DNA of 64,000 nt, from contig NC_030857.1 of NCBI RefSeq assembly GCF_000208745.1, positions 1,058,188-1,122,187 on the forward strand. Reading direction: 5' to 3'. A program made the translations under genes and the position numbers. The notes beneath the pieces were generated by a model. It did not search any database. It was not told where the DNA came from and was given only the letters and a program-made list of their open reading frames with translations. The DNA is from Theobroma cacao. Its lineage: Eukaryota; Streptophyta; Magnoliopsida; Malvales; Malvaceae. Positions 1 to 64,000 of the stretch are shown here, piece after piece. Numbering within the stretch: the first letter of the stretch is position 1; each line of letters opens with the position of its first letter.

Positions 1-1757
1 TGTTTGGGAATCAGAAAATAGATCCTACAATATGCAAAGAGACAAGCAATTAGAATTTCATCCATAAGTGGCACTTCTTCAACCAATGAGATGTGAGAGG
101 GAGAAAAGAAACCTGAGTATCATCTATAGGAGCTCGAAATGCTTGTTCAGGCTCCTCATCAACAGCCTGTAATGTACCAGGTGCTACCATCAGAACACAT
201 ACAAGTCTACCTCAACATAATGCAAAAACTCATGTGACCTGAATTATCAGACTGATAATCTCATGGCAACCCCAATTGCCACAAGGAATTAGCCTTCCAT
301 GGCCATTAAAAAAACAGTGAAAGCATACACTAGGCACCATATTCAGATGGAAATATGACAACCAAATATTGTGTGAAAATAATGTCATGTTATTTCAAAT
401 CCAAAAATATAGAATGGCAGATCAAGTTTGCCATCTTGCTCAGGAGAAACATCATTCCCCAACTTCAAAAGGATGCAAGCTCATAAACGTGTAATTGAAG
501 CTTGCCATCTACCAGAAAACTGTTTGTAAATTTTAAACTCATGAAATGTAAATAATTCCTGATGTGCAATAATCAGATCCATTATTGAAACACAACATGA
601 ATAACTCACCATCTCTGGTGAAAGTTTTTCATGACTTGAGACATTTGCAACACTTTTTATTTCATCAGCAGACAAGGTATCTGAAATCCCATGATTTGCA
701 ATTCCCTTCTCACTTCCAACTTCCACAGCCTCATCATTGCCGCTCCCCTCATTAGTGACAAACTCTACCATATCCTTGTTCGAAAAACCATCATGATCAT
801 CAACAACAAAATATGTCCTGGGAAACGTGACGCCTTAGCATAACCATCTATAAATTGGCAAACACATAAAAATATAGAGGGGCAAAATAAAAAGTTAACT
901 ACTCACTTTTTTGAAACCTCAAGCTTTCTTCGCCGAATCTTCTCCAAAACTGATGATATGGGTTTTTGAACCAATGGTGCTGGTTTAAATGCAGCATCTC
1001 TAGTTTCTATCCCAAAGTAATACATAATTCAAGAATTAAAAAATGACTAATTTAAATCAATTATGTGTGTTTACAGAAACCCATGCTTGTTTACAATACC
1101 CCGTAGTAGTCTCTGAGATTCAGCACGAAGTTGGGCAAGATGTTCTCTTCTTTCCTTTAAAAAAGACCACGGCAACCAAAAATCAGCATACAAGTAAGTT
1201 ATATATATATAAAGACTATGTTAAATTGTTATTTGTATTCTAAAATTAAAGAAAATATTTCTTCATACCTTCGATGTTCTTCTTTCTGGTAACAAGGGCA
1301 TCTCCTCATCACCATCGCCTTTGACTCTCTTTTTCTTTTTCTTCTCTCTATTCTCTAATTCATCCAAACTAGGCCGTTTCTTTTCTGACTCCTCCCTTTC
1401 CGAATCCCTAATTTCCATCTCTCGGCTCTGATCTTCACCACCTCCATCAACTTCCTCGGTCAGGGAATCAAAATCTAACGTCCGCTTAGCAACAGACTCC
1501 TTTTCCTCGACAGGCAACTCAGCAAAGCTGGAACTCAATTCATCTTCCTCGTCGGAACCCTCGAACCCCGACCTAGATCCCGATCTCGGTTCCTCAATAG
1601 CTTGGCCGTCGAATACATCGAAATCTAGTTCTTCATATTGAGACTGATTCTCAGCAACCGTTTTGACCTTCTTCAATCGTTTCAACTTTCTCCCAGGAAC
1701 AGGAGAAGCTGGCCTGTCGGACGGTGAAGCAAGTTCTAGATCCTCGTCGCTGTCCAT
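1..1757 (-). CDS. Claspin/Mrc1-like protein, 5' part (runs off left edge)
   Basis: Five exons read in frame on the minus strand: 1757-1269, 1154-1100, 1006-907, 817-610 and 166-113. All have GT-AG borders, and the last ends in a donor, so the gene continues beyond position 1. They encode 302 residues. The first ~150 are highly acidic with lysine-rich blocks (LKRLKK, KKKKKR), typical of a nuclear disordered tail. Residues ~164-205 hold the motif RAESQRLLRETRD, then PLVQKPISSVLEKIRRRKL. This resembles the short RESQRLIRE-type motif of claspin/Mrc1, the replication-checkpoint mediator. The family call is inference from this motif plus the E2F-like sites upstream. I chose the start at MDSDEDLEL; a longer in-frame ATG at 2006 adds a low-complexity stretch that looks like 5' UTR. 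A plant-specific protein of unknown function remains possible. Confidence 0.6.
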
Positions 1758-2637
1758 CTCTACGGCTCTCTTTTTCTTCTGGACGTAGGCGGAGGAGAGA
1801 GAGTATGGATTTTGTTTATTGATATGGAAATGCCGAAATATTGAGGACTGTGGATCCAGACTGGCTCGTTGCAAAATTGGAAACTGGAAGGCGGCAAATG
1901 TTTTCAAACATTTGGAGGGCAATTGGCGAGGGCGCGATTTGGTTTGGAAAATTTTGTTGCTTTGGCGCGGGAACAGAAGCGGTTGGCCTTTTCGCTTTAC
2001 TGACAAAGGGGTTAAAATTAGGAAAATTACGCTTTTACCACTTTGCGGGAAATTGGCCTAGTAATTGCTGTACTTAAAATGTTTTCGAATGTCGGATTAT
2101 CTTGATTGGGCTTAATGGCCCATAAGAAGCCTTCTACCGCTTCAAGGAAGCTATAAGCGAAGCCCGAAATCTATAGCAACATCCCAACAAAGCAGATAGG
2201 CTTTATCTGATAATACATTCAAGGCTTCCTGGGTACCAAGGCCTTCATATTTGTCCATCCATTCAGAACCCCAGAAGATCAAAATTTGCATGCTTTTCTT
2301 CTACACTTCATAACCCAAAATGCCACTGTAAATAAAAGTATCTTTCCGCATCTCTGTTTCTGATTCAAAGACTGGCATGTTCTCATCATAAAAGGGGAGG
2401 ACAAAGCTAAGAAAATACTAAGGTATTGCAAGAATGGGGACCTGATATTCAAAATTGATAAATGAGCAGTACAAGATTGGTGCAGCCATCGAAACAAAGT
2501 AATCAGCCCATTATAGATGGTAAATCAGGAGCAAAACTATGTTTTGAAACACTATTGAATAGACAGCTTGCAATAAGCTGTTTGTCGAAATGTATATAAT
2601 TCAAACATGCAAATGGATAAGATTGGTGAACAATAAA
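1758..2637. other. Spacer: claspin-like promoter and OEP24 3' region
   Basis: No convincing coding exon is seen here. The left half holds the 5' UTR and promoter of the claspin-like gene, including the E2F-type sites and a GGCCCA (site II-like) element near 2108. The right half should contain the OEP24 3' UTR. Confidence 0.5.
1961..2052. promoter_or_regulatory. Two E2F-type sites upstream of the claspin-like gene
   Basis: TTTGGCGCGGG at 1961-1971 and TTTGCGGGAAA at 2042-2052 (reverse complement TTTCCCGCAAA) both match the plant E2F consensus TTTSSCGC. They lie about 200 and 290 bp upstream of the chosen ATG at 1757. E2F sites of this kind mark S-phase genes in plants. The match to consensus is seen directly; function is inferred. 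Confidence 0.55.
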
Positions 2638-5125
2638 TCACATTTCCAAATCCCAAGTACTCTCAGCAATAATTTTGGGGATCTTAGATTCTTCAGCCAG
2701 GTTGATGGATGCAGAAATCTGGAAAAAAAAAAACAAATAGGATGATGATTAGAAATCATCTCAGGCAAGGCTTAAAGTACCTTATATCAAACAAATTGTA
2801 TCAAGACATCAAAGCTTCATTTCTAACTAACACATCACACCTAACATACCATGTTTATGAAACACAAATAATTTTAGCAAATTTCATAATCATATCAGCA
2901 CAATAGGTCTTTTACCTCCATTTCTTTTCCCTGTTTTTTTTTTTTCGACAGATGAAGAAACAAAATCACAAAAGAGACACCAAGTTAATTTCTGAAGAAA
3001 GAGATCTATGAAATCCATACCATCTTGACTGTCTATTGATTACTGCCAATAATACCAAAATTAAACCGTGTAAAACCACTTATCTAAGAGCTTTCCAAAT
3101 GAGTAATTCTTCCCCTTCATTTGCTCTTCCATTTCTTTCTCTTCACAACAACCAAACAATAAAAAGAGGGATCAAATCTACAGCTTTTCTCCGATCTGTA
3201 CAAGAAGTTACACCTTTCCAAGCCTCTTCAGTTGAACCAGCCGTCACCAAGGAATGCCTAACATTGCAGAAGCTGAAGGCCAAAGCTAACCCACCAAGGC
3301 AAGTAAGAAGAAGATTATTAATTGATTACACAACTGCCTTGTATAGAACATATTTCATTAGCCAAAATTTTGCCCCGTTTTGGATTGTTACCAATAGTCG
3401 AAATTCATTCCCATGTAGTCTCCCAAGCAAAGGAAGCAACCTTATTTGGAACCCTTGTCTCTCGTCACCACAAAAAACCCTCTCATATGTCTCCATATAG
3501 GATGGTCCCTTTTACAAGACATCCACTCCTTAACATACAGCAACATATCATCTACAATCTCCTTGGACTAAGAAAAGTACTAGTTCAACCTGATGCAGTA
3601 TAAAGAATGCATCCACACAAGTATCCTCCCAAAAAACACCAATGTCTCTGCCTTAAATCAACATGACCTACCTTCATCGTTTGACATCATTATTTAATGA
3701 GTTAGAAGTAAAATAAGATATGCTGGCATTTTATTTCAACCTCTAAATGCCTGGTCATTAAAAAGAGGGCCCTGGCTTAAATAATAGAAATAACATGCAT
3801 ATACAGAAAAGACATAAGCAATATGATCAAGCAATCCAAAGCCTTGCTTGCTCCAAGGTCTTCTCAAACATTTCAAGCAGCATTCCAGAAGTGAGTTGCA
3901 ACGACTAGATTCTACATCCTCTTCAAACAATAGAAGACTGAATCAACAAAAGGGAAAAGTTTCTCCTGATTGCGGGATGTAACTTGAGGCCACAGTTATC
4001 CATTTATCTTCCTCAGAACCACACCAGGTATCCATGTTTTAGTAAAACACCCTCTCGCAGCAAATGTGTTCTCAAACTTCTTAGGCTTCACTTTTCCTTT
4101 TTACACTCAATTTATTGAACAATCCCTCTAATCCTCATAAGACATAAATAGTTCACTCCCACCAAATTCTTTGCTGAAAAATGACAAGTTATCTTATGAA
4201 CTTTAATTCACTTCTGCCCTTTAAAACTATAATTCCACAACCATATCAGTCACTTAGAAATTTTTTTACCAAGTGCAAGAGTTAGATTAATCAGTCAAGT
4301 CAGATTGAAAACCCAATCTTAGAATAGGAATGGTAGATTTTGATTTCAATACTATACTACACTGTACCCATGCATAACCCAAAGAGTACCCACGAGATAA
4401 TGTGCAATGGAAACACTCAAATTTCAATAAAATAATCAAACAAATAATAAAGAAAAAATTATCTAGTTAGTTACCTTAAAAGTCCCATTAAACTTGGAAT
4501 TTCTCGACCACTCCAAAGCCAAGTCCCTGCTCCATGTCTGATACGTCGCCTTAAAAACATCGTCGTATACTCTCTTCGAAATTCCAAAATCCCACGCATT
4601 CTTCCCCAAATCATAACACGGTTCGAAAGTAGTGACCCCTCCGTGCACGTAGCTGTACTTGAGCTTACAATTCCTCGTACCAAGCATGTAATTAGCTGAC
4701 AACTTGTTAGCAGAATCGAACGCGAGTGCCCCGTCCACCACCGTCCGGTTATCCCCTCTGCTGTGAATGTAAGTAAGCTTCAACGGCTTCTCCACAACCC
4801 TAACCGTGTTCATAAACTGAAACCGAAAATCCTGCCCCCAAAAGAAACAATACAAAAAATCAAATAACTAACAAGTCAGTGATAAATTAAAGACGTAGTA
4901 CTAGCATAGTTTTCAATTTAAACGTACCTTCCTGGGGACGTCATAGTCGACGATGAAGAACCCGGGTTTTTCAACTGATAAAGTCAAACCGTTCAGGCTG
5001 GGACCATTGACGACAGTGGCGTCAGTCATGGAGGCGCGTAGCTTGACATCCCCAGCGCCGACGGCGATAGTAGCGGCGGCAGTGCTCTTGTCATTCGTGT
5101 ATCTGCCTTTCAAAGACGCCTTCAT
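2638..5125 (-). CDS. OEP24: Outer envelope pore protein 24 (OEP24)
   Basis: Three exons join in frame: 5125-4928, 4831-4475 and 2718-2638, giving 211 residues, close to the ~213 usual for OEP24. The protein starts MKASLKGRY, contains [14 protein letters not shown] and ends STWDLEM. OEP24 is a beta-barrel pore of the plastid outer envelope that lets sugar phosphates, charged metabolites and ions through. In keeping with that, there is no cleavable transit peptide and no hydrophobic helix, only alternating strand-like sequence. The last 26 residues sit on a tiny third exon after a 1756-bp intron and would be missed by simple ORF calling; the join is supported by CAG|A acceptor sequence, a preserved frame and the family-like C-terminus. 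The gene is divergent from the gene at 7713. Confidence 0.9.
2719..4474 (-). other. Long intron 2 of OEP24
   Basis: This 1.76-kb intron holds several chance ORFs on both strands, for example 3036-3500. None resembles a known protein or has splice-supported continuation. I see no clear transposon ends in it. Confidence 0.6.
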
Positions 5126-6711
5126 TTCTTACGGGAGGTACAAGGAACCGAGACAATCGGGAGAGGCTGGTGCCTTGATGGAAATGTCGAGGGTTTTTTT
5201 CTTCCTTTTTTCCTTGTCTTTTGTAATTTTGCTATCCAGAAAATTTTATTTTTCGGCGCACCTTTGCAGCTTGACAGCTCGAGTCCTCAATTTGGACCTT
5301 GGGCTTTTCTGTGGGCTACCGATGATGTAAATTAGAGCCTTGACACAAGCTTATGACGCAGACCAATGGGCCCCTTATTGTAACCTTATTCCTTTTTCCG
5401 AAAAATCTTGAATTTCGTTATTTCGATAATGAAATTTGTATTGTTACACACGTATGTGTGTACACACACACAAAACATACACATATATATATCTATATAT
5501 ATTTGTAAAAATTTGAATGTAAATTGATAAAATATTAACATATATGATGAATTAAAAATATTTGTTTTTTATTAAAATAAATAGTATGATAATAAAAAAA
5601 GTACAAATTTATCAAAATTTTCCCACTAATCACTTACATATATCCTTATACTAAAAAATGGAAGGGAGGCATCATTTGCTGTTATAATGAAGGGTTTTCG
5701 GCTTATAGCTACTTGCTTTTTGTTCCCTTTCGTCTTATATTATCTTCACTTATGAAAGAAATGAATATTAGCAAATCTACCAACCTTTGATTTCTCATTC
5801 ATATTCCCTTTAGTACTAAAGAATGCACATGGTTGCTTCATTTCTTATTACTCTTCTATAAACTTTTTATTCTTCCGTTTTCCTTTTAAAGAATTTCATA
5901 AGGAAGCTTTTATCTTCCTCTCTCGACGAGTATTAAACGGTTTTTAATTTTAATACCCACACCCAAGTTGATTAATATATAAACGGTTTCAAGTAGCGAG
6001 TATCTTAACTCTCAAATTTAAATTTTATTCAAAACTATATCAAGGAGTAATTTTTTATCTAAAATCTATTTATAATAATTCAAAACCACAATAAATTTGA
6101 GTTAAACACCCGTTCAAGACTCGCTGACCTCCATTTATAATTATGATTATTCCTTTCATGTTTTTTTTAACTTACCTATCTTTTTTCATTCATTTTAAAA
6201 TGTTATCACTCCAAGCAAATATTGGTTAAGTCTTCCAAAGAAAAAGAAATAAAATAAAATAAAAAGGATAAGAAACTAATTATAATGGGTCAGGAGCCTA
6301 GAACCCAATATTGCCGTAACCCGGCCACGTAAGGAGATTCAGAGTGGGTGAGCCCAGTTGCCTAAATTTACGTACGATTAATGACGTGGCGAATATCTAA
6401 TATCACCATCAGATCGAACGGTACATGTTGCAATCACGACTTCAAGATATCATACGCGCGTGACGTACGCAAACCCAGCCTTTTTCCGATTTCATTTCGT
6501 CAAAGATCCACTCGAGGCTTCGCGCTCATTTTGAGTTCCCGCCACCAACAATTTGGCGCGAGATCATAAACGATAAATCCCATTTTATTTCACAAGCGAG
6601 CCCTATCATTTTATTTTTGTTCACTCAAACTAATTCGAAATCGCAATTTCACCAGCCTCTCGTCGTTTTCTCCCCGTCTCTTTCTCCGGGTAGGAAAGTC
6701 TCCAATTTCAG
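5126..6711. promoter_or_regulatory. Divergent promoter region between OEP24 and the gene at 7713
   Basis: About 1.4 kb of AT-rich spacer lies between two diverging genes. It contains a CA/TA microsatellite at ~5450-5505 and an E2F-like TTTGGCGC at 6552-6559. A likely noncoding first exon of the rightward gene ends at 6711 in CAG followed by GTGAGT. No protein-coding exon is visible. Confidence 0.5.
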
Positions 6712-7712
6712 GTGAGTTGATGCTCGATTTTCTTTTTATTTTTTCCTGTTGGATTTGACTGCCTAGATTTGTAAACCGCATTTCAACCGTTTAACGATAA
6801 CTAGATCTGGAAATTTTAGATCTTACTTGTCTGTTTCAGACATTGTTCGCTAGTTCTGGTATCAGTTCTAAATCAGATTTAGCATAAGTAATTAGTATCA
6901 GTAAGCCAGGAGAAGAGCTCAATAGTTTACTGGCTTTTGTTATTCATTTAGTTTGTTTAATACTTATACGATTAATGTCGGTAAGGAGTAAATCGTTTGA
7001 TTTTGTGAAATTGTGCCTTCTGAAATGAGCAGCACATTGTTTTTGGCATTATTAGCTCACGCGTCGCTTAGTCCCATGAGCCGTTGGCGGTCTTGCCAAT
7101 GGAATTAACAGTGCACAGTTTGGTTGTTCTTGGATTGTCGACATTGTCAAAATTTACTCAAAGATAGGATCATAGGAAGCAGCATTGAGCATATTTTCTT
7201 TTACATTTGAAGTTTTGTTTTGCCTGTCGCGACATTCTTGTGCTCAGAAGTTGTTTCTAGCACTACCTTACCACTCGAAAGTTGGTTGAAAGGGAGAGAA
7301 AACAAACAGTAAGAAGTTTCTGGTGTAATTTTGAGTTATTCCAATATTGCTTCCAATGTTTTGGCAGATGAAGAAGAATTTGATATAATATGTGTAACTT
7401 GCTGTTTTTTAATTTCTGGTTTCTTATTATTAATTTGTTTCCTTGTTCATCTGAAATAAGGGGTTCTCAGTGTTCGACCTTAAATTTATTGCTTTTTTCC
7501 TTTGTGTGTGGGGTGTGTGGATTGGAGAAATGGGGATTTCTATTTTCTCGTAGAAAAGCTAGACTAGCATTGTTTTATCTTATCATGTAATTAGTGCTTT
7601 GTGACTCTCAAAAAAAAAAAAAAGTTCGTGCTTTGTTTAATTATGAGTAGTTTCTGAAGAAAGGAATATTTTACAAAATGCAGACAAGCATTTAAGTCCA
7701 GTGTTGAATCTA

Positions 7713-10700
7713 ATGGAGTTAAGGAGCTCGACCCATTTGCACTTTATCCAGGCAATTAAGGGTGGCTTAGTCGCAAAGTTCATAAATGTGGATACCCATG
7801 GGCGACCAACACTCAAATTTAAGGAAATCAAGGAAATATTGAATTTAAGGGACGCCATCTATCATAATCAAGTTCCAAAAATCCACCTAAGGGATGACTT
7901 GGAGAGCTCGCCAACAAAATGTTGTGTGGTCAAGGTGGAAGGCCCAGACTCACCTTTGGTGAGAGGTATAAAAATCAAAACTGAACCTGAAGCATCTGAT
8001 TTTAACTGCAACAATGACGGCGGGGGAGGAAATAATGACCTGGATGATCTTAGCTTTGGCAATATGACGCTGAAACAGATTCAGAAGAAATGCAAAACAA
8101 AGAAAAGGAAACGCTTGAACTCTGTTGGTTTAAATGAGGAAACCGTGGAAACTTGGTCTAGTGCGAAAAATGAATTTCCTAACTGTCAGCACAAGGATGA
8201 TGAATATGATCTTGAGGAGCCTATCATCAGTTGGAAATCTAAACTGTCCAACAATATGAAGAGTAAGAAGAAGTGTTTGAGGAAGAGAGTCTCTGCTTCA
8301 TCTCCTAATGCCATGTCTGCAGTTAAATCTCAGCAGGTTAATAGCGGTGAAGATTTCCAGCAACCAAATGGGAATTGGCCTGCGCCTATTGATGTTAAAG
8401 TTGAGGTTCCTGAGTCTGGTTACTCGGGCCAAACCATTTTCAGTGATTCCTCTGTTTCTGACTTTAGTTGCAGTGAACAAGTGGATTATTTTGTTACCGT
8501 ATCTAATGAGGTTCCTGAAACTACTAATGTACAAATTCTGGTGACTGAGGTGCCTAATCCTACAAAAGAACCTCAATACTGTTCTCTTAATGAAGTGTCC
8601 TATGAATATGTGGAAAATCTTGAGTCCAAGTTTGATGTGGGGGTTTCTGGTTGGGAAATTATTAAGGTAGACAGTCCAGAAATAATAAGCTACGAGTATT
8701 CGGACTTATCAGAATTTAAGAAAGAAGATTATATTATCTATTCCCTTCCCTATGATGTCTCCTCAGAACCCATGTCTCCAACTAAGGATTATAGCTGTGA
8801 CATTCATGATAGCTGCCAAAGTAATTCTACCAATCATGAGATGCCATGGCAGACAAGCAGTTATAGTTTGATTCAAGTTCCTGAGACAACCATTGCTTGT
8901 GGTTTGGAAACAGGGGTCCCGTTGTATCCCGTAGAAGAACCTGTCTGTCATGTTTCGAAAGGGCTGTCCTATGATTATATGGAAGATGTTGATCGTAAAT
9001 TTGGTGCCAGGTTTTCTGGTTCGGAGATTGTAAAGGTAGATAGTCCAGAAACAATCAGTTATCAGTGTTCAGATTCACCAGAATTTGGAAGAGAAGGTAC
9101 TGTCTACCTGCTACCCTATGACATTTCCTCAGAGTCAATGTCTCCACCAAAGGATCATTGTCCTGATTTCCATGACAGCTTCAAAAGTAATTCTTCTGAG
9201 CACAAGATGGCTTGGCAGACAAGCACTTACGGCCAAAATGAAGTGCCTGAGTTGGACAGTGATAATAGCCTCCAATGCTCGGAAAATATCAATGAAGGCA
9301 GTGGGTGCTTCTTTGAGAGTAGAACTACACATGATTGGCCTTCTAATTTTAGAAACGTCGCCATCAGCCCTTCCAGTGAAAACAGCTTGTATTGGAGTTC
9401 ATCATGCTTGAATCATGAGAAACATTCAGTACCTGTTTCTGTTGATTCTCCTTCAGCAGGGAAGCAATCCCTGTCATCTGCCTTCAGAGCAATCAATTCC
9501 TTTGATGCTTCTGATGAGCCTAATGCATCAGCAGGACCTCAAGATTATCATCAATTGAAGCAGCAGCATCGTCCTGAAAGGCTTCTCTCAAGTAGAAAGG
9601 TGTGGAAAATATGTTGGATTTAAGTCAATTCTACTTTTGTTCTGTTGAAGGTTTTTCTAACCAAATGCTTCGACTTTCAGGCCATTTCTCCAACCTCTCA
9701 AGAGAGGCTTTGTCAGGCTATGGAGTTAACTGGGTTGGATGATAATGAGCGACACCGTAAGTTTACTAAAGGTTGCCATTAGATTGGAATTCTAACTTAT
9801 ATCCCCTGCTTTTTAAAACGGTCTTCATAATGAAACTCGCTAATTAATATTAATCGACTGCTTGATCATAATTTGTGGAACAAATTAGTGGTAGCCTAGT
9901 AGAATTCTGGGAACATATGTTTTGTCTGCAAAAGTGAACTGGGAAAAAGTATTATTTAAATGGAATTATTCTACTGCAACCGATATTACTTCTCTTTCAT
10001 GTTTTATGCAGTCAACTTGTTAGCGTTTGGAACATGAAAATTACTGTGGCTAATGACAAAAAGAGATTTCTTGATATTCTCAAGCATCTTATATCTACTA
10101 GGCCTTAAAATTATTAAAGTATCCATTAGGTTTTCCTGTTTAAGGTGATGAAAATTCAAGAAACTTGTTAATTCATATATTTCAATATTTGCAAAGGAGA
10201 TTGAAGCAAAACTAAGTTATTTGCATTCAAATGCTGTAAACTATTATTGAACTATTCCTGTTTTGTTTATGGAGACTACTTTGTCCTTTTGCATTCCATA
10301 TCTATTTGACATTAATACGGTTGTAATACTATCAGAATGTAGGGGGAAGCTGTATTTTGGGAAGCAGACCAATCATAGGATTTTAAGAGCTCAAGGGCTT
10401 GACCAGTTCAGGAGAGATGGAGCCACTGTCAGCCCAAAGTCAATCATGAGAAAAGAAAAACATAATAAGAAAGGGTCACCCCCTAAGGGCATTCTCAAGG
10501 TTACTCATCCTTCACGTTCACCACGTGTTAGCACTGCATCCTCCACTGTCCAACGATTTTCACAAAGTGCAATAGCATTCTCACAGAGACAAATGCGGGA
10601 TATTGAATCTTTAGCAACTAAACTCACAACAGAGTTGAAGTCTATGAAAGACATTGTGAAGGGGAAATTGCACTCAGAAGCCTCTCCTGCCACTTCTGCA

Positions 10701-11334
10701 GAAGAAAATGCTGATGAGGTGTGTAACTGTACGACCTTACTGGGTTATCACTGAACAACTTTTAACACATAAGTTTGTCAGGGTTCTTTTTTCAGTGGTT
10801 TCTTCCCTTTTGAAGTCAGTAATAATGTTCATATTACCTTTTAAAATAAGTCTGTTCATATCTGGTTAGCTGCATGAAGTTTATATATCTAACCACACTT
10901 TACTACTCTGGCAGGTCAGAAAAGCCCTTGAAAATGCAACAAAAGTTGAAGAAACTGCAAGAAAATGGCTTTCTATAATGGCAAGAGACTGCAACCGATT
11001 TTGTAAAATCATGGTATGTTTCTCTTTTGATATTACTAAAAGCAGAACAAAGCTGAGAGGAAACACAGTGAGTTGGGATAGAGGGGGTGGGAAATGGAGA
11101 GGATGGCAGAACATGTAAAAGCAGGAAGACAGTATGCTTCATGAGCTGTGCTGATTATTTTCATGGTTTGATTTGCAGAGATCGACTGGGGATAATACTG
11201 CTGCCTCTGAACGTGTAATCCACAAAGAAAGGAAGATTACTTTTGCTGATGAGGCTGGCGGAAAGCTTTGTCATGTCAAGGTTTTTAAGGATGACATGTG
11301 CACGGCTTCTTTACTAGAGTGCGGCAGTGAATAA
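7713..11334 (+). CDS. Unrecognised plant nuclear-type protein with internal tandem repeat
   Basis: Five coding exons join in frame: 7713-9599, 9681-9756, 10336-10718, 10915-11013 and 11179-11334, giving 866 residues. I do not recognise the family. The start is the first ATG of the large exon (MELRSSTHL); a noncoding exon ending at 6711 probably precedes it. Visible features are a basic block LKQIQKKCKTKKRKR (~residue 120), an acidic Ser/Pro/Asp-rich middle with two repeats of ~123 residues, and a conserved-looking C-terminal half. That half includes SPTSQERLCQAMELTGL, a basic GKLYFGKQTNHRI segment, and a predicted coiled coil around FSQRQMRDIESLATKL. The intron 9757-10335 uses an acceptor at CTATCAG; the nearer TGTAG would break the frame. 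Basic motifs and low complexity suggest a nuclear protein; no enzymatic motif is seen. Confidence 0.8.
8513..9252 (+). repeat. Tandem in-frame duplication inside the gene at 7713
   Basis: Two consecutive units with a period of about 365-370 nt start at ~8513 (VPETTN) and ~8876 (VPETTI). Aligned landmarks are SYEYVENLESKF / SYDYMEDVDRKF, KVDSPEIISYEYSD / KVDSPETISYQCSD, LPYDVSSEPMSP / LPYDISSESMSP and WQTSSY / WQTSTY. A third VPE follows at ~9244 without a full unit. Reading frame is kept across both copies. Confidence 0.85.
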
Positions 11335-12644
11335 CATCTTTGAACGGTACCCTTGTTCTGAAATACCGATCCAATTCCACCTAGAAATGAGGCAAATACA
11401 GGGCGACGCCATTGACGTATGTGTTCTACAGTATACATGAGTGGAATTGCTGTTACACGAGTTTCTTATCAGCCCAAAACCAGAGATTCGCAACTGCAGA
11501 ATGTAAGTAAAGGAAAATGATGAGGAAATAGAGGACTGCACATCTAACTTTAAGCCTTCGAGTTCTGGTTGTGGCGAGGGTGATCTGTTGCCTTTCTTGA
11601 TCCTCAAGGCTACATATTCTGTCTCTACTGTTTGTTGTGTTCATATATTTTCATGAATTTTGTATTTATTGTATTAAGAGTGGATAGAAAAGGATACTTC
11701 TACGACCCTTTTTCCGGTCAAGAAGTCGGAACTCTTTGAACCTGGGGCGTTCTTATTAGCTTCCTGCAGTCTGCTTCCTTCATCAGCCTGGCTAGCCGGC
11801 TAACTGGAAACTGTTACTACTAATTAAAACCATTGCAACATCAATCTACCTCCAAATTCCAGCCATGGTGAGTTCTTACAGTCTTATTGCTTGGTTCTAA
11901 TTATTTTTCTTACTGTTTTCTCTTTGCCTTGAGTTAAAAGACTGGTTGCACCACACCATGCTTTTGCTAGGATTTTTTCTTGACAAGAAATTCTTCAAGC
12001 TTGAATTTCTTGCACATAAAGAAAAAACATACAAAATGCATCAAAATTCCTTCATTTAATTTCCTTTCGGTTCAAAATAAATGCCCTTAAATGCTAGAAA
12101 ATGATTGGATAATTCGATACAAACATAACATGGAGGGCAGGCTGCATGCTTTCTTTTCAGTTGACATGACTCAATTTCAGTGGTATCCTAATAAACCCCA
12201 AGGCAAAAAACAAAACAAAGCAGGACCCTTTGTTTTTTCCATCAACATGACTCAATTTAGTTCGATGAAAATTATGTCCAAAAGGGCATTTAACACCTTC
12301 ATGGAAAATAGACATCTCATTTAAAAAATTAATTTGTGTAATAGTACCTTTTTATTCCATGTTTTGAATAATTCAGGAATAAAGAATTACATCATATATT
12401 TATAATTAATAGCCCTCCCACCCTCAAATAATTAACAAGGAAAAAAGAATACAATATACTTCCCATTATCCCTACAACAGCTTATCTCATTCTACCTTCG
12501 ACCTTGATTAAGTAACTTGGAAGAATTCAAGTTCCTTCCCTATAAGATCACAAATGAAATTTAATTAATAATCAGAATAAAAAAAATGGTAAATTTGGTA
12601 TTTAGATAAGAAATTGAGTGCTCACCATCTTCAAGGTTTGAAAT
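11335..12644. other. Spacer between convergent genes
   Basis: 3' flanks of the rightward gene at 7713 and the leftward OVATE gene. An ATG directly followed by GTGAGT at ~11864 looks like a one-codon first exon, but I find no continuing coding exon downstream. No RNA gene or transposon ends were recognised. Confidence 0.4.
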
Positions 12645-13676
12645 TCAGAGGCAATTCATGGGATAATCACAGAACAAGGCCTCCCAAATCTCGGTGAAGG
12701 CCTCCACGATGATGCCGTGATATTGCCTTGAATTCAAAGAAAGAAAACACTGCAGCAGCTGCTCCAAGTCCTTGGCTTCGAACATCTGCTTCTCCAGTAT
12801 CATTTCCAACATCGACCTCTTGAAGTCCTCGTAAGGGTCCTCCGATTTCTTCACCACCGCCACGCTCTCACTCACCTTCCCTTCCGCCGCCTCGCGGGGC
12901 ATCATCCGCCGCAACATCAAATCCTCGGATGACAGAGCTGACGAAGTTTTTGTCTTTGAAAAGATTGAATTTGATCCTCTGTCTTTCTTTGAACCGAAGC
13001 TTCTCAGTCCTTTCATCTTCTTCGTGTTGTATGCTTTTTTCTTGTTCTTCTTGGTTTCCATGTGGGAGCCCTCGGTTAGACTCTCCAGTGACTGATCCAA
13101 CTCATCAATGGATGAATCGTCCAAGAAGCTTCTTGAAGTAGAGATTAAGGTTTCAGTCTCTTCATTCTCGGCTTCTTCGCTACTGAAACATCCACTGTCA
13201 CGTGATGAAACGCTCGCGATTGCCTTCACTCTCTCCATCTTCTTTTCCTTCTTCTTCACCGATATATCTCCATTACGCCCATCAGAAAATGACGCTTCAT
13301 AGTTTTCCCTTTGAAGCTTCGACTTCTGAGCTTTTGCCACTATGTTCAACCGAGTTGCTTCTTTCTTCCACGAGTAGTCAGATGACTCAAAGCTTACGTC
13401 CGGGGACAAGTACTGAGTGCATGATCTTGCCCGGCAGCCGCATCCGACTGATGCTATCTTCGGTGACAAGCGGCGTTTGATGAAGGAATGGTCTGGTGTC
13501 GACGGTGGCGGGGCAGGGAAGTTCGGATAGCCGATGTCTAACGCTTTAGGATTCACCGGAGAAATCCGATGAATTACCGGGACTGGAGTCTCCGGCAAAT
13601 TGGAAGGTTTCTTTGATCGACATAACTGGAAAGATGGTATAACACGAGAAAGCTTGTGCTTGAAACGTTTAGCCAT
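12645..13676 (-). CDS. OFP: OVATE family protein (transcriptional repressor)
   Basis: A single-exon gene of 343 residues, as expected for plant OFPs. The N-terminus MAKRFKHKLSRVIPSFQLC is the basic DNA-binding-like segment found in OFP6/7/8-type members. The middle is Ser/Lys-rich. The C-terminal OVATE domain spans about residues 270-335, with DPYEDFKRSMLEMI, LEQLLQCFLSLNS and HGIIVEAFTEIW. OFPs act in the nucleus as repressors, bind KNOX/BELL homeodomain proteins and affect organ shape and secondary wall formation. I place it nearest OFP7/OFP8 by the N-terminus, but the subfamily is not certain. It is convergent with the gene at 7713 and followed upstream by a long spacer. Confidence 0.92.
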   Translation of the reverse strand: MAKRFKHKLSRVIPSFQLCRSKKPSNLPETPVPVIHRISPVNPKALDIGYPNFPAPPPSTPDHSFIKRRLSPKIASVGCGCRARSCTQYLSPDVSFESSDYSWKKEATRLNIVAKAQKSKLQRENYEASFSDGRNGDISVKKKEKKMERVKAIASVSSRDSGCFSSEEAENEETETLISTSRSFLDDSSIDELDQSLESLTEGSHMETKKNKKKAYNTKKMKGLRSFGSKKDRGSNSIFSKTKTSSALSSEDLMLRRMMPREAAEGKVSESVAVVKKSEDPYEDFKRSMLEMILEKQMFEAKDLEQLLQCFLSLNSRQYHGIIVEAFTEIWEALFCDYPMNCL

Positions 13677-16136
13677 CCCTGGAAATCAGGTGTACTCTCC
13701 CTGTAATTTTTTGTTTACAAACTACAAAGTCTTGAGGCTTTCCAGGACCCAAGTCGATCTATATAACAGAGAAAGGCCGGCCTGGCCGTATAGAAAAATA
13801 CAATAACATCTCTATTCAATACAATTAACTGACCAAATCCAAGTGATGACATGAAATCAGGTTTACACACTCTGAAAGCTACGTAAAATTCCTTAGCGAA
13901 ACGTTGTGTTCGAAGACGTCTGTACATTAGGTGGGTGGTCAATGTTAGAAAAACCAGCTCCCTCTCTGTAAAATCTACTTTTAGCTAGAGAGTGTCTGTA
14001 ATAAGCACGTATTCATACAATTAAAGTAAAATCGTAAACTTCTATGTCAGGTTCTCTGTATTGTTGTGTTGGTCTTTAATGGCAACATCCCTCCAACCCC
14101 AAAGGGCAAAGGGTCGAACTTTCTGTCAATTCGTTGTCAACATCATGGAGTAATTGCTGCAGGAGGGTGACAAGCTTTCTTCTAGAAAGGTGGGGAGTCT
14201 TTCTGATATAATTAGTCGATAAGCTTATCGACAAAACCTAACACCGCATTATATGTTTTGTATTGTCTTTCAAAGAATGTCAAGCCTTGCTGAGAATGAA
14301 CCTTTTGCCTTTAAATACTGACACAAACTGATTAAAGCAATTCCATCGTAACTGTGGCGCATGAACATGAACATCCTTCCTATTGGAAACTAGACTCAGG
14401 CAACCGCATTAAACAAAAAACCCAAAATCTTATTCATTCTCCTTAAACAAATTAATGGGGAAATGGGTGAGACTTGGGAGAAGGAAATGGGTGTGTCCAG
14501 CCGTATTTTGAAGCGTTCATCAGAAGCCCCCAAGCACAAACAAACTAAAACTTCTGGGGCCCCCAATCCTGTCGCTGCCAAAGCATGTACGGTTATTGGC
14601 ACTGGTAAGACACGTGGACTAAAATTAAACACTAGAAAACGAAATTGGAAAAATTCTGCTTCAATGCACACGCGTTTTGAACTTTTTGACTGAAACTGAT
14701 CCTAGCTGGAGAAACTAACTACGCCAATGGGAAACATGACCACAGGAGACCACGACAACATGGTTTTGTTTGTTGGGCTGTGGTGTCAGGAGATCCACCA
14801 GGTTGAGGCGTCCGGGCCCCAAAGTTCCAGATTAAAGCAGGAAGAACTGTAGGGAGTCAGTTTTAAATGGGCCAATTTAATTAATTTTGGGCCTTTTCTT
14901 TCAGGTTTTTAATTGACTATTACTTGTATTTTAAGCCATGTTTGTTAAATGGAAACCTAATTATTTATTAATTAGTTATATATTCGATATGTACCAACCT
15001 AGGTACCTCTCTATTCATGGTCTATACATGCTTAATTTTGCCTAATTAAGATGAAAAAAAATTGCCAATCAAAGCTATTGAGAGATTATTATTTTTGTGA
15101 TGGGTTCATATTATGAGGTATATATATATAGTATAACTCTAATTAACTAATAATATTGTATTATAACCTTAACTATATATTATAGTCTAATTAAATAATA
15201 ATATTGTATTATTTTTGTTTACTAAAATTCTATAATCATTTAATTTTGAATCAAAATTGTATATTCATTTATATAATATATGGAAATTATTAAAATTTCG
15301 TACCGATGAAGGATTGAGATTTGTATAATTGAACACAATTAATTGTAGGTGAAGTGAATCTTTACTGGTATATATATATATAGATATATATTTGATATAT
15401 CATGCATGTATAAGGGGAAAAAAAAAAAGAAGGAAAAAGTGGATAGAAGGAAACTTGATCTTCCCATGTATGAACCACCTTTTAAATTGATATAAATAGG
15501 GGGGGTCAGGCTCCATGGGGCCTAGGGAGATTACTGTTTCATCACCAAACAGAAGTGCCGAATTGTTTGGTAGTCATGCCAAAGCTCTAAATTAAACAGA
15601 AATTCAGGTACGAAATCTATATAGGATTTTCCTCATTCTTTTTTTCCTAGGGGCAGTCAACTTGCGAAAGGTTTCATCACCTGTCGGCCTGATTGCCGAT
15701 TTGCCATATTGTTAATTCGAACTGGCCAATTACAGGTTGCCACTAGAGCTGATTGATTTGGTTGCATACAAAAATGGGGAATTCCATCTGTGAGATCAGT
15801 ATTGTACCTAAACATAAGACTGCTGCTTTGCTGATGCTGGGCTACCAAATCCCAAATTAAACGAATTACATACCGTTAAAATCGTGCGTGCACGACGAGA
15901 CCTACGGGCAAGGGGCACCTCAAGCCTCAAAAAATCTTCCCTCCCCCAAAGGCCAAGGCTCTGCAAATCATATCTCATTCCAGGTGATTCAACTTGAATC
16001 CTCCAACGCAAAAAGCAAAGTTTCCATTCGAACAACCTCAGGCTCAGAGGGGAAGAGGAAGGAGGAAGGTTTCCTTTCTCTTGCCAGGGCTCCTTTTCCT
16101 CTTTCTCTCCCATTTTGTCTTTCCCTTCCTGTTGCC
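13677..16136. other. Spacer: OVATE and DUF620 promoters
   Basis: 2.46 kb without a supported gene. Overlapping ORFs on both strands at 14396-14693 have no recognisable product. AT-rich tracts with TATA repeats lie at ~15117-15130 and ~15369-15390. The last few hundred bases should contain the DUF620 5' UTR. Confidence 0.4.
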
Positions 16137-17741
16137 ATGATGATAAGGAAGCTGTGTCCTAATCTTGATAAAAAAGATGGCCTGGAGACCGTCCTGGAAG
16201 TGCCCATACCTGAAGAAATGTACACCAAGATGGGCAGCAATGCAGCTTTGCGGTGGCAAAACATGCGTGCCTTGATGAAAGCTCAATCAGCTTTTGACAA
16301 GTCAACCCATCTCCAAGCTAAATCAGACAATGAGTTCTTGGCGTTGCTTAAGATTGTTGGCGCCCCTCTCATCCCTTTCCAGGTTCATTTGGAGAATTAC
16401 ACACTTTCAGGTCCCCTGAATTCGAAAGATTGTTCTATTGTGAGTACAACTCTTCCATATCTTCCTCAATTCCTGGAATATATATATATATATATATATA
16501 TACACACGCACACAGACATAGTACATGATAACAAGATTCTTGTTGTATGAATAGGAAGCTTCTACTGCAAAATATATAGTACAGCAGTATGTAGCCGCTA
16601 CCGGCGGACATTTGGCGTTGAGTTCAATGACCAGCATGTATGCAGTGGGACAGGTGAAAATGCAGGGGTCAGAGATGCAGCAGGGTGATGATAGCGTGCA
16701 TACCCGAGGCAACTGCGAGGTCGGCGGGTTTGTATTATGGCAAAAGAACCCGGATTTGTGGTATTTAGAACTAGTTGTTTCTGGTTTCAAGGTCAGTGCA
16801 GGCAGTGACGGTAAGGTTGCCTGGAACCAGTCGTCCTCACAACCTGGTCAGGCAAATAGAGGCCCTCCACGACCCCTTCGCCGATTCTTCCAGGTAATTT
16901 TCCTCGTTAGATAGTTTTGTTGGTACCTTGATGTAATGAATTTGGTCTGACGGATGTTAGAACCTGAATATTATGATAGAAATCAAGGATGGAGCCGGAT
17001 TCATGATTGTGGAATAATGCCGTTACAAATTGTAAAACTTTTACCTCTTGTAGTTGGCCCCAAAGATTTTCTTATTCTAATTAGTTCTTTAATCAAATCA
17101 AAAACATTGTGAACCCATTATTTCTGGTACCTTGGGCCACGAAAACATATTCACAGAAATAATATGACTGGAACTTTCGTATGGTACTGTCTTATGCTGC
17201 ATTGAATCTAACTTCCATGATATTCACCCTGTGGATTCCTCAGGGCCTGGACCCCAGGTGCACTGCTAGCTTATTCTTAGATGCGGTTTGCATAGGAGAG
17301 CAGGCTATTAACAACGAAGATTGTTTCGTACTCAAGCTTGAAACTGCTGCAAACGCCCTCAAAGTGCAGAGTTCAGCGCAGACAGAAATCATCCATCACA
17401 CAATCTGGGGGTACTTCAGCCAAAGAACAGGACTCCTCGTCAAGTTCGAGGACACGAAGCTGGTCAGGATGAAACCCGTCAAGGGAAACGACAGTGCGTT
17501 TTGGGAGACCAGCGTGGAGACGGTGGTCCAAGATTACAAGTACATCGATGGCATCAACATAGCACACAGTGGGAAGACGATCACGACACTTTACAGATAC
17601 GGGAAGTCATATAATCAGAAGAGGAAGATTGAAGAAACTTGGAGGATCGATGAGGTTGATTTCAACATTTGTGGGTTGTCCAATGAAACCTTCCTGCCTC
17701 CAGCTGATCTCAAGAGAGAGCAAGAAGGTGGAGAGCAATGA
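16137..17741 (+). CDS. DUF620 family protein
   Basis: Three exons, 16137-16439, 16555-16893 and 17244-17741, join in frame to 379 residues. The N-terminus has KLCPNLDKKDGLETVLEVP and MGSNAALRWQNMRALMKAQ, which are hallmarks of the plant DUF620 family. Further matching motifs are YVAATGGHLALSSM, GGFVLWQKNPDLWYLELV, GLDPRCTASLF and the C-terminal WRIDEVDFNI. Biochemical function of the family is unknown. No signal peptide or membrane segment is visible, so the protein is probably soluble. Two adjacent in-frame ATGs (16137 and 16140) could start translation, and I report the first. Intron 1 is short (115 bp) and contains a TA/CA microsatellite. Confidence 0.92.
16477..16515. repeat. TA/CA microsatellite in DUF620 intron 1
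   Basis: About twelve TA units followed by CA-type units, close to the 5' splice site of a 115-bp intron. Likely polymorphic. Confidence 0.9.
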
Positions 17742-17949
17742 TAAGCTTAGATTTCCTCTTCCTTTTTTTTCCTTGTAGAAGTTGAAACACAAAGGAAAGT
17801 CGAAGAAAAATGCGTGTACATATAGGTAAATTTGAGAATCGCTTCATTTTTCCATGGCTAATTAAGCTTTTCTGAATTCTTTGTTGGTGGTAAATTTATC
17901 TTGCTATCCCAAGACTAGAACCATAAGCCTACAAAAAACAGTTTAACCT

Positions 17950-18245
17950 CTTGGGCCTGGTGAGGCCCATTTGGCCCATTTTCCTATATTATAGGGGTCC
18001 TTTCAGCCCATTTTCGGAACAAAATCCTGCTAAAGGCCCAAATAAACGGCGCCGCTAAAGTCAACAATGGACACTTCTCAGGAAACAAAAAAAAAAAATG
18101 CTCACTTTGAAAACCCTAAATCCTGTAAACTCTATTTAACCGACTAAAGAGCCCAAGCTTCTTCTCAGCTTGCCGCCTCTGAAGATTTCTCTCTCTCTCT
18201 CTTGATTTTCTTCTCCCTGCACTTGACTTTGGTTAGGAAAACCCT
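17950..18245 (+). promoter_or_regulatory. Site II / telo-box promoter of the snoRNA locus
   Basis: Four site II-type elements (GGCCCA or AGCCCA) lie between ~17966 and 18040. Telo-box motifs AAACCCTAA near 18113 and AAACCCTAG near 18240 follow. This pairing is the known signature of plant snoRNA, ribosomal-protein and other translation-related promoters. Directly downstream lie three C/D-box snoRNAs. Confidence 0.6.
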
Positions 18246-18524
18246 AGCTGGAAATTTCCATCTTATTTTAAATTTCGATTCCTAAAATCATATCAAATTA
18301 CAATTTTTTTTCTTTTCTTGCATCTGTTTACCCTCTCCTTTTTGAAGCAAAACTAAGTAATGCTTAAGGAGATATAACGGATGCAGATAGTGAGAGGTTA
18401 GCTTACCAGCCCATTGCATTATCTTTATTTGCCTTGGTGTCAAATGGACTTACCGACATTTCTTTTTGGAAGAAAAATTACTGTTGTTTGCTTAGTTTAT
18501 AAATCTAAGTAGAAGCTTTCGTTG

Positions 18525-18610
18525 TTGGCAAGGGATGAATGCTTATCTTATCCTACACTCTGATGAACCGTGTTGATTCAATTTTCCGCTTATTGATATT
18601 CTGATGCCAA
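18525..18610 (+). ncRNA. C/D-box snoRNA A (double guide to 25S rRNA)
   Basis: A perfect 6-bp terminal stem, TTGGCA (18525-18530) with TGCCAA (18605-18610), encloses a degenerate C box GGATGAA, an internal D' box CTGA (18560-18563) fused to a TGATGA-like C' box, and a D box CTGA (18601-18604). The D guide at 18585-18599 is a 15-base perfect complement of the 25S rRNA segment ATATCAATAAGCGGA near its 5' end. The D' guide at 18547-18558 complements GUGUAGGAUAAG, a conserved 25S sequence. By the D+5 rule the targets are a U in AUAUC (about U44 by my recollection of Arabidopsis numbering) and the second U of GUGUAGG. rRNA sequences are from memory. Confidence 0.85.
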
Positions 18611-18665
18611 TTTTTCTTCTAATTTTCTCTTTTTATTTGATTTTTTGGTTGGAATTTTGAAAGTG

Positions 18666-18748
18666 AAGGCAGATGATGTAAAGTTTCTTATCCTACACAC
18701 TGAAACATGAATGTAGACTGATAAACTCCGCTTATTATCTGATGCCTT
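18666..18748 (+). ncRNA. C/D-box snoRNA B (paralogue of A)
   Basis: Terminal stem AAGGCA (18666-18671) with TGCCTT (18743-18748) is again perfect, but its bases differ from snoRNA A. The C box is ATGATGT (18673-18679), D' is CTGA (18700-18703) and D is CTGA (18739-18742). The D' guide (18687-18698) is the same 12 bases as in A. The D guide CTCCGCTTATT (18726-18736) complements AATAAGCGGAG of 25S rRNA, shifted relative to A, so D+5 falls four bases further along (about U48). The pair looks like a local duplication in which one guide kept its target and the other moved. Confidence 0.85.
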
Positions 18749-18829
18749 TTCTTAACTGAGTTTAAGATTCTCTTTTTTTTTACCATTTTCTTTTGTCAAT
18801 TTTTTAATTTTATTTGATTTTAATATTAT

Positions 18830-18920
18830 TTTCAATGATGAGAAGAAGCAGACGGGCGGTCTGAATCTGATGCCATGTTGTATGTCTGCAATTTTCCACA
18901 TGTGGAATTTCTCTGAGTTT
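18830..18920 (+). ncRNA. C/D-box snoRNA C (U43/snR70-like, 18S guide)
   Basis: C box ATGATGA at 18835-18841. A ten-base guide GACGGGCGGT (18851-18860) directly precedes CTGA (18861-18864). The guide is a perfect complement of ACCGCCCGUC, the universal sequence near the 18S rRNA 3' end. D+5 points to the C in ACCGC, the position methylated by U43 in animals and snR70 in yeast. The following TCTGATGC can serve as C'. I take the terminal D box as CTGA at 18913-18916. No clear terminal stem is seen, so the ends are approximate. Confidence 0.7.
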
Positions 18921-18999
18921 CAATTATTTCAATCTTTCTTTGTTTTCTGATTTCTTTTCTTTTGTGAACTTTGTAGTTTAAAGCTGAAAGATTTACCTT

Positions 19000-19086
19000 T
19001 TTATGCAATGATGAAGTTGCTTGAATTATGTCTGGACATATGATATTAGTCTATGATTAGCTATAGCTATGCATCTTCTGAGCAAA
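19000..19086 (+). ncRNA. Possible fourth C/D-box snoRNA, orphan
   Basis: C box ATGATGA at 19008-19014 and D box CTGA at 19078-19081 have correct spacing. They are flanked by only a 3-bp potential stem (TGC/GCA). I could not match either guide region to rRNA or U snRNA sequences I remember, so this may be chance. Confidence 0.25.
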
Positions 19087-20030
19087 GTATTATCAATCTA
19101 TATGGTTGTATGGTGAAATAACACTTGAAATAGATTTGGGTTTGTGAAGTTCTTACTTATGGACTTGCAGCACTGATGGTCCTTGGTTTTATTTGGAATG
19201 TATCTTGAGTTTAGTCTGCTTGTTTGTGGTAAATACTTTGTGTTTAATGCTAGACAAATATCAGGTTTTGTAAAACGTTTGGTGAACTTGTTATCAACAG
19301 CCTTAAGAGTATTCGTTAAGGTGCTATTTATAGAAATTTCTTTCATATAAAATGCAGTTGTTCACAATTATTGTGATGATTTTCTATGCATTGAATGTAG
19401 ATATTTCTTTAAATAGTAATTTTAACAATTTGCTCTTATGCATTTGGTAACAATTTATCATGCTTCTACATGGATTAAGGCAGAGGACCTTATGACCATG
19501 TGGATGTTGTCCATAAGTTTTTTGAGTTGAGGATTTTAAGATTGTGTAGACTTTTGTAATTCTGGTTGATCAACACCACTGGATTTTCAGCTTTCTAAAA
19601 TCTTTAGGAATATATATATTAGTTTGGGAGCGCATGTTTGATTTTAAGGCTATTTCTAGATGTGTATTTTTTTTTATAACAGGAGATTTGAAGTTCTGAT
19701 AAGCTTGGAATGATCAAGCTAGTTGATACGTGGCCGAGTTGGCTGGATGGCAAAGTGTGGTGCGGGATTTTTGGATCAGTGGTGCAAGGCTGTGGAATTT
19801 TTCTCGCCGCTGCTCTGCATCTCTAAATTGTTTTGGGTTCACATGGGTCTGGTATGGATTTAGTGGGGTGTATTGCAGTGATAGGGTACTTTCAAGTAGC
19901 ACATAGGTTGTGGTTGGTATGCTGCTGTATGTGTAGTACTTTCCCTGCATTTTAATGGATGTAAAGACATTCCATATTTGGTTTACCATCCAATTAAAAT
20001 GCAAGAAAAGTGCCCCACATGTAGTATACT

Positions 20031-21424
20031 AAACTCAAACTTAGTCTTAGTTAATTGTAGATTAATTTAATTGCTTTTATTTTAGCATTGTGTTTAACTG
20101 AACAGATCAAATGTAATTCAATGGAGATCTATTAATGAATTATTGTTGATATTGGCTTTATGTTTTATTGCCCTTTCTATCACCTTCTTTGATTGATTAT
20201 CTTTGTATATTTCATGCTGTGGTTTGATGCTTTGATATGCTTTGGGTGGGTGGCTTCTTTTACTGACCACATGAATGGATGTAAAAGGCTAATCTGTTTA
20301 AAAGATTATGAACTCGACGAAGTCAACAGTTGGGGCCCAATGATGCAGAACAGACAATTGATGTTAAATTTTTGCTACTGTAAAATCCCAGCTTTATCTG
20401 GCTATGAATGCTTTGTTCCCCCATTGGAATCACAACGGTAGTTGGTTGGTCAAGTGCTTATCCAGAACAATGTGGAAACCACAAACCCACAACTGTAAAG
20501 TGCTTGCCTAACTGCTGGATAAAGCATTATGAGGCTTAGTGGGATCAGGATGGTCTCGCCTATAGTAGAAATGGATGGTCAAATCTAGATCTTCTTACCC
20601 TTGGATATGGTGCTGTAAATCTAAGACAAAGACTGTTGTCCTTTGTGTTGCTGTAATCTTCGTTTGTCTTGGTGGTTTCTACATCATATCTATCCTCAAG
20701 GCAGTCAAGCAGTGGGGACAATGATATGCCCTTTGATCTTGCTATTTACCTGTAAATATTAGCATATGGTTATGGGACTTAGCTTTCCCACCTGCTTTGT
20801 ACTCTGTTAGTAGCTCTTGGAATAAAACAAATAACCCACACTACATAGAAATTTGCCAAAAAAATTACTTAAACATTGTCTTGTAAGACCAAACTAGTTC
20901 AAAGACAGACATTGATTCACTATGGTGGCGTTTGTGTTACTTTGAGATTGTGTACGAGAAAAAGGACAATGTAATGTTCTTCAACATTACGCTTTCTGTC
21001 TTTCATTAAGTCACCATTTAAACATTTATTAACACTAATCATGTTTTAACCCCTATAATTAAACGCATACTTAAGAGCAGCGTCACGATGTAAAAGTCAA
21101 CCTGAGGAAACGCGGTGGTCAAAGGCTAGTAAGACATTAAAGTCGTATGCAACGGCGCCTCGTTGGACCCACCAAGAGCAAAAACAGCGTCGGTTGCGAA
21201 AAGATCTAAAACCAAGCTTTCGTGGCTAAATCTCATGTTAATGGTTTAATTACTACAAAGTCTTCTCTCCCTCCCATTATTATGACACTTCACCTACCTT
21301 TCTGCTCTCTTTTCCACTCCCTCTAATAATAACATTCAATTCTTTCTCTCTGCTCTCTATACCCATCACTGGTTCTAGCAAAAGCAGGCAGGCAGCTTCA
21401 AAAAGTTGTGGTTGAGAGCGGAGA
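20031..21424. other. Spacer upstream of the DUF1195 gene
   Basis: No supported gene. An ORF at 20193-20441 has no recognisable product. The final ~200 bases contain the pyrimidine-rich 5' leader of the DUF1195 gene. Confidence 0.4.
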
Positions 21425-22686
21425 ATGAAGGGCCAGGATTCACCGACAGCGGTTTCGATAGCAATTCCCGTACAGCAACAAACGACAGGCAGTGCGAAAA
21501 AACACAGCTCCGTCGCGGGTTTCTTTGGTAAAAGTGGGTACAAATTCTGGGTCTTGGCTGCAATTCTCTTACTTGCTTTCTGGTCCATGTTCACTGGCTC
21601 TGTTTCTCTCAAATGGTCTTCTGGTGACCTTACTAGATTCTCTGATGACTCTGAGTTCTCTGTCCATGACGATCTCGACGTCCTCGTAAGCAATCAATCT
21701 CTCTCTCTCTCTCTCTCTCCCTCTCTTTCTTTTTCTCTTTGGGATTGACTCGTTTGTTTCATCCTAGGAATTGGAAGAAAGAGAGAAGGTGGTGAGGAAG
21801 ATGTGGAATGTTTATACGCATAGCGCTAGCCTTCGTTTGCCGAAGTTTTGGCTTGAAGCTTTTGAGGCTGCTTATGAATATTTGTCAAGTGATGTTCCTG
21901 GTGTTCGAGACACGGCTATGTCTGAGATTGCCAAATTATCCATGCGCTCCCTGAATCTTGATCCGCTCTCCCCAAAATCAAAGGTCACCATTCTTTTCCT
22001 TTGATATTGATCCCTGTTACATGATTTTGATCTACCCCATAGCTTCATGTAAAGATTAGAGCCTGGTTTCATTCTTTCATTGCTGTGGGCATGAGTTGAA
22101 CTCTAAAGGTTTGGAGAATTTGAGTGCACTGTTCTAAACAAGTAATAGGATCCCGCAATTCAGTGAAGGTGCTGTATTTTAATTATTTTTTTAATGATTA
22201 AAAGGGTTGCTTGTTCCTCTTGGTTGGTTCCCTTCAGATTTAAGTAACATTTCCTGTCAACTCAGAAAAATCCAGGATTTGTCCGAATGCTATGGAAGTT
22301 AGATTCTTTTATTGTTATCAATGCAGAGATTGGTTTATAGTAAAGTTCTGTTAGAAGGGATGCGGGTCTGCAAATGTCCTCTACCTCCTAATAGATAATC
22401 AAATCAGCAATCCTTTTTCTTAATCACTTCTCTAAAATCTTACGATTTTGGGGTTAATTTGGATCTATTTTGCCCATGGTTCGAATAATTTTCCTTTAAT
22501 AACTCGGGAATTTCTCTGCTGTTTTTTTTATTATGAACAAGTCATTTCTTCATATGATGTGACAAATAAGTAGGTTTCTAACATTCGTCACCGTGTTGTA
22601 ACATCCAGAGTACCAGTCAAGGAAGAAAGACTTTGAACCAAGCTGATAAACACAAGGACATATCTGTAACTGGGACTATGCAATAA
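21425..22686 (+). CDS. DUF1195 family membrane protein
   Basis: Three exons, 21425-21685, 21768-21983 and 22609-22686, join in frame to 184 residues. The N-terminus MKGQDSPTAVSIAIP and the single hydrophobic segment KFWVLAAILLLAFWSMFTG (~residues 40-58), followed by SLKWSSG, match the small plant DUF1195 family. A conserved acidic/basic region follows: ELEEREKVVRKMW, LPKFWLEAFEAAYE and PGVRDTAMSEIAK. It is probably a type II single-pass membrane protein. Its function is unknown. The last exon (25 codons, ending GTMQ) is too short to appear as an ORF; its phase and acceptor (CATCCAG) fit. Confidence 0.85.
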
Positions 22687-23372
22687 CAGGAATTCCGCCA
22701 TTCCATACGAGTTGCCAGTTTCACCCTTGCAATCTCTCCTTCTGCTTCAAGTTCGAAGGAAATGGCACACGAAAAGGTTAACTAGTAATTACAATTGCTG
22801 GTGTCCAATTTTTCCCTCCTTCCACCGTTGAATAAGCAGTGGAAGCTTGACGTCTTTGAGCATTGAGATGAAGTTCTCTGTACTAAATTGAAACTGTAAA
22901 AATGGATGCTTTGGGTCAAGTCTAGGTCCTTGGATTGTGGACCAATACACTTATGGAATTTTAATTCTATTTGTACCTGGTGGATATATTGGAGGAAGAA
23001 AAGTGGCCTCCATTTTACTAAATTCCTCTGTTTCTAACATGCAAGATATCTGTATTTCATGTCTTCCTTCATATATGAAATTTTTTAGATGCGTTGAAAC
23101 TTGAAGAATAAACCTGAATACTAATACACAGAGCACACCGCTGTTATAACGAACCTCTCTTGTGATTAAAAATAAATGACTTTACCGCAACTGACATTTT
23201 CTTCAACAAAATCGCTTGAGCAGATTCAAAATTACTGCTGCTGCTGTTACTCACTCTATAAGGAGGAGGGGGAAAAATCCTAAATTAGAACATTTACAAA
23301 CAGAAAATCCAAATGTATTTACACCGTACTCTCGAAAATCTTGTGCCCTCTGAATCTTATCTCTCGAAAATA
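22687..23372. other. Spacer between convergent DUF1195 and EXA1 genes
   Basis: Contains the two 3' UTRs. No further feature recognised. Confidence 0.5.
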
Positions 23373-26300
23373 TCAATCTTCTACTGTCTGAATCTCGCCC
23401 ATCATGATCCGGTTACTAACAACGTTGAATCCCAAGACAGCAGGACTCACCTTTTTTCCTTTCTTCCCCTTCTTCTTGCCTCCGCCCTTTGAAGAACCAT
23501 CTGGGCCGACTGCATTGTCCTGGTCAAAGTCACCAGCAGCTGTATTGCCAGAATTTACATTTCTGGGACTTGCCTCTGTGACCTTTAGGTCATTTCGACT
23601 TTGAAAGGCAATCTCAAGTACGTCTGCTGGTAACAACTCCTTGTAGTTGAGAAATTTTTCAATGAACTCGTGGTTAGGGTCAAATGACCCGAGGTTCTCT
23701 ACCAGAAGTATCTGAGCCTCTGATCTAGATTGCTTCAAACAAAATTCCAAGAAACTTGTATCTAGCAAAGAGAAAGGAAAAGTGAAACAAGGTTAAAATG
23801 CCAACAATCACCAAGTATTCAGCCAGCTTTTATATCTAGAAGACTAGAATGATAGATTCACAAAATTAGAAATAGGACGAGCAATTATTAGTACATCATC
23901 TTAAGCTGAAAAGAAGAGGTTAAATCCAAAAATGACATGCTCTGTATTACAACAAAAAGAAAACACGATAATATACAAATATAGTCTTCTACCCAGAACA
24001 GGTATAACTTATACCACATAGCAAAATGCCATACCTTTTGTCCCAATAAGCCTAACACACTCACTCTCGCACCAGTCTCTGAAATCCATGGCCTCTGCAT
24101 AAAAGTGAAATGCATATGATGTCAAATTTTTTATAGCAAGTAGTTAATAAAAAGCAACAAACTTTTTCTACAAAGACCTTAATCATCTCAGGATGACTTA
24201 CCAGAATGCTTGGTCGATGTGCCCCTTTTCCCTTTAAGGGAAGTTGCGGAGGCAGGAGAGGATAACACAGTACTCTCAATTTGTCTGCCACCCACTGACT
24301 TCTGTCGGCTTAATGACCTGCTTGCAATTCCTTTAACAGGAGTATTTTTGGTTCCCCAACTGCCCATGTTTGCTAGATGCGGGAAATCAGCTCTGTTTAC
24401 AACAAAAGATAACAAAAATTCACATCTGTATGGAATAATTGACTGAATCTCATTAAATGTAAAGTCAACAAAGATAAACATCTACTTCTCTCTGTTTGCA
24501 AGGATGTATTATAAGTCTTGGCTTTTGATGGGATAAAAATGGCAAAGAGTATTCCCATACTGACTCCAAAAATTGGGATAATTATATTTAAGTTTAAGTC
24601 AAAATCTAAATTTTCTTTTCACTAGAATAATATCACTCTCTAGCTGCCATACTTAGCTGTGTGCAGGTTATATGAAGTAAGATTGATTTAAAAAGTACTC
24701 CAGATAAGGTGTTGCCGAACAGGATAGCTGATGAAATAACAAGAGATAGACCCAACTTCCAATTCACTCTAGCAATGACAATACCAAAGAACTGTAAACA
24801 TTTACGCAATGAGTGTGTGTGTGTGTGTTTTCTTTTCCTTTTTGCAGGGGGGTGGGGGTGGGTTGGTGAAGAGAACTCACTGCTTTGTTTCTTGCTTTGT
24901 CTGATCAATAGGGCCCCAGAATAGGTCATCTTCGCCTTTATATTTTGACTGAGAAGATGCATTTGAATTAATATGGATGGGAGATGCAACCTTCGATGGT
25001 GAAGATGCAGTGATCGACCGTGATGAAGCAGCACCATGAGTTGACTGACTTGGCTGGGATTTCTGTGGAGTTGGTATTGGATTTGTGGGCTGGACAGAGG
25101 AATTCTTCTTCTGCTGCTCCTTTTGGATGTCTCTTAATGACGTGGGTTTAGAAAGTTTCTTAGAATCAGTAGACCAAGCTGGTGCAGAGGAGGGGTTTAC
25201 TTGCTCCCCTTTCCAAGGAACAAAATCTCCCAAAGAAGGACCAGAAGGAATTGAAGGCAATACTTCCTTCTCCTGCTGTGCAGGACGAGCACTTCTGCTT
25301 TTCTCAACAGGGCTCGCACTAACAGGCACTTCAGTGGGAGTAAGAGGAACCGACACTTTTGCTCCTGCACCCTTTGCTTTTGCAGACTTTTTCCGACTCT
25401 TTTTAGTTTCTTTAGCCTCAATAAAGTTGTCATCATCAATAGGTTCCACATTTGTGGTGGTAACATGAACAGAAGATAAAGTAGAAATACTGTCAGGAAC
25501 ATCTGCATCTCTTTCACTGGAATTTCCCAAAACTTCGTCTGCCAACAGATCATGCAATGGGCTCTTTTTACTATTTGGATTTGCAGAACTTTCAGGTTTC
25601 CCGACAGCTGACTCGATAATATCTGCATCTCTTTGACTTTCTCTAGAAACTTTGGGTTCCAAACTAGCCACAACTCCAGACCAAGGAGTCGACAAACTCA
25701 TGGAGTTAACAGAAGAAGTAATCTCTGATACTGCCATCTCAACTTGTACCTTCCTTTGTTCTTCCTGTTGTATTTCCAACAATGACTTTGCCTTGAAACC
25801 GGGAGCAGGTTTCCAAGCACGTAAGGCTGGCTGTATTGGTGTGTTTTGTGCTGGGAAAGAATCCGAAAGACTGGATTCACCCTTGAGTTCTGTGGTTTCA
25901 ACATCAACAATACCAACATTTGCAGCTGAAGAGCTTTTAACATATTGAGAATCCATGTGGACAACAGGGGCAATTCTGGATTTATTCTCTTCCCTCTTTC
26001 TTGGAGATGTTCCATAAAGGTTATCTCCAGCAGTGTTAGCGTCACCAACAACTGGCTCTTCAGTTTCAGATGGTTTCAACTGCACCGAAGAGGAAGCCTT
26101 CGCAACTCCCTTTGCCTGGTCAGAAGCTTGTGATGACTTACTAGATTTTTGCTTTCTAGACTTCTTTTCTGAAGCTTTTCTTACCTCACGAGCTTCAACA
26201 TTCTTAACCTCTCTCACCACAGAAGGCTGATCGTCACTTCTTTCTCTTCCAACTTGCAGTTCATTAATAGCAGCTGTAGGTTGAACACGCTCATTAATAG

Positions 26301-29300
26301 GTGTATCAATTTTAGAGGTTCTAGTAATAGCAATTTCAGGGTGCTCCAGAGTTACACAATTTGCATCATTCCCTGGGGTTGCAATTGGTACAATGTCATC
26401 AATCTTCTGAGCATCATCCAGTGGCTGCTCCAGTTTAAGAGCATGACAGTCAGAAGCAATGAGGGGGGCTTGCACAAGAGCAGCCTCCTGGGAGGATAAG
26501 CTCATCACTTCCATTGAAGGTGAGCTTTCACCAATCGTTGTCACTGGCAAAGACTGTTGGATGTCATTAACCTGTTCTGGGGCATTAGTTCCCCAGCTCA
26601 TCTGACGGTTGATGCTACCAAACATCTGGTGCGGCAATTGCAGAGGGGCTTCAGAACTAACAGCATAACCCATATCCTTGGTAGCTTGCAGAGGCCGATT
26701 TATATAGTTATTGGCATGTTCATCTTGGGTGGCTGGGAGTTGTATCTGTGAACCAATCTGAAGCATATCTTGTGATGACTGAAGTCGATTAGGATCCACT
26801 GATGCATTCCCAGTTGGCATTGTAGTAGCCTGTAAGTGTCCATAAGAAGGCTCACCAAAATGCTGCTGGGAATGATGTTCTTGATAAACCTGTGAAAGCA
26901 ACTGTTGTTGCCGTAATAACTGTTGCTGTTCCTCCTGTCTCTGTTGTTGCTTAAGCAACATGATCTTCTCAAGCAATAACATATGTTGTGTTGGTACTGA
27001 TGCCTGGGGTGGTAGCTGCTGCATCAAATATTGCTGCTGCTGCTGCAACATTAGCAGTTGGGGGTCTTGAGATAAACCAGAGGAGATTAACTTTTCTGGC
27101 GTTAAAATACCAGATGAGTTATCCATAGTTTGACTAAGCAAACTTGTCAAGGAAGGTGGGGTTGGTGTTTGCAGCCTCTGTTGCTGGATCCCAAACGATG
27201 CTTGGGTAGGAAAACTCTGAGCGTGATGTAACTCAATCTTATCTTGAAGAGGATCCAAAGCACCTTGTGATGGGAAATTTGACCAACCGCCAACACTATT
27301 GTTTACTCCAGGAGCAGACCTTTCAGATAATCCTTGGAGGATGGACATCATATCAGCACCTTGTGAATGAGGTGGCTGAAGAATGTTGTCAGTCAATGAT
27401 GTTAGGAGCTTTGCATGAGGTGCGGGTGATTCAGAGATGATCTCTGACTTTGAAACCATAGATGCAGCATCTCTCCCTGGCCAATAAGGGTAGGGTTTTG
27501 GTAATGACCTCTGCCTTTCAAGCGTCATTCTCTTGGCCAAGAGATAGAGGTCATTTCCACTTTCTATACCAGATGCCGGAATGCTACTAGAATTATTTGC
27601 AATATAGCCTTGCAGACCTAAAACAAAACCACACGAGACATGTTAAGCTGTCACCTGTTTAAAAATACTAGAAGAAAGATTGAATAAACTTCCGGGGGTG
27701 GGAAGGGGGGATTCCTTATAGATCAAAACCCTAGAATACTCTACCTTTCAGAGTTCAGCACACAAGATTATATCAAATAAATTAAATAAATCTGGTTCTG
27801 TATGTTAAAACCTAACCTTGAGATGGATTGCTCAAGCTACCGGACATGAGTGACTCCAGAAACCTATTTTCAGCTTCTGTTGTCGAACCATGTTTAGGTC
27901 TTGGCTCATTTCTGATAATATCAACCTCACTTGCACCAACATGAGCTTTCCCAAAGCTACTCAAGTTTGGCTTGCTTGACACATCTGAGAGTTCACCCTG
28001 TTTTTGCACACCAAATCCAGGTGGTGGTCGTGCTTTAGCTCGTAAGTGTGGCATTACATCACCAAGTAAAGAAAACGGTGAGTCCTTGGGTGCACTAGCA
28101 AGCCGAACTTCCAAATCTATCCCAAAATATCCTGCCTCAAACCAACCTATAATGTCAATCCCTGAAAAAGGGCCTTGAATTTCACCTTGAGGATCTTTGT
28201 AGTGTAGGAGAAGGTCCTCTGGTGCAGGCAGCTTCCTCGGTTCAGGTTCCCTCTCCAAAACTCCAGAGGGTTGCCTCTTAAGAATAGGATCCTCACTAGT
28301 TTGCCAATTCGCTTCATCTCTGGAATAGGATGAATTCATCACATTACTTTCTCGTTGGTTAATCATATCTTCCTGTGGTTGTGACCGGCACATATCAGGG
28401 GTTCTTGACCTGACATCATTTGGAATCTCCTTCCAATCATGTGCCACTGTATGTGACCGTTCTACCAAAGATGAGGCTCGCCACATGGTGCCAGGATTAA
28501 CAGAGTTAGTCACTTGTGAGCTTATCTCCTTACTTATGGGCACCTCATCAGCCTTTCTGTAAGAACCGGTATCATCCATAGCTGCAAAAATATAGGTGCA
28601 TAAAAGATCAATGGTAGAAGTCACATAATAGAAACACTGATGCTATCATGATAGAGCAAGCAAATAATATGTCAAATCTACACAAAGCGGTGTGCCGCAC
28701 TGAATTTCAGACAGAACGACAAAAGCTGAAAATCAGTGTGCAAATAGCCTCAAAACAGCAATCACATTAAACTAACTTACCAATCCATTTAACATACAAA
28801 TGTTATCTACAAGAGCTGATTATCTCCTTCGCCATAACAAATCTGAACTATCCCTTAATCCCCAAGACAAACTGATTGGGGTTGGCTAACTGAAGCCTTC
28901 TTTATTCCAACCCATATAACAGTCATTCTTAAAAAGATGTAGCAATGAACTATATCAGATATGGTTCAAAAACTTCAAATGAGAAGACTTTTCATAGCCA
29001 ATAAAATAATTTGCAGGATGGTTGCCATTGCAATGAAATATAAACTAAACAGTTTATGTAATTATACCTTCGGGTTTAAATTTACTATCTGGGTATCCCT
29101 TATGCTTTTCAAGTGGTGAACCCTCTAAGTAATTTGAATAACTGCTCTTTGGAACATCCACGCTTTCATCTTTACAATCGTCAACAGCAGGCGGTAAATC
29201 TTCCCTGCTGCCTGTGTAAACCAATCCAAGCAGAAATTAGACACTACACCAAAATAAGCACAGATATACAGGAGCAATATATCTTGAACTGGTAGAATAC

Positions 29301-31756
29301 CAATCTTGTTTCGTCTTGAATGAGTAAACTCTATTGAGTTCCGGCCAGCAGGCCCATCTTTAGGCACCTGAGGAGCACCACTACTTGTTATGTCCCCTTT
29401 GTCAATTCCCTTCAGAACAACCTGTCCAAGAGGCAATCAAATCAACAGCAGAGTCTAAATTGAAGTTCACCATTATAATAAATAGAAAGAAATTTACCAT
29501 TTCATCAGAATTTGGAGCACAAAGAGCTAGAGGTTCCAATGGTTCATTCTGTGTAAGAGAAGGCACTTGTACAAGCTCTTCTAAGGGTTTTTGATAGATT
29601 CTCATGTCAGTTCTCCTATATACATCAAGCAATTTTGTCCTATTATATCTTAAAGGGGACGGCTCTCCATGGCCAATTTCACTCTTGTCTGATATGGTTC
29701 CGAGAGATTGGCGATGAGAAGATACGCTAGCCACTGAATTTCCACCAGCACTTCCCCTTCCACGGCCAGCAGAAAGTGTTGAAGGGTGGTTTTCTCCACG
29801 TCCCCGGCCATAGGAAAATGTGGGAACCTGTTTGCTTGGAGTTAGTGTTTGGTGATGAGGAGGCTCTCCCCTTCCTCGACTTTGAGAAGAGGTGGATCTC
29901 CATGGCCGATAGTGATCCCCCTCCCTCTCATCCTTCCTGTGGCTAGAAAGATGTGACAACCCTTTATCAAGAGGCATATCACCATCTCTGCCAGAGTCTG
30001 TCCACTTGTCACGCAAGCTTTCAGTGTCTTTATCATCAGGTCCCCAGCGTGTGTTCCATTTGCTCTCACGCCGTTGATCATAGTTTGAGTCCCTATTACC
30101 TGAATCAGTCCACCGCTCAGAGGGAGGACGGCGTGCTTCTCCGAAGTGTCTTGAAGGCAAGTTATCTGCCCATCGATCCATTCTGCGGGTGTCACTGAGC
30201 TCTTTATCTCCATCCCTCCAGTGATCTTTGCGCACAGATGAATGGGTGTCTCGTTCTTCATCACGCCAGCGGTCTCGGCGACCAGTTTCCATATCAAGTA
30301 AGGATGGCCTGAAAACATCCTTCTTCTTCAGGGTATCATGCATCTCCTCACCATTTCCTGATGGCTTCATGACATCAGACTGACTGCCATGAGCTAGATA
30401 AGGAGCAGGATGACTTTCCTGTATAGGTAATTGAATATTCAGGGGGAAAAGGAAGCACCTCTGACACAGTAAGAATATTAAACAAAACACTAACTAATTC
30501 TTGAGATGAGAACAGTTTGTTGAAATGAAGATGCAAGAAGCATTCAAACAACATAAAACAACAAGAATTCTATAGCCAAAAAACAACATACCATAGTCCC
30601 TAGTCCAGGCTTACTCTCCCCTGGCTTTGGCAGAAGCCACTGTGGAGAAAGCGGAATAGGATTCTCAGATCCCTGAACATCTGCATAAATCAAACAGATA
30701 CGCCATTTAGAAAAATGGCATAAATCCAAAGTAAGTGTTTGAAATTAAAATGCTTAAGCTTACATCCAAATGATAACGCACAACAGGTACACTAGCACCT
30801 ATACAAGAAATGAATTTTATAGAAACAGATTTCTAAGAAATGACCAAACTTGCCTCTTGAAACTGCCACATTGGTTTAACAATGGATAAGAGGGAAAACA
30901 ATCATGAATGAGAAAAACAAAAATCAGGAGTGTAAAGACAAAACTCGTTTGCAAAGTATCAAGCAACTTTCAAATGCAGCAATGCATTGCAACTAAACTA
31001 AATTAACACAAAGAGATGTCTTAGTAAAAGCAAATCCTGAATCAGTTAATGATCTGAAATTTAAAACATCAGTTGATAGCAATAAGTTAAGTTGTCAATG
31101 ATCATGGAATAAGATATATAAGATTAATCACATAAATCCTAGCATCTAACAAGTGGTTTAAAGCAATTACTTTGTAATCAAATTGTGCAAGAAATGAAAT
31201 CAAAGAAGTATGTCCAATAATCGCCCTTTTGAGTCGAATTAATTAAAAACAAAAAGAATAACGTCAGTACGTCGCCATCAAATCGCACTTTTAACATTGA
31301 AAATAATTTTTTTAAAAAATAAATTTTCAGTTCGGTAACTAAAGTGCGCCGCACTAGTGAACAGCTTAAAGCTATCCTTATTTCTCTTCTTCACATTTCA
31401 ATAACCAAACGGCACTTAAAATGACACCAGAGAAACAAAAAAAAATGAACAAAAACCTGGCATTTCCAAACGATAAAACCAAAAACCCTAACTTCGAGCC
31501 AACAAAAACAATAATAACCGCACCAATCTCCCAAAACCACTGAATCTACAATAATGCTTCAATAACACAAGGAAATGAGCACAAGAGAGCAAGAAAAGGT
31601 CTGAGCTAGGGTTTTACTCTGACGAATGAAAGGAGCCATTAATCCTAAATGAGAGAAGAGGAAAGGGAAGCCCTGAGGTAATATACCTTTGGAGATCGGG
31701 TGCGGAGGGTTGACAGTGAGGTGGTGGCGGGAATCGGAGGCAGAGCTATGAGCCAT
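23373..31756 (-). CDS. EXA1: GYF-domain translational regulator, EXA1/MUSE11-like
   Basis: Ten coding exons join in frame: 31756-31687, 30680-30592, 30418-29498, 29421-29301, 29211-29068, 28581-27817, 27617-24881, 24392-24202, 24094-24035 and 23761-23373, giving 1828 residues. The N-terminal third is Arg/Asp-rich ([11 protein letters not shown]). A consensus eIF4E-binding motif YNRTKLL (Y-x4-L-hydrophobic) sits at ~311-317. The GYF domain is at ~576-640 ([20 protein letters not shown], then GYFG). Gln-rich blocks follow, with [26 protein letters not shown] and FVPWKGEQ motifs. The C-terminus has [15 protein letters not shown] and a Lys/Gly tail. GYF domains bind proline-rich ligands. Plant EXA1 binds eIF4E-family factors, restrains NLR immune-receptor translation and is required by potexviruses. 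It diverges from dUTPase across 630 bp. Confidence 0.93.
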
Positions 31757-32387
31757 GGATGATCGGTGAAAGTTGAAAGAACTGAAGAGAGAAAACCAAA
31801 GGAAAACCCTTGTTGCTGTTTTTCTTTTCTTTTTTCCTTTTTTCTCGTGCCCTTAAGCGAGGTGAGAAAAAGCAGATTGTGAAGAGACGGGGGAAATATG
31901 GGTTCGGTGAAAAAAAAAATTATAATAAAAAAGTGGTAAAAAGATAAAATTATGGAGGGATAGGTACGGCTTACGTTAGTGAGTAGGGGTTACTTTGTTG
32001 TCCAACTATAGTTACTGTTTATGATTATCTGTTGATAACATCTACGCGCCAGAGGAACTACGTGGAAGGCACGCTTTCAGTATAATTCTTTCAGTGAGTT
32101 ACACGCGAGGTCGTGGTGAGGGAAGAAAAAAAGGGTGTATCCGTTTCGGTTCGATTGGTGCGCAATACGCCACGACCGCCCAGGTTAGGGTGGAAATATG
32201 CTACGACGTAATGGAATGTCGTTTTTGGAGATTAAAGCAGCGCACCATGTAATTTTGCTCCGCACTTTGGATACAGAGCGGCGCACATTGCTGCAGTGAA
32301 AATGGCGGGAACACTCGGCGCCATCACAAAGACCGAAATTCCAGGGTTTATTCATGTATATATAACAACAATGGCGATGCTTCAAGA
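31757..32387. promoter_or_regulatory. Bidirectional promoter, EXA1 / dUTPase
   Basis: A 631-bp interval between two divergent ATGs. An E2F-like TGGCGGGAA (32303-32311; TTCCCGCCA on the other strand) lies ~80 bp upstream of the dUTPase start, fitting an S-phase gene. A telo-box-like AGGGTTTTA occurs inside EXA1 intron 1 at ~31610. Several GC-rich stretches with CGGCGC fall between 32270 and 32330. Confidence 0.5.
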
Positions 32388-32394
32388 ATGCTAG
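32371..32394 (+). CDS. uORF (7 codons) overlapping the first dUTPase start
   Basis: ATG at 32371 reads MAMLQEC and stops at 32392-32394. It overlaps the first main ATG (32388) in another frame and ends before the second in-frame ATG (32457). Whether it lies in the transcript depends on the unmapped start site. Confidence 0.45.
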   Translation: MAMLQEC

Positions 32395-33190
32395 TCTTCA
32401 AACCCATTCGCGGGAACCCTCTGCCTGTTTGCTTTTCGTTCTCAAGATATTTCAAAATGGCCCAAGCAGATCAGCTTAACACCAGCCCTGAAATCAAAGA
32501 GCCGTCCACGAAAGTTCCAAAACTCAGTCAAAATGGGGTGCACGAAGTTTCTCAAGGTGTAGTCTCCGTTTTGAGAGTCAAAAAGCTATCTGAAAAAGCC
32601 GTGTTGCCTTCAAGAGGTTCCCCTCTCGCAGCTGGCTACGATCTGTCAAGGCAAATCCTCAAAACCTTATCCTTCATGAAAATCACATTGGATTTACTAT
32701 AAAATTGATGGGTTTTTCTTTTTCTTTTTTCTTTTTTTTAATTTCTGGTACAGTGCAACGGATACCAAAGTGCCAGCTAGAGGAAAAGCCCTGGTTCCTA
32801 CTGATCTAAGCATTGCAATACCTGAAGGCACCTATGGTCGCGTTGGTATAAATCTCTTTACTTTATTAATGTCATCTTTATACTAATCCAGTTGATTGAT
32901 TTCGTTGATCGAGTAAAATTTGGGGTTTATATTTTTTGGGTGTAGCACCAAGGTCTGGTTTGGCTTGGAAGCACTCCATTGATGTGGGTGCGGGAGTAAT
33001 CGATGCTGATTACAGGGGCCCTCTTGGGGTTATTTTGTTCAATCATTCGGATGTTGATTTTGAAGTGAAAGTGGGTGACAGAATTGCACAGTTGATTGTT
33101 GAGAAGATCATGACACCCGATGTTTTAGAAGTTGATGATCTGGATTCTACTGCAAGAGGCGATGGGGGATTTGGATCCACCGGTGTTTGA
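32388..33190 (+). CDS. DUT1: Deoxyuridine 5'-triphosphate nucleotidohydrolase (dUTPase)
   Basis: Hydrolyses dUTP to dUMP and pyrophosphate, keeping uracil out of DNA and supplying dTMP synthesis. Exons 32388-32650, 32754-32845 and 32946-33190 join in frame to 199 residues. All five motifs of the trimeric dUTPase family are present: [34 protein letters not shown] with the catalytic Asp, [10 protein letters not shown], and [10 protein letters not shown] at the C-terminus. Two in-frame starts exist: 32388 adds 23 residues rich in Arg, Phe and Ser that could be an organelle targeting peptide, while 32457 (AAAATGGCC, better context) gives a 176-residue form. Intron 1 begins with GC (AAG|GCAAAT); only this donor keeps motif 1 in frame with the second exon. 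Confidence 0.96.
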
Positions 33191-33539
33191 ATCTCTGGGT
33201 TCTTCATTTTCCTATGTAATGGGCTAGGATTAGGTGTCGTTTTAAAGGGTTAAACTTTGTTGGGTAGTTTAGCTGAATCAATGGTGAGGAAAGCTGCTTT
33301 GTTTTGCTTCTCATGGTATTTTGAGTTGTAAAGAACCTTATATATCCAGCAGTAACTGAGCTCTCTCACTGATCTTTTACATTACGGTACAGTTGTGTTA
33401 GTTTCTGGTTTCTGATGATCTAACCGTGAATTTCTGTAGGATACTTGTCAATATCATATTTGCTGTGCTATGAAATTATTATACTCACAAATAAATAGGG
33501 ACCAATAGGCCTTTGGAAACCTATAACAAGGCCCTAAAT

Positions 33540-33932
33540 TCATACAATGTCTACAGTTTCTTTCGGTTTGAAAGGGGAACGGCAATTTGGGCAGGTGCGT
33601 TTTCTTACCAACCAAAGATCAATACAATGTGCATGGAATATATGTCTACAAACTGGAATGGTCCTGCACCGCTCCCCGACTTGAAAACCATCCAGGCAAA
33701 CAGCACAGATCGTCGTGGTATTTACACAACAATAAAACCAAGGGAGTTGTTGTATCTCTTCGATAGACAAACCCGAATAATTCCCTTCTTTGCTGGCACG
33801 CATGCTGCTGCTGCTGCTGCTGCTTTCGTCTTCGGTTCGATCATCATCATCCTGGCTAACTAGGTAAGAGATTACAAGATAAAGCAGAACAAGGGCCGCG
33901 ATGCCCACAAAAGGAAAAGGGGGAGGAAGCAT
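33540..33932 (-). CDS. RING-H2 finger protein, ATL-like E3 ligase
   Basis: A single-exon gene of 130 residues. One N-terminal membrane segment (~residues 7-25, VGIAALVLLYLVISYLV) is followed by an acidic run (DDDD), a seven-serine tract and a RING-H2 domain at ~75-117. The zinc ligands are visible as CAVC, PVC, RHIFHAHC and CPNC, with the Trp (DLWL) after the eighth-position region that is typical of RING-H2. There is a GLSIEEIQQLP motif before the RING, similar to the GLD region of ATL proteins but degenerate. Membrane-anchored RING-H2 proteins transfer ubiquitin from E2 enzymes. It is shorter than most ATLs, lacking a long C-terminal tail. It is convergent with dUTPase. Confidence 0.88.
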   Translation of the reverse strand: MLPPPFPFVGIAALVLLYLVISYLVSQDDDDRTEDESSSSSSSMRASKEGNYSGLSIEEIQQLPWFYCCVNTTTICAVCLDGFQVGERCRTIPVCRHIFHAHCIDLWLVRKRTCPNCRSPFKPKETVDIV

Positions 33933-34620
33933 TGAAGAAGATTAAAGCTTAAATGGCACATATAACGTGCCTTGGTGCCCAGCATGGATTGACTCTGTCC
34001 AATTCAACAATTTTTTTACTTTAAAGAATCACGTGCCTTTGCCTTGAAAATTACTTAGAGTGAGAAGCCAATAATCTTCTATTACCTTCCAAGGAACAAT
34101 TAGGCTTTATCATATGAATTTTTTATTTCAAACGATTCCTTTTCTTCCGCTTTCAACTAGCCTGTTGATCTATTTTGATAATCTTACCTTGGCAAAGACT
34201 CAAAGAAGAGCCAATGCGGCATGCTCAAGCCTCCAGGTCCTGATAGAAACTTGAACTTCCAGCTGTTATATAGCACAACCTCATAGCTAAGAAACACAGG
34301 GCATCTATAAAAAAATGAAATTCCCCTTTGAGCTTTCAACAAGTCTGGTTTTCGTCTACCTTCAGCTGTCACTATGCTGTGCAAAGCAAGTGCAATTATT
34401 CAAACTATTCTTTAGAAGATTTTGAAACTGTTATTGGTAGCCTCAAGTAAATATTCCACAATCTAGCGTTGTAGATTTATTACATCCATTTTATAACCCA
34501 AAAGGTTCAATGGATCTTCGTATACACCAAAAAACAAACGGGAAAATTTCAAGCATGAGACTTACAGATGAAGCTATATAGTGCAAGGCACGTTTCCATA
34601 GAGCCAATGCATCAAGGCAG
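33933..34620. other. Spacer between RING-H2 promoter and PGI 3' end
   Basis: Both flanking genes run leftward, so this holds the RING-H2 promoter and the PGI 3' UTR. No coding exon was identified; the ORF at 34184-34384 has no recognisable product. Confidence 0.4.
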
Positions 34621-40722
<6,102 letters not shown>

Positions 40723-41251
40723 CTCAGCTTATATTAAAAATGGAACAAAAACAATCTCTGCAACAGATAATACGAGATTTCAAACTAAAAAGAAATAAGG
40801 AAGAGAAGTTTAAATGAAAGAAAACATGAGAAGATACCGGAGCAAAGAAGGAAACACAGAGGATGATGAAAGGAAAGGGGATAGAGAACTAATGGAGGCA
40901 GAAAAGGTTGAAGCTGGCAAAGCTTTGGCGAATCACGTGACTAGAAAAGGTGACAGGCTACGTGGTAGAGATAAGAGGGCCGAAAGGGCATCTCCTCAAA
41001 TTGATACGGATCAGGAATTCCGGTCACTGAACTTGGGTCCGGTTTAACGGCTTTGGAGCATGGAGTTTGTTTGATTGTGACTTTTGAGGGTTGAATTCGG
41101 TGGGCTGGGATTTCCGATGGGCCCCACGAAAGCAGCGGGCTGAATTACCAAGTGTCAGTACCACGTAAACAACGGCGTCTGATATTGGACTGATTGTCAT
41201 TCGCCAAGGCCAAGCGAAAATAAAGAAGTGCAAAAGAGGGCAAAAGGATGG
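40723..41251. promoter_or_regulatory. PGI upstream region
   Basis: 5' flank of PGI. An ORF at 40814-41047 is Lys/Glu-rich and purine-biased, with no recognisable product; it more likely reflects the purine-rich 5' UTR. Confidence 0.35.
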
Positions 41252-41323
41252 TTCCGTTGCCGGGGATCGAACCCGGGTCTCCTGGGTGAAAGCCAGACAT
41301 CCTAGCCACTGGACGACAACGGA
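41252..41323 (-). tRNA. tRNA-Glu (UUC)
   Basis: A 72-nt cloverleaf on the minus strand. Acceptor stem TCCGTTG pairs with CAACGGA, discriminator A. The anticodon loop CTTTCAC carries TTC. The T arm CCGGG-TTCGATC-CCCGG matches the box B consensus. A TTTT pol III terminator follows within 10 nt. Confidence 0.97.
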
Positions 41324-41607
41324 ATTTGATTGTCTCGTTATCAGCATTAAAAATCAATTGTTTTTAGGGAATTGCTTGGTTTCGGCACACGAAATTTCAA
41401 CCTGAATTAGAGAGAAGTTTCGCTGGTACCGTCTCAAGGATCACGACAAGCAAGTACGACAATTTTGATTTCAAAAGCAACTAGCAAAAAAGCAGAAATT
41501 GTAATCTTAACTATTAAACGGAGGTTGGCTTCTTACATTTTCCAAATAAAGGTAGAAGTTCCATTCTTGATGAATTTGAAACTGAAACATGAGGGGAAAA
41601 ACCTGAG

Positions 41608-41679
41608 CTCCGTTGCCGGGGATAGAATCCGGGTCTCCTTGGTGAAAACCAGACATCCTAGCCACTGGACGACAACGGA
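41608..41679 (-). pseudogene. Decayed tRNA-Glu copy
   Basis: Same 72-nt layout as the gene 356 bp away, with five changes. Loop position 32 is C to T; an anticodon-stem C to A gives a mismatch; G to A at the base of the T stem breaks a pair; G57 to T damages box B (TTCTATC); the discriminator is G. The acceptor stem is intact and a T-run follows. It is probably inactive or poorly transcribed. Confidence 0.85.
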
Positions 41680-42739
41680 AATAGGAGTGGTCGTACGTTA
41701 AGATAGACACCTGACCTGAATAAACAGGCAACTTCTGGGTACACTGTGGCTAGCTTGGCTGCCTGATTGTTCTCCACCACTAAGCACGGTTAACATTGTT
41801 TATAGTTAGACATTTCAGCTCTAGTGCATATGTACTGGCAAGTTTCCATAGCTGATTCATGTGTTCCAGGACTGAACACTTTCTAAAATGTCAATCATCA
41901 TGTTCATAAATTTCGTGTCTTACTGATGAAATCATACTGTTATGGGATGCTTGAGTTTGAATTGACCAGATTCCAACCTGGCAAGAACTTAGAACTTTCT
42001 TTCTATGAACTGTTAAACTTCTGCTATCAAATTCTAAGTTCCATTCTTGTAGTTAAGCTCATTATTTCCTCAAGTAGACATAGAAAAGCAATAATAATCC
42101 TCGTCAAGATGCCTCTCAAGACCTGGAAAGGATCTCTGCATGACGGCATCCATCTCATTCTGTCTCAAACCAACACTGATAATTGGGATTAAAGATGACC
42201 ATTTCTTTCGAATATTACAATTAGCAAGTCCTATATCATTAATAAAATGTACTGATTCAATCTTAACTTTATCCCCGGAGTATGGACTCTTTTCTTCTCC
42301 TAGTTGTAGTCTGTTTCTTGAATTGATATGCCCTCAGTGAGGGTTTTAAATTACTACTAATGAAGACTTTCTTTCTATAATTTATTTATTATTACATGCA
42401 ATAGTGTATCTTTTAAGGCAAAAAGAAAAAAAAAATCATTTTTACTGCTACAGAGGAAGGAAAGAAACTCTACTATGAACAAAACACTGCGAACTACCAT
42501 CCATTGCACCGATGTATATATATTTCTAAGTAAAGGGATATCTTTTCCTCATGTTAATATCAAGAGTGGTGGAACTATGTAGTCTCTGCTGACTCCAATG
42601 CCTGCCAGAGACCATAACTGTTCCCTTCATTCATTCTCAAAGAGATTGATTTCTTGAATGATTGAGAATATGCTTGGCCCAACATATATATATATATGAT
42701 AGGAAACAGAAATGAACTCCAATTATTGTTAATCCATTT
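41680..42739. other. Spacer downstream of LIKE-COV
   Basis: No supported gene in about 1 kb. The right part should hold the LIKE-COV 3' UTR. A TA microsatellite lies at ~42687-42698. Confidence 0.4.
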
Positions 42740-44448
42740 TCATACTGCTGCTTCAAAATTGACAACTCTTGCTGCAGGAATGCCTGGTGCATCCACTGTG
42801 GTCAATATTTTAGGCACAGACATACCCCCAGAGATCACAATTTCTGCACCAAAAGGGAGGAACAAAAATTTTAAATCAACACAAATATATAAATTATAGA
42901 GGATGTTTCAGTCTTAATTTTGAGTTTGAGTTTCATACCAATTCCTTCGCGAACTGACAAATTAGGCCTCAAAATGTCCCTTGAACTAATGAGAAATATA
43001 TCACCCAGATAGAGATGGTTTGTGGGCACATAAACACAGCAGAGTTCTTCTTCACCTATACCCTTCTGAAGAACAACTGTGGAAGTAATAAATCCAAACA
43101 TAAACTGCCCAATACGCGGGTGCCTTATGATCGCTACTTCTTTGAAAGCATTAGAATTCTGATCTGCAAAAGTGGTTTATTGTGGCTTTGAGGTAACAAA
43201 CCTGGAAGCTGTAGCTACTAGCTAGATATCTGGAAAAGACTTACCTGGTGATATTGCAGCACTTATTTGTTTTGAGGCGGCATAAATATAGCTCACAAGA
43301 GGCATCTTCTTGATGAACCATTCACCAAGAGTAAGGACTGAAGCCCCCCACCATGATGACATGAAAACGCCTACTAAAAAGATGAAAGTGATGGAGGTAG
43401 CAAATCCTAGACCTGCATGTTGGCCAAATCATTTCAGCAGCAAAAACAAAAACAACAGGGCCAATAGTAAAAGCTGACAAGGTTAGATTAGTTAAAAGTA
43501 TAGCCATGCATTCTCATGGGTGTTCAGATAAAAAAATGGCATCCAGTTTCGTAAGAGCTATATATAACAAGGCTTTCTAAGCTGAAGAACTCAACCCAAC
43601 AAATTAATCAAAGCTAAAAGAGGATCCAAGAAAAGGCAGGTAATATTCTGCTTACCAAAAATATTGATGCCTAGATGATCATAGACAGGGGAGAAGAAAC
43701 CGTCAACGAAATGAATGAAACCCCAAGTAACATAGAATGTAATGGCCAGTGGAAGAAGTATGACACTGCAAGTAATACCACATTTCCGAAGAATCTCAAT
43801 CACTTATGTATATATCCTTTTCAGGCCAATGAAATCATAAATATGAACAAAATGCACTAAAAAATTAACAAGAATAAGTTTAAAATGCCCATGAAGACAC
43901 ATCAAATAAGTTGCAATGCATCATCGTTCAAGATAGAAAGGACTTACCATCCTGTCATAAACTTTTTCGACGCCCAGCTGCGGATTACTTTTAGAAATGC
44001 CTATGCCAGAATGCAAAAGAAAACGCCAGTCACAAACAAGAAGCTATAACAGTTTTCTGTCTGATATTATTCATAGCCATGAATGATGACAAGAGGACTA
44101 TGTTGTCTATACTTTTGGTTTATGTTTACCCTTTTTCGTCTAGTAGCATTTCTATAAGTGGATCTAATTAATAGAACTAAACATATGTATGACAAATCAT
44201 CATCTTTGCATCGTTGCATGGTTTTGACAATGCATGCATGTGTTTTTGACCAATCTCCAGATTAAGAAAACGCAAGAACGAGGAAGGAAATGAATGAAGA
44301 AGGAAAAGAAATTAGGCACCTCGCGGCCATGGGAAGAGGTGACGGTAGGAGAAACAATAGGGACGGAGGATTTGGAGCCTCCATTTTCAGAGATTGTTGC
44401 TACGGGGATCAGCAACTCTCGATCTCGCTCCCTCTCTCTCGTTCCCAT
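42740..44448 (-). CDS. LCV: LIKE-COV (continuous vascular ring-like) membrane protein, DUF502
   Basis: Six exons, 44448-44320, 44000-43948, 43765-43656, 43412-43245, 43163-42939 and 42843-42740, join in frame to 262 residues, the usual size. The hydrophilic N-terminus is followed by two hydrophobic segments, CVILLPLAITFYVTWGFIHF (~60-80) and LGFATSITFIFLVGVFMSSW (~98-117). The family motifs WGASVLTLGEWFIKKMP, SYIYAASKQISAAISPDQN, VPTNHLYLGDIF and the C-terminal VDAPGIPAARV are present. COV1 and its relatives are membrane proteins of the trans-Golgi/endosomal system that affect vascular patterning and vacuolar sorting; which role this copy has is not visible. Upstream lies a CT-rich leader (44400-44540). 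Confidence 0.93.
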
Positions 44449-45091
44449 TCTCTTCCTTTTCGGCCCTTCTCTTCCCAGTGTGTCTCTCTCTTCTTCTCTG
44501 TCTCTGTTTCTTGCTCTCTCCCTCTTCCCTCAAGCGAGTATAACGAACCATGGGATCAAGTTTGTTAGGATTACCAGGAAATGTATTAACTGAAAATAAT
44601 GGAACCGAACTCGCAGGTTTGACTCAGCTTGCCCTGTTGTTACAATGTTTTATTTCATTGAACGACGTCGTTGAAGCTTAAGGAACAATATTGTTCAGTT
44701 AAAGGCCTGCCACGTAATTTTAACCACTCCTATCCATGAATATGATATTGAGAATAAAGAACACACACCTCCAATTAGATTCCCTTCTGCACTAAACTCA
44801 TAAGTACATATTTTACAGCAAATCTTCAAGAGTCTCTAAATAAACATATACATCGAGACATAGCCTCATAGATTTCCAAACAAATAGGAAAACAAGCATA
44901 ATTCTGCCCTTACATAAGAAAAGGAGCAAAATAGAAGAACTTGTGCATATATATTTGCACATGCTGTGCTGCCAATCTCCACCTACTACTCGTGAAAGCT
45001 GATGATGCCTTGCCCACTAAATGAGAATAAGAACAGCAAAAGTTGCCCAATTGCCTTTATTTATCTGTCCGATTATTCCTTTTTTTTTTTC
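44449..45091. other. Spacer: LIKE-COV promoter and glucanase 3' region
   Basis: Begins with a CT-rich leader just upstream of the LIKE-COV start, then AT-rich sequence. No other gene recognised. Confidence 0.45.
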
Positions 45092-47343
45092 TCAGGTACT
45101 CCCACCAGGGTAAGTGCAACCATTATAGCCTGTAAAGTGTAAAAGCAAAAGGATTAGACAAATTAATAAAATAAGACGAATGAATTGTACCGTAAAGCAA
45201 GGTTCTACTGATTTAAGAAACTTGAAATTACTTGGGTTGTTGGAAGAAAGCATGGCTGTTTGTGAGAAATCACAATTCCATGGATTCCGACCAGCAGTTT
45301 GATAGAAGAGATTCATGGCATATGCAGCATGTGATGCGATTGTATTTGGTTCAAAACAAGCCCCTCCTGGTTGAATCGGACTACAATCTATTCCATGTCC
45401 ACAAGCGTAATCCAAACTCGCCTGCAATTCGGCATCTGAAACACCAGCCCTTGGCACACACCAAGCTGCTTTCTTTGGCTGTGAGGACGGTGTCACCGGT
45501 GTCTTTGGCATTGCCGGAGTCTCCACCGGAGTCTTAAAAGAAAAGTTTAACAAGATTCAATGCCAGTTCTAAACAGTAAGAAGATGATAGTTGTTGACCA
45601 ATGATTAGTTGCATTTTCTCACCTGGCTACTCTGGGAGAGGCCAATGTCATAAATCATGGTAAGATCAGACTTGAAAATCCCGAAGGATCTCTCTGAAGT
45701 TGGTCCAGGTTTCAAGTCCTCATCGTACAGAGCAAAGAGATATGTGTCAACCGAATTCCCTGGCATCAATGGAGTTCCCACCATTGATCGAAGGTGTGCA
45801 ATCAAGTTTCCATTGTAAGCCTTTGCGTTCTCAATGCTTGGCCCTACTTCGTCGCTGTCCCCTTTGTAAGGCCACCCTGTCTCAGCCACCACAATCTCAA
45901 CATTCTTAAACCCCATGGCGTTCAATGCAGAACGAACAGCATCCACCTGTCAAAGCAGTCAACTCATGAATTAAACAAAACAATGTTTTTAACTGGCAGA
46001 TATAGAAGTTGTCGTAGCCAGTTCATGTAACATGCAACTCAACCTGAGCATCGAACATGTTCATGTACTTGATTTTCGTGTTGGCATCGACACGCCCGGA
46101 ATTCGGTTGAAACAAGCAGAACGCCAGCGTTTCAGGCCTTGGATCGCTCCGGTACGCAAAATAAGGGTACGGATTAATCGCAAAAGGCGAACCGTTAGCA
46201 TTGTTAAACGCCAAGAGTCCCTTCAACACGTCTCCGAAACTCGGGTCGAAGCACCCAGAAGATGGCGGCTCAGACTGTTTCAACAAAGCCATTGAATGCA
46301 CCGTCGAGACCTTGACTTTATCACCCAACGACGCCGCATCGAGGGCATTCTTAACATTTTGCATGGCCGGCAACAACTGAGATATCAAATTATTATCTCC
46401 AGACATAATAACCTCGTTGCCAACGTTTATAAGTATGATTTTGCTGGATGGGTAATATGCGACTATGTTGGCGTTCACCCAATTTTTGGCAAAATTTGGG
46501 TCTGAGGCTAAGGCGGGGATGTCGCCGTTTGCGGTGCCGATGACGATGCCAATTCCGGTGTTGGCTAACGCCTTGATGATTGCTGGGTCAGACCCGTATA
46601 ACCGGACCTTTTGGATTGAAGTGGACTGGAGAAGCTTTGCAGTGGCTGCCGGTGACGGTAGGTTGTCGGCCACTTGCCCATAATTTACTCCAATAAATGA
46701 TTGGGATTCTGCAAAGACAGACGTAAATTAGACTTCTCTGTTCTCCCTCGATTTTCTCAATAGCCAAACATGAATTATTTTTTTCCCTCTTATTTACTGC
46801 AGGAATACAAATTTCTTAGAGATTGGAGACCGTTGCGTGTAAAATGAACTAGTGCCACTATTTTGAGTATTTTCTCTAATATGCAAGAGAGAAAGTGAAT
46901 ATCTCACATATGAAATATAAGTCATTTAACCTTAAGATTATCAAAAATCAACAAAATATAAAAGAAAACGTACTTAAAAGTTCAATTCAGGTCTCTGGTT
47001 AAGGAGCGAACAAAGAAATAGTCTTAACTTTTCCATGTTTGATGTTCAAAGAAAGGTGCTATAAAAAATCAGAGAGAGCCAGAGAGAAAGAAACTTAGTG
47101 AAAACTCGGCTTCTGCATTAACAAGAGAAAACCAAAAGTACTACATCTTTAAGCAAAAACGACAAGATTATCTTCCAAATCTAGAAAAATAATAAAAGGG
47201 AAAAGAAGATTCTGCAAAACCGGACAAACCCAGAAGCTTAGATTAAACTGAGGAAGAAAGGAATTCAGAAGCTTACTTGCTTTGTTTACTCCCAGTACCA
47301 GGGTCAGAAGAAGCAAAGTTAAAGTACAACGAAGCACGGCCAT
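45092..47343 (-). CDS. Glucan endo-1,3-beta-glucosidase, GH17 with X8 domain
   Basis: Five exons, 47343-47277, 46708-46044, 45946-45623, 45532-45232 and 45129-45092, join in frame to 464 residues. A signal peptide (TLTLLLLTLVLGV, ~residues 7-20) is followed by the GH17 barrel beginning FIGVNYGQVADNLPSP. The proton donor Glu lies in LINVGNEV (~121). The nucleophile Glu lies in the signature VEIVVAETGWP (~266). A Pro/Thr linker (~353-372) leads to the X8/CBM43 carbohydrate-binding domain, with AAWCVP, ASLDYACG and NPWNCDFS and paired cysteines. The enzyme should cut callose at the cell wall or plasmodesmata. The C-terminus has no long hydrophobic tail, so a GPI anchor is unlikely. It most resembles the Arabidopsis glucanase 7-type subgroup. 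Confidence 0.95.
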
Positions 47344-48700
47344 AACTGAAGAGAGATGGTATCTGTTTTGCACGTTACAAAGCTGATGGTCTTTGAGGTA
47401 TTGGAGTGAATAAATAAACAAAACCAAGGGAAGGGACGAAGGGTAGAACCGTAAAAGAAATCTTTCTGTAGAACTTAGTTTCACGTGTTTAAAGGGGCCA
47501 CGTGTAATTTTCTACATGCAAACGATTCGTGTCATCACGACACGAACCGAAAGTTGCTTTGTTCCTGACAAATTTTACGTTGAGTTATTTTGACACAAAT
47601 GCCCTCCGTTCTGACCGTTATGCCCCATTATGGATTCTTATTGTAGTAAAATTTGTCTGAACTCGGTCACGATACGTGGTCCTGGACAGGTCCAAGCCGG
47701 CGTCACGATATGTAGACGCAGACACAGGCCGTAGCTAATCCAACAGTTTCTGAGGTATACCTAAAAGGCTGATTCCAGCTCAGATTGGATTCTTTAAAGC
47801 CCATTATGTTCTTTTAATGTCCTCTGAACATTCAGAAGGCAAAAAGTGTCAATCATTATCCAAAATCTGAAGTGATATGGTGTTTCATTTTGAGCCTTTC
47901 AGCTATGCTTAAAGCCCTGGAAACACAGTCCTGTCTTTGAGGGAGACTGCATAGTTTTTTCCTTCTCCATTAAGAAACAACAACCCCTTTTCTAGGTAGA
48001 AGACATTTCCCACACACAAAAAAAAAAGGAGCTTTGAACATAACTGAGAAAGAAAAGCACATTCAATCAAAGCGCGCACTGGAAAAGAAGAGCTTCTCAT
48101 ATAAATATTGTACAATATTGATAGTCCATGGAGGAAAAAGCACAAAGGTGAACCAACTTTAAGAAGGTGGAATAATTGGTGCACAAGCAATCTTTGAAAA
48201 TAACTAATAGAAAAGTATAAGCTTTTAAACCCTCAAAATTAAGCTTTCTACTTGCCCCTCCCAATCCACCAAATTATTTGAGCAGGTATTAGTCTTCTTA
48301 ATAATAAAATACATATACCTATTAAAGAGTTTTCTGTATGTACGATATATTAATCCACCAAATCCCAATATGCTGATCTTTTCAACTGTGACACTTGTTT
48401 CCAGAATTATAACTATGCATGTATTTGATTTTTTTATATATATATATTTGACATAATGATAAATGCAGGAGATCATAATTTATGCAATTTGACCATTCAA
48501 AAAAAATATTGAAGTATGGTTACGCAACTTGTTCACATTTGAAGGCAAAGTGATGCAAATTGAGGGTCGGTTGAATAGAATTTGGAATATGATGCTATTG
48601 ATCAATGTTGCCTTTTTTGTACCAGATTCCATTAGTGAGCTAAATACAAGAAAAGAATAAATTCTCGTTGCTTGGAAATCATTACTGATTTGATGGGTTG
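47344..48700. other. Spacer upstream of the glucanase
   Basis: The proximal part is the glucanase promoter. The ORFs at 47909-48190 and 48225-48476 have no recognisable product. No RNA gene found. Confidence 0.35.
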
Positions 48701-48739
48701 CAATTAATTTTAATGGCGCATTTCAGAGATTTTTTGAAA

Positions 48740-49180
48740 AAGCAATCACGGAGAGGTTATTTGAGATGCAAAAGGGAATTGAAAAAATAGTTATACGATG
48801 AAACTGGGCAAATGCTCAACCTATCGAGTTGAGTTATGAAAAATTTATCATGACCTTAAGGCTTGCTTGGGACTTAGGATTCAGAAAGATTCTGTTCCAA
48901 GTTGATAATAAGTCGTGGTATGGGCTGTTACTTCACTTCCAACTCATTTGTGTGCAAACTCGAATTTAATCAAAGCCGTTAAAGATTTACTTCACCAACA
49001 CTAGGAGGTGAACGTATGCATATTTATTGTAAAAAATAATAATATAATCGATCATATGACGAGTATTGTTTTTACTATAAATGAAAGATTTTTAACTTGT
49101 AATATTTCTATTGAGGTTAAGAGATTATTATTGAACGATATATTAAGAGTTTATTTACTCATAATGATTCGGTCTTAATA
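48740..49180 (+). pseudogene. Relic of a LINE-type RNase H (RVT_3-like) domain
   Basis: Conceptual translation gives LRLAWDLGFRKILFQVDNK and then, after a one-frame shift, VVWAVTSLPTHLC and LIKAVKDLLHQH. A stop stands where Trp is expected (TAG for TGG), then EVNVC, NNNIIDHMTS and EVKRLLLND follow. This order (acidic beta-strand VD, helix, W.V, N..AD) is that of the RNase H-like domain at the C-terminus of plant non-LTR retrotransposon ORF2. Frameshift and stop show it is dead. No reverse transcriptase or poly-A end was seen nearby. Confidence 0.65.
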
Positions 49181-49539
49181 ATATTCGAGATTTATCCATG
49201 CAATTATTGATTTGAGGCTCTCTACCACATAAAATACCTTGTGGAGGTCTAAATCCCATTGTCATCATACACCCCTTTATTTTTTTGCCTTTAAAAAAGC
49301 ACACGTTTGGGTCAAAAACTCTATACTGTTCAGCAAAGCTTCTGTCTTGTCAATGTCAATGTCTTGCTTTCTCTAACAATTGAGACTATTTGAATTTAAA
49401 TCGTTTGACTACTAATGGATTGTTGAATAGTACTCTAATTCGTGACCATAATCCTTAATAAATTTGAATATAAAAATTTTCTATTAAAGAAAAATTATTG
49501 AAAGTATATAAGTGGAATTTTTAGAACCATTTTATATTT

Positions 49540-49960
49540 TATAATGTTAGAAAAAATTTTAAAATTATTTAAAAAAAATTAAATTTTTTTATTTTTTATT
49601 TTAAAAAATAGATATTTATAATTAATAATTAACTAATTACTATTAATTAAAATATTGTTTGTTATTTTTACACTCACATGTTGCTTATGCACCACTAACA
49701 TAGAAAGTGAGCATTTCACATGACTATATCAACATATTACACCATTATTTATTATGACATGTTAGCATGTCACGTTAACATTATGTAATATAAAATAATA
49801 AATGATATTTTGATTAATAAAAAATAGTTAATTATTAGTTATAAGAATTTATTTAGTTTAAAATAAAAAAATAAAGATTTGATTAAAACGTAATAAAAAT
49901 AAAAAAATTATTTAAAATTGTTTGAATAATTAATATTTTTTAAATATTATGTTTTTTTAT
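49540..49960. mobile_element. Foldback / MITE-like AT-rich inverted repeat
   Basis: The left arm (~49555-49665) and right arm (~49790-49945) are imperfect reverse complements, roughly four-fifths identical by eye. They share AATATTTTAATTAATAG-like and TAGTTAATTATTA cores. The ~120-bp centre is less AT-rich and contains repeated ACATGTTAGC/ACATGTTGC motifs. No coding capacity; ends and target-site duplication were not resolved. Confidence 0.6.
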
Positions 49961-50249
49961 TTTTTAAACAGATTAAAAGAAATTTTTCATATTGGACTTT
50001 ATGTTACGGTTGAAATTACAGGCCCAATTTACAACCATGTGGATCGGGTTTCATTCAGCTTTGAGGACAGGCCTCGAGCGAAAGTGTAACAATCCTGTTT
50101 TTGCCGCGCTGAGAATACAAAAAAATAAAAAAAAGGAAAAAGTTTGAATTTACCTCCATTTTCCCCAAGTGATTTGGTTCCAAAATTGGAACTGAAATTA
50201 ATTGGTATCGATTTTTTTTTTCATTTTCGTCCCTACCTGTTGATATTCT

Positions 50250-50436
50250 TTCAGCAAACAACCGAAGCATTAATCAATTCTCGGCTTCTCGCAATTCCTA
50301 GTCGAAACATTCATTGACGAAGGACTTCGGTGCTCTGCTGATTCTTCGAAAATTTACGTTAAAATTTTTGAAGTTTTGGAGCAGATGTCGGATTTGATCT
50401 TGCGTTTCTTCCTTGACAGTACTAGATCAAGATCAG
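50250..50436 (+). other. Possible orphan first exon
   Basis: An ATG at 50385 opens MSDLILRFFLDSTRSRS and ends at 50436 in CAG followed by GTAAGC, a good donor. A leader-like, less AT-rich stretch precedes it. No downstream exon is possible to identify because the minus-strand DUF4378 gene starts at 50754. This may be a truncated gene or chance. Confidence 0.2.
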
Positions 50437-50522
50437 GTAAGCTTCACCATTTTTGGTTCATACACCTTTTTTCTTTGATTTTGCTCTTTATATGTTCTCT
50501 TTTTATGATAAAACTACAATTT

Positions 50523-50523
<1 letters not shown>

Positions 50524-50568
<45 letters not shown>
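50524..50568. repeat. GA microsatellite
   Basis: About 22 uninterrupted GA units just 3' of the DUF4378 gene. Confidence 0.95.
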
Positions 50569-50570
<2 letters not shown>

Positions 50571-50753
50571 GAATTGATCATTCATTATATGCAAATATTT
50601 GAAAACTTGCAAGAAATGCAAGTAAGAATCACAGTTTTGGGTAGTTACAGGGGGAAAAAAGGCTATGGGAAAGTTTGCTCACTGATACAAACAGTAACAT
50701 AATACCAACTCTGCTTAAATAGTTTCATAGTTTTTTTTTTTTTTGGTTTTTTC

Positions 50754-53700
50754 CTACTTAACTGAAGCACTTATGCCTTTGAAAAGATCTCTGGTAATCT
50801 CATCTAGGAGTCCATTAAGCACATACTTTTCCACATCCCTTATAACATCATCTTTCTCAAGGAATGCAAACATCACGCAGTTCCAACCCAAATCCCACAT
50901 ACAATTCACATCTGGTTCCTTGCTGTAGACATCGGCCTCAAGCATCTTCGGTAGGTAGTCTTCGAAGGGAGAATCTTCTCTCCCATCCCTTCCATATAAC
51001 TTCAACTTATCAAAGTCTTTACACATTTGCTTGACCAATTCATCCAAGGATTTTGCTTTTTTTGAAGTGATGGATACCTTCAGGAATGGATGAACGCTTA
51101 GTTCCTGCCTTCTGCCTTTCCTTTTCATTACTTCGTAGCCACAGTCTAAAACGAGCTTGCTCTCTTGATTGTGATAGTCGAGGCCGTTTGCATGAAGAAT
51201 GCTGATGGGAATGTTGAGTTTGAAAAGCGCCTCTGCTGTGTTCATGAATAATTGACTTTTCATAAGTATCTGCTTCAGCTGATTTTCACTCTCTGTCAGT
51301 GGCTCTGGCATCTCTGATGTATAAGTTCTTTGGGTTTGTGATTGTGGGGTGTAAGAGATTTCTGTGCTCTCTTCTTGAGTTCCTAAAAAACAATGAACTT
51401 TGGAAGATAAGTTTCTTCATTCTTCCCCTTCCCAAATCACCAAGCCTACTAAAAACATAAAAGGAAAAAATCGGATTGCTGCTATTCCTATGGCCTTAAT
51501 TGTTAGAAAAGATCAGAAGAAAATTAAGGTTTCCTTAAGAGGGCGGTGTAATACACATGCAGCCAACTTTTTATGGTTCAGTCTCCATATGGTAGAGGTG
51601 GACATCTTATGCATTTTTTTTTATATGTGCTTGTGTTGTTGTGTGTGCATTAACACCTATTTAAAATTTGTAGAAGTTGGTGTAAGCTCATCTTTATAGA
51701 ACCATTTGTTAAATGAAAAAGCATTTCATGAGTTGTAATGGGAAAATGTGAGAAAAGCAGTTGAAAATGCAAAATTGTACTTACGTCGTAGAAGATCAGT
51801 TGCATTGTTCCTAACTGTGTGTTCTTTGGCTCTACCAAGATCAGGTTCTTGATCTTGCTGTTCATTTGTAGCCATTGGCACTGTATTTTGACACTGCATA
51901 AGATCAAAAGAGTTATATGCGCTCCAAACAGAATGAAAGTGGCTTCATTTGTCTGAAATAATTGCTTAATAATTGCAGTAATTGTGATCTTACCCTATCT
52001 TTTGGAGCTAAAGCTTGTGATTCATTTAGGCTTTGGCTATCATCTTCTACAGGACTGCACAAAATTGAATTTTTCTGAGCTGCTTTCTGTAGCTCTTGTG
52101 CCACACTTGATGGTTGTAGGCTTGCTACTGACCTTTTGGATCTAGTGATCTCTGTTTCCACTTCTTCGAACCTGCTGGCTTTCATTTGATCTGCTTCTCT
52201 TGAGATAGCAAGTTTCTCCTGCCTTGTCTGTTTCCCCTCTTGCAAAATGGAACTCTGATGCTTCAGCATCCTCGGCAAGTTAGTAACACTTCCACCTTTT
52301 TTGGTCATTACTTCATCGACCTTCCGAGGAACCTCAAGTTTGTGCCCTTTGGCACTCTTTGCCTTCATTGTCGTTTGAACTTGAGGTGGTTTCTCATCCA
52401 CAGCAAACAGGATACGAGCTTTTGCTGATTCAGATTCTATATCTCCTCGAGAGTAATGCTGACTGGATTTTCTGTTTATTGAATCTTTAATTTTGAAGTT
52501 TAAGTTTATTGAACTTCTATCTCTGGCAGGATTTTCTTGGTGCCTACCATCTGGGAATCCATTGAATTGTGTTGCATCAGTATATTCGGTGGAGCCTGTC
52601 CTAGTAGTTGCTGCGTGGCTCATTTGTGGCTGCTTGTTTTGCAAATTCGTTGCACCAGACATTGGTTTGGAGAAATTACCAGATACTGGTTCATTTCCCT
52701 TTTGTTTCTTCCCCTGCAATTTCTGTTTAGAACTATGTTGTTCCTTCTCTTCTGTTCGACGCTTTTTCTCTTGAAGCTCAGATTTTTGGAGCATGTGTAC
52801 GTGTTGAAATCCATGATTATTTTGCAGCTTTTGTTGATTGCCTAGGAGAAGCTTGTTAGAATATCTGTTTTCCATATGATGCATGCTTTCACTGAACTCT
52901 GTTGTTTCTTTCAGTGTAAGTGCAGATTCTGATCTTTTATGCATATATGGTATCATCTGTTGCATCTCATCCTTGAAAACTGGTTCTTTGGATTCACTTC
53001 GCTCAGCACTCCTGTGTTCCCTGTGCTTTATATTATCCTGTTTTCTGTCCTTTTCTTGATTTTCTTTTCTACTTCCGTAGTTATAGTTCAATTGGGCATG
53101 ATCACTTTGTTGTTTGTCTATCGTGATGTTGGCCTTTCTCGAACTTGTCACTGATTTCATGTCTTCCAAGTCCTTTCGAGGTGGCAGTTTGTCGTGGACA
53201 GCAACCCTTGTGCCACCATTTCTAGTTGTCAAAGTTTTTCCTGCTGGTGATGTAACTGTATCCTGAATCAATGGAATCTTGCTGGCTAGTATTACCTTCT
53301 GTTTTACTGGTGGGAGAACGGGGTTTGCAGTATCATTTGTCCTTTGTCCAGCCTTTTTGGTAGTTTCCCGTGCAGGTTTCTTCGTGATCACCCCTTCTAC
53401 CTTTTGCTTTCCAGACTCCTTCTGTGAGGTAACCCTTGAATCTACATTTCCTGGCAGTTCATTGAGCCCCATCAGTTTCGCAATTACATTTGGAATTCTC
53501 GACTTTTCTTGTTTGGACGGCAATGAACTTGAGTGATTCTGTTCTGAGAATGCAGTGAGATTTTTAATGTCTGGACCATAGCTAACAGATCGCTTGTGAG
53601 AATGTGAATTTGAGACAGCTAGAACTTTCTTCTCATGCTTGGAATTAGTAACCTCTGGAGAGTAAGTAAGAGCTGCCAGCCTCAGCTTGAGATCAGTTCT

Positions 53701-55541
53701 TGCAACTTCTTGAATGTCATTATAGTTCCTTGATGGTCTGTCAAAAGAAAACGTCGGCCTATCCAATTGCTTCTGATCAGCTATTCTGACAGTGTTCTCA
53801 TCCTCCTCCTCCTCCTCTAGCAATGTTATCCGACTTTTTCTCTGTGGCGTTGTTAAGTACTCTGAAGCTTCCTGCATGTTTACAAGCATCCTTAGAGACT
53901 CCTCCAAATCCATTGCTCCTTTCAATAGTTCCCGCCCAATTTCTATTGAATATCTGTCGAAGTTAAGGCCGTTAGAGCAGGCTCGGAGGATCTGATTTAA
54001 CTTTTGTGCACCCCTTGATATTTCTTCGATATGGAGATGAGAGAGAGTAGGGAGTTGGCTACTTGAAGGTTGATGCCTACTTACTACACTGTTTCTTCTT
54101 TCCATCTTCCCATAATCCATCTGTCTCCTACCAATGTTATGCAGAAAACTGAACACTGAGCTATTGCCTGAAGAATCTGTTCTGCTTAGTTTTCCTCCAT
54201 TTTCAAGTGCAAAAGCAAGGGCCATTGACAGACCTCCTATTTGTTGTGACTTCTGGCCACTCCCAAAAGGAACAATCTGATTTGATACCTGCCCAGTGGT
54301 TACTAATTTACTGCCCCCACTAGACCTGTTTTGTGCACTTCCAGCTCTAAAACCAGTCTGCAGGAAACCAAACATTTTAGCTAGATGAAATCATGATATC
54401 TGATTAATCTGTTGTATGAACTGATTACTTCCACTGGAGCTTTGGAAACTTACAGTTTTGAGTGGTTTCGGTTCCCTGGATGATTTATAACTTCTCTTGG
54501 AGTAAGCATATGCATCTGCCAAAATATGCAATAAAAGGAACAGAGAATATTATGCATTTGAGTTGCTTGTTGATGGGGACTTTGCTAGCTAGCTAAAGCT
54601 CTGTTATCAAGAGTCTAGCCTTATACAGGTTTAATTACTTAAACATCACCAAACTGATGAAAGTTCTCCTGGAGTAACCATATTTAAAAGAAAATCTGTG
54701 TTTTGCCTTCAGATATCACCTGTCTATGTCTTACCCCCCCTACCCCGTTTAATTCAATTAAACATAAAGTCATCTCGAAATTCTTTCCTTTCTGTTCTTA
54801 TACGAAGTAAACAGTTCTCTCATCTTTTACGTTTGACTTTTACGTGCCATGTTTCCAAAAAATAGCTGGAGATGATTAGTCTGGAAGAGGGTAGCAGAGT
54901 GAAGAAGCAATGCTGTATAACCTATACCAGACAAATCCAGATTGCCCTTAAAAGAAAAGTTCAACAGATTTTACACTCTTTGAGCTTCCTCTATCAACGT
55001 CTACAAGAGAGAAGGATAATTGCTTAATCACGTGGCTGGTTTTTGTCAGGTAAGTGAATTGAATTGCTATTCGCTTTCAAACTTAATTTCTTTGTTCTTT
55101 AACTTGTTCTTAGATAAAAGCAGGGGAAAAGAGTACCTCCAGAAGGAAAGAAGAAAGGCTAGTCGTTGGTGCTAGAATGACACACTTCAACAGTTGAATG
55201 CATGTGCATGATTTGTGTATTTGTGTGAGTTCATTAGCATTAAATTAGCTTCGAAATGTGCATTAGTAAGTGATGCCTCCTGCTTTTCTAATGTCTCGAA
55301 GTCATTCAATAAGAAACATGATCCACAAAAATGGTTTATTACAGGGTTTTAACTGATAAAGATGGACACTGGAATTCTTTGATGCATGCTCCACCATGCG
55401 TGTTTATTGCAGAGAGTTCAGGAAATGCTCACCTGCAACCATTGGATTTGTACCCTTTGAGTTCTGAGATGCAGCCATCCGCTCCTTCCGCAACCGGAGG
55501 TCATCTAACAGCTTCTGTGCAAAATCTGATCTCTTGGCCAT
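50754..55541 (-). CDS. DUF4378-domain protein (TRM/LONGIFOLIA-related architecture)
   Basis: Five exons join in frame: 55541-55433, 54515-54454, 54357-51994, 51893-51785 and 51382-50754, giving 1090 residues. The N-terminus MAKRSDFAQKLLDDLRLRKE is encoded by a separate exon after a 917-bp intron. Starting instead at the ATG inside the large exon (54375) would lose 56 residues and read through the CTGCAG acceptor at 54358. The long middle is Ser/Lys/Gln-rich and includes the VIAKLMGL motif (~360), the DUF3741-associated short motif also present in TRM proteins. The C-terminal ~190 residues form a DUF4378 domain, with LFKLNIPISIL, DCGYEVMKRK, MWDLGWNCVMFAFLE and a final VEKYVLNGLLDEI. TRM proteins organise cortical microtubules; whether this one does is inferred only from architecture. 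Confidence 0.88.
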
Positions 55542-57035
55542 GTTACACTCTCAATTCGAGCAAGGTATCTTCAACTCTCTTTAAGCCAGAATAAAGATAG
55601 AATTTCTTTGCATTGTGTTTTGTCCATTACTTTTTCACAGATAAGAGGTGGGAACATGAATGTTTTTGTTTCTTTTTCTAGTTGGGAGGGTTCTTTCAGA
55701 GTTGGGTAAGTTGGGAAGTCTAGTCTCGTAGCAATAAAATGGAGTTTGAAAATTTATCTTAGATTGGTTGACGTGAACGTTAGCTTTCTTTCTCTCTCTA
55801 GAGGGTCTCTGTAACATCACGAGTGTCCTGACTTTGATTCTAATCCAAGCAATGGCAGAAGTTTCAATGGAAGGGCTTCCATCCCAAGCCTTCTTTACCA
55901 GCATCTTTCCCTTCTATTTTCTCTCACTCCCTCTTGATTCCCTCCAGCCACCTGAAAAACCTTTGCATTTTCCTTTCATCTATGTATTCATGACGATTCA
56001 AACTGTGGTCTATAGGCAGCATTGCCCATTGGCACATGTCAATTATGGGAACATATCCCAGCTTTCAGACACTGATCTGGTGGAGTAACTTAGAATTCTA
56101 AAAGGAAAAGCTAGGTCCCCATCTTTCCATTCTTTCCCTATCTTCATTGTTTCCTTGAACTCCAAAATTACAAAGTTGTGAAGCAGTCCATTTGATTGAT
56201 ATTTTTTAGTTGCAAATAAGAGAACAAAATTAAGGTTAGATAGGAATGGCAGGCCTTTGAAAGGGGGATCTGATAAGTGAGAATTAGTGGGGAAGCGGTC
56301 TTTTGGGAGCTTTAAACTGACCCCACCATTAACCAAAGAAGCAAGAATTGGGTGGGGAAGAGGTGTCAAGTAATCAATCTTAGTGATGAAACAAAACGGG
56401 GGGATTGCAAATTTGCAAGACTAAAACTCCATTTTAGTTAAACAAAGTTCGTTCCAAGGCTGCAAAAAAACAAATGAATTGTGATTGGGTTTCTAAACAA
56501 ACACATTAAATTTATGATGTGTCGTGGAAGTACCTTATTTTTCTATTTTTAGGTCTTTTTCTTGAGCTAACTACTGCTGACTACTGGACAAGTATGTGCC
56601 ACCCATTTGATTTTAGAAAAGATATTTAGGACAGCCGAAGGGTATTCTATGTTATTTTGTGGTCTACCATAAGAAATAGCTTCATATGGAATTTTAGGAG
56701 AATTCCTTATTGGATCAGGGAGTGTACCAATCAATTCAATTCGAAGGTACCTTGGTTTAAATTGTGAAATTTCTATCACTCAACCTTTGGACTTAATTGT
56801 TTCTAATACTTTTAGATAAAACGGAAAATAATTATCTTGTTTAAATTATGGATAGTCCAAAACTAGTCATTTGATTATGAATTTATATTTTTTATTTAAA
56901 AAATAAACTTATTATGTAAAAGAAGATTTTTATTTATAAATTTAGAATTCATCTTTTTTTTTTTATTTATGTCAAATCAATGACATCGTTACTGCATTGA
57001 TTAGAAGAGAGAAATTCACTTTAGTTTGACTTTAT
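55542..57035. other. Spacer upstream of the DUF4378 gene
   Basis: The first few hundred bases are its promoter. The ORFs at 55834-56088 and 56043-56369 lie on opposite strands and have no recognisable product. Confidence 0.35.
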
Positions 57036-57325
57036 CTCAGTTATAGTATCTCTCATGGAGATTACTCACCTTGCTTTGGATCTATCTTGATTTTTATCTT
57101 GATTCAGGTCTATTTCAATCTTAGTATTTTTCTTGGGGCTACTTAACTTGGTTCAAGTCTATCTCGATTTTGTTTTGATTTGGATGTGTTTCGATTATAG
57201 TATCTCTTATGAAAGTTTTGATATCACTTGTTATGGATTTATATTTTTAATAAAAAATATATTTGTTAGGTGAAGTAAGACATTTATTTATAAAAATCGA
57301 TATGAAATTTGTGATATATAATGAT
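56868..57325. repeat. Direct repeats flanking a 76-79-bp minisatellite
   Basis: About 2.5 tandem units marked by TAGTAT(C/T)T(C/T) at ~57043, 57122 and 57198, each followed by TGG/GG and a TCTAT(C/T)T(T/C)GATTTT block. Outside them, an AT-rich segment at ~56868-56945 (TTATGAATTTATATTTTT...TTATTTATAAA) recurs in direct orientation at ~57232-57295. It may be a nested repeat or a degenerate LTR fragment. Confidence 0.6.
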
Positions 57326-57723
57326 AGATTAGATAATTTGATAACGTATTTATTTTGGTTGAGTCGCTTATGGTATTTATGTGTTAACCTAATAGAGTTC
57401 AGTCCAATCAAATAGGAGCAACCCATACCCGTCATTGGGCTTAGTCCCTTGCAGGCCTAATGGTATCTATAACCCAGGTTTGGGCCTATTTTGGCCTATT
57501 AGCCCAAATGATATAACGTTGACCAAAGGCACGTGGCAGTGCAAAGTCGCCATCAAGGCCTCGCCTCGAGAACCTTCTCCGCTATCCAGAGCCGTTAGTA
57601 TCATGAGCTATTCCTCAGACCCCGGGAAAAAGTATCGCACAAATCCAACCGTTGATCTCATCAACCACAAAACAAGCGAAGCCGTTTGTAAGCCTAATTC
57701 CGTTCCAGAAATATCTCGCACCT

Positions 57724-58456
57724 CTATTTATAACACTTGTGGCGCCACGTTTTCCAGATCCCCTTCTCCCGTTGTCGCCTCTGGCAATTCATTCCAAATC
57801 TTCAAGCCGTTGAGGATCTTCGTCTTTTGTCATGGCCTTACCTGTTTGGATCAAATCCGTGATTTCTTTCCGTCCTTTTTCCTCGTCATTTTTCCCTCCA
57901 TCTGACGATTATATGAATCGATTTCTTTTCAGCGATCAACTGAGGTAAGTCGGCTGATTTTCTATAAGAATTGCTAGCTCGTTTGTTCGGTTGATAGATT
58001 AACTAAGCTAGAATTTCGCTCTTTCTTTTGAAGGTTGCTTGTCCTGATTTAGCTAAGTTCGAGTTGTTTCCTCTCTGAAAAGGCTAATATATCATGTTAT
58101 CGAACTCTGAAATGAATCTTTGGATCTCTGTAGCGGTATTAAGATTGAATCGTTATCTTTGTTGACTATGTTCTGGTTCCTCCGGCGTTTTTAGATTCGG
58201 AAACATCGTTCAGATCGGTTTTAAGATTTGGAAATTAAAGGACTGATTTATCGATCGAATTTTATAAACTGTTGCATGCAGCAATCTGTTTGATGCTTTG
58301 TATCTGAACGAAGATTATGGCGGTGAATGCGCTAGTATTTTCGGAGCAAGAACAATCTACAAGAGTTTGCTGTATTTTTTGTTAGCGTTTGATTTATTTG
58401 TTGATCTAGCTTCTGTTCTATTTTATCGATCTCCTTATTGTAGACTGATGAGCTAG
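57724..58456 (+). CDS. Weakly supported small spliced gene
   Basis: A TATA-like CTATTTATAAC at 57724 is preceded by GGCCTA/GCCCA elements. An ATG at 57832 opens 37 codons starting MALPVWIKSVISFRPF and ends at 57944 in AG|GTAAGT. If spliced to the acceptor CATGCAG at 58281, the frame continues through 57 more codons (NEDYGGECASIFGARTIYK) to TAG at 58454, for ~95 residues. I recognise no family. The downstream region to ~60.6 kb has other splice-like sites (57 codons around 59470-59735), so the locus may instead be noncoding. Confidence 0.25.
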
Positions 58457-60910
58457 TCATTGTCCTGATATATGGACCTCCGGATTGTAGACTGATGAGT
58501 TAGCCATTGTTATGAGTTGAAAGAATCGAGGGTGAGGAAAAATTGTGTGCTGAGAAGAGATAGGTGAACAAATCGTGAGGGAAAAGAAACCGAGTGATTG
58601 TTTTGTGTTATCCGACCTTTGCCCTGACAGGTGCGCTTGCATGGCAGGTCAAAAACCCTAATAAAATTTTAATTTTCTTGGTTTTTTTAGGGGGGAGATG
58701 GCACGGGAGATAATATTTTTATTTAGTTATTTTTCCCCCCGGCTCTCCCCCTGTGTCTTGTCTCTTTTGTTTTTTTTTTTTCTTAATTTTCTCCTGCATC
58801 TTTGATTGCTTATTTGTGATTTATGCCAATCGTGCGATGCTACTCCCAATCAAAGCAAATAAGATAATAAAGCAAGCCCATTTGATCGACTGAAGCAGAA
58901 TTCTAATCTGGAGAACGAATGGTCTTCGATGATTGTGATTGCAACTAGTAAGGTGTATTCCTTAATTGCAATTTCAACCTAAAAGGTTCAATTCCTCACT
59001 TTTATGTTAGTTCTGTTATAATAACATTGTGTCTAATTCCCTGTGCCTGGTTCTGATATGATATACCATTTATTTAATGCCATTTTATACTCCATGAAAG
59101 AATTGAGTTTAATCTAATTTATACTGAGCACATATTAATCTTGCCCTCAGTGTAAAATTTTGTCATACATTTCACATGCTGTCATTTATATGATTGGCAA
59201 TAAAAGCTCAATAACATCCCCTAGAATTATGGGATTGAAGTTTATGTTGATGCTATTGAGCCTGTGGTTGCTGTCCTTTGATTTGATATTAGCTTGCTGT
59301 CCAGAGTTTGCTGTAATTTGCTTCAAGAGAAGTGGTGATTGGTCTCTTGTAAAATGTATGGAGGGTTGAGTTCTTTTTTGTTGTAGCATTGCTTGGCATG
59401 ATTATGTTTAAATTCACCAAATGAGATGCCTTTTCATTGATCAAAAGTTATGGTATCCTTTCTATTTGAGGCTGATGTCAAGATCTTACTGATAGCAACT
59501 TGGCTTCATGGTCGAGCACCTTATATTTATAGATGTTTTTGGAGTCTCATGCTTTCTAATCCATTGTGGAAGGTAAGCTGTTTTTTGGATCTTTACTGCA
59601 TGTACATCAGTTGTAGTGTTTTCTCTTTGATGGCTTGCCTATTAACTTGTTGGATTTGCAGGTCTATGTTTTAACTCTTTTGGAATTTACTCCCTGGAGA
59701 GCTTTAGTCAGTCACATTAAGCACCGTATGCGGTAACATTTACTCCTTCAATCATTTTGGCAGGTGTTCACTTTGCGGTTTTTTTTTAGCAAATGTAGCT
59801 GTTTTCTGTTACAGATAATTGCTAGAGCTGTCAAAAAGTAGGCGAAGAAATCTTTATCCGATACTTTCATTATGGCAATGGCGTTTTCATTATTGAGTTT
59901 GCATGCATATAGAAGCATTGAACCTTTAAATCTGAATGAATATTTGAAAAAGTTTCTGTGAATAGTTTTTATTTTGCTTTACAACTTTGCGAACTTGATT
60001 GGGGATATAAAAGTCTGTTTACACTTGCGTTTCAGTTAAAATGCTACATTTTGCCTAATCTTGGCAGGGATTTTAGCATGAAATTGCAGAAGAAAATTTA
60101 TTTCAGGATTCCTGCAGAACGAAACTCTTTCTGGCCTTGTGTCACTCCAATGATATTACCAGAGTTCATTCCAATAGCTCTCCATACCTTCTCTCTATTA
60201 TTTGATGCTTTGATTCTGTTTCTTTTAAACGAGTCACTGAGAACTATGATAAGTTTTTGATGATCTCCAAATCTTCTGCATGCTTGGATTAAGTTTCTTT
60301 TAATTGAGAGGTATAGCCATTTTTTTGTTAGTTTTTTAGCTTCTGTACGATGAGTGATGTTCTTAGATTTGTTAGGTTGGTAATTCTCTATTTCGTGTTC
60401 CGGCCATTTTTTTGCTTCTAATTTTTATCCTATAATTCCCTGCTTCATTTGTTCTTTCTTTCAGGTATTTTATGATACTAGCTTTTCAGTTTTCAATAGT
60501 CATTATGCAAAGGCATTTTTCTTGAACGCATTGGTATTTTCGTTGGTTAAGATGAAGTGGCGATAAGAGTGAACATGGAGTAATAAGGAAAGATTAAATT
60601 ATGTCATTGTGGAAATTTTACAGGTAGGCTCGTACTGTTTGTTCTGGGTTCCGTTAATTATGAATTGAAATCCTAATTTAATTTGGTAAAGTTGACACCT
60701 GGCAATATTGAACTGGTTTACAGAGTTAAAAAAGTTAAAAAGATATTCATTTTTGCTTTAAAAAAAAGGGATGAAGGGCAGCAAATCTCTGGTGGTGGTT
60801 TGTGAAGGCAAGTATTCTTAGGCTTATAAGTAGTATTAAACAAAACGGGGAGTGGAGTGGTTGAGAAAGAAAGGTAATAAGATTGATGGAATTAGAACCG
60901 TCCCTGATGT
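58457..60910. other. Spacer with exon-like fragments, no supported gene
   Basis: Several ORFs of 60-100 codons (for example 59160-59369 and 59958-60260) have no recognisable product. A TTTGCAG acceptor at ~59661 and a GTAACA donor at ~59738 bracket an exon-like piece. A near-duplicate of TTGTAGACTGATGAG occurs at ~58439 and ~58485. Confidence 0.3.
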
Positions 60911-60989
60911 GGATCCAAAAGCTCAAAATTGGTAGAGCGCTCAAACGTTCAGGTTTGGGAGGGTGGTGGTTCGAGTCCACCTGGATCCA
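60911..60989 (+). tRNA. tRNA-like sequence, isotype unclear (possible pseudo-tRNA)
   Basis: Acceptor GGATCCA/TGGATCC (7 bp), D stem GCTC/GAGC with GGTA in the loop, and T arm GGTGG-TTCGAGT-CCACC with a perfect box B (GGTTCGAGTCC). However, there is an extra base before the D stem and no U8. The best anticodon stem CAAAC/GTTTG leaves only a 6-nt loop (GTTCAG), so no anticodon can be assigned. It may be a decayed tRNA or the head of a tRNA-derived SINE. Confidence 0.5.
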
Positions 60990-63330
60990 TGGTAGTTCTA
61001 AATCTTGAAAGTTATTGAAGGATTTTTAACTCTTTGTTGCGCTGCTGCTGAGCCTGTTATTTATCAATGATCAGGAAATGTGATGCCCCGTGGTAATATA
61101 TTCGAGCAAGTTGGATACAAATTTCTAACCTTTCAAATTTGTTTTGATTTATTTTTTTGTTTTAAAATTTTGAGAGAGAGAGAGAGAGAGAGAGAGTGAG
61201 TTGGAACGAAACGAGATGGGGTGGAGGGAGAGTATGGCGGCGGAGGGGGACGACAAAACCGGTGGCGACGCTGGAAAAAGTAAGGGAGGCAGACGTTTGG
61301 GAAGAATAGGGAGAGGCAGTAGGGATGAAGAGAGGAGAGGAAGAGATGGAGTCAAAAGCTGTCATCGGATGTGGCCTTTGGCTGCCAGATCGGCGACAGT
61401 GCTAGCCTACCATTTCAATGACCGCAAATGGTAAATATGACATGATATAAATTTTATATCTGTTAATGATTGCTTTTATCTATAATTAACACTATACAAA
61501 TTTCTATGAAAAATTTTTATTTTTAACATTTTTTATTAGAATTTACGTTATAATATTGATTATTTTTTTAAAAAAACTGTCTACGTCTATTATTGAAAGA
61601 ATGGCAACAAATGGAAGATGTATAACAGTGAAATGTAAGGGTAGTGAAAGTGAGTTTTGGAAGTAGAATCAGCTTTATCCAACAGTCCAGTATATAGAGC
61701 TCTGATTACAGAGACGAACAAAAAGGGGCAAGGTAGAAAAAATACGCTCTCTCCCCATCCTTCTCTTCTCCTGTATCTTTTTCTCGATGCTTTCGTTACA
61801 TTCGCTTTTATGTAGTGCTGGACGCATCATTCTTCGCAACGTGCATGGGATTGCCAGTAGCCAAAGAATGGAATTAAGCTCCAGGACTAGACTGTTCCTT
61901 GCAGGGCCGTATCTCCAGGGAAGCATAAGCTCTTACTCACACGCCTTGTGATTCCTTCCAGTGGAATCTGATACCCTTACCCACAGCATCAAATCGTTTT
62001 TCTTTCAACTTTTGGGATTTTGCTTGTGTAATATTTTCATTTTTCTTCGTGGTAGGTGTTTCTTGGCTTTTCCGCCTTGTTTTTAAATTCCTCTTTCGAC
62101 GTGTCCACCTTGTTCTAAAGCCCTGGCGTGGAATGCCACCGGGTTCATCAAGCCTTTTCCGGGCCCCGCTTTCTCCATCATTTGACCGACACAAGTAAGT
62201 TTATTTATTTACGATAAAATCTCGACCTCTTCTTTTTGTGGTCATGTAAAATTTGATATATAGACTTGGAAACAATTACAAAATGTGCATTTAAATCTTA
62301 ACTTAAGGTTAAATTAATCTGAAATACTTAACACTTATAAATCTGAAATTCTGGTAGAAATTAATAATTGCAAAACGACAATTGAGAATTTTGGTGACAA
62401 GGAGGTACTTCTAGAATGGCATGGAAAATCAATTGGAAAAGTCAGGCATGCACTATCAGTCTACTTGAAGATTTGCAGCATGCCACATGTTTCTGGGGAC
62501 TTTGCCTAGGAGCAGTTTTCAGCACTTAACTTTCTTCTGGATGCCATCAGTCTGGCGGCCGACAATCCATTTTTAAATCCTAAAACACCATTTTCTGTTG
62601 TCATTTCCTGTTCACTCTTGGTTTTTCTGTTTCTTTTCTCCATTTTGTCCACTATAATGGTTGACGTTGTTTCTCTCTAATTGTCGACTTTCTTTTTGTT
62701 GACCAAGTTTTATTCTTTTTTTTTTATAGTAAAAGTATGCCAAAACGCTACATAATTTTACTAACGTAACTACTTAGAAATGTTGTGAACCCAATGTTAA
62801 TTTTATATTATATAACTAAAATGATTTTTTTCTGGTGTTATTCCCTAAAAATTACTACTTCTCACACAAAACACATGGCCTGACCTTAAAAAGGCAGGTA
62901 CGGATTTAGTGTCCCCATCTGTCCCCTGTTCATTCCATTGAAGGAAGAGAGCAAATCCTTCAAGATTTTACTATTGAATTCACGTGTAAAGAAAAAGGAA
63001 AGAAGCAAAAAAGTACACAAAAGGATTTACTTACTCCACCCTTTTTTTTCTTCTTTGGCCTTTTTCCCTGTCCTGCCACTGTTAAAAGCTACAGTGTCTT
63101 GGATCTAAAATGAAAGATTTCTGTGCCATCGAGTATCAAAATTAGGTCTGCATTTCCTCACAAACGTCAACAGCATGTGGCTTTAGCTTTTGTCCGATAA
63201 AACTAAGCCATAAAGACCGAGCAAACCACAAAAAACCGTACGACTCCCGCAAAACTTTCACAAAATATCTGGAGCTAACCACCAAAGGCACCTACTCACT
63301 ATAATCTAAAAGGCAACCAATCAAGATCGG
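60990..63330. other. Spacer with low-complexity and unrecognised ORFs
   Basis: A GA microsatellite at ~61171-61198. Overlapping ORFs on both strands at 61149-61434 and minus-strand ORFs at 61675-62194 have no recognisable product and conflicting frames. AT-rich tracts elsewhere. Confidence 0.35.
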
Positions 63331-63332
63331 GT

Positions 63333-63528
63333 CATTTATAACTCTTTTCCTTTCGCTTCCAGTCTTTCTTTGGCCTAGCTGGTTGTGTGGTAGAATTCCA
63401 TGGCACTTTCGTGATCAACCCTTTTCTTTTGCTCTTTCTTTTTTCATTTTTTGTTGTTCTCTCTAGAGGGAGGGAGGTAAGCAGAGGAGACTTTTTGCTC
63501 TGTTTCTTCACAGGCAGGACTGAAGGAG
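63333..63528 (+). other. Possible 5' UTR exon of a gene entering from the right
   Basis: A TATA-like TTTATAACTC at ~63336, a pyrimidine-rich leader, then CTGAAGGAG followed by GTATGT at 63529. There is no ATG-led coding run before the donor, so it would be a noncoding first exon. No coding exon is seen before 64000. Confidence 0.3.
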
Positions 63529-64000
63529 GTATGTTTTTGTTAAGAAGTTAAAGCCCGGGAAACATCTCTGCAACTTAGTTTTTTCTTTTCTTTTCTTTTT
63601 CCAATTCTTTGACTACCCTTGTTTTATTACTTTTCTTTATACCGACTCTTCTTTCATTTTATTTACCTTTTCATATTGATATGTGGAAATTTGAGTGGCT
63701 AGTGTGTTTCTTTCTCTATTGTTTTTTCTCTTTCTCGTTTGATTTGTTTTCTAGCACAGAAACAGCTGCAGCAGGGATTTTACTGAATATTGGACAATTT
63801 AGTTGTAGTGATTTTTAAGAATGCAGAAGCTTTTCTGGGTTATCCTAGTTAAATTCTATATATTTTTTTAACAAAAAATTATATAAAAGCAGGAGAAATT
63901 TCAAGAAAATGAAACTATTATTACTATGTAAATGGAACAAGCACTAGGATTTGGTCAAACTAGTGGTACTATGTAGTGAGGGACAGGACCGCCCAAGTGT

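What the first reader, a model, noticed from the sequence alone, without database searches (positions are those of the whole stretch)
18525..18748. Paired double-guide C/D snoRNAs aimed at the same two 25S rRNA regions
Two adjacent snoRNAs share an identical 12-base D' guide for GUGUAGGAUAAG. Their D guides overlap on the 25S 5' region AUAUCAAUAAGCGGAG but are offset, so the predicted methylated base moves by four positions. Each has its own perfect 6-bp terminal stem with different bases (TTGGCA/TGCCAA versus AAGGCA/TGCCTT), which suggests the stems are maintained. This looks like duplication followed by guide divergence.
Basis: partly seen in the sequence, partly recalled or inferred. Interest (0 to 1): 0.8.

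Follow-up and report, generated by a model that had tools for sequence, protein, structure and literature searches.

The report
Two neighbouring plant rRNA-methylation guide RNAs
A plant chromosome stretch, probably from a Theobroma (cacao-like) tree, holds two neighbouring small guide RNA genes of the known snoR16 kind that are predicted to mark the large ribosomal RNA at one shared site and at two sites four bases apart; all three sites are known in plants, so this is mostly an ordinary but neat example of how guide RNAs diversify.

Summary
Two box C/D snoRNA genes lie at 18524-18611 (sno1) and 18665-18749 (sno2); both pass Rfam's cut-off for snoR16, RF00296, and they were the only two hits of a crude C/D scan of both strands of the window. 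The D' guides are identical and pair 12 bp with plant 25S rRNA. The D guides pair 15 bp (sno1) and 11 bp (sno2) with the 25S 5' region, their D+5 targets four bases apart.

By family and register these are the sites mapped in Arabidopsis as Um2456, Um44 and Um48. sno2 is a typical snoR16 (Um48 + Um2456). sno1 joins the Um2456 guide to a Um44 guide, which in Arabidopsis belongs to another RNA, SnoR120. Site II/Telo-box elements and a downstream U43-like candidate fit the known plant snoR16-U43 cluster.

Duplication with guide divergence is the likeliest origin but rests on shared functional parts: outside them the genes show no detectable similarity. Its direction, and the relation to snoR120, are inferred. 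Expression and methylation in this species are untested. Verdict: new member of a known kind, modest interest.

The parts
18524..18611 (+). sno1: box C/D snoRNA gene, snoR16-like; predicted guides for 25S Um2456 (D') and Um44 (D)
   Evidence: Rfam RF00296, 50.9 bits, cut-off 45; pairing; scan hit
18525..18530 (+). sno1 terminal stem, 5' arm TTGGCA (pairs with 18605-18610 TGCCAA)
   Evidence: sequence; 6-bp stem in scan
18532..18538 (+). sno1 C box GGGATGA (one departure from RTGATGA, at its second base)
18547..18559 (+). sno1 D' guide CTTATCCTACACT; 12 WC pairs + 1 G-U with plant 25S
18560..18563 (+). sno1 D' box CTGA
18570..18576 (+). sno1 C' box GTGTTGA (6 of 7)
   Evidence: read from sequence
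18582..18600 (+). sno1 D guide; 15 WC pairs (18 with G-U) with the 25S 5' region, D+5 on the base taken as U44
   Evidence: same guide as RF02406 snoR120 consensus
18601..18604 (+). sno1 D box CTGA
18605..18610 (+). sno1 terminal stem, 3' arm TGCCAA
18665..18749 (+). sno2: box C/D snoRNA gene, typical snoR16; predicted guides for 25S Um2456 (D') and Um48 (D)
   Evidence: Rfam RF00296, 81.1 bits, E 5.9e-13
18666..18671 (+). sno2 terminal stem, 5' arm AAGGCA (pairs with 18743-18748 TGCCTT)
18673..18679 (+). sno2 C box ATGATGT (one departure)
18687..18699 (+). sno2 D' guide CTTATCCTACACA; 12 WC pairs with plant 25S, same D+5 base as sno1
18700..18703 (+). sno2 D' box CTGA
18711..18717 (+). sno2 C' box ATGTAGA (5 of 7)
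   Evidence: read from sequence
18726..18738 (+). sno2 D guide; 11 WC pairs with the 25S 5' region, D+5 on the base taken as U48
18739..18742 (+). sno2 D box CTGA
18743..18748 (+). sno2 terminal stem, 3' arm TGCCTT
18835..18916 (+). U43-like C/D snoRNA candidate: C box ATGATGA 18835-18841, D' guide for 18S ACCGCCCGUC and D' box 18861-18864, D box perhaps 18913-18916; no terminal stem at the boxes
   Evidence: 10 WC pairs with 18S of a eukaryotic contig; no Rfam family above cut-off
17952..18246 (+). promoter-like stretch: site II elements at 17952, 17964, 17973, 18005, 18035, 18150 and Telo-boxes at 18111 and 18239; none of the paper's TATA patterns in this stretch
   Evidence: element definitions from PMC4660826

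Best explanation
The locus is a plant snoR16-U43 type snoRNA cluster behind Telo-box/site II promoter elements. It carries two double-guide C/D snoRNAs of the snoR16 kind. Each RNA is predicted to assemble a fibrillarin snoRNP whose D' guide directs 2'-O-methylation of 25S U2456 and whose D guide directs methylation in the 25S 5' region: U44 for sno1, U48 for sno2. The likeliest origin is an old duplication of a snoR16 gene, after which four extra bases between the kept guide core (CCGCTTATT) and the D box of sno1 moved the measured fifth base by four positions while lengthening the pairing. Shown here: the boxes, stems, guides, pairings, offset and family match. Taken from papers: the three sites are methylated in other plants. 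Inferred: expression, methylation in this species, duplication and its direction.
For: Rfam snoR16 matches for both genes above the curated cut-off. Pairing of all four guides and the four-base shift of the D+5 base. Published plant 25S primers contain the D' target; the D target is in two eukaryotic rDNA contigs and, with one differing base, in Rfam's eukaryotic LSU consensus. Arabidopsis assignments: U44 SnoR120, U48 SnoR16, U2456 SnoR16.1. Um44 and Um48 are mapped in Arabidopsis, tomato and tobacco; Um2456 or its equivalent in Arabidopsis and tomato, not mapped in tobacco; the Um48 equivalent is listed for Ostreococcus and Um44 is not, which fits Um48 being the older site. A snoR16-U43 cluster is reported for Arabidopsis and rice, and the C box of a U43-like candidate begins 86 bases past the end of sno2. 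Seven of the window's 39 site II elements start in 17952-18408, and 2 of its 7 Telo-boxes (AAACCCTA, either strand) at 18111 and 18239. The stems differ at two pairs by changes on both sides.
Against: No expression or methylation data exist here for this species. Outside functional elements sno1 and sno2 are not detectably alike (z 0.14 to 0.9 over four scoring schemes and two maskings), so a shared origin rests on guides, boxes and the inner stem, which are partly forced by the common rRNA target. sno1's C box departs at the base that, from recall, is flipped out and bound by Snu13/15.5K, which may weaken it. sno1 folds no better than its shuffles (z -0.44; sno2 z -3.18). None of the TATA patterns of PMC4660826 occurs between 17701 and 18371. 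By a crude formula, 1.9 CTGA-adjacent 11-base matches to rRNA are expected in the window by chance, so sno2's 11-bp D guide is convincing through the family match rather than by length. Comparison with other plants' loci was not possible (genome search did not complete).
Confidence: 0.82

Rival explanations
1. sno1 is not an offshoot of the neighbouring snoR16 but the ortholog of Arabidopsis snoR120: an old, separate Um44 guide that in this lineage still carries (or has gained) a Um2456 D' guide.
For: Its D guide through the D box is letter for letter that of the RF02406 snoR120 consensus (GCUUAUUGAUAUUCUGA). Residual similarity outside elements leans to snoR120: 23 to 85 of 2000 full shuffles reach the score over four scoring schemes and two maskings, against 106 to 722 for the snoR16 consensus and 394 to 898 for sno2. 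sno2 shows no such leaning to snoR120 (968 of 2000).
Against: sno1 scores 26.2 bits against the snoR120 cut-off of 55, and 50.9 against snoR16's 45. The snoR120 consensus has no Um2456 guide. The leaning weakens to 146-401 of 2000 with block shuffles, and the shared guide is forced by the same rRNA target.
Confidence: 0.3
2. sno1 is a decaying copy: transcribed at best, but not stably assembled, because its C box has lost the second base of the consensus.
For: C box GGGATGA; no special folding stability.
Against: Both guides, D and D' boxes, a C' box and a perfect 6-bp stem are intact. Its D guide is longer (15 WC pairs) than sno2's (11). A decaying copy need not have kept the two outer stem pairs complementary.
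Confidence: 0.12
3. The two genes came to share guides by convergence on the same rRNA sites, without a common snoRNA ancestor.
For: No similarity outside elements; guide sequence is dictated by the target.
Against: Same two rRNA regions in the same D'/D order, the same inner stem GGCA/TGCC, an identical T before the D' guide that does not pair with rRNA, and only 53 bases between them; both match one Rfam family above cut-off.
Confidence: 0.06

Closest known systems
snoR16 (Rfam RF00296; Arabidopsis SnoR16 / SnoR16.1)
   Same: sno2: same inner stem, boxes and both guides (Um48 and Um2456). sno1: same stem core and D' guide, above the Rfam cut-off.
   Different: sno1's D guide is shifted four bases to Um44; its C box departs by one base.
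snoR120 (Rfam RF02406; Arabidopsis SnoR120)
   Same: sno1 has the same D guide, register and D box (Um44).
   Different: The snoR120 consensus lacks the Um2456 D' guide; sno1 scores 26.2 bits against a cut-off of 55.
snoR16.1-U43.1 cluster of Arabidopsis / U43a-snoR16 cluster of rice (PMC5122169)
   Same: snoR16 next to a U43-like guide; plant snoRNA promoter elements upstream.
   Different: Here two snoR16-type genes precede the U43-like candidate, which has no Rfam match above cut-off. Gene order and copy number in the published clusters were not checked.
Plant snoRNA isoforms made by gene duplication (Barneche et al. 2001, as cited in PMC7671301)
   Same: Duplicated guides that target new rRNA positions.
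   Different: Here the change looks like a four-base register slip at the guide/D-box joint. The 2001 paper itself was not read.

Membership tests
Box C/D snoRNA | C box RTGATGA and D box CTGA close to a terminal stem | tested here: met
   Both with one departure in the C box, exact CTGA, 6-bp stem; the only two hits in 64 kb, both strands
Box C/D snoRNA | guide of about 10 or more bases next to D or D' pairing with rRNA by the D+5 rule | tested here: met
   12, 12, 15 and 11 WC pairs; plant 25S letters for the D' site from published primers, D site letters from eukaryotic, non-plant rDNA
Box C/D snoRNA | stable RNA bound by fibrillarin | not testable with these tools
   no RNA data for this species
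snoR16 (RF00296) | covariance-model score of at least 45 bits | tested here: met
   81.1 bits (sno2) and 50.9 bits (sno1)
snoR16 (RF00296) | D guide for 25S U48 and D' guide for U2456 | tested here: inconclusive
   sno2 meets both; sno1 meets the U2456 guide but its D guide points to U44
snoR120 (RF02406) | covariance-model score of at least 55 bits | tested here: not met
   sno1 26.2 bits
snoR120 (RF02406) | D guide for 25S U44 | tested here: met
   sno1 D guide
Plant snoR16-U43 cluster | U43 (18S Cm1645 guide) next to snoR16 | tested here: inconclusive
   10-bp D' guide with D+5 on the C after ACCG and a C box, but no Rfam match above cut-off and no terminal stem at the boxes
[quoted passage not shown]
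   six site II at 17952-18155 and two Telo-boxes at 18111 and 18239, by the definitions in PMC4660826; no TATA pattern of that paper between 17701 and 18371

The most novel reading that the evidence does not exclude
sno1 is a surviving intermediate in the birth of a land-plant methylation site. A snoR16 (Um48) copy acquired Um44 by a four-base slip between guide core and D box while keeping its Um2456 guide, and the separate snoR120 of Arabidopsis descends from such a copy that later lost the Um2456 guide. If so, new rRNA methylation sites can arise by a single small indel that re-measures an old guide.
Probability: 0.3. Interest if true: 0.42.

Novelty: new member of a known kind. Interest (0 to 1): 0.22.

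Why it matters
It gives a compact case in which two guides share one site and differ at the other by exactly the number of extra bases before the D box, so the origin of a plant methylation (Um44) from an older neighbour (Um48) becomes testable by comparing rosid genomes. Otherwise it adds annotation for known guides in a Theobroma-like plant.

Tried and rejected
Whole-genome search for further copies, such as a separate snoR120 or more snoR16 genes: the genome search was asked in the same form nine times and never answered. So copy number and comparison with other plants remain open.

Viral-contig scans for the plant 25S D' region and the 25S 5' region found nothing. Scans for the guides beside CTGA found 4 contigs in all (3 and 1). 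None of the 4 has an exact TGATGA in the 30 bases upstream, and I judge them chance matches in a very large collection. A plasmid search with a conserved rRNA stretch found nothing.

Duplication traces in the flanks: a self-comparison aligned 18610-18644, after sno1, with 18785-18821, after sno2, at 81% over 37 columns (E 0.008, low-complexity filter off). Both stretches are T-rich, so I do not count this for or against duplication; no duplication boundary was found.

Similarity outside functional elements. In a first test shuffles reached the sno1 score in 1200 of 2000 (against sno2), 88 of 2000 (snoR16 consensus) and 2 of 2000 (snoR120 consensus). With the TTTT beside the guide and the outer stem pairs also held fixed, with and without the C' box, the counts were 394-898, 106-722 and 23-85 of 2000, and with block shuffles 839-1661, 551-1742 and 146-401. 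I treat the snoR120 leaning as a hint only.

Chance of guide matches: a crude formula gives 7.4 expected CTGA-adjacent 10-base matches to rRNA in the window, 1.9 of 11 bases, 0.46 of 12 and 0.007 of 15. So the 10-bp U43-like guide and sno2's 11-bp D guide are convincing by place, boxes and family, not by length alone.

Other Rfam matches: of 14 matches with E up to 5 in 17700-20400, only the two snoR16 matches reach their cut-off.

Papers. Passages only: PMC8053127, PMC4660826, PMC7464842 (no snoR16 or snoR120 itself in the passages shown, the hits there concern snoR160), PMC7671301, PMC3292489, PMC4388706 and PMC7645714 (3 of the 13 papers listed). PMC11542601: passages, abstract and section 6 in full. 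PMC5122169: passages and section 6 in full. PMC8351944: term search, no occurrence of the sites or names. PMC1370220 is not held. What I searched before calling the pair unreported: 'snoR16' in 6 papers (passages seen in 3 of the 6), 'snoR120' in 1, 'snoRNA' with 'Theobroma cacao' in 47, of which 10 were listed and none read. Sequences of these genes in supplements or snoRNA databases were not searchable, so an automatic annotation may well exist.

Full report
What is there. Window 18524-18611 and 18665-18749 (+) hold two box C/D snoRNA genes, called sno1 and sno2 here. Both match Rfam RF00296 (snoR16) above its curated cut-off of 45 bits: sno2 with 81.1 bits (E 5.9e-13), sno1 with 50.9 bits (E 8.3e-6). 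A mechanical scan of both strands of the 64 kb for a C box with at most one mismatch, CTGA 50-119 bases downstream and a stem of at least 6 bp returned 2 hits, exactly these two. The inner four pairs are shared with each other and with the Rfam consensus; the outer two pairs differ on both sides. Each C box departs from RTGATGA at one base: sno1 GGGATGA, sno2 ATGATGT.

Targets. Two published plant 25S qPCR primers (a grass 25S, PMC3292489; Spirodela 25S rDNA, PMC7645714) give the plant 25S sequence AGAGGTGTAGGATAAGTGGGAGCC. Both D' guides pair 12 Watson-Crick bases with it and measure the same U (GUG-U-AGG). A third primer with this stretch, in pigeonpea, is labelled 18S in its table. The D target region GCATATCAATAAGCGGAGG is in two rDNA contigs found among bacterial assemblies; one of the two, L002, was checked and matches Rfam's eukaryotic LSU model, whose consensus reads GCAUAUuAaUAAGcGGAGG there. 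That the plant letters are the same I know from recall. sno1's D guide pairs 15 Watson-Crick bases (18 with G-U), sno2's 11, and the measured bases are four apart. The numbers U44, U48 and U2456 come from the family assignments in the papers below and from the register of the Rfam consensus guides, not from a 25S of this species.

Known sites. RiboMeth-seq in Arabidopsis lists 25S U44 (SnoR120), U48 (SnoR16) and U2456 (SnoR16.1) (PMC8053127 Table 1). A review table lists Um44 and Um48 in Arabidopsis, tomato and tobacco, Um2456 in Arabidopsis with Um2458 in tomato and not mapped in tobacco, and for the alga Ostreococcus, where sites are predicted from snoRNAs, only the Um48 equivalent (PMC11542601 Table 2). 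So sno2 is a normal snoR16. sno1 combines the snoR16 D' guide with the guide that in Arabidopsis sits on SnoR120: its D guide through the D box equals the RF02406 consensus GCUUAUUGAUAUUCUGA, although the whole gene scores only 26.2 bits there against a cut-off of 55.

Surroundings. An 820-aa reading frame elsewhere in the window (51913-54375, -) is 98% identical to a Theobroma cacao protein over 97% of its length; the next best of the 120 hits listed, of 319 found, are other Malvaceae at 82% or less. The window is therefore from Theobroma or a very near relative. Upstream of the snoRNAs lie a DUF620 gene ending at 17741, then six site II elements at 17952-18155 and Telo-boxes at 18111 and 18239. 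These are the elements that PMC4660826 describes for plant polycistronic snoRNA genes; none of that paper's TATA patterns occurs between 17701 and 18371. Downstream, at 18835-18916, a C box and a 10-bp D' guide for 18S ACCGCCCGUC with D+5 on the C after ACCG fit U43, whose Arabidopsis form is assigned to 18S Cm1645 (PMC11542601 Table 1). PMC5122169 reports snoR16-U43 clusters in Arabidopsis and rice. No Rfam family reaches its cut-off there, there is no terminal stem directly at its boxes, and the fold, no better than shuffles (z 0.36), shows only a weak outer stem. I therefore call it a candidate. Whether the cluster is an independent transcript or lies in an intron of a non-coding host was not settled.

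Origin. The two D guides share CCGCTTATT, and sno1 has four more bases before CTGA, which exactly explains the four-base shift. The direction Um48 to Um44 is favoured by the wider spread of Um48 and by sno2's near-consensus sequence. However, when guides, boxes and stems are held fixed, the other positions of sno1 are no more like sno2 than shuffles (z 0.14 to 0.9). Against the snoR16 consensus z is 0.3 to 1.7, and against the snoR120 consensus 1.9 to 2.5, weaker under block shuffling. As a yardstick, sno2, an undoubted snoR16, also shows little residual similarity to the snoR16 consensus (z 1.57), so the test has little power. Duplication is thus the best reading, but old, and its link to snoR120 is open. 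That plant snoRNA duplication yields isoforms for new sites is stated in PMC7671301, citing Barneche et al. 2001 among others (the 2001 paper not read).

Verdict. The genes belong to a named family in a named cluster type and aim at known sites. What is unusual is the joining of a Um44 guide and a Um2456 guide on one RNA; the Arabidopsis table gives these to different RNAs. The missing evidence is RNA and methylation data from this plant, and comparison across rosids, which the unanswered genome searches prevented.

Noticed in passing
19890-20060 (+): A long imperfect hairpin about 1.1 kb downstream of the snoRNAs folds at -55.1 kcal/mol (z -6.0). No other copy in the window at E 0.01; best Rfam match mir-5014 on the minus strand, 28.8 bits against a cut-off of 101. 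A miniature transposon or a miRNA-like precursor; plant snoRNA-miRNA genes are known (PMC4660826).
   Followed up: partly
18835-18916 (+): U43-like C/D snoRNA candidate with a 10-bp guide for the 18S ACCGCCCGUC region; no Rfam match above cut-off.
   Followed up: partly
41252-41323 and 41608-41679 (-): Two tRNA genes with 284 bases between them (61.7 and 41.0 bits).
   Followed up: no
L001 and L002: Two bacterial assemblies in the genome collection (labelled Coleofasciculus MAG and Planomonospora parontospora) contain contigs with eukaryote-type rDNA, probably contamination; confirmed with Rfam's eukaryotic LSU model for L002 only.
   Followed up: no
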